Positions 1 through 64,000 of a stretch of DNA of 64,000 bases are shown here, in pieces (the first letter of the stretch is position 1; every line of letters begins with the position of its first letter). The stretch comes from Gamsiella multidivaricata (Eukaryota > Mortierellomycota > Mortierellomycetes > Mortierellales > Mortierellaceae). The stretch lies in NCBI RefSeq assembly GCF_025024155.1, contig NW_026251713.1, forward strand, positions 62,001 through 126,000. The letters are read 5' to 3'. The translations under genes and the position numbers were made by a program. The notes under the pieces were generated by a model that had not been told where the DNA came from, ran no database searches, and saw only the letters and a list, made by a program, of their open reading frames with translations.

Positions 1-686
1 TGGGTCGAGTCATAGATCGGTCGAGCTATCTGCAGGTGCCCCAGTTCCACGTTGATAACCCGTTGGTTGACGATGCAGTGGAGAGCCGGCTGCTTTATAG
101 GCACAAGGAGGCGTTGACTGCGTTGAAGGTGGATGTAACATCGCACGATTCACATATCCCATGGCTCGCGAAAACCTTCTTGATAAGACGCGATGTGCGA
201 AGGCTGAAGAATGTCTATTTCAGAGGCGAGTACAGAGTCCCTTTTCCGCAAGAGTACATTCCGTGGCTCGCTGCAATGGTCTCCTCTCCAAACAATCCAT
301 CCATCCACGAGTCTTCCCTATCACAGAGCCTCGCAAATCCCCAGATACCGCCGTCGATCGAGGCTGCTGCTAATGCTTCGACGGCATGGGGGCCATTGTA
401 GGAGTTCGAACTGTCCAGATTTTCACTTGAACCGGAAGACTGGAAGATAATTATCGAGGCGCTTGATTTTTCTAGACTGAAGGAACTAAGGATTTCCGGG
501 GGCAACTTTTCAATCGAGCAGTTCAATATACTGGTCGATTGCATCTCAGACGTTGGTTCTAATGTACCGTTAGAACGTTTCTACTTTTCTTGGCCAACTT
601 TTTCTGAAGAAAGGGGGTTTGACTATGCTCTGAAGCTATACAGGACACTTGGTGAGGAAGCGCCTCAACTCGAACCTTTCGAATAG
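1..686 (+). pseudogene. 3' end of an LRR-like hypothetical protein with an in-frame TAG
   Basis: One reading frame is open from the first bases of the window to a stop at 684-686, broken once by TAG at 399-401. The reading after the TAG is protein-like, with alternating hydrophobic residues (segments such as LKELRISGGNF and PLERFYFSWPTF) that resemble irregular leucine-rich/RNI-type repeats as found in fungal F-box-type families. The 5' part lies outside the window. No F-box is visible here. The stop could be a true truncation, which would make the downstream 94 codons relic, or a sequence error. The family assignment is by style only. The adjacent tRNA and retroposon fit a repeat-rich neighbourhood where such genes often decay. 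Confidence 0.4.
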
Positions 687-881
687 TGATCTCACGTTAC
701 AAAAATTGTACTTGTTGGAAATAAAGGTCCAGAAGCCTCCTTCCTTGTTTCTTAGTAGAGCTGCACCTACTGTATTCAGCAGCTTGCAGCAGCAGCAGTT
801 TCGATACGCAAAAGTTTGTTTTTGTCCGCATTCTCCTGATATCCCGGCTTTCGCAGTAAGTGCTTGAGGCGGCAAAAGAAG

Positions 882-954
882 AGGTCTCGCCGAGACTCGA
901 ACTCGGATTGCAAGATTCAGAGTCTTGATTGCTAACCAATTACAACACGAAACC
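882..954 (-). tRNA. tRNA-Gln (anticodon CUG)
   Basis: On the minus strand the 73-nt sequence folds as a full cloverleaf. The 7-bp acceptor stem pairs GGUUUCG with CGAGACC. The anticodon stem CAAGA/UCUUG encloses the loop CUCUGAA, giving anticodon CUG. The T-arm CCGAG/CUCGG encloses UUCGAGU. The A-box-like and B-box-like internal promoter elements are intact. No intron and no encoded CCA are seen. It decodes CAG glutamine codons. It lies just upstream of a tRNA-headed retroposon but is not part of it. Confidence 0.93.
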
Positions 955-1042
955 TTTTAATTGAGTGTGACGTGCTTATTAAACATTTATGTATCCTAAT
1001 TCATTTCATTGCTCTCACATTCTTTAAGTGCAAACTTTCCTT

Positions 1043-1057
1043 AAATGCACATTCTGT
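1043..1057 (+). repeat. left target-site duplication of the retroposon
   Basis: AAATGCACATTCTGT, identical to 1882-1896 on the far side of the 824-bp insert. Perfect identity implies a fairly recent insertion. Confidence 0.85.
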
Positions 1058-1881
1058 GGGGCCCGATGGCTCAGTTAGCATACTGGTCAGGGCACCTCCC
1101 TTGTAACGCGAAGGGACCAGGTTCGAGCCCTGGTTAAAGCACAGTAATATGTGCTACGCATAGAAATTTATTTGGAGCATGAGTCGGGCGTACTACCCCA
1201 CTTCAGTTATGTGGGTTTCCTTTCCCCGGCGACCCCCACATTGAGTGGCACTACCCCATGTAATCGTTGTGGGTTTCCTTTCCCCTTCCTTAACGCTTGA
1301 CAAAATGCTCAGAATAAATTTCGCCCTTGCGCTAGCCTCCGGACTTCGAGAGGCGCTGGTTCAGAACTTCCCAGCTATACACCAGGGTGTACAAGTTATT
1401 CCACTGCACTGGCAGCATGCGTCTTAGCTACCCCTGCCGGGGTTACAGGTATAAGTTCAAAAGTGAGTAGGCCCACTTTATAATAGGCTAATCTGAGCTC
1501 ACATCCAGTGACCTCAGGTGGAGGAAAGACGGGACGAGGAGGTGGAGGAAATGTTACAATAGTAGAGGATTCGGCTCGCAAGCCAGTAGAACGGATTCCG
1601 TGCTCTCAAGAAACCAAGACCATCTCCCAGATGTACAGGTTACAATTGGAGAGATGGTCTTGGCAGATTTGCAGGTGAGGAGCCTGCCAGCTAGCCGAGC
1701 GGATCGCAGGAGAAAGACCTCGGGACGCTTAGGGAGGTTACAGTGAAGTTGTTGGAGATGGTGCGACTGCCACACTAGAAGATTTAGGGCCAGATAGACA
1801 CAAGTCTCAGAGACTATTCACTAGGAAATCAGCACTGATTGTTCTCTCTCGGAGGCCATGTTGAATAAAAAAAAAAAAAAA
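1058..1881 (+). mobile_element. tRNA-headed, poly-A-tailed SINE-like retroposon (824 bp) with 15-bp target-site duplication
   Basis: The element is bounded by a perfect 15-bp direct repeat, AAATGCACATTCTGT, at 1043-1057 and 1882-1896. It starts with a tRNA-like head at about 1058-1141 that keeps an A-box-like stretch (TGGCTCAGTTAGC) and a B-box (GGTTCGAGCCC) within a good T-arm (CCAGG/CCTGG). The acceptor ends no longer pair well, so it is not a working tRNA. It ends in a run of A. This combination is the hallmark of target-primed reverse transcription by a LINE partner. The body is long for a SINE. It contains a repeated motif GTGGGTTTCCTTTCCCC (near 1210 and 1269) and a 13-bp hairpin at 1614-1663. 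No coding capacity is seen. Confidence 0.82.
1614..1663. repeat. 13-bp perfect hairpin inside the retroposon
   Basis: CCAAGACCATCTC at 1614-1626 is the exact reverse complement of GAGATGGTCTTGG at 1651-1663, with 24 nt between. It lies in the 3' half of the element and would form a stable stem in its RNA. Confidence 0.75.
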
Positions 1882-1896
1882 AAATGCACATTCTGT
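1882..1896 (+). repeat. right target-site duplication of the retroposon
   Basis: Second copy of AAATGCACATTCTGT. Its first A residues merge with the poly-A tail, so the exact left boundary is ambiguous by a few bases. Confidence 0.85.
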
Positions 1897-3931
1897 AAAT
1901 GAACGCCCCCTTACTGCATACTCCTCTCATGGGGATTTATGATAACCCCCCCCCCCTTACTACATACTCCTGTATTCAAGAAAGCCTTAGCTGGGCCATA
2001 TATCAAAGAGATATAAGACTGTGATTGACTGGCGGGGTTGAGTCAGAAGATAGCTTTCGCGCGCAACAGGCCACATAGGGTACCCGGACACAGTTCCACC
2101 GAGCAATGCAGTCATGGATTATGAACTTGAGATACGAATAAACAAATTCCGTCGCATAGCACAGCTCCTTATTCTCTGTCCCACCTCCAAATTATGGCGC
2201 GTCTTCAAAGGTACTTGTTTACAGGGGAAAAAATATGGACTGCGCACTGGAGGCCAAAAATTGAAGCATGCAACTAACTACGTCTGCAAGAAGAGATATA
2301 GACGTCGAAGACGAATTTCAAAAGATGGAGGCATAGTCAAAAGACGAGGCAGCGGAGTCGTGGAAAACAAGAGTTAAATTAATAGTCTGGTCAAAGAACC
2401 TGTTGCATTAGAGGTGGCATTTGAGAAGAGACAACAGGAACAGGATCAGACCGAGGCGAATGATTTTCTAGCTTCCAGTTCTGATCATTCCAAAGGATAC
2501 CTGGCAAGGGAAGGAGACCATGAATAGCATGATGAGGAGTTTCGACGCTTTCAGCTCCAACTCGTCTTCATCCTCTATTGCAATTTGCAGTTCACAGGGA
2601 GCCATAGCGCAATCTGTCCGACACAACTCACTTTCTTCTCGTCGCCGATGGAAACAGAAACTTGATGATGATGGCAAGCTAAAGAAGGAGATGTTCAAGA
2701 CACTCTATTCCTCAACCTCAATGTCTAGTGCCAGAAAGTGTTTGCGACTTGGTCTTAACCCTATTTTTCACTAGGGAGCGTATGTTTTTTTTTTACTCTG
2801 CTGCACCTGCCACTCGATTATATATGACCTCGATGGCAGCGCGACCCACTATATTGGGACCCGTCAAGAAGAAAGAAAAAGAGGCGGAAGTTCACAAAGG
2901 TCTGGTTGATGTTCATTATTTGCTGTTGTACTAGCGAATGATAGATGCCTGTGTTGGTTTCTCGCTCCTTACCTGTCATTTTGTGCTTCATCTGGTTTTG
3001 AACTGCTTCTCCTGCAGCCCCCCCTCCCTTCTGTCTCTAGCGAGACGGCAGCAGCAGCCATGCGCTGTCCACTCACAGCGAGGGTTTCAGTCCAATCGGG
3101 TCCATTTCAGTCAGACCCAGCCCAGCATGCGCCCAACACGTTGGACCTTTATTGCCCCGTTGAGTTCCACCCGAGTCCCGGTAAATTACTTGAATCTATC
3201 AAATTGAATCACGATCATCCAAAGCACTCTAATGCTTTTGAGTTTTGAATCGAAAAAATCCACCTCCGTATGAAGCACAGCCACAGTGACCTTGGGATCT
3301 TCATACAGATATTCAAAAAGCGATATCGGGCCTTTGTGCATCCGGTGAGTCGGGAGAAGCCTCTCCACGACTACGCGTTGCTGTGAGTGACCACTGGGAG
3401 CGCCGCCCCTGATATTCTTTTTCTCGAACAAGACCATGCAGCTGAATTCTAAAGGCGCACAACGACTTGTGGAACAACCCCTTTTATTTTTTATATCTAG
3501 TCATAGGATGGTAGTTGAAGCAGATTGAAAACACTAAAAATAAAATGCATATCTTTGAAATAGTCAAAGACATCAAAGTATGCAATGTGTTTGACCCACA
3601 ACCCAGAAGATTTGGTTCCTGAACCAGTTGTTGTTTCGCCTCAGTTGACTGTCCCCTTGCACTGGGGGCCCCTTTCGAGTTTAGTGTCAAATCTGTTTAT
3701 CCACGTTTTGACACCCGTACCCCTCACTACCTTGTCCCATCCCAGTTCACCCATAACATTGAGTGGTTTTAAAAATGTTCTCTCAACTGAACTCCAATGT
3801 GGCCTCAACACATCCTTCTAGGCTTCAAATTAGTTTTGGTAGGAAATGTAAATGAAATGACACTTTAAGCTTTTTTTTTTTTTTTTTTTTTTATTGGTTT
3901 TCGAAAGCAATAACAATGAAGAGCATGCAGT
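1897..3931. other. 2 kb with no convincing gene; possible decayed ORF at 2114-2664
   Basis: One plus-strand frame is open from 2114 to 2664 except for TAA near 2375 and TAG near 2525. It contains a basic patch (KKRYRRRRR) and a Gln/Glu-rich stretch, so it could be a gene relic. No family was recognised. The rest is non-coding with homopolymer runs (C-run near 1948, T-runs near 2786 and 3872-3892). The T-run at 3872-3892 lies just beyond the AIM24 stop codon. Confidence 0.3.
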
Positions 3932-5715
3932 CTATGAACTGCTTGCCTCGCGCTTGGTGACGGTTGAGCCTTCAGTATGCTCGAGCACCTGGCGATTGAT
4001 TTTAGGGACGGATCCCGAAAGAGGAGTGGAGGGAGAAGACGAAGCAGGCGCGGATGCTGGCGCATTCTTTGTAATGCTTACATGTCCATCACGGGTGACA
4101 GTTGCAAAGGTGTTGGGCGGCGTCGTTGGCTTGGGAGGAGCAGGTGCGACTGGGGCGGGGAAGATGACAGGGAGCTTCGAGGTCGATGAAGTGACCTGCT
4201 TCAAGACCTCAGTGCTGGGGCGGATACGACTGCAGAGGTAAAAGTCACCTGGGCCCTGAAGGCGGACAAATTCCTGCTTTCCGAACATCACATTGCCAAC
4301 TCGCTCTGCAACCCTCGATGCAATGTTCAACGTCGAGGCCACGTAAGGATTTGAAAGAATCTTGGAAGAGCGGGCTTCGGGTTCAGCTTCCTGGCTAGGA
4401 TCAATTGCAAGGCGCGTAGCAGCAGGAGATGAGCCGGCCTCCCATGCAATCAGGTGTCTATGCGGTTGAATGAAACAAGAGAGTTGTAGTGTCAGATGCT
4501 TCGATAAAAAAATATCTTCCTACGCACGACAATTATCCTATATCTCACCTTGGATTGACAAGGTACTCCTCGTTAGGAGCGAGAACCAGGCGATAAATTC
4601 CTCCATAACTGGCGATTGCGAGAGTTCCACGACCGGTAACGCGATGGGCGAAAAAATTGGTTACTCCCAATCCTGCCTTGGCCAATCCCAGCTGAAGGAT
4701 GACTCTCGGACTTCTCGCCAAAAAGGCGTCGCGTCTGATATAGTACTCTGAGGTACCGTCCATGCGAATTGCAGCAATGTCCGACATGTACTGGGGTGCC
4801 AACAAAACATCGCCAGCGACATTGGACGTAGAAAACTGTGTTGGTTGCACAAGGCCGCCAAGTAAGATAATGTCGATCAGTAGGGTGGCCATAAGCTCAG
4901 ACAATATATGCGTCAGACTAGATCAGTCCTCGTTATTCCGAGGCATTCCAATGGCTTGCCTTTTGGAAATATAATGATCCTCCTGCCAATCGTCTTCCAA
5001 GAGCCTTCAATGGGTTTGATGCAGTCGAGAGTTCTGATTGGACCTATAGTGAACCACGAAAGAAGAGCAAGAGAAGCATGAATTCACGCGCTCAGCAGAC
5101 TGAGGTACTCGCCTGAAAAGGAAAGTATTTGAGCAGAAGGAGATCTTACCTCGCCTGAACTACCAACGGCAGCACCAGGGGCGGCATAAAGCTCAGAGCG
5201 CGATGGCAGTCTGACGTGAAGCATTGATCCCAAACCAGCGCTGACGACCTCGAACTCGGGATCGGCGACCGAGGGCTGCTTGATCCACTTGGAGGCATTG
5301 TTGATGCCTACCGGTAGAGCAATATGGTGAATGAGAACCTGATATTGATAACAAACCGATCGCGCTTGGTCCTGATTATCGAGACTGGAACACGCAACAT
5401 ACCAGGCAAGATAGACATGATTCCCTTTTTGGGGGACTTTGATGACTCCTGCGTGCTAGCCACCTCAGTGTGAGTGTAAGAGTCCCTGGCATGGTCCTCG
5501 GAAGGCGTGTTGGTGTTACTGTTGAGTGCGTCCCTGCGCGCCTGAATGCGTTCCTCGAGTGAATCCAACTTCCTGTCCAGAGTAGGAACCTCTCCGCCGG
5601 TTGGTTGCGAGGTTGCATTGTAGGCCAAGTTAGCATAGGCACGCTTCACAGTAAGCGTGTAAGCAACACGGCTAGTCCTCTGGCCGACCTGGGTGGCAAC
5701 GGTCCTGACATTCAT
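3932..5715 (-). CDS. AIM24: AIM24-like mitochondrial protein
   Basis: A multi-exon minus-strand gene starting at ATG 5713-5715 and ending at a stop at 3932-3934. Visible exons include 5403-5715, 5150-5307 (GT-AG borders), a segment near 4950-5045, about 4545-4890 and about 3932-4455. The N-terminus (MNVRTVATQVGQRTSR) is basic and hydroxylated, as expected for a mitochondrial presequence. It is followed by a charged linker. The core has AIM24 hallmarks: FEVVSAGLGSMLHVRLPSR, then FLARSPRV, then a Gly-rich strand (TGRGTLAIASYGGIYRL) and APNEEYLVNP. In yeast Aim24 is an inner-membrane protein that supports MICOS assembly and respiratory complexes. The C-terminal tail is Pro/Ala/Ser-rich. It is divergent from CDC27, with 321 bp between the two start codons. 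Confidence 0.85.
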
Positions 5716-6036
5716 TTTGTGGGAAAGGAGTGGAGCTGCAAGATTGATTAGCAGGGCTTCTACTGCAAATAAAAAAAACTCGCGCACAAAGTCCTTGAGG
5801 CGGTGGCAGCCGGAGCAAAGTGGCTTTGCTTGACACAACTTGAAACAAGGACCATGCATTCTTCTTCCACACATACTGCCGCTCGACTGTTCGACCACTT
5901 TACTCGATTCGCCTCTAGGACGACAATATTAAACGGCAACAGCAGCAGCAACAGCGGCGCTTATCAGCAGCTTTACTCTCGGTAGCAGGCTGCGGAGGGG
6001 CTCATTTCGGAGAGGTTGTTGCTTCTCACACACCCA
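5716..6036. promoter_or_regulatory. shared divergent promoter of AIM24 and CDC27
   Basis: 321 bp separate two start codons that point away from each other, so both promoters must lie here or overlap the first exons. A CAG repeat (AACAGCAGCAGCAACAGC) is near 5936-5953. No clear TATA box is seen. Confidence 0.45.
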
Positions 6037-9000
6037 ATGGCAGTCATGGCCTCCTCAGGGTTAGCACCAGAAGGCCCTGGTTCTGGCATGGGTACGGGCC
6101 AGAATGCCGCACCTAAACTAGGAGCCGTCAGTCAAAGGCTGGAGCATATTATCAAATATTCCCTCGATAAGTTTCAATTCAGGAATGCAGTCTTCCTTGC
6201 AGAAAGGCTGGTCTCTCAGGCACGCGGTCCAGCACACTCTGAGGCGGAGCGAGAATATGCGCAATACATCTTGGCGACGTGTCATTATCGGCAAGGAAAC
6301 CCAGAGATGGCATGGGCAGTTCTGGAGGGCTGCACATCTTCGAGATGTCGTTATCTTTTTGCGCAATGCTGTCTGGATTTACGGCGATATATGGAATGCA
6401 GCGGCGTTCTGGAGTGGTTGCTTGAGGACACTGCCGTGACGAAATGTCCTGCTACAGGTATACCTTGCGCCTGCGGAATGTTTCGAATGGATCTTCGGGA
6501 TGGTGCATATGAGAGGAGTCTGACCAGTGTCTATGTATAGATCTAATATCAAGCCGGAATGCGACCAGTACTGGTGAACCAGATCGAGCGTCCGTACTAA
6601 ATCTCCTTGGACATGCTGCCAGGTAAGTTTGAAAGCATGCTTTGGCTTCCAGGGCAAGGCCTATGATGGTTCTGAGAAGAACTAGTGTTGATTTTCATTC
6701 CTTCATGAACCATTTTATCCGTAGAGCTCAGAAGCGACCGAAGCTGGCGATCAAGTATTTCAAGGAAGTTCTGGAACTCAATCCATTTTCATGGGAGGCG
6801 TTTGAAAACCTATGCGAACTTGGTATGAAATACGACTACGATGAAGAGCTGCGCGATGTGGAGCAAATATATTAGACGGCTAACTTAGGAAGTGTCAACG
6901 TTTTGTTGATGTAGGGGCACCGCAGGACCCGAACAACATGTTTGCACAATTCGATATCCGGCTGACCAGTATGCTTCCTAAATCAATACCGACATTTCAG
7001 CGGTCGAGGACGATCACTGTGGATTCACCTTTTTTCTCCACCAAACGCGATATGATGCAGGACGAGAATGTCGAAAGTGCTTTGTCAGACTCGTCCAACA
7101 TTTTGAACAACTCGCTGCTACGGTATGAACCAACGGATTCTACAAAAACAAAGTCAACATTTCTACCCCCGATGTTATCGACCAGTGTATCGGCAATGGC
7201 CCAAACCAACGGTTTATCCTTTATGGAGTAAGTCATTCAAGGCAAATTGTTCTGGAGAAAAGGTTGAAATGGACATTGTTTATTGTTCATTGCCCAGGTA
7301 ACTGGTTGCTTATTTTTTTCTTTCTTTCTTTGTACTCAGACCAGACGGTTACAATATTGAAAAGACGCCAACACCTTTAGGTGCATCCGCGAATCGCGAA
7401 CTTCCATTCGCTATTCCTACAGCACTTGCAGATTCGAGTGATCGTGTGCCGTTAAGAAGAGGAGCAACATCTCAGCCAAGGAGACATTTTGAAAGAACAA
7501 AGGTAGATGTCTGGATTTGTCTGGATTTGTCTGGATTCGTTGCTAGCACGGAGTGAGGAGTGCAAGGACATAATCTGATCGCCCATTTTTTCACACTTAT
7601 TTTAACAGTCCAATTCAACACTGCAGGGCCAAAGCACCTCAGGAGGTATAACGAAGCGGGGACTTGGAAGGAGTACATCGGTCTCGAATTTCTCGGCTTC
7701 TGCTCTACTCCGTGGATCCAGCTCAAGAAACCAGCCAAAGGGCGCACCTAGCCTCATGCCGAAAAAGGATGCTGCGAACGACGTACGGTTACAATAGGAA
7801 ATGAAAGTTAGAACGCTCCAAAGAAGTACCATGGCCTCACATCCTCCTCAAATTATTTTTAGGATCGGGAACAGCAACGGGATGCAGCCCCAGCCACGAT
7901 ACCATTACCAATCACTGAAGCAGAGCTATGGGTGGAGGAAGAGGGGTTGCGGACTGTGGCCGATATATTCAGGATCATGGCCAGGGCCTACGGTCTGCTT
8001 TCTTTAAACAAGTTTACAGAGTCCATAACTGAATTTGAACGCTTGCCATTCGAGCACCTACAAAGTGGATGGGTGCAGTGTCAGTTGGCTAAATGCAAAT
8101 TTGAGATGCAGGACTATACATCGGTAATGTCATTGCTTGGCCTAAATGGCTTGGTTATGACTGATTCCCCTTAGTGGTTGGATGTGCTAACAGGATATTG
8201 TGATTCAACAATACTTTTTAGGCTGCTCGATATTTTGAGCGAGCAAGGGAACTAGAGCCGAGCCTTCAGAGAGACATGGAGATCTTTTCAAGCTGTCTTT
8301 GGCAACTTCGGAAGGAGATGACGCTTTCAACACTTGCTAAGGAGCTTAAGGACGCAAACCATCAGTCGCCTCAGGCTTGGGTGGCACTCGGCAATGCATA
8401 TAGTTTGAAGCACGAGAGCGACCATGCGCTGAAGTGTTTCCAACGAGCGATCCAATTGAACGACAAATTCGCATATGCTCACACACTCTCAGGACATGAG
8501 TACACCGAGCTTGAAGAGTATGACAAGGCGCAAGCAGAGTTTCGAGCGGCGATGAGCATTGACCCAAGACACTACCATGCATGGTATGTGAGCACTTTGG
8601 GCAACAGCGGTTCGTGTTTCATCATATTCAAGCTTTAGCTGAGCGTACTAGTTCTTTTTCTTGATTCAACGAATTCGGTCTTAGGTATGGCATGGGTTTG
8701 ATCTACAACAGGATGGGCAAAAACGATCTTGCGCTCATTCACGTCAGAGAGGCCCATAGGTTGAATCCGACCAACAGTGTGCTTCTCTATCTGGTTGGAT
8801 CGGTACGTCTTGTTCAAAGGATTCCATTTGGTGTACCTTTGGTGTCTGACAGAAATTCTCCGGTGCTGCTAGATAAGCCAAAGATGTCATGCGACAGAGG
8901 TGAACCCTAATTCTTGAAACTTTTTTTTTTTTCTTTTGGCCACGTTTACTTTTAGATTCAAGAAAAGATGAGCAGGACCACAGAAGCATTACGGTCGTTT

Positions 9001-9324
9001 GAAGAGGCCATCAATCTAGACCCGAACAACGTTGCGGCACGGTTCCGCAAAGCCCATGTGCAGATGGAGATGGAGCAATGCGAGGAGGCCCTCAGGGAGC
9101 TTGAGGCGATCAAGAAACTGTCGCCCGATGAAGCCAATGTGTTTGTATTGCAGGGCAGGGTCCTTCTCAAGATGGGAGACAAGACCCAGGCGCTGAAGTA
9201 CTTTACGTGGGCGTTGAATCTCGACAGCAAATCCTCGCATGCGATCCGCGACTTGATCGAGAAGGTCGACCAGGGATCCGATGGTGACCAGGGAAGCTAT
9301 GAAGTCAAGGTCGATATGGACTAG
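6037..9324 (+). CDS. CDC27: anaphase-promoting complex subunit 3 (Cdc27/APC3/Nuc2), TPR protein
   Basis: Start chosen at ATG 6037 (MAVMASSGLAPEG); stop at 9322-9324. Several short introns interrupt it. The N-terminal exon (LEHIIKYSLDKFQFRNAVFLAERLV ... AEREYAQYILATCHYRQGNP) matches the Cdc27 N-terminal dimerisation TPRs. A disordered linker follows (about 6940-7740). The C-terminal TPR superhelix is then visible as repeated helix pairs: AIKYFKEVLELNPFSWEAFE, SPQAWVALGNAYSLKHESDH, AHTLSGHEYTELEEYDKAQA, a repeat beginning KNDLALIHVREAHRLNPTN, and ALRSFEEAINLDPNNVAARF. The last TPRs bind activator IR tails (Cdc20/Cdh1). The protein works in the nucleus in the APC/C E3 ligase that targets cyclins and securin. 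A triplet of GTCTGGATTT lies in the intronic part near 7508-7538. Exon borders are approximate. Confidence 0.9.
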
Positions 9325-11493
9325 TTTAGCACCGCCCGCATTCCTCACCGCCGCACCGCATTTTGGCCGTTAGAGTTCCAACACGAGGAGGCGATGTTTC
9401 TAAAGTCATGTGCAAATCTAGGAAACGGAGCACTGAGCAAGCACGGCTGCCGGAAACGTCGGATAAGATGTAATTTGTATAATATAATCGACTACAGTTC
9501 AACTCAATTGCAGTTTGCCCTGTCTGCAGACCGATGCATTTGATCGCTACGATCCGGAAGAGAGCCGAGGAGCGATTGCTCGCGTGGCGATTGTGACAGC
9601 AAAACGTACCTTGCTCCAAATGTGTTTTGCTAGCCTACCGGGGAGAGTGGCTGGCCAACTTCTCCTTGATAACGCATGGAGGGGGGATAGCCCATCTTGT
9701 TTCTATTTCATTAGCTGTAGCGCCAATTGCCACAATTACAATTCAACTCCGAACAGGGAGATGTGCCTGCAGGAACTACATTCGTTGGCATTGGGTTATG
9801 TTGGGGATATCCTGTGCTGTACGTACAAGAGCGGAGAGTGTTGAGTGTGGAGGAGGGTCTAGAGGGAAGATGCGGATGGATGCCAGTGGGTTTGTTTCAC
9901 TCTTCCTTGAGGTGGCCGTGGATATCTACGAAAGCACGCATGTGCCCTACGGGGCTGGAACTCGCCTTGCGTGGCCTCTGTGGATCGCCAGGATTCGGAG
10001 TGGCTGCAGCGGCCCACGGACTTTATGCTCCATCTCCATCCACCGTCACAGCACAGGGTTTGATCAAGGTTGGACATGGGCAGCACACGACAGGGGTAGG
10101 TTACGGATTGAATTGGAGGGTCCTATTGAGTAAATATGTGGAGATAGGAATGTGCAAACGAGCACTCACATATGATCGATGGGGGAAGGCGCGCAAACAC
10201 CAACAACAGAGCGTGAAAATCGATATGGATTGATGGATTGTTATTTTACTTTGTTTGGCAGGCTCATCTCAGATGTGTGGACTAGTCTATGGGCCGGTAG
10301 TCTTGGGCCTAGTGTATCCCTTTGCTGACAGTGCGCTTGGACGGACAGCGAAGAGAGGGCCCGTCAGGTTCGCGTCTTCTTTTCGTTGCAACCGTTTCCA
10401 GAAGAGACCTCAAATAGACGCGCTCCGCATGAAGGGTTCTAAATAGAAAGAGGACCAGGCTATCTGTCCCGAGCGGACATTGTAGTGCTGGCAGTGTGGC
10501 CGTTCAATTAATAGACCGCAGTACAGGACAGGAGGAATGAAGACATAGGGTTCTTCAGCCTCTCTCAGCCTGGAGAGCACTCCGATGCAATCCAATCTCT
10601 CTCTATGGTACGGTCGTACCTATCCTGATTAATCAATTTGTCGCGAGGATTGAAAACGCAGAATGAGTGATTTTTTTTGCAAGTACTTCCCCCCACCAAG
10701 ATGGATACGAAGAGCTGTACATTCAGCGCTGGCGAGGGCAATTGTGAGTGTTCTTCTCCACTTTCAGCATTGTCCTGACTGAGGGGGTTTCCCTGTCTAG
10801 ACATAGATTGGAAGGGCGCGGGGGATGTCCCTATGACAGGCAATGCCTATGATGGACTTATGATAGCCATCCTTATCCCTCTCTCCCCTCTTCCCCACAG
10901 TAACAAGGCATGCAATAGACCAGGACTAGACTAGACTAGACTGCTTGCAGAGGCAATAGCCTACCCTACAACTCCCTACAATACCCTGCATGTACATGTA
11001 CGATACGCTTTTCTAGGATTGGGAGTAGGCAGTACGGATTCCATTGTAGTCATCGCTAACCTTGTTTTTTCTGTTGATAGTTTCCGTCTCCGATCCCGAC
11101 CTCCCCGGCCCAGCCCTATAAAACCATGGTCCACTGCCCACTTTTCTACCTCTTCCTCACCTTCCCCCTCCTCCTTTCTGTCTCTCCATCTTTCCAGTGT
11201 ACTGTGCTGCTGTGCCACAAGGACCCACAGCATATCTCTTTATCTCCTCACTCAGCTTCCCTATCCTATTCCCGCACTCCACTCCTCGCACTCTTCATTT
11301 GACACAGAGCTGGTCATATGTATCCCTTGCATTGCAGCAGACCCGTCTTTCCTCGTCATCGTTCGAATCCAAACATCTGTTTCCCCGCAGACCACGCCCA
11401 GCACCTTGTACTATCGTCCATTGATTTGCTCCATCGCATCTCGCATTGCCTCCAATTTCCTATATCCCTTATTCAGCTGTCTACACATCTCCA
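9325..11493. other. 2.2-kb intergenic stretch, promoter-like at its right end
   Basis: No convincing gene is seen; the few open frames overlap on both strands and lack domain-like sequence. The tandem string GACTAGACTAGACTAGACT is near 10923-10941. From about 11100 the sequence becomes pyrimidine-rich with a TATA box, and is the leader of the kinase gene. Confidence 0.5.
11117..11123 (+). promoter_or_regulatory. TATA box of the kinase gene
   Basis: TATAAAA lies in a GC-rich setting (CCCTATAAAACC), followed by a long CT-rich stretch typical of fungal leaders. The kinase ATG is 371 bp downstream, so the leader would be long or would contain an intron. Confidence 0.5.
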
Positions 11494-13212
11494 ATGGCCG
11501 CCATGTCGATATCAACAACCTCTGCTGCATTATATAACCCTGACGCCGCCATCAAGTACGACTTGATCGCTCCCTCCCCATTCTTCTTCCCCTCCTCAAA
11601 GTCAAGCGTCGGCACCAGCAACAACTCGCTCCTCAAAGCCATTGCCCACCAGCGCCTCCATATGAACCCTCCCCACCGCGCACACCTGCCCCACTCGCGT
11701 CTGCACCAGCACTCGCTGCTCCACCAAATCCAGGCGCACTCGCACAAGAAGACACAGTCGACTCAGCTTGCAGGCAGGCTGGAGGACATCATGTCAAGCC
11801 CACTTTTGATCGCGCCGCTGAAGACGGACAAGGTCGCGGTGTCGTGCCAGTCCTATGTCTACACGGCCCCATGCGAGCACCACCCCTCGAAGGGGCAGAC
11901 GGACTATCTTGTCAACGACATGTTCCCCAAGCTCAACGTAAGTCCTCATCGCTGTGAAGCGGATCAGTTGGCCAACCACTTTCCAAAAGCAGACAGGCAT
12001 ATTGCGGGGGAGATAATTTTCTTTGGTTTTGGCGTGTGATGGCGAAAAGTTTAATTTCCTGCGTGTGCTTCCGAGGCAGGCAGCCTTGTCTCTATCTACA
12101 CACGTGTCTCGAAGAGGGAGCTGTGAGCAAAGTTGACGTTCTTTCTCCTCTTCCCCCCCTTGTCCACAAGCATCGCACGTACACCATCCACGTACAGGCT
12201 ATGCATCGCATCGTCCTCGACGCACAAGCCAGCCCTTATTTCCTCCCCAAACAGCCCAGTTGGATCAGTAGCTAACCCTCATACCTCTTCCTCGCCTCTC
12301 CTCTCCTCTCTGCAGCACGATCTGTCCACCATCGAGTTCGGCATCCGCATCGCGGACTTCATGCCCCTCGCCTTCAAGACCGTCCCGGTCGCTGGCCTCG
12401 CCGAGAAGGAGCTTCAGCTCCTCCACGACCTCGTCAATCTGCCCAACATCATCCAGCTCCAGGACTCGTTCGTCAACGACAACGGCGACACCGTCCTGGT
12501 CCTGCCCATGCTTAAAAGGTTCGACTGCCACGCCGTCAACCACAGCCTTTGCTCCATCCGCAAGACCACCACCCAGATCCTCACTGGCCTGGCGGCGGTC
12601 CATGCCAAGAACATTGTCCATCTCGACATCAATCCCTCCAACCTCATGGTCACCCACGCCAAGAAGGACGTCGTCATCATCGACTTTGGTCTCTCCATGA
12701 CCGTCGACCGTGCCTGCAAGGACTCCAAGCCCCAGGTCCCTGCTTGCGGCACCACGGGCTACATCGCCCCTGAGGTCCTCAACCCTCACTTCTACGAGGC
12801 CCATGACCCCACTGCAGCAGATCTCTACTCGCTCGGTATTGTCCTCGGCCAGATGCTCGAGCCCTACATTCCCGACTGCGACCTGCATTATTTTGGCTCA
12901 AAGTATCTCGCCATCGAGAACACGAACCAGACGGTCGCCTACCTCAAAGAATTTATTGCTCAAGGCGCGCACTATCCTCGCGCCCTGGTTCAGGCCGCGG
13001 ATTTGCTTCGATGCATGCTCGAAGAGAACCCCAAGGACCGCCAGTCTGCCCAGGAACTGCTCGACACTCACCCTTTCCTCAACTCTTGCCCTGAGACTAG
13101 CAGCCCTTCGACGCTGCTGCTCTGCGACTGGCTCTGCCGTGTCCAGGAGATCAAGTACCAAAAATACTTAATGCAGGCACAGCTGGACTGCGAGATCGTT
13201 CGTTACCGCTAA
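11494..13212 (+). CDS. atypical serine/threonine protein kinase
   Basis: Two exons, 11494-11937 and 12316-13212, joined in phase 0 across a GTAAGT...TGCAG intron, give about 446 aa. Residues 1-148 are His/Ser-rich and carry no recognised domain. Residues 149-446 form a kinase fold. The candidate VAIK-type lysine is K169 (LAFKTV). The catalytic loop is HLDINPSNLMV with D252, where the usual HRD is HLD. The metal site is DFG at D271. A P+1 region GTTGYIAPEVL and a late helix DLYSLGIVLGQML are present. The glycine-rich loop is weak or absent. It is very GC-rich at third positions, unlike its neighbours, which suggests strong expression. Some resemblance to Cdc7-type kinases is seen but is not enough to name it. 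Confidence 0.78.
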
Positions 13213-13621
13213 ACCATTATCCCTACCCCACCCGCCTTTTTTTTCCAACCCTTGTATAGTCACCCCCCCTTTGTACTCTAGCGCATATTGTAAAGATCCT
13301 GTCATATTAGAGCATTTTTTTTTTAATTTTTTTTGCCCGTTACCTTCTTTTGCTACAAATGAAATATACCATCCATTGCAACGAAACGAATGCAGATAAA
13401 AAGTGCGATGCTACAGAAAAGGAACTTTGTTGTGCGGTTGCTGCTCTGTCCAAATCTGGCAGTCTTTTGAAAAGATGAGCACGCCATCACGCCCCGTTGA
13501 TTTGAGTAAATCTTTATCTTGATCTTCTTTCTACCCCTCTTCTTCTCTCCACTCTTCCGCCTTCTCATCCTCCACCACCCCACTAGCTTTTCCAGCCTCA
13601 AGGACATCAACTACGTCAGTC
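13213..13621. other. intergenic, terminator of the kinase gene and promoter of SQR
   Basis: AT-rich with T-runs near 13236 and 13315-13331, then a CT-rich leader from about 13515 to the next ATG. No gene is seen. Confidence 0.5.
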
Positions 13622-15499
13622 ATGGTTCTCGCATCCTTCTCGCCTCTCAGCTCTGTTGCCCGTTTGGGCGCCAGATCCTCGGCCTTCCAGTCGAGACGAT
13701 TCTTGGCCCAGGCAGTCAGCGCCACCCCCAAGATCCAGGATCAGGCAAAGGCATCCAGCTACAAGGTCGTTGTTGTTGGTAGGGATGCGTTTAATAGCAC
13801 TGTGCCTGAGACGGAAACGGCCCTTGATTTGTTTCGTTAACCGTGCTAATTGGAACGTTCCCATCTAGGTGGCGGCTCTGCTGGACTCGCTGTCGCCTCT
13901 ACGCTCTCTGAGACTCTTGGAAGCAAGGCTGTTGCAGTGATCGAGCCCTCTGATGTCCACTATGTAAGATTCAACAGAAAGAGCCATTTTCGCCTGCAAC
14001 GGCATCGTCTTGTCAGAACGTCTATGGAAGGAGCGCAGGAGGGACAGGGGAACCATGGGAAATTTTTGCTAATTAATGCATCTTCTATTTATTTCTTGTG
14101 CGCAGTATCAACCTCTTTGGACATTCGTCGGTGCTGGCCTCAAGACCTTTGACGAGTCCAAGATGGCGATGAGCGAGGTTATGCCCGAGAAGGCTCAGTG
14201 GATTAAGGACTCTGTCGCATCCTTCGATCCCAAGAAGAACACTGTCACCCTTGCCAACGGAGAGTCGGTACGGTCCTGGGAGAGCAATGAAGTGACGATG
14301 ATTGTGGGATCATCGGATCATCGGAAGAGCAGATGCTTCCGATTATGGGCAAGCTGGAGACGAAAACAATAATCAAAGTTCGATGCTTACGCCGAAATTT
14401 GTTTCTTATTAGATCTCATACGACTATCTCGTCGTGGCAGCAGGAGTAAGTGGTCCACGTTCTTTTTGTTCTCGCACCTGTGTTCTTTCTTCTTCCCGTG
14501 AGCTTCTTTCCTTGAACTATACAAAGTGGATGTGTCACCAGAGGAACTAAGGATTCTCATTCTTCCGCTGGAAATAAATAGATCCAGGTCAATTGGGGAA
14601 AGATCAAGAACCTGCCCGAGACGCTGGGAAAGAATGGCGTTACATCCAACTATTCTCCCAACTCTGTCGAGAAGACGGATGAGTTCATCAAGGCCTTTAA
14701 GGGCGGCAATGCTCTCTTTACCATGCCCTCGACGCCGATCAAGTGCGCAGGAGCCCCTCAAAAGATCATGTACCTGGCTGAGGAACAGTGGCGCAAGGCT
14801 GGAATCCGAACCAAGACGGATATCAAGTATTTCACAGGACTTGGCAAGATCTTTGCTATCGACAAGTACGCCAACGAACTCCTGAAAATCTGCAAGGCCC
14901 GCAACTTGAATGTTAACTACTTCACGGATCTGGCCGAGATCAGGCCCGACTCCAAGGAGGCCGTCTTCAATGTGCTGGGAGGCGAGGCCAAGGGCACACA
15001 GCTCACGCTGTCCTACGACTTTTTGCACGTCACACCCCCGATGGGCGCACCAGAGTTCATCAAGTCATCGCCCCTGTCGAACGCGGATGGTTGGGTCGAT
15101 GTTGACAAGGAGACACTCCGCCACAACAAGTTCCAAAATGTGTACGCTCTCGGAGATTGTTCAAGTCTCCCCACCTCAAAAACCGCAGCCGCTATCACCT
15201 CCCAAAGTGCTGTCCTGAAGAACAACCTGCTCGGAGACATCTTTGGAGACAAACAGGTCGCTAAATACGATGGATACACCAGCTGCCCCCTCATCACTGG
15301 CTCGGACAAGTTGATCTTGGCAGAGTTCAGTGGTTACACTGGCCAGCCTCAGGAGACCTTCCCCTTTGACCAGTCCAAGGAGCGTTTGTCGACCTACCTA
15401 TTAACTAAAGAAATCATCCCTGAGATCTACTGGAAGTCAATGGTCAAGGGTACCTGGGATGGACCCGGCAAGTACCGCAAGCTTTTCCGGTCCGCCTAA
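13622..15499 (+). CDS. mitochondrial sulfide:quinone oxidoreductase
   Basis: Six exons starting at ATG 13622. The first intron (donor after 13778, acceptor 13867-13868) splits the Rossmann motif, giving VVVVGGGSAGLAVASTL (FAD binding). The N-terminus is a cleavable mitochondrial presequence rich in Ser/Arg. Further hallmarks: YQPLWTFVGAGL, DYLVVAAG, a Cys in IKCAGAPQKIMYL, a second Cys in DGYTSCPLITG, and the FAD-site string NVYALGDCSSLPTSKTAAAI. The two cysteines match the redox-active pair of the SQR/HMT2 family, which oxidises H2S to sulfane sulfur and passes electrons to ubiquinone at the inner membrane. In fission yeast Hmt2 is the equivalent. The C-terminus (KGTWDGPGKYRKLF) is full length. 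It ends 145 bp from the convergent MET2 stop. Confidence 0.93.
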
Positions 15500-15644
15500 A
15501 TCATAAACGCTTTCATTCATTCTTTCATTCATACCATCATCACTCAATAAAACCGGAGATTGCTTTCTCTATATTTTTTTTTGCAGCTACTCTATGTAGT
15601 GGTTTATCTAAATGGAGTAGTCTACAGAAGCGAGAAAGGGAAAA

Positions 15645-17460
15645 TCACCAGCTGGCAAACATGGTGCCTCGAGGACCCTTTCGTTCCGGGACAGCCACGC
15701 CCTGACGACTAAGGATCTCTCGGATATGATCGTGCCTTTGCATAAACGCCACGATAGCATCGTTGACCTGTTCGTACTCCAGCAAAATCCCATCATGACC
15801 CTCTTCAGATCGCACACAAACTAGTTCGCTCTTGGGAAGCAGTTTGCTCAATGCTTCGATTTCCGCGAATGGGTAGAGGACGTCAGAATCGATTCCTAAC
15901 CCATGTGCCAGAAAAAAAAAAAAAAAAGTATGTCAAAGATAAGATCAAAAAGGTAAGCTCCAAAAAAAAAAAAATTCTTTGTTTCATCTTACCCAGGACA
16001 AGGGTAGGCTGCTGAATGTCACGGATCACGTCCGCATATTCCCCACGGCCTCTCGAAATATCATGGCCATCCATCTTGCGGCTCAGGGCAATGTAGCAAT
16101 TGGCATCGAAGCGCTCGTTGAACTTATCAGCCTGGTAACGCAAATAGCTGTGCGTTGCGTATACTGGTGGACAATATATGGCGTTCACGGGATTCTGAGA
16201 GGCCGGGCAGGGGTCTTCAGTTAGGGCACTGGAGCCATGAAGAAGGGGACTTTCCCCAGGCGTTCGGAGACCCGTCATCGTATTTCCGGAGGGTAGGGTC
16301 GGGTTTGTCTTCATAAGACGATGGCCTGCGTTGTGTTCCTGACGGTGCACCTCAGCAGGAGCGATCATGGACTTTTCCACTGAGGTCGGATCGGACGAGT
16401 CCATGATATTCCGCCCGAATCGACGTTCATACGACACCCTTGTTCGATAGGTCAACATGGCGGTCATTCGAGCAGCTGTCATGCCTTGCAGGGGTTGCTG
16501 CGACGCATTAGGAGGGCATTTGGAGTGCAATGGTGATTAGGGATCGCAGAATAAAAAAAAAATCGATAAAGAGCTGCACTGCACAAAAAAAAATAAGTAC
16601 TTACGGCATCCAGGGAATAGTACCCATCTAGGTACTTGGGATCAGCGAAAATGGATTGTCTTTGGGACTCTGTCCAACCCATACTCCAGGCAGAGCTTTG
16701 GGCAGGGGCAGAGACGGGGACGAGCGCTTTGATATAGTCTTGGCCAAAGAAGGACCACTCAAAGACGTGCATTCCTGCCATGGAGCCCCCGATGCAAATT
16801 GCCACGGACTTGACACCCAAATCGTCTAGAACCAGCTTGTGGAGTCTTTGTGGACGAGTACATACAGACAGAATGATGAGTAACCATGCTCCTTCATTCA
16901 GAGAATATAACAGACAGTAATGGGCTCCGTAACGATAACTAAATACCTGCAGTCGTCTCGAATGGTCGCCTGTGGGAACTCGGGTCCATAGCGGACACCT
17001 GTCTTTGGGTTCATAGTGAGGGACGAGGCAGAGCCATAGGGAGACCCCATCACGTTGAGGCATACGATAAAGAACTTGGACTCATCAATGACCTTGCCTT
17101 TGCCCTCAAGTTCACACTTTCCCATGAGGCTGCTCCACCTATATATTATGTTCGACAATTAAACCCATTTAGATTATTGAGGGTCTCATAGTCAACATTC
17201 ACACGCGACTAGAGCAGGCCAACTTCCGCGTTCGTGTCCTACCAATCCTCGACATCGACGCTACGTGTCAAAGGGTGGCAGATCAACATGCAGTTGTCTC
17301 CTGCCTCACTGAGGACGCCCCACGTCTTGTAGGCTACAGGGACGTCGCGAATTGTGTACCCGGATTCGAATGTGAATTCAGGCACTATGGCAATGGTCTG
17401 CTCGGGTACCAGTCGCGAGAACGGGTTCTCTGGCTGCGTGGTCCTACGCTCTAGATGTGT
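15645..17460 (-). CDS. MET2: homoserine O-acetyltransferase (5' exon not resolved)
   Basis: A minus-strand alpha/beta hydrolase gene with stop TGA at 15645-15647. The N-terminal exon (about 17272-17450) encodes PFSRLVPEQTIAIVPEFTF and then YKTWGVLSEAGDN. The next exon has GSPYGSASSL and YGPEFPQATIRDD. The nucleophile elbow is GGSMAGM. A later exon has FGRNIMD and ends in RFDANCYIALSRKMDGHD. The acid and base are seen in IDSDVLYPF and EGHDGILLEY, completing a Ser-Asp-His triad. The enzyme acetylates L-homoserine with acetyl-CoA for methionine synthesis. No in-frame ATG lies directly upstream of the first recognised exon, because a TAA precedes it, so a small 5' exon must lie beyond 17460. A long G-run at 17507-17518 is in that region. 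Confidence 0.88.
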
Positions 17461-18982
17461 TTTTGCAGTGATGCATTAGATTCTGTGTCTGATGGATACG
17501 CGATTGGGGGGGGGGGGGCTGATGCTTCTCCAAGTCGTTGTGTCTCATTGTATCGTGGTGGCCGTACCGAATGGCATGTTGGGAAGAGATTCAGTGAAAG
17601 GTATTGAAGGGAGCTCTGGTGAGAAAAAAAAAATCGATACCCCTTTTCAAGTCCTTTATATCCATGTGTCCATACGTTCTGCTGCTTTGCTTCTCGTGGG
17701 GCAAATCCTCTGAGAGAACCCGAGGCTGTGTAAAGTGAGTAACGATGAGCAAATTGAGTCGATCTCTTTTAGGACAAGAGGGATATGAAGATAAACCCCA
17801 CATTGGAGAACATGGTCCAACAGTTCAACCTTTGGAGCGATGAGGTTCTGTGGAACTGTTAGCATGTGCACAAACAATTGTCGGGGGCGATCGCTTATAG
17901 CCTAACAATAGGCATTTGGGTTGAATAAGAACAGTTCCACAAGAAAAGTTGTATTATCGATGAGCAAAATGAGTCGTTCGTAATATTATCCGTATTACGC
18001 CCATCTATTGGGAAGCGAGAAGGAGGGGCGCTTAAGCAAAAAATAATAATAATAATTATCTGATCTTCCTTAATCCGCCCAGAAGGCCATGGTAGCACAT
18101 ATATCCCTTACTCAAATGATGGCGACGCGAAGATCAAACTTGGGCGCCTACGAAGTAATATGTGTCGAAATAATTTACACTGTTCTCGTCGTGTGTCTGA
18201 TAGAAGTATATCTGGCGATGACTCTCGAGTCGCTTCCGGCTCACAATGATGGAATTGAATTCGTGGTCTTTTGACCTCTTCTACGTGTAAGTATCATTCA
18301 GATCCACGCCCGTGAACTCCAGTTAGATCTTTTTTCGCTTTTTTTAACGTATGCGCATGCCTTCATAGCACCTCCGCCAAGGTCGCTTTTGGCACTGCTC
18401 CTCTACGTAAGCATTATCGGGATGAGAGACAGTTCCTACACCTTGTTCAAAGTGAAAGTCCCCTCCAACAACGACAGGCTTGCAATCGTTATGTTACTTG
18501 ACCTGATATAGCCGAGATATTCGGCTTCTGGTGGAGTTGAGGACAGCGAAGCAAACAAACGAATGTATCAATTCAGCGTAGACTATCTAGCTGATCTGCC
18601 TCTTCTACGATTCCATGTGTTCCCCATCAATTGGTACAGCTATCTCAGTGTCATCGCCTGGTGTCGTGGCACGTCTTCTTCCACGAGAGCTGCGGAAATT
18701 GGGTTTGGGCTGAATACCCTTAACATTGCAGTGTATAAGGGGCACAGCAGGGACAGGGGGGGGGGGGGGGGGTTGGCAAATCGAAAAGGTCGCAGAGGCC
18801 TCCTCGGCACAACCTAACGAGCATCAAGGAACAGAAGGCATCTCATCACCTCACCTCTCGACCTTTTTATTCTTTATTCTCTATTCTCGGGAACGTTTGT
18901 TTGCGGCACTGGAGTTGTCCGACATACTGTTCTGAAACTACAAAGTTGAGAGAGCACGCCTGGCCTCTACTGGTTGTCTGAC
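17461..18982. other. 1.5-kb intergenic stretch between divergent MET2 and TUL1
   Basis: It should contain the missing MET2 first exon and both promoters. No other gene was recognised. Homopolymer G-runs occur at 17507-17518 and near 18759-18772. An ATAATAATAAT microsatellite is near 18044-18056. Confidence 0.45.
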
Positions 18983-21050
18983 ATGAGGGGTGGAATCATT
19001 GCATTGCTCATCTTCCTCTGGCTGCTCAGTGGAGACGAGGGTCCGCGACTGGACCACCTTCAAAAGGCACTCAACGAACTCCAGGACGAAGCCAACGTGT
19101 CCGGGAACAGAACATTTGGAGTCAACGTATCATATGTGAGTTATCAGCACTGGGACCCGAAAAGGTGTCACTTCACGTCCCACAGAGAGGAGTAGCTGAC
19201 AAAGTATTCTCTGGTACATTTGCACGTCATATAGCCTATCCCGCAGTCAGTCTCTGCAGAACTTACAAAATTGTTCCAACCCGAAGGGAGGGACCCTCGG
19301 GCGCATTACTATCACAATGTCACTGGATCGTTCAAAGGAGACTGGTCGTTTGACGAGGGGATCGCAGCAAACGTGGACCAGGAATTCCCTTTGCCACCGG
19401 CGCCTCCAAAGGATGAGACCAAGAACGGGACTGCAATACAGGATGGGGGCGAGAGCATCAAGGAAATAACAGCCAGTGAAGGCGAAGGGACTAAACAGGG
19501 AGGCGGTGCCACCACAGCACTCGCACAGGAAGCAGGAGAGACCAACAACACCATTACTGGAGACGAGGCAACCGAAACGCCGGTGGATACGATCGAGGAT
19601 AAGAGGGCTCACTTTCTGGAGGATGTCGAGAAGTTCAGAGGCCCGTTTCAGTTCAACGAGTCAGGTTCCTTTACATTCAATATAAAGGAAACAAAGGCAA
19701 CGGAATATGTGAATTGGGTCAAGGTAACGTCAGGAAAGGCGCTGGATCGCTGTTCAGGATATAGTGATGGATTGTCGAGGACACGTTCACTAATGGGTAC
19801 ATTGTCAAAATCATCTACAGGGGAGCTGGACGTTCAGGCACGACGACAACGAAGACTACGGTATAGCATTGAGTGTCCAAGGCGTTCACTTTGTAAACAA
19901 CGGCACCTTTTATATGTGGGGGATCCCGGAGCAGTAAGTGGCAATTCGGTCCGAGATGGAGACTATCTGAATAGAGTTCATACGTTTTACGTGCTATCCT
20001 AACACCGATGTTTGATACCATGCAGGGAATGGATGCCATCATGGCGTATCTTGGACCTAATGCCCAACAATGCATCATTTGCGCTGGCTTTTGCTGCTCT
20101 TCAAGAACATTATCAAAAACGAATCAAAGTCATCGAGGATATTATGGAGGGACACGATAGCCTTGAGTACCCTGGTATGGCACACATTCCGCAGAAAACT
20201 CGCCGATTCTCCTTAAAGACTATGGAGTAATAACCGGTTATCTGGACCCTAACAATGTCTTTTTTCTGAATGGGTATCAACTCATAGAAGCATCTCTTTC
20301 TGAACCGTCCAGCTGCCACTATCAAATGTACATGCAACTAGGTGCTATCAACCCAAGCGTCAGATCTACAGCTATTAAGGACTTGGAGAGAGGTGAGTAA
20401 ACCACATGGAGCCCTGAAACTGTGCGGAAGAACTCTGCGCTAACTTTCATATGATCATGGTGACTATAGAATGGGCAGCGCCACAAGGAATATCGACGAT
20501 CAAGCCTCCACACCTGAACTCGACTCTGTTCATCTACTCGCCCAATTGTCGTCTGACCATTGGCGTCAAGAAAGCCGAAGGGATGAAACGCGAGAAATTC
20601 TATGCCAAGGCTGTCAACTATGCCGGAATGGCTGGCACTGTAAGCCGATTTCAGTTCTCCTGCGCTATACGTCGCGTTTGTTTTATATGAGTTCATGCTT
20701 CTGACTGAGGTTCTTTCTGAATCTGCAGGTGGCGTTCATCCAGGTGTTTCTCCTCGTTCGTCAAATGGAATACACGCCAACGCCGTCGGTATGTCGAATG
20801 AGAAGAACCTACGATTGTACCGCATTTTGGTTTGGAAGAAATGTGGAGTATTTTTAATATTGATATGCCTTTATGATTACATAGGGCGTGTCCAAGGTTT
20901 CTTACTGGACTATTGCACTCCAAGTCTTCATCGACTCTTATCTCTGCATGCTCCATCTGACAACCGGTGTCCTAATCGGTATGGGCGTATTTGCTATCTT
21001 CCAGTGTTTCTCAATATGATTGCCAGCAGTGTTTATTCTAAAATCTCTCT

Positions 21051-21081
<31 letters not shown>

Positions 21082-22220
21082 TAGATTTCCTGTTCATACC
21101 ATTCGTGGCGGCATCATTCTTCTCGTTTGTGCTGGTGGCAATCTTTGGAATGCGCTACATGCTGGTCATATGGAGGATACAACGGCCTGAACGACGCGGC
21201 AGACGCACCCAAGCGGCGGCTGCTGCTGCTGCCGCCGCTACCAGTGCAGCCTCTAACAGCACAGATGATAATACGGCGAATACTGCCGCCACGACTCCTG
21301 CCGCTCGGCCTGCGGACACGATGCCCGGAGGGTTACCGTTCCCGGTTACGGCTGCTCGACCGACACCCACCGATGACACGGATAGTCCTCGGTCGGATAT
21401 GCAGGCACTCTACGGCCGATTCTGTATGTGATTCATGAGATAGGTTGGTTAAATGTTACTCTGTTATGGATACTACCAATTATTGCAGACCTAACGGTCC
21501 CTCTCTCTCTCTCTTTTATATATAGACTGGATGCTTATCATTAGCTTGATAACGCTATACAAGATCGCAATTAGTTCAACGCGCGTTCAAAACCTCATGA
21601 TCTCTGTCTGTGCACTGTGCCTCTTCTCGTTTTGGATCCCTCAAATTGTGAGAAACGTTACGCGGGGATCTAAACGCGGACTCAACCTGTGGTTCGTCCT
21701 GGGCATGAGCGCGACCCGGCTAGTGCTGCCAGTGTATTTCTACGGCTGTCCCGAGAACCTGATGGGCCACGAGCCTACTCCATGGATTTGGGGTCTGGTC
21801 GTCTGGGTCGCACTGCAAGTAGGGGTGCTACTGCTCCAGGATTGGCTAGGCCCGCGGTTCTTTGTACCCAAGAAGGTGAGCTACTTTAATTAAACAGGAG
21901 CAGGAAAGCACTATGGTATTTGAATGCATTCTAAATCGATATCATCTTTGTACTTTTTTTTTTTTTACATAGTATCTACCACCAATTTACGACTACCATC
22001 CTATCTTGCCAGCATCAGACGAGGAATCTACTCGCAGTGGCCGCGCGCATCAACATGACTGTGCGATTTGTTTACTTCCTATTGATACTGCCGCACAGGG
22101 AGCTGCAAGGCTATCGAGTGTTGTAGGAAGTCTTGGACGATTGAACTACATGATGACGCCTTGTGGACATTTGTTCCACACGGATTGCCTGGAAAAGGTA
22201 TGCTTAATTGTCAAAGATAT

Positions 22221-22255
<35 letters not shown>

Positions 22256-22376
22256 GCTCGTTGATTCCCGTACCGTAACTGACGCAAAGCATTTTCGGCT
22301 CCTTCGTTGTTGTGTTTAGTGGATGCGGATCAAACTCGAGTGTCCACATTGTCGAGCGTACCTACCTTTCGTTTGA
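18983..22376 (+). CDS. TUL1: Golgi/endosome DSC E3 ubiquitin ligase subunit 1 (Tul1/Dsc1), RING-H2
   Basis: Start ATG 18983 gives a signal peptide (RGGIIALLIFLWLLSG) and then a luminal domain over about seven exons. Recognisable pieces are LFQPEGRDPRAHYYHNVTGS, GPFQFNESGSFTFNI, GIALSVQGVHFVNNGTFYMW, LMPNNASFALAFAAL and INPSVRSTAIKDLE. Seven or so membrane segments follow, for example VAFIQVFLLVRQME, FLFIPFVAASFFSFVLVAIF, WMLIISLITLYKIAI and LWFVLGMSATRLVLPVYFY. The last two exons encode the RING: CAICLLPI, then MTPCGHLFHTDCLEKW, then a spliced CPHCRAYLPFV tail ending at 22376. Tul1 ubiquitinates membrane proteins with polar TM residues and, in the Dsc complex, activates SREBP in fission yeast. 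Many introns carry T-runs of 11-25 nt. Ala-rich loop near 21210-21300. Confidence 0.9.
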
Positions 22377-22624
22377 GTTCTTCAGGAAATTAATTTCATT
22401 CACGAGCGCTGCACTCGTGGGGGGGAGAGTTGCTGCTGCTTCTATACCGACTATTTGCATCTCCCACAAACGGCGCCGGTTTCGGTCAACATAGACGTAT
22501 ATGCTACCATTCTCGTGTACTATTACTACTATTACTATTATTATTATTCAAAATGTCCTCTGTATTTATCGATAAACGCTGATCCTTTATTGCTTACATG
22601 TTGTTGTGCCTCATCCGAGTGCTC
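22377..22624. other. convergent 3' ends of TUL1 and the mannosyltransferase gene
   Basis: 248 bp, tail to tail. It contains a TATTACTAC/TATTATTATTATT microsatellite near 22520-22549. Confidence 0.5.
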
Positions 22625-24586
22625 TTACTCATGCTGGTGACCCTTCAATTTACGGGTGATCCTCAAACACACGCGTCCGTGTGCTCCCGCAGCATAAATA
22701 TCGGTGAATACCAGCCGTGTTGGGTCCCTGTGCGCGCCCAGCGCGTCCTTCAGGGCCTGGTGGATATGCTGATCGTTCGATCCTGCATGGACCAGTGAGC
22801 TATCCAGACTAGTGTCGACCATCATCACGTTACGATTCTCGATGAAAAATTCGTCATGGCTGCCATATCGGTAGCGCTGCTGGAACAGACGGTTCTGGCG
22901 ATTCTGGTCCTGCGCATATTTACCAGGGTCCGCCAAGACATCGGCTCCGAGAGCTGGGTATAGACTCGATCCGAGGTTACAGCCAACGCCGTCACCCTTG
23001 GATCGGGACAGGTCCAAAAGGCCAGCTTGAGGCATCCTGTCGACAATCTTATAGGGTCTTCTGACGGCCATCCACGCGAGACGAAGGAGGTCATTACCTT
23101 GCTGGCCAAAGAGTTTTTCGTAGGTGGCATGATCGGATCCGGTGAGCCAGTGCCAGGCCAAGAAAAGACTCTTCCATGAGTCCTTATGTCTGAGAGCGAA
23201 CGCGCTCCAGGATTGCTCATACGAGGTAGGTTCGCAGTCGGACTGAATGATGGGCCAGATAGGATTGTCGTGTGCTGGTACGGCGGAGGGGTGTTGCCAG
23301 AACACGGCGCCTGTCCGAATGTAATCAGGGTGCTGGAATACGATCCTTGGGGACTGCATCGGAAGGGTCGAGGGTGAAAAATAAATAATATCCTCGAATC
23401 CAGAGTTGATGAGCGCTGCGACCGTCATGGCCTTCTGTAGCAGGCCCGGGTTCCTGCCAACCCTCGATTTGAACCCTTGGATATTCAAGCTGCTGATAGG
23501 TGTGTTCGTCGCCCCTGAGGCAAGATCGTCGCTGTCTGATGACTGCACAAAAGCGTCGCTCACCGTTGAAGTATCCTCGTTCAAAGACCTGACGACCGCA
23601 CCCCAGGACGCGATCATCTCGTGCAGCTCCTCCGATACATCGTCTGCTCGCTCGAACCAAACTTCGATCGGGATTGAGGAGATGCTTCGGATCAGTCCGA
23701 TTTGGACCAGCGTGTTCGAAACCGTGTCCTTGCCATCGCCGTCGGGGAACGCGCTTAACACGATACCTTGACCAATCCATCCTGGGCTGTATTCTTTCCA
23801 GTTGGGAAGAATCTGCTTGAGCGACCTCTTCCAGGCGAGAGACAATGTCCAGGCGTTTTCTCTTGTAATCTGTTTCCAGTCCTCGATGCGGACTCGCTCC
23901 CGTTCCAGTTTGATCTCCTTCGGCAAGGCGTGTTCGCCTTCAGCAAAGGCCTGCTGGCACACGGGTGCGTCGAAATCCCGAATCATGAAAACGGATCTAG
24001 GATCCATCTCTGAGCCGTCTGGGTTTTTGTATACGACCGGTTCTTTTGGCGCGATAATTTTTTTATCGTTGTTGTTGTTGCTGTCGATGTTGCTGGAGCG
24101 TTGCTGAAGCTGTGACGCTGATGAAGACAATTGACTGAAGGTGGAGGAGGAGGGGGAGGAGATCCTGATGTCCCAGGCAGATAAGAAATAGATCAAAATG
24201 ACGATCCCTCCGGTACAGAGCATGATCAGCATGCTGCGTTTCCTGCGCGGCGATCCGTGGATTAGGGTGGGACATATCCTTGAGACTCGGGCCTTGAGGG
24301 ATTGATTCCTGTGCTGGGAATGCTGCAGTGGATTGAGGAGGTGTAGTCCACTCAGACGCTTGGTGCTGTTAGTATGATTCGGTGGAGAGTTGGGGTGACC
24401 GCTGTTCGCAGATGCGGATGCAGAAGCCGCGGCAGCGATTGATGACTTGATGGCGGCAGTGTGGGTGGAGGGTAGTCCACCGGTTCCGGCCATGATGTGT
24501 CCGTATGAGCTCTGACGTCGAGGGTTAACGTTGACGGCGAAGGAGGACGATGTGGACGTCGAGGCAGGCTTCTGGTTGAAGGACAT
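22625..24586 (-). CDS. type II membrane alpha-mannosyltransferase, MNN1/MNN2-like
   Basis: A single-exon gene of 653 aa, unusual in this intron-rich window. Residues 1-115 are Ser/Ala/His-rich cytosolic tail. One membrane anchor follows (RSMLIMLCTGGIVILIYFL). A Ser/Asn/Gln stem and a luminal catalytic domain come next. The domain carries family hallmarks: GIVLSAFPDGDGKDTVSNTL, LIRSISSIPIEVWFERADDV, GRNPGLLQKAMTVAALINSG, then FEDIIYFSPSTLPMQSPRIV, and DYIRTGAVFWQHPS followed by NPIW. In relatives the segment after the first hydrophobic strand carries a DxD-type metal site; here it reads YFSPSTLP, without acidic residues. It would act in the Golgi on N- or O-mannan. A loss of classic activity, or a different sugar donor, is possible. 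Confidence 0.8.
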   Translation of the reverse strand: MSFNQKPASTSTSSSFAVNVNPRRQSSYGHIMAGTGGLPSTHTAAIKSSIAAAASASASANSGHPNSPPNHTNSTKRLSGLHLLNPLQHSQHRNQSLKARVSRICPTLIHGSPRRKRSMLIMLCTGGIVILIYFLSAWDIRISSPSSSTFSQLSSSASQLQQRSSNIDSNNNNDKKIIAPKEPVVYKNPDGSEMDPRSVFMIRDFDAPVCQQAFAEGEHALPKEIKLERERVRIEDWKQITRENAWTLSLAWKRSLKQILPNWKEYSPGWIGQGIVLSAFPDGDGKDTVSNTLVQIGLIRSISSIPIEVWFERADDVSEELHEMIASWGAVVRSLNEDTSTVSDAFVQSSDSDDLASGATNTPISSLNIQGFKSRVGRNPGLLQKAMTVAALINSGFEDIIYFSPSTLPMQSPRIVFQHPDYIRTGAVFWQHPSAVPAHDNPIWPIIQSDCEPTSYEQSWSAFALRHKDSWKSLFLAWHWLTGSDHATYEKLFGQQGNDLLRLAWMAVRRPYKIVDRMPQAGLLDLSRSKGDGVGCNLGSSLYPALGADVLADPGKYAQDQNRQNRLFQQRYRYGSHDEFFIENRNVMMVDTSLDSSLVHAGSNDQHIHQALKDALGAHRDPTRLVFTDIYAAGAHGRVCLRITRKLKGHQHE

Positions 24587-25629
24587 GGTTGGCGAGGAGG
24601 GGTATGCGATACAGCAAGTGCAGCCCTGTTCCTGAATATCAATTGATGGTATTAGATTCTAATGATTTTTTATTTTGTCTTGACGAGGAAGGAAGGAAGA
24701 AGTACGGTGTTCTGGGTGATGGCGGAGAGGAGGATGGGATTGTGAGATGAAGAATGAAGAAGAGGTGGAGGGGATGATGGAAAAAGAAGGGAACCTTATT
24801 ACAACCCTGGTATGGACTAGACTATAGTAGCAAGGTGTATGTGTGTAACCAAGCTGTGTGGGTGAGCACGATGGATTCCATCGAAATGCTCTATCATTTG
24901 CAGAAAGAAACTCTATGTCGCATCCAATCAGAAATAGACTAACAGGAGAGCCGTTCCTGAATGGTGTCTGCCAGCTTACCTTTTCTCATTCTCTCGCGCG
25001 CTCTCTCTCTCTCTCTCTCTTTTTTTTTTTTCCCTCTTGCGACTGTGTTGTGGCTGTACACTCCCCTTGGCATCGTGGGCCTTGGGATACCGAGTATGGA
25101 CAAGCAGGCAGACCCATGGGGAGAATACAGGCATGGTGACATGTGGTGGTACCTGAAAAAAATCTGAAAACTTTGATGGTTTCAAATTAGTCCAAGCTGG
25201 CGACAAGGCTAGGAATCCACTGGCTAGCCTCCATCCGAAAAAGACAGCCAGACCGATCAATTCAAACTCTGTAGGGCGTCCATACCATGACTACCAATAG
25301 GTCGTATTATGACCATGTCAGTGCCACATCTGTACGGTAGTCTGTAAGCCATCTGCACAATGCGGGTCATCGAAGGCGCAAATCAGCAGTATCAACAGCA
25401 GCAATAATAATAGTAACAATTTATGTGGAGCCCATAAGCGAAGTAACGGGACGAACATCAAAAAATGCATCTGTAGAATGGACGAGGAATGATTCTTGAT
25501 CCATCATCCTTTGTCCCATCTCTCCCTTTTCATCTCCCTCTCTCTTGGCCAGCGTGCGGAAGTATTCTCTTCTCACCCATCAATTGTGCCACCCTCTTCC
25601 TCGCTGGCCTGTCTTTTTGTGCGTGCCCA
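24587..25629. promoter_or_regulatory. divergent intergenic region (1 kb)
   Basis: It lies between the start codons of the mannosyltransferase and the membrane-protein gene. Holds a (CT)n run at about 25003-25020 followed by a T-run, plus a (CAG/AAT)-rich patch near 25390-25420. No gene or TATA box was recognised. Confidence 0.4.
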
Positions 25630-27161
25630 ATGGCCCGCCATAGGGCACCGAGCGATATCGAGCGAGCAACGCTCAAGAAGTCCACCGTCAGCACGGCTCC
25701 ACCGTAAGTCAAAAGCAGGGACCGAGGCAGGGCAACAACCACGGACAAGCTCAGGAGCAGGAATATGGAGCAATGCGCCAAGAAGGAGCTACTTAGCTGG
25801 ACTGTGCTGCCACAGTTATAGCCAGGCGAGGCCGAACCTCTTCTTGAACCAAACACAGCTCCATATCGGGGTTGAGGTCTCTACTATTCGTCCATCGCTA
25901 CCCAGATTGCTTACTTGTTCCTCATTCTTCATTGTACAGATGGGCACTGAACGAGTCGCTTTCTTGGAGTGGGCTACTTGAGGAACAATACGAGGTCCGC
26001 GCTAATCACACTAAGAGCGGCTCGTCTTCAACAAGCCTGGCAGAATCTCACTCAACCAGGGCTCCATCAAAGGCATCTTTACCACGCTCGCCTAGTCCAA
26101 CAGGATCTACAGCTGCATCTTCATGGTCCGTCTTTGCGACCATGAGCAATACATCAACAGTATCCGAACGACTTTTAGCCAAAAGTAGCAGCGCATCTGG
26201 TAGACCCACCAACCTGGAAACGACCAACCCTGCAGCAGAACCCTTGTTAAGCGACGTCAACCACTCCCACCATCCGCGGTATCCGCAGAAGCTACAGGAC
26301 ATCTTCAGGACCAACAAGGTCGATGCAAATCATAGCCCCTGCACTTGTAATTGCCCTCACCACGAATCTCCGGCCCATTTCCGGCTCAGCAGAAATGGGA
26401 TGTCGGTGCGGTCCAAGAAGAGGAGCCAAAAATATTCGCTGGAGTTAGCTCGAGGATATCCGACGGGTCAATGCATTTCTTCGCGGGATCTTCCCCCAGT
26501 TACAATGTGGGATGAGAGGGACGACGACGACTTGCTTCTACAGGCACGCCGACAAAGCGTCGGCACCAATACTGCTATCAACATTGAGGCCGTGAAGATG
26601 TTTCTCAACTCTCCACTCTTCTCCAACATCCTCAAGTCTCTTACCGTTATGGCTGCAGTCTCTCTATTTGTCATTGCGCTCGATGCTACTGTCATCCTTC
26701 ATCGGGACCTGACGCCAGAACAAATTGCGACTCCTCTCTCCAACGCCAATGCCTCCCTCATCATCACCATCATTCTCTCGATCCTCACCGTGGCCTACTC
26801 TTGCTTCACCATCTTTTTGGAATCGAGGAGACCGCCCGAGGGACTGGATACGTCCAATTCCAAACCGCTGATCGTCATCTTTTCAGAGATCGTTGCCTCA
26901 ATCATCTGGGCTCAGGTCTTGAGCGTGACGATATACGTTTACACCTGGACGTTCGGATGTACGACCGCAGGAAAAACGCAGTTGAGTTGGCTGTGGAACC
27001 AGGAGGGCGTATCCTTGGCAGACCACGACCACATTGTGGGTCGATTGTGTCGGCGAGAGGGGGCAATGGTAGGACTTGAGCTGCTGCTGGTCATGTTGTT
27101 GATCTTCAACTTTTATACCCATCTGGCGCAGAACTTCCGATTCATCCGCGCAGTTTCATGA
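25630..27161 (+). CDS. MARVEL-like four-TM membrane protein, fungal hypothetical
   Basis: Exon 1 is 25630-25703 (MARHRAPSDIERATLKKSTV...). A GTAAGT...TACAG intron runs to 25939. Exon 2 runs from 25940 to the stop at 27159-27161. The splice joins cleanly to read PPWALNESLSW. About 210 residues of Ser/Thr-rich disordered tail contain a Cys/His patch (CTCNCPHH). Four hydrophobic segments follow: LTVMAAVSLFVIALDATVI, LIITIILSILTVAYSCFTIF, LIVIFSEIVASIIWAQVLSV and GLELLLVMLLIFNFYTHL. This topology and spacing resemble MARVEL domains, which organise membrane trafficking and eisosome-like patches. There is no catalytic motif. The function is not known. Confidence 0.72.
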
Positions 27162-27535
27162 TAATAGTAATATTAATAAAAAATAAAAAATAAAAAAAAA
27201 TAAAAAAAAAAAAGCTGGTTTATCTTAACGACGCTCGGAGGCATAAAGCATTGCGTCTGTTGGACATTATGAAGCGAATGCGGGAATGAAGGAAGACTAG
27301 ACTATCTGGCTAGCCTTGCTACATTGCGCCATGTGGTACAAGTCAGAGGCCACTTGTACTATTTACTTCCCTTAGTTTCTTCCTTTTTTTCTTTTCTTTC
27401 CTTTCCTCTTTTCCCGCTCTTTCAGCTGCGTGTCATCATTCTCCTCGTCTTTTCAGGACTATAATTCATCAACAGCCTCGTCCTCGACTGTCCTCACCTG
27501 TCCCATAATCGACAAAGAATTTTTTTCCCGCTAAA
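27162..27535. other. intergenic, 3' end of the membrane-protein gene and promoter of arrestin gene 1
   Basis: An (AAAAT)n/A-rich string at 27175-27213 is followed by a pyrimidine-rich leader near 27365-27420. No gene is seen. Confidence 0.45.
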
Positions 27536-28827
27536 ATGTTCATAACAGGAGAACCAAAAGTCAGAGACCTGACCATCCACGTCGATACAGGAAGCGCCAT
27601 CGGACCCAAGGGCCTTCCACTTGTGTACGGACATCAAGATACCCACACCATACTTCATGTGACAGTGAAGTTCGAGAGTAGCCATGACTGTAAAGCCAAG
27701 GCCGTCGAAATTTTTTTCAGAGCTGCAGTGAAGACGTTTTACTTTGGTATGGTGATAGAGTGCAAGTTTGTGAAAATGCATACAATGCCCTGGCAGCAGT
27801 CCAGTTTTCTTTTTTTCTTTTTTCTTTAACATCCTCACATCAACGGTGAATAGCACAGGACGAAGCGTCAAGGAAACACCAGGGAGAACAGGTTTTTTAT
27901 TCAAAGCAATGGGATTTAGACGTCGAACGACCAAAGGCAGGCTGGATTGCAAAGGGAACCTATGCTAGGCAATGCTCTGTCCTTCTCGACCCGTCACTGC
28001 CTTCCTCTAGCGTGAGTCCTTTTGGTTCGATGCGATACATCTTCGAGGCACGTCTGAAGGGTGCCAAGGGCATTGGAATTGCGCGGACGGACTGGGTCGT
28101 GACACAGGAGGTTTGGGTCTTGAACTCTTCGCTACCGTTTCTGAGCACCAGCCTCATCGACAACCCTATCGTGGTCCAAGATCAATGGAAGGACTCACTG
28201 CCATATTCTCTATCAATCCCTTCAGACACTCTACATTTCGGGCAGGTGGTGCCTATCACCATTCAACTGGAGCCTTTCAGGTCAGGATGTGCCTTTGAAG
28301 GGGATGAGGCCGTGGTGACCAGCGCCAGCTTTACATTACGGGAGAAAAAGACCTTCCGAGCCATGTTTGTCAGAGACACATACGAGACATCAGAGAAGCT
28401 GCTGCATATTGCTGTTAACACCGGGTGGCCTCAGAGCATCGACGGATGGCAGAGAACAATCCATGTCTCCATGCCCTTATCCCCAGCAATGTCGGCGGAT
28501 ATGCAGACAAAGTACTTGGATGTTGCGCACACATTGATCGTCTTGGTCGAGTTTAAATCAAGCCGGATGGTCAAGGCAGAGAAGCTGAGGGCACAGGGTA
28601 AGTTGTTTTGTGCGGTCGTAAGCAATAAAGAGCCTGGAACTGGTGGGCTAACATTCTTGCCTCTGCTTTGCACAGTCGATGTTCAAATCACAGCACCTCG
28701 GCCCCTGTCCACATCCTTGCCTCCACAATACGGAGATGCAGTCCCGGTAGAATCGTTGCTGCTAGTGGAGCCTGCTCCAGCATTTGATGCTGATGAACCC
28801 CTTCCAGGGTACTCTCGTTACGAGTAG
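27536..28827 (+). CDS. alpha-arrestin-like protein (arrestin N and C domains), copy 1
   Basis: Starts at ATG 27536 (MFITGEPKVRDLTIHVD) and ends at 28825-28827. Introns follow TTTTACTTTG and GCACAGG; both splice in frame. The N-terminal beta-sandwich reads HVTVKFESSHDCKAKAVEI and then RPKAGWIAKGTYARQCSVLL. The C-terminal domain has SLSIPSDTLHFGQVVPITIQ, TLREKKTFRAMF and LVEFKSSRMVKAEKL. The tail carries PPQYGDAV, a PPxY motif that would bind WW domains of a Rsp5/Nedd4-type ubiquitin ligase, and a near-PPxY LPGY. Alpha-arrestins act as adaptors that bring Rsp5 to plasma-membrane transporters for endocytosis. A paralogue follows 0.2 kb downstream with a conserved last intron. Confidence 0.82.
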
Positions 28828-29049
28828 TTCTCACACGTAGGAATATATTATTACAAATCTATGCCATCAACCACCATTGTTTATTAGGCCAATTTGAGTG
28901 TAGCCTCACGGATGTTTGTGCCCCTTGACATCAACATGTTCATCCGCCGTGTTCATCATCTCTCATCTTGCCACTCTGGCATATATGTAAAATATATCTT
29001 CGCTCATTCTGTAGCAGTCTCCTGTTTGCATAACCGTCAAAGGAAAGGA

Positions 29050-30282
29050 AAAGAAATTGGGGGTGGAGGTCTTGAACGGGCAGCCCAATGGTCCTGACGG
29101 GTCATATCTGTTCTATGGCGTTCCTGAGGGGACAACCCTTATTCAGGGTCGCGTGCGTTTCGCAGCCAATTACGAGTGCAAAGGCGAGAGGATTGAGTAT
29201 TCATTCGTCGGCAAGGCTAGTTGCTCCTTCTCAGGTAAAGCAGCTCCTTCGAGTCAGCAATAACTGCCCACGCGCAAAGAGATTGCCCGGTTGACACGTT
29301 CGTTCTTTTTGCAAACGCTTATCACTAACCATTAACGGACAGCTGGAGATGATACGATATACGGCAGAGAAGTCTTGTACGAACGAATCTTCATCATGAA
29401 CATCCAGCGACCCAACAGACCACACAAGATATCGCCCGGTCACTACGAGGAGACCTTTGAGATATCTTTGCCTCCCACTCTCCCATGCTTCAACAGTAGT
29501 GATCATGCCCGGGTGAGCTACATCATCACGGCCCGCTTGATCCGCAAATGGAGCTTGGACGTGATTGAGACCAAGGAGATCTGGTTTGTCTCAACTATTC
29601 TACCACCGCCCTCGGCAGGGCTTCAACTTGTTCCTGCCACGACCTACGGCCACTGGAAGGAAGTTCTCCCTTGCTCCATCACGTTGCCATCAGAGGTTCT
29701 CTGCTTGGGACAGACCGTCCCGGTTATTATTCGATTGGGCCCATTTTTGTCGACGAGTAAGGCGTCCGGAAAGAGGATCAAGTTCTGCAGCCGAGACTTC
29801 GATTGAAGCAATACGCGACTCTGTCGAGCAATAGTGGAAACACCACTACATCGAGGTACAAGGGTAACGTGGTCGATCTTAAGCTGAGCCACTGGCCGAG
29901 ACACGAGGTGCAGTGGTTCCAGGGTACGGTTCTGATGCCAATACCTCCGATGCTGGCCCTTACACCTACCATAGAGACGTCGGTCTATTCGGTCCGACAT
30001 TCCATCAACTTATCGGTTGACATCGGCGCCAAAGGCCTTGCAGGCCTTTTGAAGTTCAAAGGTACGTAGACGTCTGTCGACATTTGGGTTAGAAATGAAA
30101 TCATGCGTATTTTGATATATTTTTTGAATATATTTTTTTGGATAGTCAAGGTTCATATCACCGCACCCCGGCCACCAGGCGAATGGAACCTCAGCGTTAC
30201 TCGTATGCCAGGCGAATTGGACCCCGGTGTCGGATATGGTAGGCCAGTCCCTGTTGGGGAAGCGAAGGGCGACTTGCAATGA
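29050..30282 (+). pseudogene. alpha-arrestin-like protein, copy 2, frameshifted and lacking a clear start
   Basis: Homologous to the gene just upstream. It keeps VEVLNGQPNGPDGSYLFYG, HYEETFEISLPPTLPC, then WKEVLPCSITLPSEVLCLGQ and VPVIIRLGPF, and the final exon VKVHITAPRPPGEW at the same intron position as copy 1. Two problems are seen. First, no ATG precedes the N-terminal exon in frame; the frame runs back to a TAG near 29014. Second, the frame ends at TGA near 29804 right after SRDFD, while the continuation LKQYATLSSNSGNTTTSRYK is in another frame. One missing T in GATTGA would restore it. No PPxY is seen in the tail. It may be a recent pseudogene or an assembly error; all other parts are well kept. 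Confidence 0.65.
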
Positions 30283-31180
30283 AGAGAATATTGAGTGGAG
30301 GTGCTTGGATGCGGAAATAAAAAGCATTAGGACTGTATGAGCTGCCTTTGGACTCAGCGAATGTTTACGAAGATGCAGATGTAGATGCAGATGCGGATGA
30401 TACGGATTGCGCGTGTGAACAAAAGGGCACAAGGGCGAGATCATCATGATCGGCTGTTCTGTTTCCGTTGAGGTTTGGACTACATACACCTGTGCGGCCA
30501 CAGGTAGCGCGTAACAGAGCACCCGGGATCGTCCATAGGATTGTGAGCAGGGGTGAGTGTGGGGAGCGAGGGCCATACGTCGCCCGCGTTTTTTTGATTT
30601 TCTCGGAGATCGGAGAGGGAGCGAGGCCAGGGGCTGAGGCGCATTCGTACGTGTGTGTGTGCGAGCAAGGCGAGGCAGAGGACGCGCTAGTCTCCAGAGC
30701 AGGCGTGTGGATGGTGGATGGTGGCTGGCGGTGGTGCGGGGGGAGAGTCGAGAGGAGGATGGGCGGGTGTGGTTGGTGGCGGCAGCTGTGGACTGTGGAC
30801 GAGTGCAGCAGCAGTGGTGTAATGTGTGGGGTAAGAAGAAACATGCGTGTTGTTGTTATCGCCTTTATCGCCTCTGCACGCTCTCTCTTCATCCCCCTTC
30901 TCTTCACATCCCTCTCGATCAAGAACCTCCCCATCCATCCATCGTCCCCTCTCGCCCACCCACCCTCACCAACCACTCGCTCGCTCGCTTGCATTCTGCA
31001 TGCCTTTTTTCTTTTATTTTTTTGTTATCACTATTATTGCTACCATTGCTATCTATTTATTTATTTTTTTGATTGCTTTTCTCTCACGCTGCTCTCCCCC
31101 CTCTATCTTCCTCTATCTTTCTCTATCTTATCTCTCTCCACACACACCCACAGTTTCAACCCATCCTGAAACAAGATTGA
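30283..31180. promoter_or_regulatory. 0.9-kb upstream region of PTC7
   Basis: No gene is seen. The right 300 bp are strongly pyrimidine-rich on the plus strand (TCTCTCT, TTTATTTATTT) as expected of a fungal leader. The left part is GT/GC-rich (GTGTGTGTGTG near 30652-30662). Confidence 0.45.
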
Positions 31181-33858
31181 ATGAGCAAGGCAAAGCACCT
31201 CCAAAGCACCCTCCTCCGTGGACAGCAGCTCCTGCAGCAGCTCCACACCCCGGTGGTTACCGTCGTCTCTGCCACGGCCACCACCGCCTCCACCGCCTCC
31301 GCCTCAGGGTCCCTACGTCTGCTGCCCTCGCGTCTCATAATCGGACCTAGTCTGGATTCAGGCGCGCGTTCGATTCACACCCAGTCCCATTTACAACCAC
31401 TGCAACTCCACCAGCAGCAGCAGCAGCAGCAGCAGCAAAAACAACAACAGCAGCATTATCACCATAGATCATGTCAACGGCACAACTCACGCGTCCGTCA
31501 ACAGCAAGATCACCCTTGCTCAAATGCTGCCTGTCTGCTCCACACCTCTGCTTTAAACCGCTCGTTGCCCTCGCCCTCGCCCTCGGAAACAGCAAAGGCT
31601 GCAACGGAAACCGCAGCAGCTGCTTCGAGCTTGGATGGCACCGACAATATCTCACGCAACAATACAGACTCTGGCCATCCTTCTTCAGTACCCATCTCGA
31701 GCACGGGTGATGTTCATGCAGCAGCAGCAAATGCACACGTGTTTACTGAGCAGACCGCTTTGCGATGGACCTCAGAACTGCCGTGGATAGATCCGCTCAC
31801 CCAGTCATCGTACGAACCGGGCCAGAACCCAATAAAGCCCAGTAACGGAGGAGGGACATTGGGAGGTACAGGAAGGACTCAAGGATCGACCATTACAACA
31901 ACAAAGACCTCGTCGTTTTTCGATCAGCCCTTTCAGAACACACGGCATAATTACGTCTTTGCGCATGGCGCATCTGGCTTTGCAAAGAACCCTGGAAAGG
32001 CACCCACGCTTACGCCTGAGGAGGATCGCGCCTACTTCAGCGTACAGGTTGGAGAGGATTCATATTTTCGCCGACATGACGCCCTCGGCGTCGCAGATGG
32101 TGTTGGAGGGTGGAGCGGCACAACAGGCAAGTACTCAACTATCGTGTCCTCTCTTGCTTTGTCTTTATCAATGTGCAGGCCATTCCTACGCGACTTTGGC
32201 CACACAGTTGGCGCTTGTGGAAAGAGAGGGAATAGGAAGGAGCCATCGTTAATTGGCCACTCATGCACCCCATTTTGGTGCTATGAGACTATAAGACTCT
32301 TTTGTTGGGTGCAATACAGCAACATAGGAGCATAGGTCTTTTTTCTATATGGAGCGGGATGGTGATGGAAGCGACGCCTGTCTTCAATTCCATTTTGCAT
32401 GTCTTACGATAAGGACAAAGGATAGAAAGATAGGGCGTTTCCAGGGCCCAAAAATGAATTGGAGTGCAAAAACAAACAATGCTCACTCACTGGAGTTGGC
32501 CGGCCACAAACCCTGGGATAGTTACCCCTTCCGCTTCCCCTTGCACGCCGAGTAAATAAGGACAGCACAATGCTACGGTTCACACCGTCAGTGCGCCATT
32601 ATCTGACTTTTAATGTGCCTACCACATACACATATCTAACCAGCGCAGCGTTTCTGTCTCTTCTTAGGCGCAAACCCGGCCCTTTATTCGCGCAAGCTGA
32701 TGCACTACGCCTTCTTGGAGCTGGAAAAATATGACAACATCGAGGAGGAGGCATTCTACGACTACTTCAATGTCAACCCTGTTCAGATCCTGGAGAAGAG
32801 CTACGAACAGAGTGCAAGGGATGCCAAGAAGGAGGTAACGCAGTCCGTCCAAGTCTCATCAAGTTTCCGTAACCGATTACTTCCTTACAGCAACTCGCCT
32901 TTAAAAAATCTCTTTTCCTAACATGTACATGTGTATTTCTCTTGATGGAATATCTGAAACTATATAGGGCCTGATCGGATCTTCAACGGCATGCCTGGCT
33001 ATCCTCCGTGACGACGAACTTCGTATTGCCAACCTGGGGGACTGTGGTGTGAGCGTTATTCGTCACAACGAGTTCATTTTCAGAACCGAGGAGCAGCAGC
33101 ACTCATTCAATTATCCGTACCAGCTCGGGACGGGCAGCACTGATAGTCCTACGGATGCCCAGGTGTTCACGGTCAAGGTGGAGAGTGGCGATATTGTCGT
33201 GATGGGAACAGACGGCATTTTCGACAATCTCTTTGACGAGGATATTCTGGAGGAAGTTGTGCGATGTGTCAGTGGCGTAGATCCGAATCAGAACCAGAGT
33301 CCTTACGGCACAGGAAAACCGCCAGCGATTCTCTCAGGCAAGGGTGTGGGCGGTCTTTGGAGTGGACTGACGAGCGGTGCAGCCAAATTGGCCTCAACAT
33401 CCACCTCGACAATTGCAGCAATTACCGGCAAGACTACGGCCGCCGCAGGGACAGCAGATACAGCTGCAACAAGTACAGCAACGTCAGCAGGGGAAGCAGA
33501 ACCCATCGCAGCACTGCTGAGTCGGGAAGATCGAGAGTCGTCTAGTGAGCTTTCGCCCATTGCCGCGGCAGCCATCGCTGCCGCCCATTCGACCGCATTA
33601 CCGCCCTCCGCTGCACTATATACCATACCCACGGCGTCGCAGAGGCAGTACGAGCGCAAGATTCCAGAGCCCAGCGTCATCAGCGATGCATTGGCAAAAA
33701 GGGCCAAGAGCGTTAGCGAGGATACGAGGCATCATGGCAGTCCATTCCAGAGTCGCGCGATGCAGGAGGGCCTTTACTACCAAGGGGGTAAACAGGACGA
33801 CATGAGTGTGCTTGTTGCGATCATCAAGGTTGCAGAAGACTCGCCTGATCGGCGGTAG
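31181..33858 (+). CDS. PTC7: PP2C-type protein phosphatase, Ptc7-like, mitochondrial
   Basis: Starts at ATG 31181. The first about 260 residues are low-complexity: a basic presequence and then His/Gln repeats. The phosphatase domain begins at YVFAHGASGFAKNP. Metal-binding motifs are seen: EDSYFRRHDALGVADGVGGW, then STACLAILRDDELRIANLGD, then DGIFDNLFDEDILEEV and QDDMSVLVAIIKV. A GC-AG intron lies at 32127-32667 and a second one between KKE and GLIGSS. An Ala/Thr/Ser-rich insert of about 130 residues (33290-33690) sits between the DGIFDN motif and the last strand, where yeast Ptc7 is compact. Yeast Ptc7 dephosphorylates Coq7 and other matrix proteins, supporting coenzyme Q synthesis. Confidence 0.88.
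32127..32667 (+). other. non-canonical GC-AG intron in PTC7
   Basis: The reading DGVGGWSGTT-G-ANPALYSRKL needs the donor to be GCAAGT at 32127, directly after the first base of a Gly codon, with acceptor TTCTTAG at 32661-32667. The nearby GT (32131) would shift the frame. The rest of the donor fits the consensus. At 541 nt it is among the longest introns in the window. Confidence 0.7.
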
Positions 33859-34045
33859 AATCTTTTTTTTTTTTTTTTTCTTTTTTCTTTTTTCATTTTT
33901 CATTTTTCTTCCTTTTTTTTTTTTCTCTTTTTTTTTTCTTATTTTCTCTTTCTTTTCCCCTTTCCACTTGTCCTCCCCTGAGTCCACCTCCAAGTAATCA
34001 TAAATGTGAAGAAAGTGATGAAGAAAGAAAGAACCTCGTCTCTTT

Positions 34046-37000
34046 TTATTGTTGATGCCAGTCCAGGCTGTGCAAATATTCGACGATATGACAAATCACA
34101 TTGGTTGCCTTACAACGCCCCTGATTCTGTCCGGGTTGTTTGTGCATGAGGCAACCAGACTCGATCGTTGTGTTATCCTTGGACACGGATCGTGGGGCAG
34201 AGCTCAGGTATATCTGTTCCTGAGTACCCATACCAGTCTGCAGAAGCCAGCCGTCTACAATCCGCTCCAGGCCAACAGCTTTGCTCACAAGCTGTACCTG
34301 CAATTCATGGTCCAATCCCAGGAATTGATATAGTAGGTCTCCATCAACCGTATTGGATCCCGGCGAGGACAGGCTGCGATAGCGGTCATGCAGATTGCCC
34401 AGAACAGGGCGACACTCGTATGTTGTTTGGAGGATACTCTGGAGAGAGCTGAGAATCAAGTACACTTGCGAATTCAGACTCCAGAATCCAAAAATACTGC
34501 CAATTAGGCTACAAGCGATGAGTGCCTGCGAGGAAAGCTGTGCTGTCAATTGCGTCAGTTGCGTCGAGGATGAAGGCTGGATATTGGAATCCATGGTCCA
34601 GGGCAGGAGGATCCATGAAGACAGTTGCCCAGATGATGGTCGCCACGAATCGCACTCCAAGAATACCGTAGCATCTGTGGTCTCCGTGTCAGAGGTTCGC
34701 TGCGATAGAGAAATGCCCGCCAAGGAACGGACATCTGCGGGCCAAATTTTCGCGATTCGGATTCGGTTCACAACCTCGCCCAAATGGAAGGAGAACCGGT
34801 CTACGAGAGTATGTTGGCAGCCAGGATCCTCTAAAGAATTTAGAATGACGAAAAGACATCAGTTTCGTGCACTCCAAATGCGGCTTTTGAAGTGAACATT
34901 CGTATTACACGAAATAAAGACTGCGGTCAAAAAATGGCGTCTACCTCGGGAATATCCTAGCCCAAAAATTCCACCAGAGCTATCGACGCCTACTGCGAAC
35001 TCAGGCGAGATCGCCATGCAGTCCGAGACCATTCTCGTTGACTTGGCGCTGTATAGGAATAGAGTGATACACAGAAAAACAAAGATAGGTAAATATACCA
35101 AGCGCTTTTGAGCTCATGACAGATCCTCGCGTAGCCGCCCTGAGAATGTACCTTTTTAAAAAGCGCAGCCTGTCATGACTCCTCTCGCCTCCGATGCCTG
35201 ACTGATACTCGTAAAAACATATAGACTCCCGTCTTGAGCCAGTGCAGATCATGGACCCATGGTTGGAAATCTGTACGATGGGCCAACGCTCGCGATGCGA
35301 AGCCTTCTCGACCAAGCTATGAAAGCGCGAGAATGAAGAACAGTAGGCACATCAGTACACAACTGGAATCAAGGAATGAAATTGTTTTTTCGCCTGAAGT
35401 CGGAGCCTACGTTTTCTTCTCCAAGTCAAGGGCTAACAGCTTCAATACCGGTCCGTTCGATATAAGTAACTTCCTAATAATGTACCACAGTGAGTCGAAA
35501 AATCATGTTAAATTTCGTCCTTAGCATGAAAAACAACACGCGTACTACACAAAAAAACTTGTCATACATTTCCATGAATGTGGAAATAGCAAAGACTGGC
35601 GCAGGCATCGCCATGGCCCATCTTAAATCCAGCTCAAACTTCCTGAATTTCCGGTCTGTTTTCTTTAAACAACAATGATTTAGTTTGCGTCCATGCTAAG
35701 GCTGCTCACACTCAGACAAAATAGCTTTATACTTGCGAAGCACTTACTCTGGACTGCTTCACAGACAAGACCACCAAACGCCCTGTTTTTGGAGCGGCAG
35801 CTGATACCTCTGTCCCTGTAGGTGAAAAGAGCCCTGTGCCTATGCAAATATAGACAGCGTCGGACTTGTTTGGTCTTGGGATTTTCCACTCTATAAGAAA
35901 GAAATGCCGGCATTAGTTAGCAATGACCAGAGTCAGCTTTGGAAGGCTTAAGACTACTCTGCATGTTTACTCGGTGCTATATTACCTGTAAGGCAATAGA
36001 CGGCCTCTCCTTGTTTCAGTGAAAATTCAGCCACAATGTGCTGCTTCTCCGAACCCGGATCGTGTGAGGCCCTACGAAATAAAATGGTAGGAAGATAAGT
36101 TCCAAGGCTGTGTTTCTTCCCAAACTTCGGCGCAGGGGGAAGCAATATGCTGTCTCACCTGTCTGGGTCAATCAATTGCAGTGTCGATTCGGCAAAGGGG
36201 AACCCGTCGCCAACGCTTGCAAGGAGCAGCAACCTCTTTGATGTGATATCAAGGATTCTTCGTGGTGTCTAAGAGTATTTTAACGGGATGTCAATCAATA
36301 ATAGTCAACTTTTGAGTATATATCACTCAGGACCCTCTACCCATACACACACACTTACACGCCCCAAAGCCAGCGCCTGATTGCTGTACTTGTTGAATCC
36401 TTCGAGTGTGGCAAGTTGAATATCGTGATGGTCCACAATAAAGACAAATCCGTCTTTTGCTGTCTGCTCTTCATCGTTGGACTGAAACGAGCATGCTTGC
36501 GAAACCTACCAGAATTGAGCATTAGTATCATCCCTCCGACGTTAACAATTACCGTAGCGATAAAAGGAAAAAGCACGCAGGTTACAGATCGTCTTACTTC
36601 GCTGTCAAACAGGATCGGTAGAATCTCAAACCCCTGATTATAACTTGCTAGCCATAGCTTGTCCGAAAGAACCAAAGCATTTGAAAGCGTAGGAGTGTCT
36701 GAGAGAGCGAACTTGACCGGTAAAATACCGAGTTTGTACAGCCGAGGCGAAGACATAGGTCGTGCTGGCGCCGGAACACTCAAATCCCGCTGTTCTTGAA
36801 ATTTCGTCCAGTCGTAAGCGATGATACCTCCATCACGCAGGCCCACCAGAATTTTGAACCGGCCCTGACGGCTTCTGAGTAGACAAATGGAATGAGGAAT
36901 GGCGACACTCTCTAGACCGGCTTGTGCTAAAGTTATATTAAGCAAACAAGGGTCACAGACGTAACACGTTAGTCCTGATTCCTAATATACCTCAACTCTT

Positions 37001-39890
37001 GGCTCCATTGAATGTGCACTTGCCCAACGATTCACTGTAGAGCTCAAAAATCTCGCTCGTCTTGATTTGGAACACAAGCACAGCTGGCTCCAATGTACCG
37101 ATGCAAAATAGAGTATCATCCTCAGTGCCCGGCGAGTCCGTGTCACTCGATTGCCTCCAGCAGTTAATTGTAGTTGGCTCTGCCTTGAGGTCTTTTGAAG
37201 CAAGGACCTTGAATGTGTTCATAGCGAAGTCTTGATCGCCGATTGATCCTTCCGAGGTTAATTCAAGCATGATAAGCATGCTTGATCCAGCAGATATTTG
37301 TCCCAAAATCAGAGTCCCCTCGCTAATCAAGCACGCCGATGTAAGGACGCCATCGTCGCAGTGCCACGAGTGCCGTTCACCAGTGGCAGAATATGTTGCA
37401 ATAACGCCGGAGCGATGTACTTGGAAGATCACGCCGTCCCGCAAACGCCCAGCATGAACCGTAGCTTGCGCAAGGTCGAATCCACAACTTCCGCTTATAT
37501 CCTCGAGACTGCCTGTTAATCAAACGGAATGTTCCCAGTTCAGTCTTTGGCCTCGAAATCAAGGGAGGATGAAAAAAAGAAAAAAAAAAAAAAAAAAAAG
37601 ATACCTTCACATTTTCAAAAATTCTTACCACCATCCCCACTGCGCATGAACTTGGTACTCTGCATAAAGGACACGACCAAGAAGGAATCAAACGCATCCT
37701 TGAGGTTTTCTTTGACGCTCCAAAGGCCAGTCGCGCCTGCGAAAAATTCATTTCCACTGCTTCCAGAGGACTCGACGGATATTCCAGATCGAATTCTCTT
37801 TAAACAGCCTTCGTCTTTCATTCCAGAACACACATAAAGCGAATCGCGTCCAGGATGAGATGGTTCCCGCACGCAAAAGTCCAAAATGGGCGAGTTGTTT
37901 TGGAGCTCTGTTATCGCAAAAAGATCAATTGAATCCTCCTCTTCCTTGATAGCCAATATGCCTCCATCACCATAGTCGCTCGAATAGATTAGATAGTCGG
38001 TATTGAGTACAATCTCCTGATCCATATCGGACAATAAAGGCTCGGTAGCGAACTGACGCCTCACAAGAACCTGCATCACATCCCCGATTGGCCTGTCTCC
38101 GGAGATGAGCTCAAACTGCATCGTATAGGTCAAATATTGAATGTTGACACGGTAGAGCTCGGAGGTATCGCTTCCCAGGTAAAGTGTTTGATCGCTCGAA
38201 GGGAAGGGCGAAGATGGAGGGGTGGCGCACGCAGATATCAACGGGAAAGTGTCACTCGCCAATGGTCCTGCGAGAAGCTCGCCAAGCTTTTCCGAGCGTT
38301 CTCTCTTGAGCAGTTGCAATGACGAGCGGGTGGTATGCCTTGCTGTATCGGCTACTCTGGGTCCTGTTGGCGTCTCAACAGTGACGAGGGTGATTTTCTC
38401 TTCCTATGAGAGTCGAAAAGAGGATATTAGCTACCTTCTAATACGATTGTGAAAGGGACATGACAACCATATACTTACGTCAACATAGACCAAGGAGCAT
38501 GGGATATTTGGCAGAGCCTTTATAAGAACGACTGATTTTTGCGAATTTGACCCGAGCTGACTTGTTCCGACTTGAATAGAGAGAGGGCCAGTCAGACGAT
38601 TATGAAGGCCAATATGAAAAGTGGCGAGGTGATACTTTGAGGTTTCTTTGCTAAGGTGGGTCGATAAACAGTCACAGATGTTGATTTAAATGCGTAAGTG
38701 CCTCGAAGACAACCGATGTGTGGAGCAAATATTCATACCAATGTGCCATACTTATGAAATAGAACCGCCAAGATGGCAAGGTCCTCTGAATCTGGAGTAA
38801 GGAAGTCCATCCCGACTATCGTCCCCTTCAGATCGATATCTGATATCTACCACACGAGCAAAGTTAGACTACTAATTTATTAAAAGGATATCATGATGTC
38901 TGTATAAATTGAAATGCGCTTACCCGTTCCACCGGATCAAAATTTGACCTCTTCGTACTCCTGATGATAACTAATTTGATGTGGTTTTGAAGAGCCGATA
39001 CTGCCATGATTCGGGACCTTAAAGAGAAAGCAGAAGTGGATGAGATACGAGGCCGTTGACGGTAAAGTCTCAGGTCTTTATATTCTCCTAAGGAATGCTG
39101 TCATATCTTACGATGGGTCGACCGCGATCTTCGCTCCTGCTTGCATGTAGTCAAATCCTGGCTCTGCGATCTCGATCTACATGCGTATGTATAAGGGCAA
39201 TGCCGAAATTATGTTTAAAAGACGTTTGGATGGTGCTGTGGGCAGCAGATCCCATCATGGCAAAACATAGCGAAGCATACCTCCTTTAAAATATGAAATC
39301 GCCCGTGTCCAGCTGTACATTGATCGTCTTCCTTGTAGCTGAATGTCAAAAACGACAGAATACCAGAGTCGGAAGTGGCAACTAAAACGGTCATTGACGC
39401 ATTCCTTGGAAGATACCCAAGCCTTGGACGGTCAGATTGCTCGTCAGCCTCCATTTCCGTTCCCAAAGCATCCTCATGTTCCGGCTCCAATGTGCAGGTT
39501 AGCGTCTTTACGTCCTTAATAGTTCCAAACACCGCCTGCTCGTGAATCAGATTGAGCGACCCTGTCGGCCGCTCTTCCAGAACCGCTCCATCTGCCACAA
39601 ATCTATAAAGCGATAGAAAAGATCCCTGGGAATAACAAAAGACGTACAGTTATAGCCGTTGCTCCTATTGCGTGATCCCAATCCAATATTCCATCTTGAT
39701 ATTGATGAGCATCGGGCTGAGCAGTTCCACTGACCTTTCCGAACACCACGTCAACCTGGGCGGATTCCTGTGTATCCACCTCTCCCTGTACATCACCTTG
39801 ATGTCTCGTCCAGTCCCCTATGCATGCCTGGTGGACTACGCTGGGCGCCTGGAGGTGTTTTGCATACACGCGAACATTTGAGTGATCCAT
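34046..39890 (-). CDS. DDB1/Mms1/CPSF-A family beta-propeller protein
   Basis: A large minus-strand gene cut by at least ten introns, from ATG 39888-39890 to the stop at 34046. The middle exon (38319-37640) is diagnostic of the MMS1_N propeller: QTLYLGSDTSELYRVNIQYL, ELQNNSPILDFCVREPSHPG, then YVCSGMKDEGCLKRIRSGIS and GATGLWSVK. Upstream exons give VATSDSGILSFLTFSYKED and SRIMAVSALQNHIKLVIIRS. The C-terminus gives FGFWSLNSQVYLILSSLQSI and then DGDLLYQFLGL, which matches the CPSF-A tail of DDB1 and its relatives. Such proteins bind cullin-4 as adaptors (DDB1, Mms1) or act in splicing or polyadenylation (Rse1, Cft1). The Cys-Ser-Gly plus EG/IR context favours the DDB1/Mms1 branch. The sequence is divergent, and exon borders were not all traced. 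Confidence 0.75.
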
Positions 39891-40043
39891 TGTTGAAGCA
39901 TGGTAGCATGACGCGATGGAGTCCCACCAAGACCAACCTGCTGATCAAGCCACAATATTGCCACCAATCCTTAGCGCACAGACCTTACTGATTCCTGTTT
40001 TTATTTTCTTTAAAGAGGGCTAGGTAGAGCCCCCACGTTGGGT

Positions 40044-41739
40044 TTATGCTAAAGTACTCTTGAGAACAACGGCGCCAGCGACAACTGCCGCTGCCGTCAG
40101 TACGCTTCCGCCTGTGCCAGCCATTACTCCAGCTTGAATACGCCTCAGTTCCGCTGTGGATCCAGGATAGTTGCTCACGCAAATCTGCTCAATCTCTCCG
40201 CAGATGATGCCAATGTCCACAAAATGGGGATCCAGGGGGTTAGATTTGTTGTTGATTTGACGGGCATATAATCTGAAAATAGCGGCAACCGTATCAATGT
40301 TATTGGATTCCTTCATCAGCCATACGGTCTCTCCCTTGCGGATCTTGACGTTCTCGCGCGTGAAGACCGTGTAGTTGGTATGGAGCAAGTTCAAGGTGGC
40401 GATAGCCATGACTTGTGGAATAGCGCAGAATTTGAAGCAGGACTTGTTCTTGATCAGACTCAGGTATTCAAGCACGTCCTTGATATGCCCCATGGCGTTC
40501 GTGATCATATGGCCCAGGCATTTCAGTGCCTCCTCCTTGTTCTCTGGCTTAACCAAGTCTTCCAGTTTCCCGGCGTACTGACCCCAGATCTCCTTGGGCC
40601 AGAAGCGGCGGTTGTCGTGCAAATCCTCCAGATAGTCACGAATGATATTGGTCTTTTGCAAGAATAGACCCATCGAATTGGACAAGTCCTTTCTTTTGGC
40701 CACCATGGGTGCTAAAAAGCACATAAAACAAATATTGATCCTGATCAATTTACGATGTTTAAGAGAAGGATATGCATAGCAGAACGGCAACCAGCGCAAC
40801 AAGGACGAGGCATACATTCGAATCCACAGGCGCTGAACATCTCGCTCAGTCCCAAACCAACAAGACCGGCAACATAATGGCAATACTCGTCATAATCAGC
40901 GATAGTCTCGACGTGGATTCCTGCAGTGGCGTAGTGAGCCATACCGTTCCCCATGCGCTTCGTGATGTCTGCAATAATGGATTGATAGGCAGGCTTCAAC
41001 TGCAAGAAGCTCTCGATGACGGTGTCGAACTCAACGAGCAATTGACGATCCTTCTCGTTAGGACCGTCTATAGTAATAATAAAAAAACTCTCAGGATTAG
41101 ATTGTAGCTTCATGTGCCAAATCAGGTACACAACTGTCCATTCCTGCTTACTTACTCTTTGTGAAGGTCCATCCTTTTTGATAGATGATTTCATCGAATG
41201 TCTTCAAGTAAGGGATCTTAACATCAAGATCGATAGTCATGTCGTCCTCTATAAGCCAAGAATACAACAAAAGAGTAAGGATTACTAAGGATTATCAATT
41301 GGACCCTCAAAGCAACCAAGCAATTATAAACAAACGCTATTTTACAACTTCAAACGATGTGCCCTTACCGATGGTGTCAAGTCCGCGAAGAACAAGATAA
41401 AAAATGCAGATCTAAGAAATGCAGTTACATTTCACACTATGTTAAAAGAGAGGGCACCGAAAATCGCGACCACATATACAACAAAGACTAGTGTGGAAGT
41501 ACGGCGATGATCTATGGCCATCCAATGATGGTGGCTACACTTACGGCGTCCTTGAGTTCCTCGTCCAGATCCTGAATGACGGCAGCAAAACTGCGGGAGG
41601 TCATGTTGAGGAAATAGTAGAGACGCTCCTTGGTCTTGTCGCTGCTGTAGTCATGTTTGACCTTCGGTGAGAGTTTATACTGGACTAGGGCCAGTACCTC
41701 GGATGGATGGAGGAGGGAGGAAAGGATAGCAGAGGCCAT
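40044..41739 (-). CDS. ERG9: squalene synthase (farnesyl-diphosphate farnesyltransferase)
   Basis: Start ATG 41737-41739 ([20 protein letters not shown]), stop at 40044-40046. About five exons. The first Asp-rich motif is in [20 protein letters not shown] (exon near 41200-41400), the second is [19 protein letters not shown]. Other hallmarks: [57 protein letters not shown] and [20 protein letters not shown]. The C-terminus is a hydrophobic anchor ([19 protein letters not shown]), as in the ER-bound yeast enzyme. It couples two farnesyl-PP to squalene with NADPH, the first step committed to sterols. It stops 153 bp upstream of the DDB1-like start and points the same way. Confidence 0.94.
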
Positions 41740-44535
41740 GGTTGTTGAAGCAATATGAAGGACGGATCTAGGGGATATGAGGGGAAGAAAAATGATATGC
41801 CTACAAAACAGATAGAGTGTACAAAACCAGCGGGACAAGTGAGCAAGTGCGAAAGAGAGTAAGAGAGAAAGGAACAGAGGGCAGAAGTGGTAAAGAGAAG
41901 AAAAGAGCAGACAGTTAAGCTGATGCTAGCTGGGAATCAAAAAAAGTTCCTTGATCTGCCATGCCCTGGCACGTTGAAAGCATCCTGTCCCCAAGGCTTC
42001 AGGAATAGCCGTTGGCCAATGAACACTCGGCCTGAAAATCAGGCCATCCTTGCCTTGTCACGTGCTCCATGAATTGCACAACCTACAGAGTCCTTGCCAG
42101 AAAGTCGTAACACTAATATATGAGTGCTCACTTTTTTTTGCAGAGATGAGGATGAGAATGGGGAAGGAGATGGAGGTATGGATGAGGTAGGAATAGGACA
42201 GGATGGTGATAAAATGAGGATGAATGCACATTGGTGACAATATTGAATAGAAAGAGCTAACGAGAAAATATAATGGCGCTACGCCTTCCCGGCGAGGATT
42301 GTAATAAGATAGATGAATCTGCCAGAAGAAAAAAGAAGTGTGAAGTTAGCAAGACAATAAAGCAACAGAGGAGGCGCAAGAATTCAACGTGTTTGTATCC
42401 ATTCTCTATACATGTACACATGTGGAGCCGGAGAGCAAGACCGACTGCGCTGCAGGTTGAATTTGCAGATTGCGATTGCTGGTATGAACATAACAAGAGG
42501 AGAATTCTTCCGAATGGAGGCCACACATCACGCAAGGACAGTTGAAAGGAAGGAGCTACTGCACATATCAACATATCATGGAGTTGTGAGAATAGAGGAT
42601 GCTTCTCTCCATGCACTGCCATAGTACATGCTAAAAAGTGATATATTATTGTCAAACAAGAACCGTGGTACTACCAGGCCTCTACGTGTCGCTTTTATTT
42701 TATTTTTTGATCCGCTACCATATGTACTTCGCCGTGCATCTGTTTCTCTAGTAGAGTGCTCAAAATAATTGAGAGCAGGCATCAGAACGAGCATTGCAAG
42801 AATCGGGGCTTTCGTCCATTACGCACACCATGCAAGAACATTTACCTGCTTGGCGCTCCGTAGCAAATAAATGTCCGTCTAGTCTCGAGCCCCGCCTTGC
42901 TCCGCAGGCACATCCCATTCCCATAAATTCTTTTGCTGCAAACCTGAGTATAGAATTTCGTTGAGAATCAACAAGAAAAAAAAAAAAAAAAAAAAAAAGC
43001 GCGGGAAATTTTTGAACGCGCTCTTAAAAAATTAGGTTCAGAGTCTCCGCCATCCACAGGAAAAAAGGGTGGTTGTTGCTCGAACGAATGTTTTGGCGGG
43101 AGTTCCCCTGCTGTGCCTTAGGTGCCTTATCCCCTCAAGGTCCGCGGGACTAGTTGGTCTCCAAAAGTATTGTCCAATACTGCGGCGGACATTTCACTAT
43201 CAATGCTCGTAAGTGGTATTAAACCAGTGCACTTCTCTCATATTGCAGCAACATTATTTATTGTTGTTGCTATTGTTATTTTGCGTTTCCTCTTTCTTTC
43301 TTTGTTTCCTTCTTTCTTTTTCGGGAATGTAGCAAACGACAATATGAGCAGAACTTGATCTTAACAAGGATGTGGTTGTGGAGAGTTACTGCCGCCATCG
43401 TCGTCATGGTTGATGATGTAGTGCGTGAGAGCCTCGACTGGGATGGCGACGAGAAAGAGTAATTATTATATACATGAGACAGCTGCATCGAGAGAGTGTT
43501 TGCTCAATGGTTTGCCGTAATTCATATCCGTTATTGAAATAGAGGTCTCGACTCAATGGCATCTTCCATTATATCCTCTGTCCTCCATGTGGTATGTTTA
43601 GATGTCCGAGTCCTTCTCTCTCCGTCCTCTCCATTCTCGATGCTCACTCGGTCTTTCACCATTGCCGTCTGCGTCGCATCGAATCGCATCTCATCCACAT
43701 CGCCTAATATACCCTTCTTTCGCTCTCATTTCCCGTTGTTTGTCTTCTTTCTTCTATGAATCCTCAGATCTAAGCTCTGGCTTCCTCTTCTCATTGCGAT
43801 CCCTCCCTTTCGTCTTTTTTTGTGTAGTGCCACCCTACCCATTCCGCTCACTGCCTTAGAATCCACACATGGCTCAAGGAGCAAATTTAAGCGCAAGTCG
43901 ACGTGTACATGTTCATCTGTGTGCCCAAACATGCAACGCTGGCATGGAGATGAGCATGGTGTGGGCAAGTGGTTAATCAATTAAATAGTGTTGCTATTCT
44001 GACTTTGCGTTACTCAGCTCACTCATTACCGCAAAGTAGCATTAAATGAACGCATCTGCCTTTGATAAATTATATCCGCTTCCAACTCTCTCTCTCCCAT
44101 TCTCTCACTTTTCTTCTTCTCTCTTCTTCTCCCCCTCTCTCTTCTTCCCTCTTCTTCTCTCCTTCTCTCTGTCCTTTGCGCCTACGCTTTCCTCTCCATT
44201 TCCCGCTCCTTTACAGACCTCTGCTGTTCCTTCAACGGCACCGTTTCGCTGTCGATCTTTCACAACGCTTTCTGTCTTGATCTTCCATACCATCACCCCG
44301 CACGCTCGATAAAAACGCCTACGCTGCCCTCCTTTTCACGCCTTTCCGCCAGCTCGCCAGCCGCTCAGTTCAGCCTCGCGTCTGCTTGTACTCATTCAAT
44401 TTACTCAACTCCTTTTAGTCAAATGGCTTCGAATCGTTGCGATCGACTGTCTAAAATTTAATCGTTACCATATTCGTTGTTGCCCTGTCCTATCTTCAAC
44501 GATTACTTTCTATCCTTCCTAGACTTGGACTCGCC
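41740..44535. other. 2.8-kb intergenic stretch between divergent genes
   Basis: Contains an A-run at 42974-42998, several CT-rich blocks (43270-43320, 43590-43860, 44080-44180) and a long pyrimidine leader before the next ATG. Open frames here are byproducts of the CT bias. No gene, tRNA or repeat family was recognised. Confidence 0.45.
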
Positions 44536-46684
44536 ATGACTCGTCGAGGACGGTACCAAAAGATCATCCCGGCACAGGTCAAGGATCACCGCCTGATCGA
44601 GAATGCGCCGTCTTCGCATGCACCCTTTACATCCATACCCGTATCCGCGTCCACATCTACATCCTCATCCGCATCCACGTCCACATCCACGCCGACCTCC
44701 AATCCACCCGCATCGTCTCCACCATCCTCAACGTCAGTATCCTGGTACCGCATGCTTTCTATGGATCACATCCCCTCCACAGCACGCCATCATGCCGCCT
44801 CCCCCAGTCAATCGCACAGAACATCGTATAGAGCCACAACCTACAACACATCCAGTAATATTGGTCCCGCTTCTCCCTCTGCACCACAAGTCCCTGATGA
44901 TATTGAGTTGCCATCTAGTCGAAGACATCAGGCCATTCCAATATCGTTCCTCATCAATCCAACACACGTGTCACCGCAAAGTCAACCATTGGTATCCCTC
45001 TTCAATTATCCGCCCAAGACCTCGTCGGAAAGTTCATCGCAGGCCACAAGGGTAGGGCGCAGCTCTTTAGACGAGTTTGTCAATCAGCCAGTTGATGTCT
45101 TGTCAACAGAGCCGTATCTACCGCCGCCCCATTCATACCCGCCGTTATTTGAGGACTCAGGCCTAGAGTCAGAGGCCTATAGATCAACCAGTGCCGCTTC
45201 ATCTAAGGATTCTACTCTCGCGGCCCCAATAAAGCAGCATTCCTTGGTCGAGAGCGGCAATGGTATTTCGTCACGACGCCATAGTGCTTCCGATCCTAAA
45301 GCGCCACCAGAATATCCCAGACACACGTCGACGCTCCATAACACTCGTTCTAAGTGGTCAAGCTCCGTCATTACTCAAGACCAAGATTACCACTATTACA
45401 CACCCGAAGGCTCTGCAGATTGTGCAGGGGTCGAGCCAGTGGAGGAACTTACCAGCCATGCAGAGGAAGCCTCGGCAGATCATACATCCGTCAGGAGAGC
45501 GAGTAAACCAAGCGTGAAGACAACAAAGACAGGCAAAATTCTTCACAGGTCTAAAAAAGTTGGCAGGAGTAGGAAGTTGACAGCCTATGATAGGTTTCTG
45601 CAGCAGCGCAGCAAGTATCTGGCGGTAAACCGTTCGGACCTTTCGGCACAAGAGGTACGACGGACGCTTGATCCTTTAACTAAACATTATCCTTGGCGAA
45701 AACAATCTTGTTTTTCTTCTTTTTCATTCCTTTTTTTTTTTTTTTTTACATCCTATTATTACTGGTAAAATGTGCCTTAAAATTGATGCGTACTTGCCGG
45801 TCGATCGTGGGTTCTAGCAGTGTTTCATTTTCCGGGATTATGGAAACTTTCATGCCTTTACTCGTATTCATGTGCCTAAAGAGGAAGTATGAAGATGTGG
45901 CAGTAATGGGGAGAACCTGTTCGAAAACGGATACGTCGTTATCGTCCAGCATTGCTCTTGAGCTATTCAATCCTCCTTCAGATCGCAGCTTTGCTCCCAA
46001 GTACTGAAAAAAAAAAAAAAAAAAAAAAAACGAACTGTGGATGAGCCCGCCCTTGCGCCGCTATCTCCGGTGTACACATGGAGCATGAGCGTTGGTTCGC
46101 CTTGCGATGTGCAAAGTCACTGTTGAACGTGGTTAAATTTTTTTGGGGCAATGCTGTGTTATGAAATGCCGATTTTGAACAAGATTCATACTCCAGCAAG
46201 CATATGTCCTCTGCGCACTTTATTTTGTCCGCAAAAAATGACCTTGCTGAGCAAGCATATCAGCTAGTTGTCATTTGACATCTACGTGAACTGTCTCTAA
46301 TTGTCTCTTCTCTATTCGTTCTGTTCAAAGCGCATGAAAATAATCGCCGAGGAATGGGCCGTAAGCGACAAAAATCAGCACAAGACACGGCGGAAGAGTC
46401 GCTTTTTGGGACCAGATGGAGAGTTGGTCTTACCCACGACCTCATCCTTGGGTCTCAAGCGCCTTGGAAGCGTCTCCTCAAGTCCTGCAATATCATCTCC
46501 AGTGGATCGGGATGCACCTGCCAACACAAATAACGCCAGTTCATCTAGGGCTGCTGTTGCTTCAACTGGCAATAGGCGGCTGTCGCAAACGAGCGAGGGC
46601 CGCCCTGGGTCTGTGCCCACAGCTAATACTTCGAAGCTCTCATTAGCGTCTTCTCAAATGAAGGATAAAGCCTCTTCTGAATGA
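44536..46684 (+). CDS. disordered protein with HMG-box-like segment
   Basis: Exon 1 (44536-45654, 373 codons) and exon 2 (46331-46684) join in phase 0 over a 676-nt intron with a T-run, an A-run and a GTACGA donor. The first 330 residues are Ser/Thr/Pro-rich (poly-Ser/Thr from repeated TCC/ACA codons near 44640-44700). The only fold-like part spans the splice: KLTAYDRFLQQRSKYLAV, LSAQE, then RMKIIAEEWAVSDKNQHK. It resembles the HMG-box/YABBY-type pattern (TAYNxFM ... FKxAAxxW). The tail is again Ser/Ala-rich. A DNA-bending or chromatin role is an inference from that segment. Start chosen at the first ATG after the CT leader. Confidence 0.6.
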
Positions 46685-48597
46685 CCTAAGCCTTAGATCC
46701 TCTTTTTCGATGTCTTAACATGCTGCAAAACTGATGATTATCATTGTAGCTGTAAAGCCATATGCTGTTGAGTTTCAACATGGGATGAATGCGTGCACTA
46801 TTGGTATAATATTGGCATCCATAGACATCATATTAGCCATCGAAATTTTGCGGAAAAAAAAGAGATTACTTTGAGACAAAATTGAATCATGACACAATAC
46901 CTATTATCATCTCGTTCAAATCTCAGATTGCTGCAATGAAGTGCCTACGATTGAGATGAGAAGTAAGCTACATCTTATGGTTAGCGGACCAAAATTGGTT
47001 TGGTGTGACGACATGATCTAAGGCTCAAAGAGTATTTTGGGCCTTAAAACCACAATAATCCATACGATGTTGCAGATGCTCCTGTCGAGATCAACACCTT
47101 ACCGAACGGCCAAGTAAAAACACATTGCTTTTATTCATTCAATCGACTTTTTATGTTATGTCCCTTGTCTTTTAGCGATGGCTGCACCAATGTTTACGTT
47201 CATTGTAGGCTGCAGTTCTGCATGTCTTTTTTTTTTTTTTTTTAGAACTGTTCCATGCAAGCCTGCTATTATCTCGAACGTTTCTGTAGTGGGTTTCTCA
47301 GGTTCAAAAACGTTGTATTGCAGAAATAGATCTTGAAATTGTTGTTAGTGACATAATAGCGACAATGATGACTATCCAATGTTCGAAATCACCTCTCTTA
47401 CCTCTGATGTAGGGTCGAGGGTTTATTAGACTGCGGACCAAATTTTTGTAGGTAAAGGCGTGAATTCGTCGAACTGAATTTATTCATAAGCTTTTATATG
47501 ATAGATCACTTGCTCTTTGTCTTGAATGTCGTGCACATAGTCTGGTTAGCCAACCCAAGGATTTCGTCGTGCTTTTTTTCTTTTTATTCTGTTTTGCGTT
47601 TTGTATCATGCGATGAGCGTCTCAGGTTTACGGCGCGCTGAAAATCGTGTATGTGTCTGCAGTACCCAAGATTTAATATCTGTCATTTCTATTCTTATGC
47701 CCTAATACATGTCCGTGGATGTTAACCGGCTCGCCTTGGGAGTTTTGGTGATGCATGGACACAAGGAATCGAAACGTTTCCAACCTAATGTCCGTGTGCG
47801 TGTTATTGAACCTACGACACACTGCTTTGTTGTTGTGGCGTCAGTCAATGGCTCCCATCCCAGATGCTCTCGTGCATTGCGCATCACTCAATTTTCATTA
47901 GCGTCAACGTTTTTATTTTCCTTTACTCTGAATGTATGTTTGTTGTTCAGCTTTTATACGAAAACAAGGTGAAGAGCAGTCAGTCCACAGGGCGGCCACG
48001 CGCATCCTGCCTGTAATTTTTCGTTTCCTCTTTAAAGTTGATTACTTGTGCTCAGTCTAAACGAGCCCGGTTCTTTCATTTATGTTTGCACACTGTCGTA
48101 CAGGGCCGCCAGTAACTCATGTCAACTCGGCACATTTGGTTTTTTTTTTCCTGTTCTCGATCTCTGTACGACTTGCCTCTATCCTCGCATCAATTTACGC
48201 GCCAGCGCATCCGCTTACCATTGACCCATATGAATACATCAGCAAAATCCCTATCTCTTTACCTTTTTTTTTTTTTTTTTTTTTTAATCAAAGCCTGAGT
48301 TAAATGGAAAAATATTGCTACAGTCTGTACGCGAAAGACCTGCAGCGAGCACGTGCTATCGTTTGGGCTGAATGCACGTCATTCTACTTGGGCGGATTAT
48401 CACCAAATAAATAATAATAATAGGAAAGTTAGAAGGGTGCGAAGACTCAGTAGTAGAGAAGTGCACTCAATAACTTGAGTGACTGGTTTGCAAGCGAAAT
48501 ACAAAGGGATTTAGTTTTGAAGGAGCAATCATCTGGGCGAAGCAACAGCCCATCTTTCGATAGTACCATGCACTTACGGATTTTAACAATTTGCAAT
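46685..48597. other. 1.9-kb stretch with no gene recognised
   Basis: AT-rich. Holds T-runs at 47227-47243 and 48264-48284 and an AATAATAATA patch near 48410-48421. Reading frames are short and without domain-like sequence. Confidence 0.4.
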
Positions 48598-48825
48598 TTT
48601 TATTTATTTTTTATTAACATAAATCCCCATGAGCACAACACGCATGGTCCGCAAAGGCCTTGAAGCCATAGATGCCTTCCATGCACGGCTTTTTTTTTAT
48701 AACAAGCTTAAAAATGTGCACTTTTTTTTTTTTTTTTTTTATTAACATAAATCCCCATGAGCACGCAACGCATGGTCTTTTTTTTTTTATAACAACTTGT
48801 CTGCTTAAAAATGTGCACTTAGAGA
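48598..48825 (-). repeat. imperfect direct duplication with T-tracts (A-tailed on the minus strand)
   Basis: Two copies of the same order of blocks: T-run, ATTAACATAAATCCCCATG, AGCAC, CGCATGGTC, T-run, ATAACAA, CTTAAAAATGTGCACTT. The first copy starts near 48598, the second near 48721. The first has about 40 extra bases inside (with a TTCCATGCACGG motif). Read on the minus strand each unit ends in poly-A, suggesting a small retroposed sequence or a slipped duplication. Confidence 0.6.
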
Positions 48826-48907
48826 AAAGCTTGCACTTAGAGATCGTAGATAAGATAAATTTAGAGTTATATATAGCTGTATAATCGGCCAGATCCACAT
48901 GGCGTCC

Positions 48908-48980
48908 GCCTCAATGGCACAGTGGTTAGCGCACTTGTCTTGTAAACAAGAGGTCCCTGGTTCAAATCCGGGTTGAGGCA
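48908..48980 (+). tRNA. tRNA-Thr (anticodon UGU)
   Basis: 73 nt with all stems: the acceptor pairs GCCUCAA with UUGAGGC, discriminator A. The D-arm contains the A-box TGGCACAGTGG. The anticodon loop is CUUGUAA between CUUGU and ACAAG pairs, giving anticodon UGU. The T-arm CCUGG/CCGGG (one G-U pair) contains the B-box GGTTCAAATCC. The T-run at 49003-49011 is a good Pol III stop. Its anticodon arm resembles the head of the retroposon at 1058. Confidence 0.9.
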
Positions 48981-49144
48981 CATCTTTTACTGTCGCTCCC
49001 CCCTTTTTTTTGATGAATAATCTCACCCCCCCGTAAGAGCTTTAATTTTACACCCTGTTATTCTGCAGCGAAACAATGATAATCTCATGGGCATATAAAA
49101 GAGGCTTTATGATCAATGCCTGGGTTTCTAAGTGCTTAAGCACC

Positions 49145-49512
49145 TGACACCCCGTTATCGTCGCCCAAGTGTGTTAAGAGTGCAAAATTTAATACATCTC
49201 TCTCTCTCTCTCTACCAGTGCGCACTTTTGTACACCTCTCTCTCTATACCAGCCCGCACTTTTTTCCTTCTGCCCCGACCACGCGCCACCGTACCCAATA
49301 TGTAATTGTTAATAGATTGCTCTTGCTCCTATCACACATCTAGTCCCACCACCTCAATTCATTTAAGGATCCGGATTTTTTTAGCCATCGCTTCCTTAAT
49401 ATAGACTGTAGTTCAGCTCTGTTCTCTGATACCAGGTGTGTTACACTCTTGACACACTCGGGCGACACACTAAATTGCTGTTTACCAGTAGTGCGGTGAT
49501 AACGGGGTGTCA
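49145..49512. mobile_element. 368-bp inverted-repeat element (possible non-autonomous DNA transposon)
   Basis: The perfect 15-bp ends TGACACCCCGTTATC (49145-49159) and GATAACGGGGTGTCA (49498-49512) are inverted. The similarity continues inward: CGCCCAAGTGTGTTAAGAGTG on the left corresponds to the reverse of CACTCTTGACACACTCGGGCG on the right, but the right arm has about 30 extra bases. The interior contains a CT repeat. No target-site duplication is clear. A related motif ACACCCTGTTAT is near 49050. Confidence 0.55.
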
Positions 49513-50259
49513 TACTAGGTCTACATGTAGATTCACATATCGGTTTCCCAATATGAGGCAGGATTGAGCCAGATTTCACTCCGAAGCTGAATGACGAGGT
49601 GCCATGGAAAAGAGAAAACAGACAGTCGTTTGTGATCATATTGGAGTAGTACTTTACGATTCAAAATCACTATCGTGGATCTTTGCAAAGGTTTAATGCT
49701 AGATTTAGTATGCTATGATGTCGACAGTGCTTCGCCCAGTTTCTACAATATTTCAATGCACTGTTGACACCGATGCAACTATTATATAACCCCTATCTAC
49801 GCATAGAACTAGATAGCAGCATTCGCCCAATAAAATACCCTTTCACCCTAGATCCTTCGACACCTCAGATACTCCAATCGTTTGCAAGCATCCCGACGCG
49901 TAGGGAGTTACCTAGCTTTCACTATCGTGGAAAATGATAAGCAAGGCAAGACCATGCGCTTTTCCGTCTCTACATCTGCACAATTTTATATCGTTCTACA
50001 CTCGCTCCACCAAACCGCCATTTTTATTTTACTTATTTTCAGTTGGAGACATACGACTAGGGGACCTGAATGTTCCAAAGTGAGGGGCGTTAGAACACGT
50101 TCTTTTTCTACTTGTAGAAACCGGACTGGAAGGTCCGGTGCCAGGAGCAGAAGCAGAAGCAGCTTGCATAGCTTGCCCCTGCCCTTGACCTGCTGCAATC
50201 TGGGCGATAGAGCTTGGGGCCCGTTACTCCATGGCGGTGATTAGCGTGCGCTGTCCCTC
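49513..50259. other. gap between the inverted-repeat element and the zinc-finger relic
   Basis: No gene is recognised. On the minus strand, 50120-50250 reads as a low-complexity Gln/Ala/Gly protein (AAGQGQGQAMQAASASAPG) in line with, but beyond the stop of, the relic at 50260-50951. Confidence 0.35.
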
Positions 50260-50951
50260 TTAAAACGCCATGATTTGCATGCGCTGTACATGTTGCTGTT
50301 GAGTATTTGCAATGTCCGAGCCCCGCATGAACTCTCGGATAGTTGCATCAATCACTCTTCCTGAATCAAATGTCATTGAAGTAGCCGAAATGACGTTATT
50401 GTTGAATATGAGTGCATTGCTGCCGCTAAACGCCTCATCGCCTTTGTGGTTCTCCTCATCAACCTCGTCATCAGATGTACCTGGGGCATTGACGATCTCC
50501 AAATCATCAGGTAGAACTTGAGCGCTGTCAATAAGTTGAAGCCCTGGAATGTTAATCGGGATGTTGGAATGGCGCAGACCCACTTGTAATGCTTGCTCAG
50601 GCTATCTCTTGTCAGGAATGGCTTTCTGCAGACGCAGATGAAATCCATGCTTCTATCCTTGTGCCTTTCAAATTGGACGAACACATTTAAAAGGATGTTT
50701 TTCACTTGAACTGGCACCGCTGAGTGCAACCGAATCAAGTGGTTTTTTTCTGACTTGGTCAATGGCACAGGTCCGTCCCCATCCCTGACCGGGAGACCCT
50801 GATCAATGCGACGCTCCTGTGGCTGGATCGCCGCTTTCCTGTCCAGCAGTCCCTGGACGCAGTTGTAGAATGTACATTCGTTTCTCTGTGCCTTGATCAT
50901 TGTAGTTAGCGTAGCGTGTAGTGGAATGCTGGCGAAGAAGGTAATTTGCAA
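50260..50951 (-). pseudogene. zinc-finger-like hypothetical protein with frameshift
   Basis: The upstream frame gives KSEKNHLIRLHSAVPVQVKN, then a C2H2/C2HC-like finger (FICVCRKPFLTRDSLSKHYK). Near 50583 the protein-like reading moves by one base into VGLRHSNIPINIPGLQLIDS, continuing through an acidic stretch to MQIMAF and a stop at 50260. Each half is poor outside its own frame. One base near AAGTGGG is extra or missing. No family was recognised. It could be the DNA-binding part of an old mobile element. Confidence 0.45.
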
Positions 50952-52986
50952 CAGTGATGTTGGTTATAGAGTGTTAGGGTGTGCACAGAGAAAAAAGCGA
51001 GGAAGAGTGCATTCCACCATGTCCTCCACCTTCGTAGAATATATAACTCGCCTCATAGTCTACAAGTTCTCTTCTTGACCATATCTCCATAACCAGGTAA
51101 TCTCGAGCAACGGCCATGTTGTGTCATTCTCTCTTTTCGTCCAATTGCTTTACGCCCATCTGCAGCTCGTCCTTTTGGAGCTCGTCCTCTTTTCTTTTTC
51201 GAAATGTGCAAGGCTGCTTGCATGCAATGCTAGACTTTAAGTCATGATGATTAGGGTTTGTCTTATGTAGAAAGAAAAGAAGAGAGAGATTGCCAAATCA
51301 CGATGGGCAATCAATGGTCATAAGCATCAGCAGCATCAGCAACACCACATATTCACCAGAGTCCGTTATACAAGGCTATAGTCTATGGTCTATCCAGACC
51401 GGGTATCCGGAGAATGTCCTGAGATACGTCTTACTCATAGACTAGATACTCATAAGCAATTGCACTCAGTACACTCTTGATGCTCACCTTGCGCATTATC
51501 CAAAGCGCCTTTGCAATTGAGAAACATTTAGAGGTATCGCCACGCGTTTGCTTTTTCAACCTTCTTCCATGATGGTCTGAGAAGTGCATCTGGACTTAAT
51601 TCACATATTTGACGCTCCAAAACTAGGAACTAGGGATTTTTCGATGCACAGGACAAGAGCGACGCGTATGGCGCTGCACGGAAGGTCGTTTGTAGCAGCC
51701 GGCTTCTGAACAATATCTCTGATTGACTAGAAGCCTCACTGCCTACCATGGCAAGAGGCAACGGGGTAATGCGGCGTAGGGGGTCTAATAACGAGTTCTG
51801 TAACTTCTATCATTAGTTCTATTTACAATAGGAGACGCCGCACTATTAGGACTTCGGCGAGGGCGTGCTTCGGTCATCTACTGGTTCGCAGTGCGGGGTC
51901 CTCCTTTAGATCGGAATGTATTAACACAAAAGTAAAACAGACTAGACAGAGATAGAAGGAAATAAATATAGGCTAAATAGTTCGAACTAGGTATATGTTT
52001 CATTGAGAATGACAGGGAGTAGTTGCAAGATACTCACATATATGATGTCCGATGAAGTGAGAAGTCGTGACAATGAAGTCCACCCCTCTGGAGCCGTTGT
52101 ATGGCAATGTTCGCTGATCAGGCCTTCATTGTACCTTTATAATGCCGTTTCACGAGGGTAAGCCGATGACGGATGCTCAACAATGAGACGATCAGAGGGC
52201 GGGGAAACATTGCAATTGATAGTGCAAAGGTGGCGAATGATCAGGCTTGGCATTCTCTGTTGATTGCATCTCGTTGCGTGGGTTGCTGACGACGGCAGTC
52301 AGTACCTGTCGATGATGCGGTGTTATCCGGACAATCTGGACGAATGCATACAGGATATATGTGAAGAAGACTCTGGTTCAGGAACCAGACCGTTTATTCT
52401 TTTATCCTGGAGTGATGCTCTTCCCCGTAATTTAATAGCAAAAGTTCTCATAGGCTTTAGTCCTTTGAAGGTTGACCGCGCTACTTGACTGATTTCCCTA
52501 TCCTCCATTGCATCCCTAGCGACCTATCTGGATTTGCGCCTGCCTCGCGTACGTTGGAAACAGCGATGATGGCGATGTGGGTGGATATCTGTGTCAGGCC
52601 GCGGCAAAGCTGCTTGTATAACACTGATCGTGATTCGCGTCAAGCGACTGGCATCTATCAGTGTGATGGTTCTTTATCAAAGCCTTTTGTTATTGTGGTA
52701 ATGCCTTTTTTTATTGTGGAAAGTCTTTTTTATTGTGGGAAAGCAGACATTGCTTCTCGCCTATAAGTATTCTGCCACACACTTCACAGCTCTCTTCGTT
52801 CATCATCCTTTCTCCTCATTGCCCTTTGCCCGCAGTTCGCTATCCATATACACCTTCACGCTAGATACTATACGCCTGTAGAAAAGGTAATGTACCCTCC
52901 AAGCCTAGCCTTCCATATCTTCAGCGTCCTTACGAGAGGGTTTCGCTAACACTGCTAAGCTTTCAACCCACCATAGTGATCACAGC
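50952..52986. other. 2-kb region upstream of the XPG-Fanzor gene
   Basis: No complete gene is seen. Contains three near-copies of TTTATTGTGGAAAG at 52690-52742 and a short open frame at 52264-52488 of unknown nature. The last 220 bp look like a promoter and leader. Confidence 0.4.
52762..52768 (+). promoter_or_regulatory. TATA-like box of the XPG-Fanzor gene
   Basis: TATAAGT in CGCCTATAAGTATTC, followed by a CT-rich leader (TTCATCATCCTTTCTCC) and the ATG 225 bp downstream. The promoter architecture looks intact, unlike parts of the coding region. Confidence 0.4.
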
Positions 52987-55900
52987 ATGGGCGTAAGAGG
53001 CCTTTACAGTACTCTGAAGAAGCGCGGTTTGGATCCAGTTGCCGTGGATCCTCAAAATTATCAAAACCAAGCTGTTGAGGTTGACCTCTTCGGCGCGTTT
53101 TATGGATCCCTCGTCCGCCAGATTACGGATGATTACGATCCAAGCAAGGTCCGAGCTGTCAGTCTCACGATGGCAGCGCGTTTGGCGAAGGACTTTACCC
53201 CTGCGAAATGTACGATTCACATCGGTGGCGCCCCATCCCAGCAGAAGCGAAACGAGCACATCAGGCGAAAGAACAGACTGACAGCGGACCTCAAGAAGTT
53301 GCAAGCGAACTTGAAAGTCATGAGAACGAAGTCGTCGAACGGCCAATGGACCTCGAAGAGCGTGGTAGCGAAGATCAAGAAGGGCCTCCGTGATGTATAC
53401 AGATTTGATACGGCCAAGCTGACACTCCGGGATGCCTTACAAGAAAAAGGGTTTTATGTCTGCATTTGCAGGACCGAGGCCGACACCTGCATTGCACGCA
53501 CACTGACCATGGCAGCCGGTAGCTTCGCGGTGTCAGCAGATTCCGATCTGTTGATATATCCGTCGGTCACCAAGGTTTTGCGGCCGGTCTTCCACGGCCT
53601 GGCCTATGCGTTATACACCAAGGAGTGTGTTACCAATGCACTTCAGGTCCCCAGTGCAGACTATGTGACGTTGCTGGGCATCGTGTCCAAGAACGACTAT
53701 ACCGAGAACATTCCCGGCCCTGGAATAGTTCGCAACCTGGAGATCATCCGTGCTCTTCCTCAGTCGCCCGATATCCGCCTGATGCTCGGTCCTTACAAAT
53801 TCATGGCAGCCATCAAATCCCACGAGGCTATCGACCAGACCCGATTCAAGCCATCGGAAGACATCTTTTTGGATCTCGAGGAGAAAGTGCTCCAACTGCA
53901 GCCAGGAGATGAGGCCGCCGATGAGGACATGCTCGGTTTTGATTTCAACATTGCATCACCGCAGTTCCGGCACCTCAAGGTGCAACGATTTGCCGTCGCT
54001 GCATATCAGCATGCGAGTAGAAGGTAATCTAAGTGCGACACCATTTCATTCACGTACGTGTTGTACAGACAACAAGTTCTCTAACGCCTTTTGCATGGCG
54101 ATGTATGCGTGTATTTACGTGCGGTTCCCTTCTACGTTGCGAGGAACTCAAAGCGGAACCAGTTCCGTCCGATCTTTCCAGACAAGAAATCGTTCCTACC
54201 ACGAAAATCGATTGACTTCTCGACTGCCGTACCTCACGGTCGCCCACAGCCAAAAGCAAAGCCCCCCGTCAAGACTCGGAAGGTGGTCGTGAAGAAGAAG
54301 AACAAGAAAAAGAGGAAGAAGGGGGCACTGCCGAGGAAACGGAAAGGGGTGGGCTCCGCCGACCCATCGAACCCACGGCCCACTTCTGCAACTGCAGCGG
54401 ACCGCCGCCTCCGCAAGCTGCATATAACCAAGGCACTCACTGTGGGGAGTATCCAGGCCAACGTAAAGCGAATGAATCAGATCTCGGTTGCAGAAAGCAA
54501 GCTCCTTTCAGACAGGCTACGTTCAACGGTCGCAGTCCTTAATGCGATCCAGATGCATATGTACGAGGCCATTGCACTGGATATTGCGCGGCTTGTTCGT
54601 TCTAAAGACACAGCGACAGATGTGACACAGCGGAAGGAGGACATTGCAGACATTCTCGACAGCAAGGCCTTCTACTTTGCACTCAACACACTCTTGTGCA
54701 GTGGTCAAGAAGGACGAGGTTCTCAGGCTGTTCGAGTATCAGTTGCCCCTGCGCGCAGGATGAGCCCTCGAAATACGCCATTGGTACCTGGTGCCCCGCA
54801 ACCGCAAGCACAAGCACAAGCACAAGCACAAGCACAAGCACAAGCACAAGCACATGCACAAGCACAAGCACAAGCACAACCAACAGCCACCCATGCCCGA
54901 CGTGTCTTTGATGCGTACACGACGCTCACCGGCTTTGTCTCCTTTCGCCAACAAGAACCAGAGATGTTCCCTTCGACGGTCTCGAGGCTTGCTGTTGCGG
55001 CAGTCTACAATGCAGTGCGAGTCCATTACTATGGCGCAAAGGTATATTAAAGAGTGTGCAAGATGTAGCCGTTGTGTTCCTTGCTTTTCGGAGCACTAGT
55101 GTTGACCATTAGCTCTTCAACTTTCTTTAATAGTTTTCCGAGAACGAAGAGCGCCCTGAATCTGTCAATCCGATCGACTACTTCTTCGAAAAGAATACCG
55201 AGAAGCGCATGTTTGCAGACTTTGTCAAGGCAAAGTTTGCAGCTGGCTTCGTGTTCTTGTCAGAGGCGGACCTTGTCGATTTATTCTATACAAGCAATAC
55301 AACACGGCCGATTATAGTCCGAATGCTGAGCGATGCAACATCCAACGCTGCGGAAGCCAAGGTCGTCGGCAAGAAAGGGATCCTCATCGAGAAGCTGCTA
55401 TACAGACTGGACCCGGCGACGCGCTTTAACGGGTATTACAGGAAGGTTTCGCTTTAGAGTGACAGACAGTACCACACGACGTTCAAGCTTTGGGGCCTCA
55501 TCTGCACGAACGGACTGGTGTTGCATCTTCTTGCGCATGACACAACGACAACGCGACGCCAAGCACCCCGCCAAAGCATCAGGGCCGATGACGATGATGA
55601 AGGAGAACACGACGACGACGAGGATTTGACCCTGTTCCACGATGTTGACGGTGACTATGACCTCGACGACGCGTTTCTTGAAAGTGGAGGGGGCGAATCT
55701 GGTACAGATCCGGTCGCAGCTGCGGCAGGACCCGCCAAGAAGAAACGCATCACGCTCCCGTCTTCAACGCCAGAAAGTTCAAAGTGGCAGAGGCTGTCAA
55801 TACACCAACTGCCACCCACAGACCCTACTGCGACTGCTTCGTCCTCATCCAGCTTAGAAGCCCCATCCGGTCCAACGTCAGGCGCAGATACGATCGATGT

Positions 55901-56853
55901 CACACGCAACACCATCAACTGGAAGCGAAGTTCAAAGATTCTGGAAAACGTGGAGGTGCGCTTCAACTCTCCTGGTACTTGTCCACCAGGTGATACTGTG
56001 ATAATCGGCATTGACCCGGGTGAGGTTTACACAATGACGGCGACAAGAATCGACCCCGCCTTACCTACGAAAAGAGAGTCTTTACGGATCCGCAGGGCAT
56101 TCCTCTACAGGCCTTACATGCTCTTCAAGCATGTCCTAGAAAAGCAGAAGGCCGCGGCACGCATTGATGTTCTTGAGGCAAGACTGCCCTCATTTACCGT
56201 GGAGAAGATCGAGGAATATCTGGCGTACCTGGAGGTGCCTGGCACGGACGGCACCGCCGCGACCGCCACGAGAGTCCGCTTTTTAACTTTTACAACAGTC
56301 AATGGATGCTAAGGAAGCGCTGGAATCTTCAAAAGGCTCAACAGGCAACGTATGACTACGCAGTTGCGGCCTTGCTTGATCTTGCCTTAGTAAGGACTTT
56401 GTTGGTCAGCCGCTGAGCTCACAGGACGGTGCAAAAGTGGTGTTTGCGATAGGATTGGGCTCTTTTGATTCGCAAACTGGCCTGCCAAGCAAGCATAGCG
56501 CACTCGAGAAGAAATTTATCGGCAAGGTAAGAAGAACAAAAAAAAGTGTGGCATACCATCTCTCATCCGCACTGCAACTTTTTCTCATCTGTTTATTTGT
56601 TCCTTGATGCTGCTGATAGGCAAAGGCTATGGGACACACTGTGGTCGGGGTGCACGAGTACTACACCAGTGCTCGATGCCCTCGTAACCAGTGCATGGCG
56701 TTCTTGGAGTCCGACAAGAGGCGGTCAAAGTACTGCCGAAGCTGTCAAATGTACTTTGATCGCGATATTGTCGGCTCTAAGAACATTGCCACTGTGTGTC
56801 TGTCGCAAATCCAGAACCAGTGCCGGCCTGCCAAGTTCATGCCATCAACATAA
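52987..56853 (+). CDS. XPG/FEN-type nuclease fused to a Fanzor/TnpB-type RuvC nuclease
   Basis: Exon 1 (52987-54023) encodes a complete FEN/XPG fold: MGVRGLYSTLKKRGL, VEVDLFGAFYG, XPG-I with E164 and D166 (RTEADTCIA) and D185/D187 (SADSDLLIYP), and the H3TH-like NDYTENIPGPG with D237. A GT-AG intron (54024-54143) joins in frame to a long exon: a lysine-rich NLS-like stretch, then the Fanzor N-terminal domain (from KALTVGSIQANVKRM), a (QA)n tract, and, after intron 55042-55133, FEKNTEKRMFADF... and FKLWGLICTNGLVLHLL. RuvC-I is IIGIDPGEVYTM (D at 56013). FNFYNSQWMLRKRWNLQKAQ is the helical region. The zinc ribbon is C-x4-C/C-x2-C (56677-56745). RuvC-III is FDRDIVGSKNIA. Problems: an in-frame TAG at 55455 and a frame change near 56250, so it may be a damaged copy or may use very short introns. 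Confidence 0.72.
54389..56853 (+). mobile_element. Fanzor (TnpB/OrfB-like) module
   Basis: Marks the RNA-guided-nuclease-like part. Family knowledge: Fanzor proteins are eukaryotic TnpB relatives with a WED-like N-terminus, a split RuvC and a zinc ribbon (OrfB_Zn_ribbon), and bind a guide RNA encoded near their 3' end. Seen here: an Asp in IDPGEV, four Cys and the DRDIVGSKN block, plus the typical FYNS/RRxxxxKA helices. The last intron (56527-56620) has normal GTAAGA...GATAG borders. A 35-nt GT-AG interval at 56390-56424 must be removed to keep DLAL-DGAKVVFAIGLGSF in frame. Confidence 0.75.
54804..54880 (+). repeat. (CAAGCA)n hexamer repeat inside the gene
   Basis: About 12 units with one CATGCA variant, read in frame as alternating Gln-Ala. 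Because the unit is 6 bp, changes in copy number keep the frame. Confidence 0.85.
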
Positions 56854-56857
56854 TCAT

Positions 56858-56875
56858 AGGGGGTCGGAACCCTCT
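56858..56875 (+). ncRNA. candidate structured 3' RNA end of the Fanzor locus (hairpin)
   Basis: Five bases after the stop codon, AGGGGGT (56858-56864) pairs with ACCCTCT (56869-56875) around a CGGA tetraloop, with one G-U pair. TnpB and Fanzor guide RNAs are typically encoded over the 3' end of the nuclease gene and just beyond. The stem itself is seen; the role is an inference. It could also be a simple mRNA 3' hairpin. Confidence 0.35.
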
Positions 56876-58099
56876 TTCAAAATTTGTAAGTTCAACATAC
56901 AAAAAATAGCGTGCATGAACACCCAACCCATTCTGAATTCTAACCAGCCATTTTTTTACTTGATTTGGGTGATTTCTGGTAGACAGATACTGTAGCAGAG
57001 CAGCCTAGCGTTCTTTTTCTTAAGGATCCATGATGGATGGGCCCACCCAAACAATCTAGTGACATATCTTGAATAGCTTACTTTCATTTGTATTTGCTTA
57101 ATAAAATCGCTCTTCCCGCTAGTTCCAATGCTATGCCATGGTCTAAATATAAGTGTTTCTAGTTGTGTAAAGGGTATAACCATCAAAGGCCTTTAATGCT
57201 GGACCTGTGTAGTTGGTTGCATGGCTGTAGTGCAAATTTGTAGTGGCCTTTGCCATGCCCAGATTAGGAAAATTGAGGCATGTGGGGGAAAAGAAACGCG
57301 TCGCTGTGCAACAGTCTTTTATCAAGTGTACTAGCTCCATACAACCATTTCCCCATCGTTCCCATATCTTGCCTCAGCTATACAGCTTCCATTCTTGCCT
57401 CAAATGTACGATTTCCATACCCTCCTTTATATCTTTATATTTACCATCTCATTTCTTCTTTTTTTTTTTTTTTTTTTTTTTTTTTTGTAGCACTCCATAG
57501 ATAGGAGTGGAAGGACCTTCCCCCATTGGAGGAACAGGAAGTGGAGGCTGCGACCGTAGACATAGCTTTAGTCCAGGATGCAAACATAAATATCCTCAGT
57601 ATTTATTCTCCTATATCTGCGCAGCCCCCCAGGGATTCACATGCGAAGCGTTTCGACACGGCTTCTAGTCCACCCACAATTCCGTCGTCACTAACGGAGT
57701 CAGTCGTCACAGTGCTCGTCCGCGCGCTCCACAAGACGATGTCGCGGACATGATGCCACTGTCGTTACGAGCAACGATTACACAAGCCATGTGCCAGATC
57801 AGTCGTTCGCAAAGAATCTAGTCGTGCTATACGGATATAATTCAGACGACAAATAGGGTATCCTGGATCGGTATTGCACCCAGATAGGAGTGAGCAACGA
57901 GATGCTCGAATTGTCCAAGTAAATTTCGTTCGACAAGGCCGAGGCCTTGGAAGAGGAGTCGAGGCTACTGACACGAAAATGAAATAAAATAAATATATAT
58001 TGTGGAAAGCGTAACCAGACACCGCCAAGAGCAAGTGTCCTTTGTTGCACAGCATGCGCGATGGTTTGATGTGTTTTTACTTTTTTCTTTTATTGTTCT
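56876..58099. other. 1.2-kb stretch between the two Fanzor loci, probable relic at its right side
   Basis: T-run at 57461-57486 (preceded by a CT-rich block). The part 57526-57990 has broken plus-strand frames (LTESVVTVLVRALHKT, MPLSLRATITQAMCQISRSQ) that may be the N-terminal remains of the decayed Fanzor at 58100. No intact gene. Confidence 0.35.
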
Positions 58100-59160
58100 A
58101 TGGCACTGATTCTTCCTTTTTTCTTCTCATTTAGATCTATGACCGTCAGCAAGACCCCAGCAGAGTCCACTAGGTCCAAGGTGAAGTACCTGACCGAAGC
58201 GATTCTGAGTCCAGATGTACTGCAGGAGGAATTTGACGATCAGGAGAGCTACATCGTGCTCGCCATCTACCCAAGTATTAAGAGTACCGTAGCAGCCGTA
58301 GTTGTGGGTCCACTTATGCCTGAAAGTTCCTGAAGCCCGTCCTTGCCCAAAGGAATACCATACCTGGAACAGCCAAAGACGCACAGAACTGCTGAGGCGC
58401 CTCAAAAAAGACAAATGAATTGAGGCTGCAGAGGACATGGCGAGCATCAGCGGTCTAGAAACAAGGATTCGACCAGTGAGGTGTTTCGATCCTCAAGAAA
58501 TCGAATTGATTCAGCAGTTCGGGAAGCTCAGGGATACATACCAGCAGCATGCAGACTCAGTCTTTACGGTCGAGAAGGAGATAAGGGTGTTCTGCGGATC
58601 GGAGGGACTGAAGGTTGCTCGTTATCGCAAGAAGCAAGGAGAGAAGATCGAGGTAGGGCGTGCAATCAATGGGATGCTCAGGGCAGCCCAGAAGGGAGCG
58701 AAGGTTGGTCAGAGAAAACCTATGGCCTTCATCGGCGATGGCGACTTCAAGTGCAAAAGCGGAGGACCGGTCAAGTTGCACAAGCTCGTACCAAGACCTT
58801 AGGTTCAGACATGCGGAAGCTGCAGAAGCGCTTTGTTCGCACTGATGAAGGCTGGCACGATAAGCCTAGGTCCATGACATTCTACTGATATGAATATTGC
58901 TGTGTGCACAGGCCGCCAGTGAAGGAATGCTGGTATGCTGCGTCACGAATTCCGAACGATGATATCTTTCTGCCAGAGAGTCCAGACTCAGGGCTGCTCA
59001 GTCATCTGTCCTGACCTGACTTGTGGTGGTTTTCAGCCATCGACATATGACGCAGTACACAAGTTGAGCCCCAAGGCCGGCCTCCAGTGCGGTCGGGAGC
59101 ACGACACTGCCAGAACATGGCTAATGCTACCTTCAACGGGTAAAGGACTCTAAGTGGCCT
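58100..59160 (+). pseudogene. decayed second Fanzor copy
   Basis: Pieces in different frames line up in the order of a Fanzor C-terminal half: DQESYIVLAIYPSIKSTVAA (RuvC-I, with Tyr at 58268 where Asp is expected), EYHTWNSQRRTELLRRLKKD (then a stop), a helical part ending LKVARYRKKQGEKIEVGRAI, AFIGDGDFKCKSGG, a Cys-containing remnant (SVICPDLTCGG) and LQCGREHD followed in another frame by NMANATF, the RuvC-III/zinc-ribbon area. At least three frame changes or stops are needed. It is more distant from the 53-57 kb copy than a local duplicate would be, so it is probably a separate family. Confidence 0.6.
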
Positions 59161-59318
59161 GACGCGCTGAACCTGAAAGGGCGTAAGTCACTCCTCGACT
59201 TTTATCCTATTCACCCTGAGCCTGACGTACAAATAGCATGTTTGTGTAACATATGTCTATAATCAGGTCACGGAGCACCTTTGCAGAATGTATTTTTGTT
59301 GCAGCTTTAATGAAGTAA

Positions 59319-60769
59319 CTAGTTGGGTCCCTGCGTTTGCGTCTGTCCCTGTTGTTTGAGCCATGTCTCCAAACTGTGCAGCCAATCCAGATATTCCGCC
59401 TCACTCACGAACAGACTGAACTGGACCTGGTTCAGGAACTCCATCTCCATCACATTGATCTCCTTCACGCTGATTCCTGTGACCTCAGACCATGTCTTGT
59501 TCGTAAACGTGTTGTCGTCGAGAAACTTGTTGGCAAGCATTAATGAAACTGTGAAGAGACGGAACTCGGATCCCTGTTGTCCATGTATAGAAGGATTGTT
59601 CTTAAGCAGCTTCTGGATGTATTTTAAGGATAGGAGAATGACCGAAGACGACAGTTGCGTTGCCGATAACACCTAGTGTTGGTAAAATATAATAGCAGCA
59701 CCAGAAGACAGTCAGTCGTCAGTTTTTGCAGCGGAAAAAAAAAAAAAAAAAAGACTGTTCCGTTTCTAGGCCCCGATTCACAATGTCTTACCTTCAAACA
59801 AAACTTTCTGAATGCAGGTCCAGCAGACGGAGGTACGCTTATCCGGTGAGGAACAACGTTGTAGGCGTTGCTAGAGGCGCCATTGATGTTGGGTCTTGTG
59901 TGCCAGAGGGTATAAACCATCACAGATGCAAATTCCGCGAGTTGAAGAGTGCTGGTCTGAGGGTTGATAACATGCTCCATAGCGCCAGAGTTGGAATAGC
60001 CGTTTCGGTGGTCTCTCGCATGATCACGATGTTGATGATGTTGTGGTTGCTGCTGCTGTTGCTGTTGTTGCTGCTGACTCTGCGACTTCACGGACGGGTG
60101 CTGGTGTAGCTGCTGATGCATATGTGGCTGCACTTGAATCTGGGATTGATGCGTGGGGTGGGACGTAACGACCGCTGGACCAAGGATTTGCTGGCGCTGT
60201 TGTGCTTGCTGTACCTGCTGCGCCTGTTGGGCCTGCATATGATGCTGTATTTGATGCTGTTGCTGTAGCTGCTGTTGAAGGTGAGTCTGCTGCGTTTGCT
60301 GGATGTAAGGCGGCTGCTGCGGCTGTTTGTACGAATGCGAGTGGGAGATGTTGTGTTGGGAGGTCGTTATCGGCTGTATTGACTGGATTTGCTGCTGATG
60401 GTGCTGCTGTTGGTGGGATTGGGGCTGGCTTTGAGGCATAGGCGTTACCATTGTTTGAAGAGGCATGTACTGTTGTTGCTGTTGCTGTTGCAGATGTATA
60501 TGGGTCGTGGGTTGCTGCTGCTGATATTGCTGGTGCTGCACCGGAACAGATGTTGTTGCTGCAGAATGATAATGCGCCGAGCCATAACCAGAGTCGGTAG
60601 GGGGCGCTTGGCCTTGGTTGGAGTAGACAGGCATCCTGGTGCCCATCGAATCCATAGATATTGGGGTCAAGGCACCTACGCCCAGCGAGGCTCGTCCATT
60701 TGGGTATGGCATCGGGTGTCCTGGCGGGATGGTCGTCTGGTAGTATGTGATGGGTGCGTGTGCGTCCAT
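59319..60769 (-). CDS. glutamine-rich cyclin, Clg1/Pho80-type
   Basis: Two exons on the minus strand. Exon 1 (60769 to about 59791) holds an N-terminal disordered half with long Gln/His runs, then the cyclin start LAEFASVMVYTLWHTRP and AFRKFCLK. After a GTAAGA...CACTAG intron, exon 2 (59672-59319) gives VLSATQLSSSVILLSLKYIQ, FRLFTVSLMLANKFLDDNTF, TWSEVTGISVKEINVMEMEF and FLVSEAEYLDWL-like helix ends. These helices match the cyclin box of Pho80-family cyclins that bind Pho85/CDK5-type kinases; the MVY-Trp-His pattern points to the Clg1 branch. The upstream sequence stays open in frame (AFAKSSPDYVSVKITDHIAI) up to a possible acceptor near 60831, so the true start may lie in an earlier exon. Confidence 0.8.
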
Positions 60770-61676
60770 GATAGCAATATGGTCTGTAATCTTGACCGAG
60801 ACGTAATCTGGAGAAGACTTGGCAAAGGCCTATCGATGGAGCAAGTATATTATTACGGAAGAAGAAAGGGGGAGGGGGAGGAGGAGAGGACGGAGGATGA
60901 GGGAGGGATTAGCTGAAAAGGATAAGGATGAGATCGAGGTCCTGACAACGGAGGAGGATGAGAACTAGGATTCGAGTCCGAGGGCCCACGACACGACGGA
61001 CAATGAGGAGGAGGAGGAGAAGGAGGAGGGGGAGATGACGATGACGGGGATGGGATGGGATGGAACGGGATGGGATGAGGCGAGGTGAGATGAGGTGGAG
61101 TGAGATGAGATGAGATGAGATGGGCGGGAGGAGAGAAGGATGGTCCCTTTGACTAGTCTATCCTGCTGGTTGTTGTCATTCACGCAACACCATCAAGACG
61201 CTGCTCCAGCTTACAATAGATTTGAAGTCTATTTGCATGCAGCTGAATAGCGAAAAGTACCGCCAGGCCAGAAATAAACAAGTGAGAGCGAGAAGAGGAT
61301 GAAGCATGTCATCACCTGGTGAGGCGATGATATGGCATTAGCATTGCCGTTGGCATGGAGTCGACCTGGCATGGATCTGGAGAGGAATCGGAGCCGCCCT
61401 CTGTCTCTGGTCTTTGTTTACCGCACTGCCATCCATTCCAACCATTCATCGAAATAATGACGCTGCCCTTCCGCACCAATCCTCGTCAGGTCATCTTGCC
61501 ACTATCTCCGATCGGAGCGCCTCCTCCCACTCCTTTGCTCCCCTAGCCCAGTGATCGAGCCGTCTTTTTATTTTTTTTGTTCGATGTGTCGAGGGCAAGG
61601 TTCCCAGACTTGAACAAGCGATACGAACAATGGAATCCGCGGTGAGCACGTCTCGGTGTAAGATACACTCATTCCA

Positions 61677-61904
61677 TCAATTAATAGTCAGTGGACGCAT
61701 AAAGGACAAATAATCTATGCAGTCATGGCCCACATCAACGGACTCTGCTTCTGCTGCTGTCTTGACGTTTCGGGCAAAGTGTTTGCGAGAAAGAGCTATG
61801 AAGTCATGATCGTAATTCACTATAGCAGTGATGAGGTTTGAATGTCTCATATTCCGTAGGAGACGCGTCGTGGCGGCATCTGCAGGCGTGTAGAAAATAG
61901 ACAT
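61677..61904 (-). pseudogene. possible XPG-I domain relic
   Basis: A short minus-strand frame reads IFYTPADAATTRLLRNM, then NLITAIVNYDHDFIALSRKH. The order (I-x-Y, P-A-D-A-A, about 20 residues, then A-x-x-x-x-D-H-D-x-x-A-L-S) fits the XPG-I motif of FEN-like nucleases. There is no XPG-N part nearby. The match is by eye and short, so it could be chance. Confidence 0.3.
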
Positions 61905-63007
61905 TTTTGTTAAGCAGGCATAAAGCGCGTGAATGCCTAGATCCTAAGGCGCACCCTATGTGCAGCGCATACTGTACACAAACCTATCGCTCAGTTACAT
62001 AAAGAAACACCTCCGCCCACCAGTAGGTTTGGACGTTTGTGTTGCATGAATGCGAGTGGGAATATCCAGGGCGCCTCTTCCCCTGAGACGATGTTGCATG
62101 AACTCGCTAAGACCCACATTGTGGGACAACTGCAGAGTGCCAACGTGCCGGACAAATCCCATCCACATGGGCAGATAGTTTACAGGGGTCACTCCGAGGT
62201 AAGAGAGACGGAAAAGGAGTTCGGTACATTTTAGTCGTCGTGGCAACGAATCGGCAGTGCAACGTGAACCCTTTCGTTCTTAGATGCTGATAGTCTGCAG
62301 TAGTAGCTCGCTTCTTGGATTCTAATATCCTTTATTCATACGGAAACTGTCACTGGACCTTCTCAGTGATCACGCATGTCTCTCCCTACCTCGAACTTGG
62401 TGAAGTATGGCTAATCCCCCCCACATTCCACAGGCGCATAGTCCGCCGTGCAACACGAAGACGCGATTTTTTTAAGCATCGAAAGAAGTAAAGCGATCAA
62501 CGGGTGTATACAATAAAATTCTCTCACCCCTTCCCGTCCTCTCTCGGGCTCTATTGTTCCTTTTCACTATCTGGTACCGCGTAAGATGCAGGAATAACAT
62601 GGTCTAATATGTTCTTTCCGTCGAAGGACGAATAGAAACCAGATCAGTCGACCATTATGTGTTTAGTGTGTCCCAGCCGACTGAACTCGGGCACTTGATT
62701 TGTGCTGTATTCCAGCCCATCATGTCGGGCGGCGGCAGGACCCAAGCAACCCGCATGCCTGAATCGCGGCGGGAAGCATAGGCAAATCTGACGGAAGGAA
62801 CCAACGATCCGTTGGCTTTGCCTTAATCAGGAAGGACGCGCTGTGGGTAATGAGCACGCGGAGAAACATGTGGAACTGGATCAGCTGGCATGAGGTACTT
62901 TGCCCTTGAGGAATTATCTCACCGGTAAAGACCGTTCTTTTTTTGTTTGTTTGTTTTTTCAAAGTAAAAACGCCTGCGAAGAGTTGATGGGAAGATTGAG
63001 TGGCGGA

Positions 63008-63165
63008 AAGAGAGAGAGAGAGGGTGGCAAAGAGCGACAGAGAGCGAGAAAGAGAGAGGAGGAGAGTTGAAAGAAAGGATGGGGGGAGAAGAGAGAAGAG
63101 AGAGACAGGGAGTGGGAGAGAAGAGAGAGCGGGCAAGAGAGGACGGGGGAGGAAGAGGGAGATGG
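63008..63165 (+). repeat. polypurine (GA/GGA)n tract
   Basis: Roughly 155 bp almost without pyrimidines on the plus strand (GAGAGAGAGAGGG... and related strings). Such tracts can form triplex DNA; no coding role is apparent. Confidence 0.7.
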
Positions 63166-63961
63166 AGGCACAGGCATGGGCGCACACCCCAATAAGACTC
63201 TTGGTCTACACGCATGGCACATGTGCATCCACACGAAGCATGAAGATGCCTACAACTGACATCCTGCATATATTGCATGTCCATAGTGCTGGCTTCCCTC
63301 GTCCGTCAAAGCGTTCCGCTGGATCTTAGTAAGGAGGGCGAGTATACGGTAGAAAAGAAGAGGTCCCTCCGCGGCAAACACATTTTGTGAGCAAACAGAA
63401 CAGAGCGACCAAAGCATCGGATGAGTTGGTTGGTTACACCCATTTCTTCCTTCTTTGCTTCTTCCTTACTTCCTTACTTTTTTACTTCTTCCTTCCTTCT
63501 TTCCTTCCTTCCTTCTTCCTTATCTTTCTTCTACTTTACAACTTTAACTTTCTCCGCTCATTTCCTCCTCTCTTTCCTTCTTATTTCTTCTTCACCTCCG
63601 TCGTCTCTTTCATTCCCTCCCCTCTCTTCTCTCGCCGTAATCTCTCGACATTTCCCAGCCCGCTGCTCCACAGACATTCGATTCTCGTTCCTCTCCAAGG
63701 TCAGCTCCCACAATCCACTTAGGCCGGACCCTTCCACCGTTCCTCAGTCCACTTCGTCTCCTTTGTCCTGTCTCGCCAACGACGCGCTCGGCAACACAGG
63801 ATCGACTTTCGACACGCGTACTCCCTCATCCATTCTTTTGGCTATAACAATACTTTTATCGTCACACATCCCGCTTCTCCACTTTCTTTCTTTCTTTCTT
63901 TCTTTCCTTTCTTTTGCCATTTAATTATCATCTCCTCACCTGTACTCTTGCTCCATCCACA

Positions 63962-64000
63962 ATGCGTGAATACAAACTGGTCGTCCTTGGCTCTGGAGGC
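63962..64000 (+). CDS. RSR1: Ras-superfamily small GTPase, Rap/RSR1 type (5' end only)
   Basis: The final 39 bases read MREYKLVVLGSGG, the start of the G1 region (P-loop GxGGVGKS) of Rap1/RSR1/BUD1 GTPases. The Arg-Glu-Tyr start is characteristic of the Rap branch, whereas Ras proper usually starts with a different second residue. The gene continues beyond the window. It is preceded by a long TTTC/CT-rich leader. In yeasts this GTPase sets cell polarity and bud or hyphal axis. Confidence 0.85.
   Translation, partial: MREYKLVVLGSGG

What the first reader, a model, noticed from the sequence alone, without database searches (positions are those of the whole stretch)
52987..56853. An XPG/FEN nuclease and a Fanzor RuvC nuclease in one predicted gene
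A complete FEN/XPG domain with all expected acidic residues reads, through a splice that keeps frame and a lysine-rich linker, straight into a Fanzor with RuvC-I Asp, zinc ribbon and RuvC-III. I know of Fanzor proteins carried by several transposon types, but not of a fusion to a FEN-type flap nuclease. If real, an RNA-guided cutter would be coupled to a flap- or branch-processing nuclease, which could trim the cut ends or act in element homing and repair.
Basis: partly seen in the sequence, partly recalled or inferred. Interest (0 to 1): 0.92.

Follow-up and report, generated by a model that had tools for sequence, protein, structure and literature searches.

The report
Fanzor fused to XPG flap nuclease
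In Mortierella-type soil fungi, an RNA-guided DNA cutter (Fanzor) is joined in one predicted gene to a second, DNA-repair-type nuclease (XPG/FEN); the copy in this window is a decayed member of a large, apparently undescribed family of such two-nuclease proteins.

Summary
The XPG-Fanzor arrangement is real and not peculiar to this locus. The genome is that of Gamsiella multidivaricata. In it, 65 of 106 XPG-like loci have a Fanzor domain <5 kb downstream on the same strand; controls: 2 of 106 (upstream), 7 of 106 (opposite strand). Of 57 long database proteins found with the Fanzor part alone, 36 match the XPG profile, 31 over at least 100 of its 251 positions. 39 predicted proteins from nine other Mortierellaceae genera carry both domains. 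Both active sites are conserved. The linker is conserved, without a consistent Met, and splices in frame in a distant lineage. The window copy is a pseudogene: in-frame TAG, frame breaks, and Gly for one XPG Asp, so 'all expected acidic residues' holds for 6 of 7. Best reading: a transposon-like gene for a two-nuclease RNA-guided enzyme in which XPG cuts or trims DNA that the Fanzor R-loop opens. That mechanism is inferred: no RNA data, guide RNA, activity or structure (queue full in 26 tries). No paper on it turned up in the library searched.

The parts
51777..52986 (+). 5' part of the repeat unit, upstream of the ATG; no gene assigned; left end unresolved (similarity of copies begins about 51770-51777 at TAGGGGGTCTAA, but subsets of copies share sequence further left)
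52987..54023 (+). exon 1: XPG/FEN nuclease domain (core residues 1-257 = 52987-53757) and its tail; the Asp-80 position is Gly in this copy
54024..54143 (+). intron 1 (GT-AG in 14 of 14 close copies); if unspliced, the XPG ORF ends at TAA 54025-54027
54144..55041 (+). exon 2: lysine-rich linker and start of the Fanzor REC region; first in-frame Met lies inside the conserved REC start
55042..55133 (+). intron 2 (GT-AG in 13 of 14 close copies)
55134..56526 (+). exon 3: rest of the REC/WED-like part and RuvC-I (catalytic Asp codon 56013-56015, motif IDPGE); decayed here by TAG 55455-55457 and frame breaks near 56300 and 56390
56527..56619 (+). intron 3 (GT-AG in 11 of 13 close copies with letters)
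56620..56853 (+). exon 4: RuvC-II alternative Glu (codon 56656-56658, six residues before the first zinc Cys), zinc ribbon, RuvC-III Asp (codon 56764-56766), stop TAA
   Evidence: codon positions counted by hand
56854..56994 (+). conserved 3' non-coding stretch ending at ...GGTAGACAGATACTGTA; 8 of 9 copies aligned reach this end; candidate place of a guide RNA, not shown

Best explanation
The locus is a decayed copy of a multicopy, transposon-like gene that encodes one long protein: an N-terminal XPG/FEN (Rad2-superfamily) nuclease, a conserved basic linker, and a C-terminal Fanzor (REC, split RuvC, zinc ribbon). Shown: one gene order in many genomes, a conserved linker, two conserved active sites, and in the close family constraint on the XPG core at least as strong as on the Fanzor parts. 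Inferred from the known families: a guide RNA from the 3' end of the element directs the Fanzor to a DNA target and opens an R-loop; RuvC cuts; the tethered XPG nuclease, whose superfamily cuts single/double-strand junctions, bubbles and 5' flaps, cuts the R-loop edge or trims the resulting ends. This would favour double-strand breakage and repair that copies or keeps the element. Confidence by step: fusion architecture 0.93; both nucleases active in intact members 0.75; RNA-guided 0.75; XPG acts on DNA at the R-loop or cut ends 0.45; purpose is persistence or spread of the element 0.5.
For: Fusion: 39 of 63 database proteins match both profiles; XPG covers at least 200 of 251 positions in 23 of the 39, 100-199 in 11, under 100 in 5. 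Of 57 found with the Fanzor part alone, 36 match XPG, 31 over at least 100 positions. Of 21 with RuvC but no XPG match, 12 match the fusion-linker profile. Co-location 65/106 against 2/106 and 7/106. A profile of the fused proteins matches Rad2/FEN1 at one end and TnpB-like L79 and LaTranC at the other. In-frame GT-AG splicing from XPG to linker in L051, 28% identical to the window in the XPG part; database model P0002 has the same joins. Linker conserved without a consistent Met; first in-frame Met of exon 2 lies after the REC start in 13 of 14 close copies. Trees of XPG and RuvC correlate (Mantel r 0.62, permuted maximum 0.31). Active sites: XPG D33 26/27, D80 32/33, E164 38/38, D166 39/39, D185 39/40, D187 38/39, D237 43/43, K87 32/33, R94 32/34; RuvC D 51/52, E(alt) 45/48, D 45/46. 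Pooled dN/dS lowest in the XPG core (0.35 against 0.52-0.63). Mechanism: PMC7286691 (passages) says purified XPG cut the 3' R-loop flank (citing Tian and Alt 2000), the flank where single-RuvC Cas12 enzymes cut the target strand.
Against: No RNA, protein or activity data. Database proteins are gene predictions, some labelled partial; a few drop XPG (P0053) or the XPG active-site part (P0001). The protein searches admitted only proteins of 0.55-1.75 times the query's length, so shorter, unfused Fanzors could not appear and 36 of 57 is not an unbiased rate. 9 of 21 RuvC proteins without XPG also lack the linker match, among them the long models P0048 and P0060 and the Umbelopsis protein P0061. 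41 of 106 XPG loci and 55 of 120 Fanzor loci in the genome stay unpaired. The nine close Gamsiella copies that I assembled each carry at least one lesion. No guide RNA was found: the 3' region folds little better than shuffles (z -1.06). XPG and RuvC trees share only 8 of 16 splits. No TIR or target-site duplication was seen and no transposase was systematically sought, so mobility rests on dispersal and a sharp right end. No structure model.
Confidence: 0.72

Rival explanations
1. Two neighbouring genes of one mobile element, an XPG gene and a Fanzor gene, merged by gene predictors.
For: In the window family the XPG ORF meets a TAA that overlaps the proposed donor; some gene models start in the linker without XPG (P0053).
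Against: No in-frame Met upstream of the conserved REC start in exon 2 in 13 of 14 close copies; the linker is conserved across deep lineages with no consistent Met; intron-1 donor and acceptor kept in 14 of 14; gene models from nine other genera give the same fusion.
Confidence: 0.06
2. The fused XPG-like domain acts on RNA (processing the guide RNA) or only binds DNA, rather than cutting DNA at the target.
For: Weak matches to XRN_N and Mut7-C models, below Pfam cut-offs; no substrate data.
Against: Best matches are the DNA nucleases Rad2, XPG, FEN1, EXO1, GEN1; the seven acidic positions are conserved, which argues against a pure binding role; the NDY..NI..LG stretch aligns with Rad2/FEN H3TH sequence.
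Confidence: 0.22
3. The gene family is a host genome-defence or surveillance gene family rather than a mobile element's gene.
For: Very many copies per genome, presence across a family of fungi, no TIR seen.
Against: Close copies lie at different places with a common right end; many copies carry stops; known Fanzors sit in transposons (PMC3627910, section 12 and passages).
Confidence: 0.12
4. A relic of no current function anywhere: an old fusion kept only as decaying repeats.
For: The window copy is broken, and each of the nine close Gamsiella copies assembled here carries a lesion.
Against: Long predicted proteins with intact residues in many genera; XPG core dN/dS 0.35.
Confidence: 0.05

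Closest known systems
Fanzor1 proteins of fungi and other eukaryotes (e.g. SpuFz1; Bao and Jurka 2013, Saito 2023, Yoon 2023)
   Same: C-terminal RuvC and zinc ribbon with alternative Glu six residues before the zinc ribbon (criterion from PMC10711439 section 23); dispersed copies; a Mucor Fanzor family also has a common 3' part, differing 5' parts and no TIRs (MCi-2, PMC3627910 section 12)
   Different: An added XPG/FEN nuclease of about 250 residues and a linker at the N terminus, many models 1100-1335 aa; RuvC-I motif DLG in 32 of 52 rows, DPG in only 6, though the window family has DPG; no paper of the library holds both Fanzor and XPG, and the term searches in three Fanzor papers (those, which differed from paper to paper) showed no flap nuclease or FEN
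Rad2/XPG, FEN1, EXO1, GEN1 (Rad2 superfamily nucleases)
   Same: Profile match to Rad2 E 1e-11 to 1e-14; seven acidic positions; Asp-Lys-Arg spacing 7 and 14 as in FEN1 D86-K93-R100 (FEN1 numbering recalled); H3TH-like NDY motif
   Different: Fused to an RNA-guided nuclease; EAD instead of EAEA (FEN1 motif recalled; Rad2 EAEA); other members only 23-29% identical to the window domain
TnpB / Cas12 single-RuvC nucleases
   Same: RuvC and zinc ribbon; NCBIfam guided_TnpB E 2.8e-9, 1.8e-9, 9.6e-11 for three proteins, below that model's curated cut-off
   Different: Cas12 enzymes use a single RuvC site (PMC7286691 passages); this family carries two nuclease active sites in one chain, a parallel to Cas9's two nucleases (parallel is inference)

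Membership tests
Fanzor | RuvC D-E-D triad in three split segments | tested here: met
   51/52, 45/48, 45/46 rows; the three codons are present in the window, but its reading frame is broken between them
Fanzor | Alternative RuvC-II Glu six residues before the zinc ribbon | tested here: met
   window VHE-YYTSAR-C in exon 4; criterion
Fanzor | DPG in RuvC-I | tested here: inconclusive
   Window family and P0001 have DPG; of 52 relatives' rows 32 have DLG and 6 DPG
Fanzor | Zinc ribbon (TNB, PF07282) | tested here: met
   window E 2.4e-10, above cut-off; 109 places in the genome
Fanzor | REC and WED lobe folds | not tested
   no structure job started (26 tries)
Fanzor | Associated guide (omega) RNA and RNA-guided cleavage | tested here: inconclusive
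   3' stretch shared and sharply ended but folding z -1.06; activity not testable here
Rad2/XPG/FEN superfamily | XPG-N and XPG-I sequence family | tested here: met
   profile E 1e-11 to 1e-14 to Rad2, also FEN1, XPG, EXO1; XPG_I in 10 of 11 members scanned at E<=0.1, best 1.1e-8; the window exon alone is below Pfam cut-offs
Rad2/XPG/FEN superfamily | Seven active-site acidic residues | tested here: met
   met across the family with single exceptions; the window copy has 6 of 7 (Gly at position 80)
Rad2/XPG/FEN superfamily | H3TH DNA-binding motif and helical gateway Lys/Arg | tested here: met
   by sequence only: NDY..NI..LG aligned to Rad2; K87 32/33 and R94 32/34; equivalence to FEN1 K93 and R100 rests on recalled numbering
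Rad2/XPG/FEN superfamily | Structure-specific DNA cleavage | not testable with these tools
   needs biochemistry
Transposable element | Defined ends, target-site duplication or TIR, transposase | tested here: inconclusive
   sharp right end, unresolved left end, no TSD or TIR seen by eye; a transposase was not systematically sought

The most novel reading that the evidence does not exclude
An old, family-wide class of natural two-nuclease RNA-guided enzymes: the Fanzor finds and opens the target, RuvC cuts, and the tethered XPG/FEN nuclease cuts the 3' edge of the R-loop or trims the ends, a eukaryotic solution parallel to Cas9's two active sites. It may predate Mortierellomycota: the Umbelopsis (Mucoromycota) protein P0061 starts within a stretch that resembles the same linker by eye, although the linker profile did not reach E 0.01 there.
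Probability: 0.4. Interest if true: 0.93.

Novelty: new variant of a known kind. Interest (0 to 1): 0.84.

Why it matters
TnpB, Cas12 and Fanzor nucleases are, to my knowledge, described with a single RuvC active site. A conserved natural fusion with a flap/bubble nuclease suggests that evolution coupled RNA-guided cutting with end or R-loop processing, a coupling that editing laboratories now try artificially (FEN1 with prime editors, PMC12386499, seen as the start of its abstract in the listing). It gives a concrete system for asking what Fanzors do for their elements, and a set of predicted proteins with both active sites from many fungi to test.

Tried and rejected
Rejected: chance juxtaposition (controls); merger of two genes as the main reading; a single-genome oddity. 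A viral source was not found: one pattern scan of viral contigs with P0005 gave no relative and two Thermus phages matched only the zinc-ribbon end. Led nowhere: Rfam (one match, far below its family's threshold); folding of the 3' stretch; element ends (right end sharp, left end variable, no TIR or TSD seen); the first protein search scored only the 8000 candidates sharing most words, many probably low-complexity, and gave one hit.

Limits of the counts: genome counts are lower bounds (capped candidate lists) and fragments can count twice. Coordinates were typed from the tables (of 96 and 97 only places not already listed, a few fragments left out), plus one place read from L037. The upstream control counts distances of 1-5 kb. 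E-values are for sets of 63-65 proteins and (59, 65, 132) iterated profiles; the weakest XPG match counted is 22 residues (P0016). The 39 fused proteins include 'partial' records. One search counted 35 of 57 with both domains; one search gives 36 of 57 with XPG (P0062 lacks a RuvC profile match). dN/dS pools all pairs, includes decayed copies and segmental duplicates and has no significance test. Copies are read in the window's alignment columns.

Papers: PMC3627910 passages and section 12; PMC10711439 passages and section 23; PMC10432273 passages; PMC7286691 passages; all others as search listings only. One search listed 40 of 82 papers that hold 'Fanzor', of which I opened three. Searches behind 'no paper found': Fanzor, XPG: 0 papers; Fanzor, Mortierella: 0; 0; Mortierell, TnpB: 0; TnpB, XPG: 1, the Cas12a study; TnpB, flap endonuclease, eukaryotic: 1, PMC12719977, not opened; 467 papers hold two of six terms, 15 listed, none of these with Fanzor. 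The 2023 Science Advances survey of Fanzors (recalled, not seen) did not appear in the listings, so a mention there cannot be excluded.
Full report
WHAT IS IN THE WINDOW. On the + strand an ORF from 52987 encodes 'MGVRGLYSTLKKRG...', followed by an intron 54024-54143, a lysine-rich exon (54144-55041), an intron, an exon with RuvC-I 'IGIDPGE' (55134-56526), an intron and a last exon 56620-56853 with the zinc ribbon. Pfam sees the zinc ribbon clearly (PF07282, 2.4e-10) and the XPG domain only weakly (XPG_N E 0.03, below cut-off) when the window exon is scanned alone. 'EAD...SADSDLLIY...NDYTENIPGPG' resembles the XPG-I/H3TH pattern (pattern recalled; membership tested below).

THE WINDOW COPY IS DECAYED. 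An in-frame TAG stands at 55455-55457, where 12 of 12 other close copies with letters there read CAG. The frame breaks near 56,300 and again near 56,390, where some sibling copies have open exon-3 frames of 512-520 aa. XPG residue 80 is Gly, where 32 of 33 aligned domains (the window is the one exception) and 8 of 8 other close copies with letters have Asp. Each of the nine close copies that I assembled, this one included, shows at least one stop, deletion, insertion or lost splice site; five further close copies were read only in part.

A LARGE FAMILY IN THIS GENOME. The window lies in a 37.5 Mb assembly. XPG exon 1 finds 88 places, PF07282 finds 109. A first count gave 53 of 78 merged XPG loci with a zinc-ribbon hit within 6 kb downstream on the same strand, at distances mostly 2.5-3.4 kb. 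With two further XPG queries and further Fanzor hits, 65 of 106 XPG loci and 65 of 120 Fanzor loci are paired within 5 kb. The controls are 2 of 106 with the Fanzor 1-5 kb upstream and 7 of 106 on the opposite strand. 41 XPG loci and 55 Fanzor loci stay unpaired. Some unpaired loci may be fragments or pairs whose partner was not scored; I did not resolve them.

THE FUSION IN OTHER GENOMES. A search with a joined window-family model gave one protein, EMPS_10588 of Entomortierella parvispora, with the same domain order but with the XPG active-site part missing from its model. A search with the XPG part of a distant Gamsiella copy gave 7 proteins, from Gamsiella, Linnemannia and Haplosporangium. 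A search with residues 740-1140 (Fanzor part) of Linnemannia zychae P0005 gave 57 proteins, 56 from Mortierellaceae genera and one from Umbelopsis. These searches admit only proteins of 0.55-1.75 times the query's length, so short unfused Fanzors could not appear. Profiles over all 63 proteins find both domains in 39, from nine genera other than Gamsiella. XPG covers at least 200 of 251 profile positions in 23 of the 39, 100-199 in 11 and fewer in 5. Of the 57 found with the Fanzor part, 36 match XPG, 31 over at least 100 positions. Nineteen proteins are near complete in both domains. Of the 21 with RuvC but no XPG match, 12 match the XPG-Fanzor linker profile, 11 of them starting at residues 1-26 and P0017 at 64, consistent with truncated models; 9 do not, among them the long models P0048 and P0060 and Umbelopsis P0061. 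P0053 comes from a Gamsiella contig of the length on which XPG exons lie just upstream of the Fanzor part.

ONE PROTEIN, NOT TWO. In L051, 28% identical to the window in the XPG part, two GT-AG introns join XPG, tail and linker in frame, and the database model agrees. The stretch between XPG and REC is conserved across deep lineages (N..RTVD.P...R.RYSFK.R...H.PP) with no consistent Met. In the window family the first in-frame Met of exon 2 falls after the conserved REC start in 13 of 14 copies, and the intron-1 splice sites are kept in 14 of 14. XPG and RuvC trees of the 19 proteins correlate (Mantel r 0.62; largest of 2000 permutations 0.31), but share only 8 of 16 splits, so some exchange, noise or annotation error is present. 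Pooled dN/dS in the close family is 0.35 for the XPG core, 0.63 for its tail, 0.56, 0.52 and 0.59 for the later parts.

IDENTITY OF THE TWO DOMAINS. A profile of the fused proteins matches Rad2 (4q0r, 1.6e-14), FEN1, XPG, EXO1 and GEN1 at its start, and TnpB-like protein L79 (9b0l, 9.2e-5) and LaTranC (4.6e-4) at its end; a profile of the XPG core alone gives Rad2 1.1e-11. Three single proteins (P0029, P0005, P0035) match both FEN (4.8e-4 to 1.5e-3) and guided_TnpB (2.8e-9 to 9.6e-11) models of NCBIfam, all below the curated cut-offs. XPG positions: D33 26/27, D80 32/33, E164 38/38, D166 39/39, D185 39/40, D187 38/39, D237 43/43, K87 32/33, R94 32/34. K87 and R94 lie 7 and 14 residues after D80, the spacing of FEN1 D86-K93-R100 (recalled). 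RuvC: D 51/52, alternative E 45/48 six residues before the zinc ribbon, D 45/46, zinc cysteines 47/48, 45/49, 44/45, 42/45. By the criteria of PMC10711439 (section 23) the alternative Glu is met. The DPG motif is met in the window family, but of 52 relatives' rows only 6 have it and 32 have DLG.

REPEAT STRUCTURE. Close copies share about 5.2 kb, mostly at 90-97% identity. Of nine right ends aligned, eight run to ...GGTAGACAGATACTGTA (window 56994) and then depart; C139 and C171 share their right flank (segmental duplicates), and C27 departs earlier. The left end varies between subsets. The stretch 56854-56985 occurs in 17 hits at 16 places, one of them (C99) a right-end piece of 66 bases. No TIR or target-site duplication was seen. 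Bao and Jurka described a Mucor Fanzor family with a common 3' part, varying 5' parts and no TIRs (PMC3627910 section 12), which is similar. The 3' stretch is where a guide RNA would be expected, but it folds little better than shuffles (z -1.06), so a guide RNA is not shown.

HOW IT MOST LIKELY WORKS. Inference: guided by an RNA from its element, the Fanzor half opens an R-loop; RuvC cuts; the XPG half, tethered by a basic linker of roughly 200-350 residues, cuts at the R-loop edge or trims the ends. PMC7286691 (passages) notes that purified human XPG robustly cut the 3' flank of an R-loop (citing Tian and Alt 2000), and that Cas12 enzymes with a single RuvC cut the target strand in that flank. 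A tethered XPG would thus find its substrate at the Fanzor target. Rivals are processing of the guide RNA, a mere binding role, a host defence role, and no current function; see the rival list.

NOVELTY. No paper in the searched library holds Fanzor with XPG, Fanzor with Mortierella or TnpB with Mortierell-. The one paper with TnpB and XPG is the Cas12a R-loop study. The library lacks most subscription journals. The proteins are in public databases under names such as 'hypothetical protein', 'Rad2 nuclease', 'putative transposase' and 'Cas12f1-like TNB domain-containing'. I class it as a new variant of a known kind: a Fanzor with a second, fused nuclease.

NOT DONE. Structure prediction never started (26 tries). 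No transcript data exist in these tools.

Noticed in passing
window 58070-58333: A second short ORF downstream, with a RuvC-I-like string but Tyr in the Asp position (YIVLAIYPSIKSTVAAVVV, resemblance by eye); 7 places in the genome including itself. Not identified.
   Followed up: partly
C27:36741-46271 (L034) and C93:1030576-1039572 (L045): The C27 copy has about 2.9 kb inserted in the XPG exon; 871 bp of it are 99% identical, in the other orientation, to a piece within the C93 copy: another repeat nested in these elements.
   Followed up: no
C93:676518-680675 (L043): XPG part 91% identical to Podila verticillata P0010, while the later parts are 68-83%: high for different genera; horizontal transfer or strong constraint.
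   Followed up: no
C99:392670-392735: 66 bases of the element's 3' region (to the end of the searched stretch) occur on a contig for which searches list no Fanzor or XPG hit: a possible solo right end.
   Followed up: no
window 54800-54880: A (CAAGCA)n-like run encoding Gln-Ala repeats in exon 2 differs in length among copies.
   Followed up: no
protein P0060 (Linnemannia hyalina KI688_006789, 1409 aa): Carries PF20147 as well as the Fanzor zinc ribbon in its precomputed Pfam list; I recall PF20147 as a Crinkler-type N-terminal domain. Possibly a second kind of fusion or a gene-model merger.
   Followed up: no
protein P0061 (Umbelopsis ramanniana): Starts within sequence resembling the XPG-Fanzor linker by eye (linker profile below threshold), so an unannotated XPG exon may lie upstream, outside Mortierellomycota.
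   Followed up: partly
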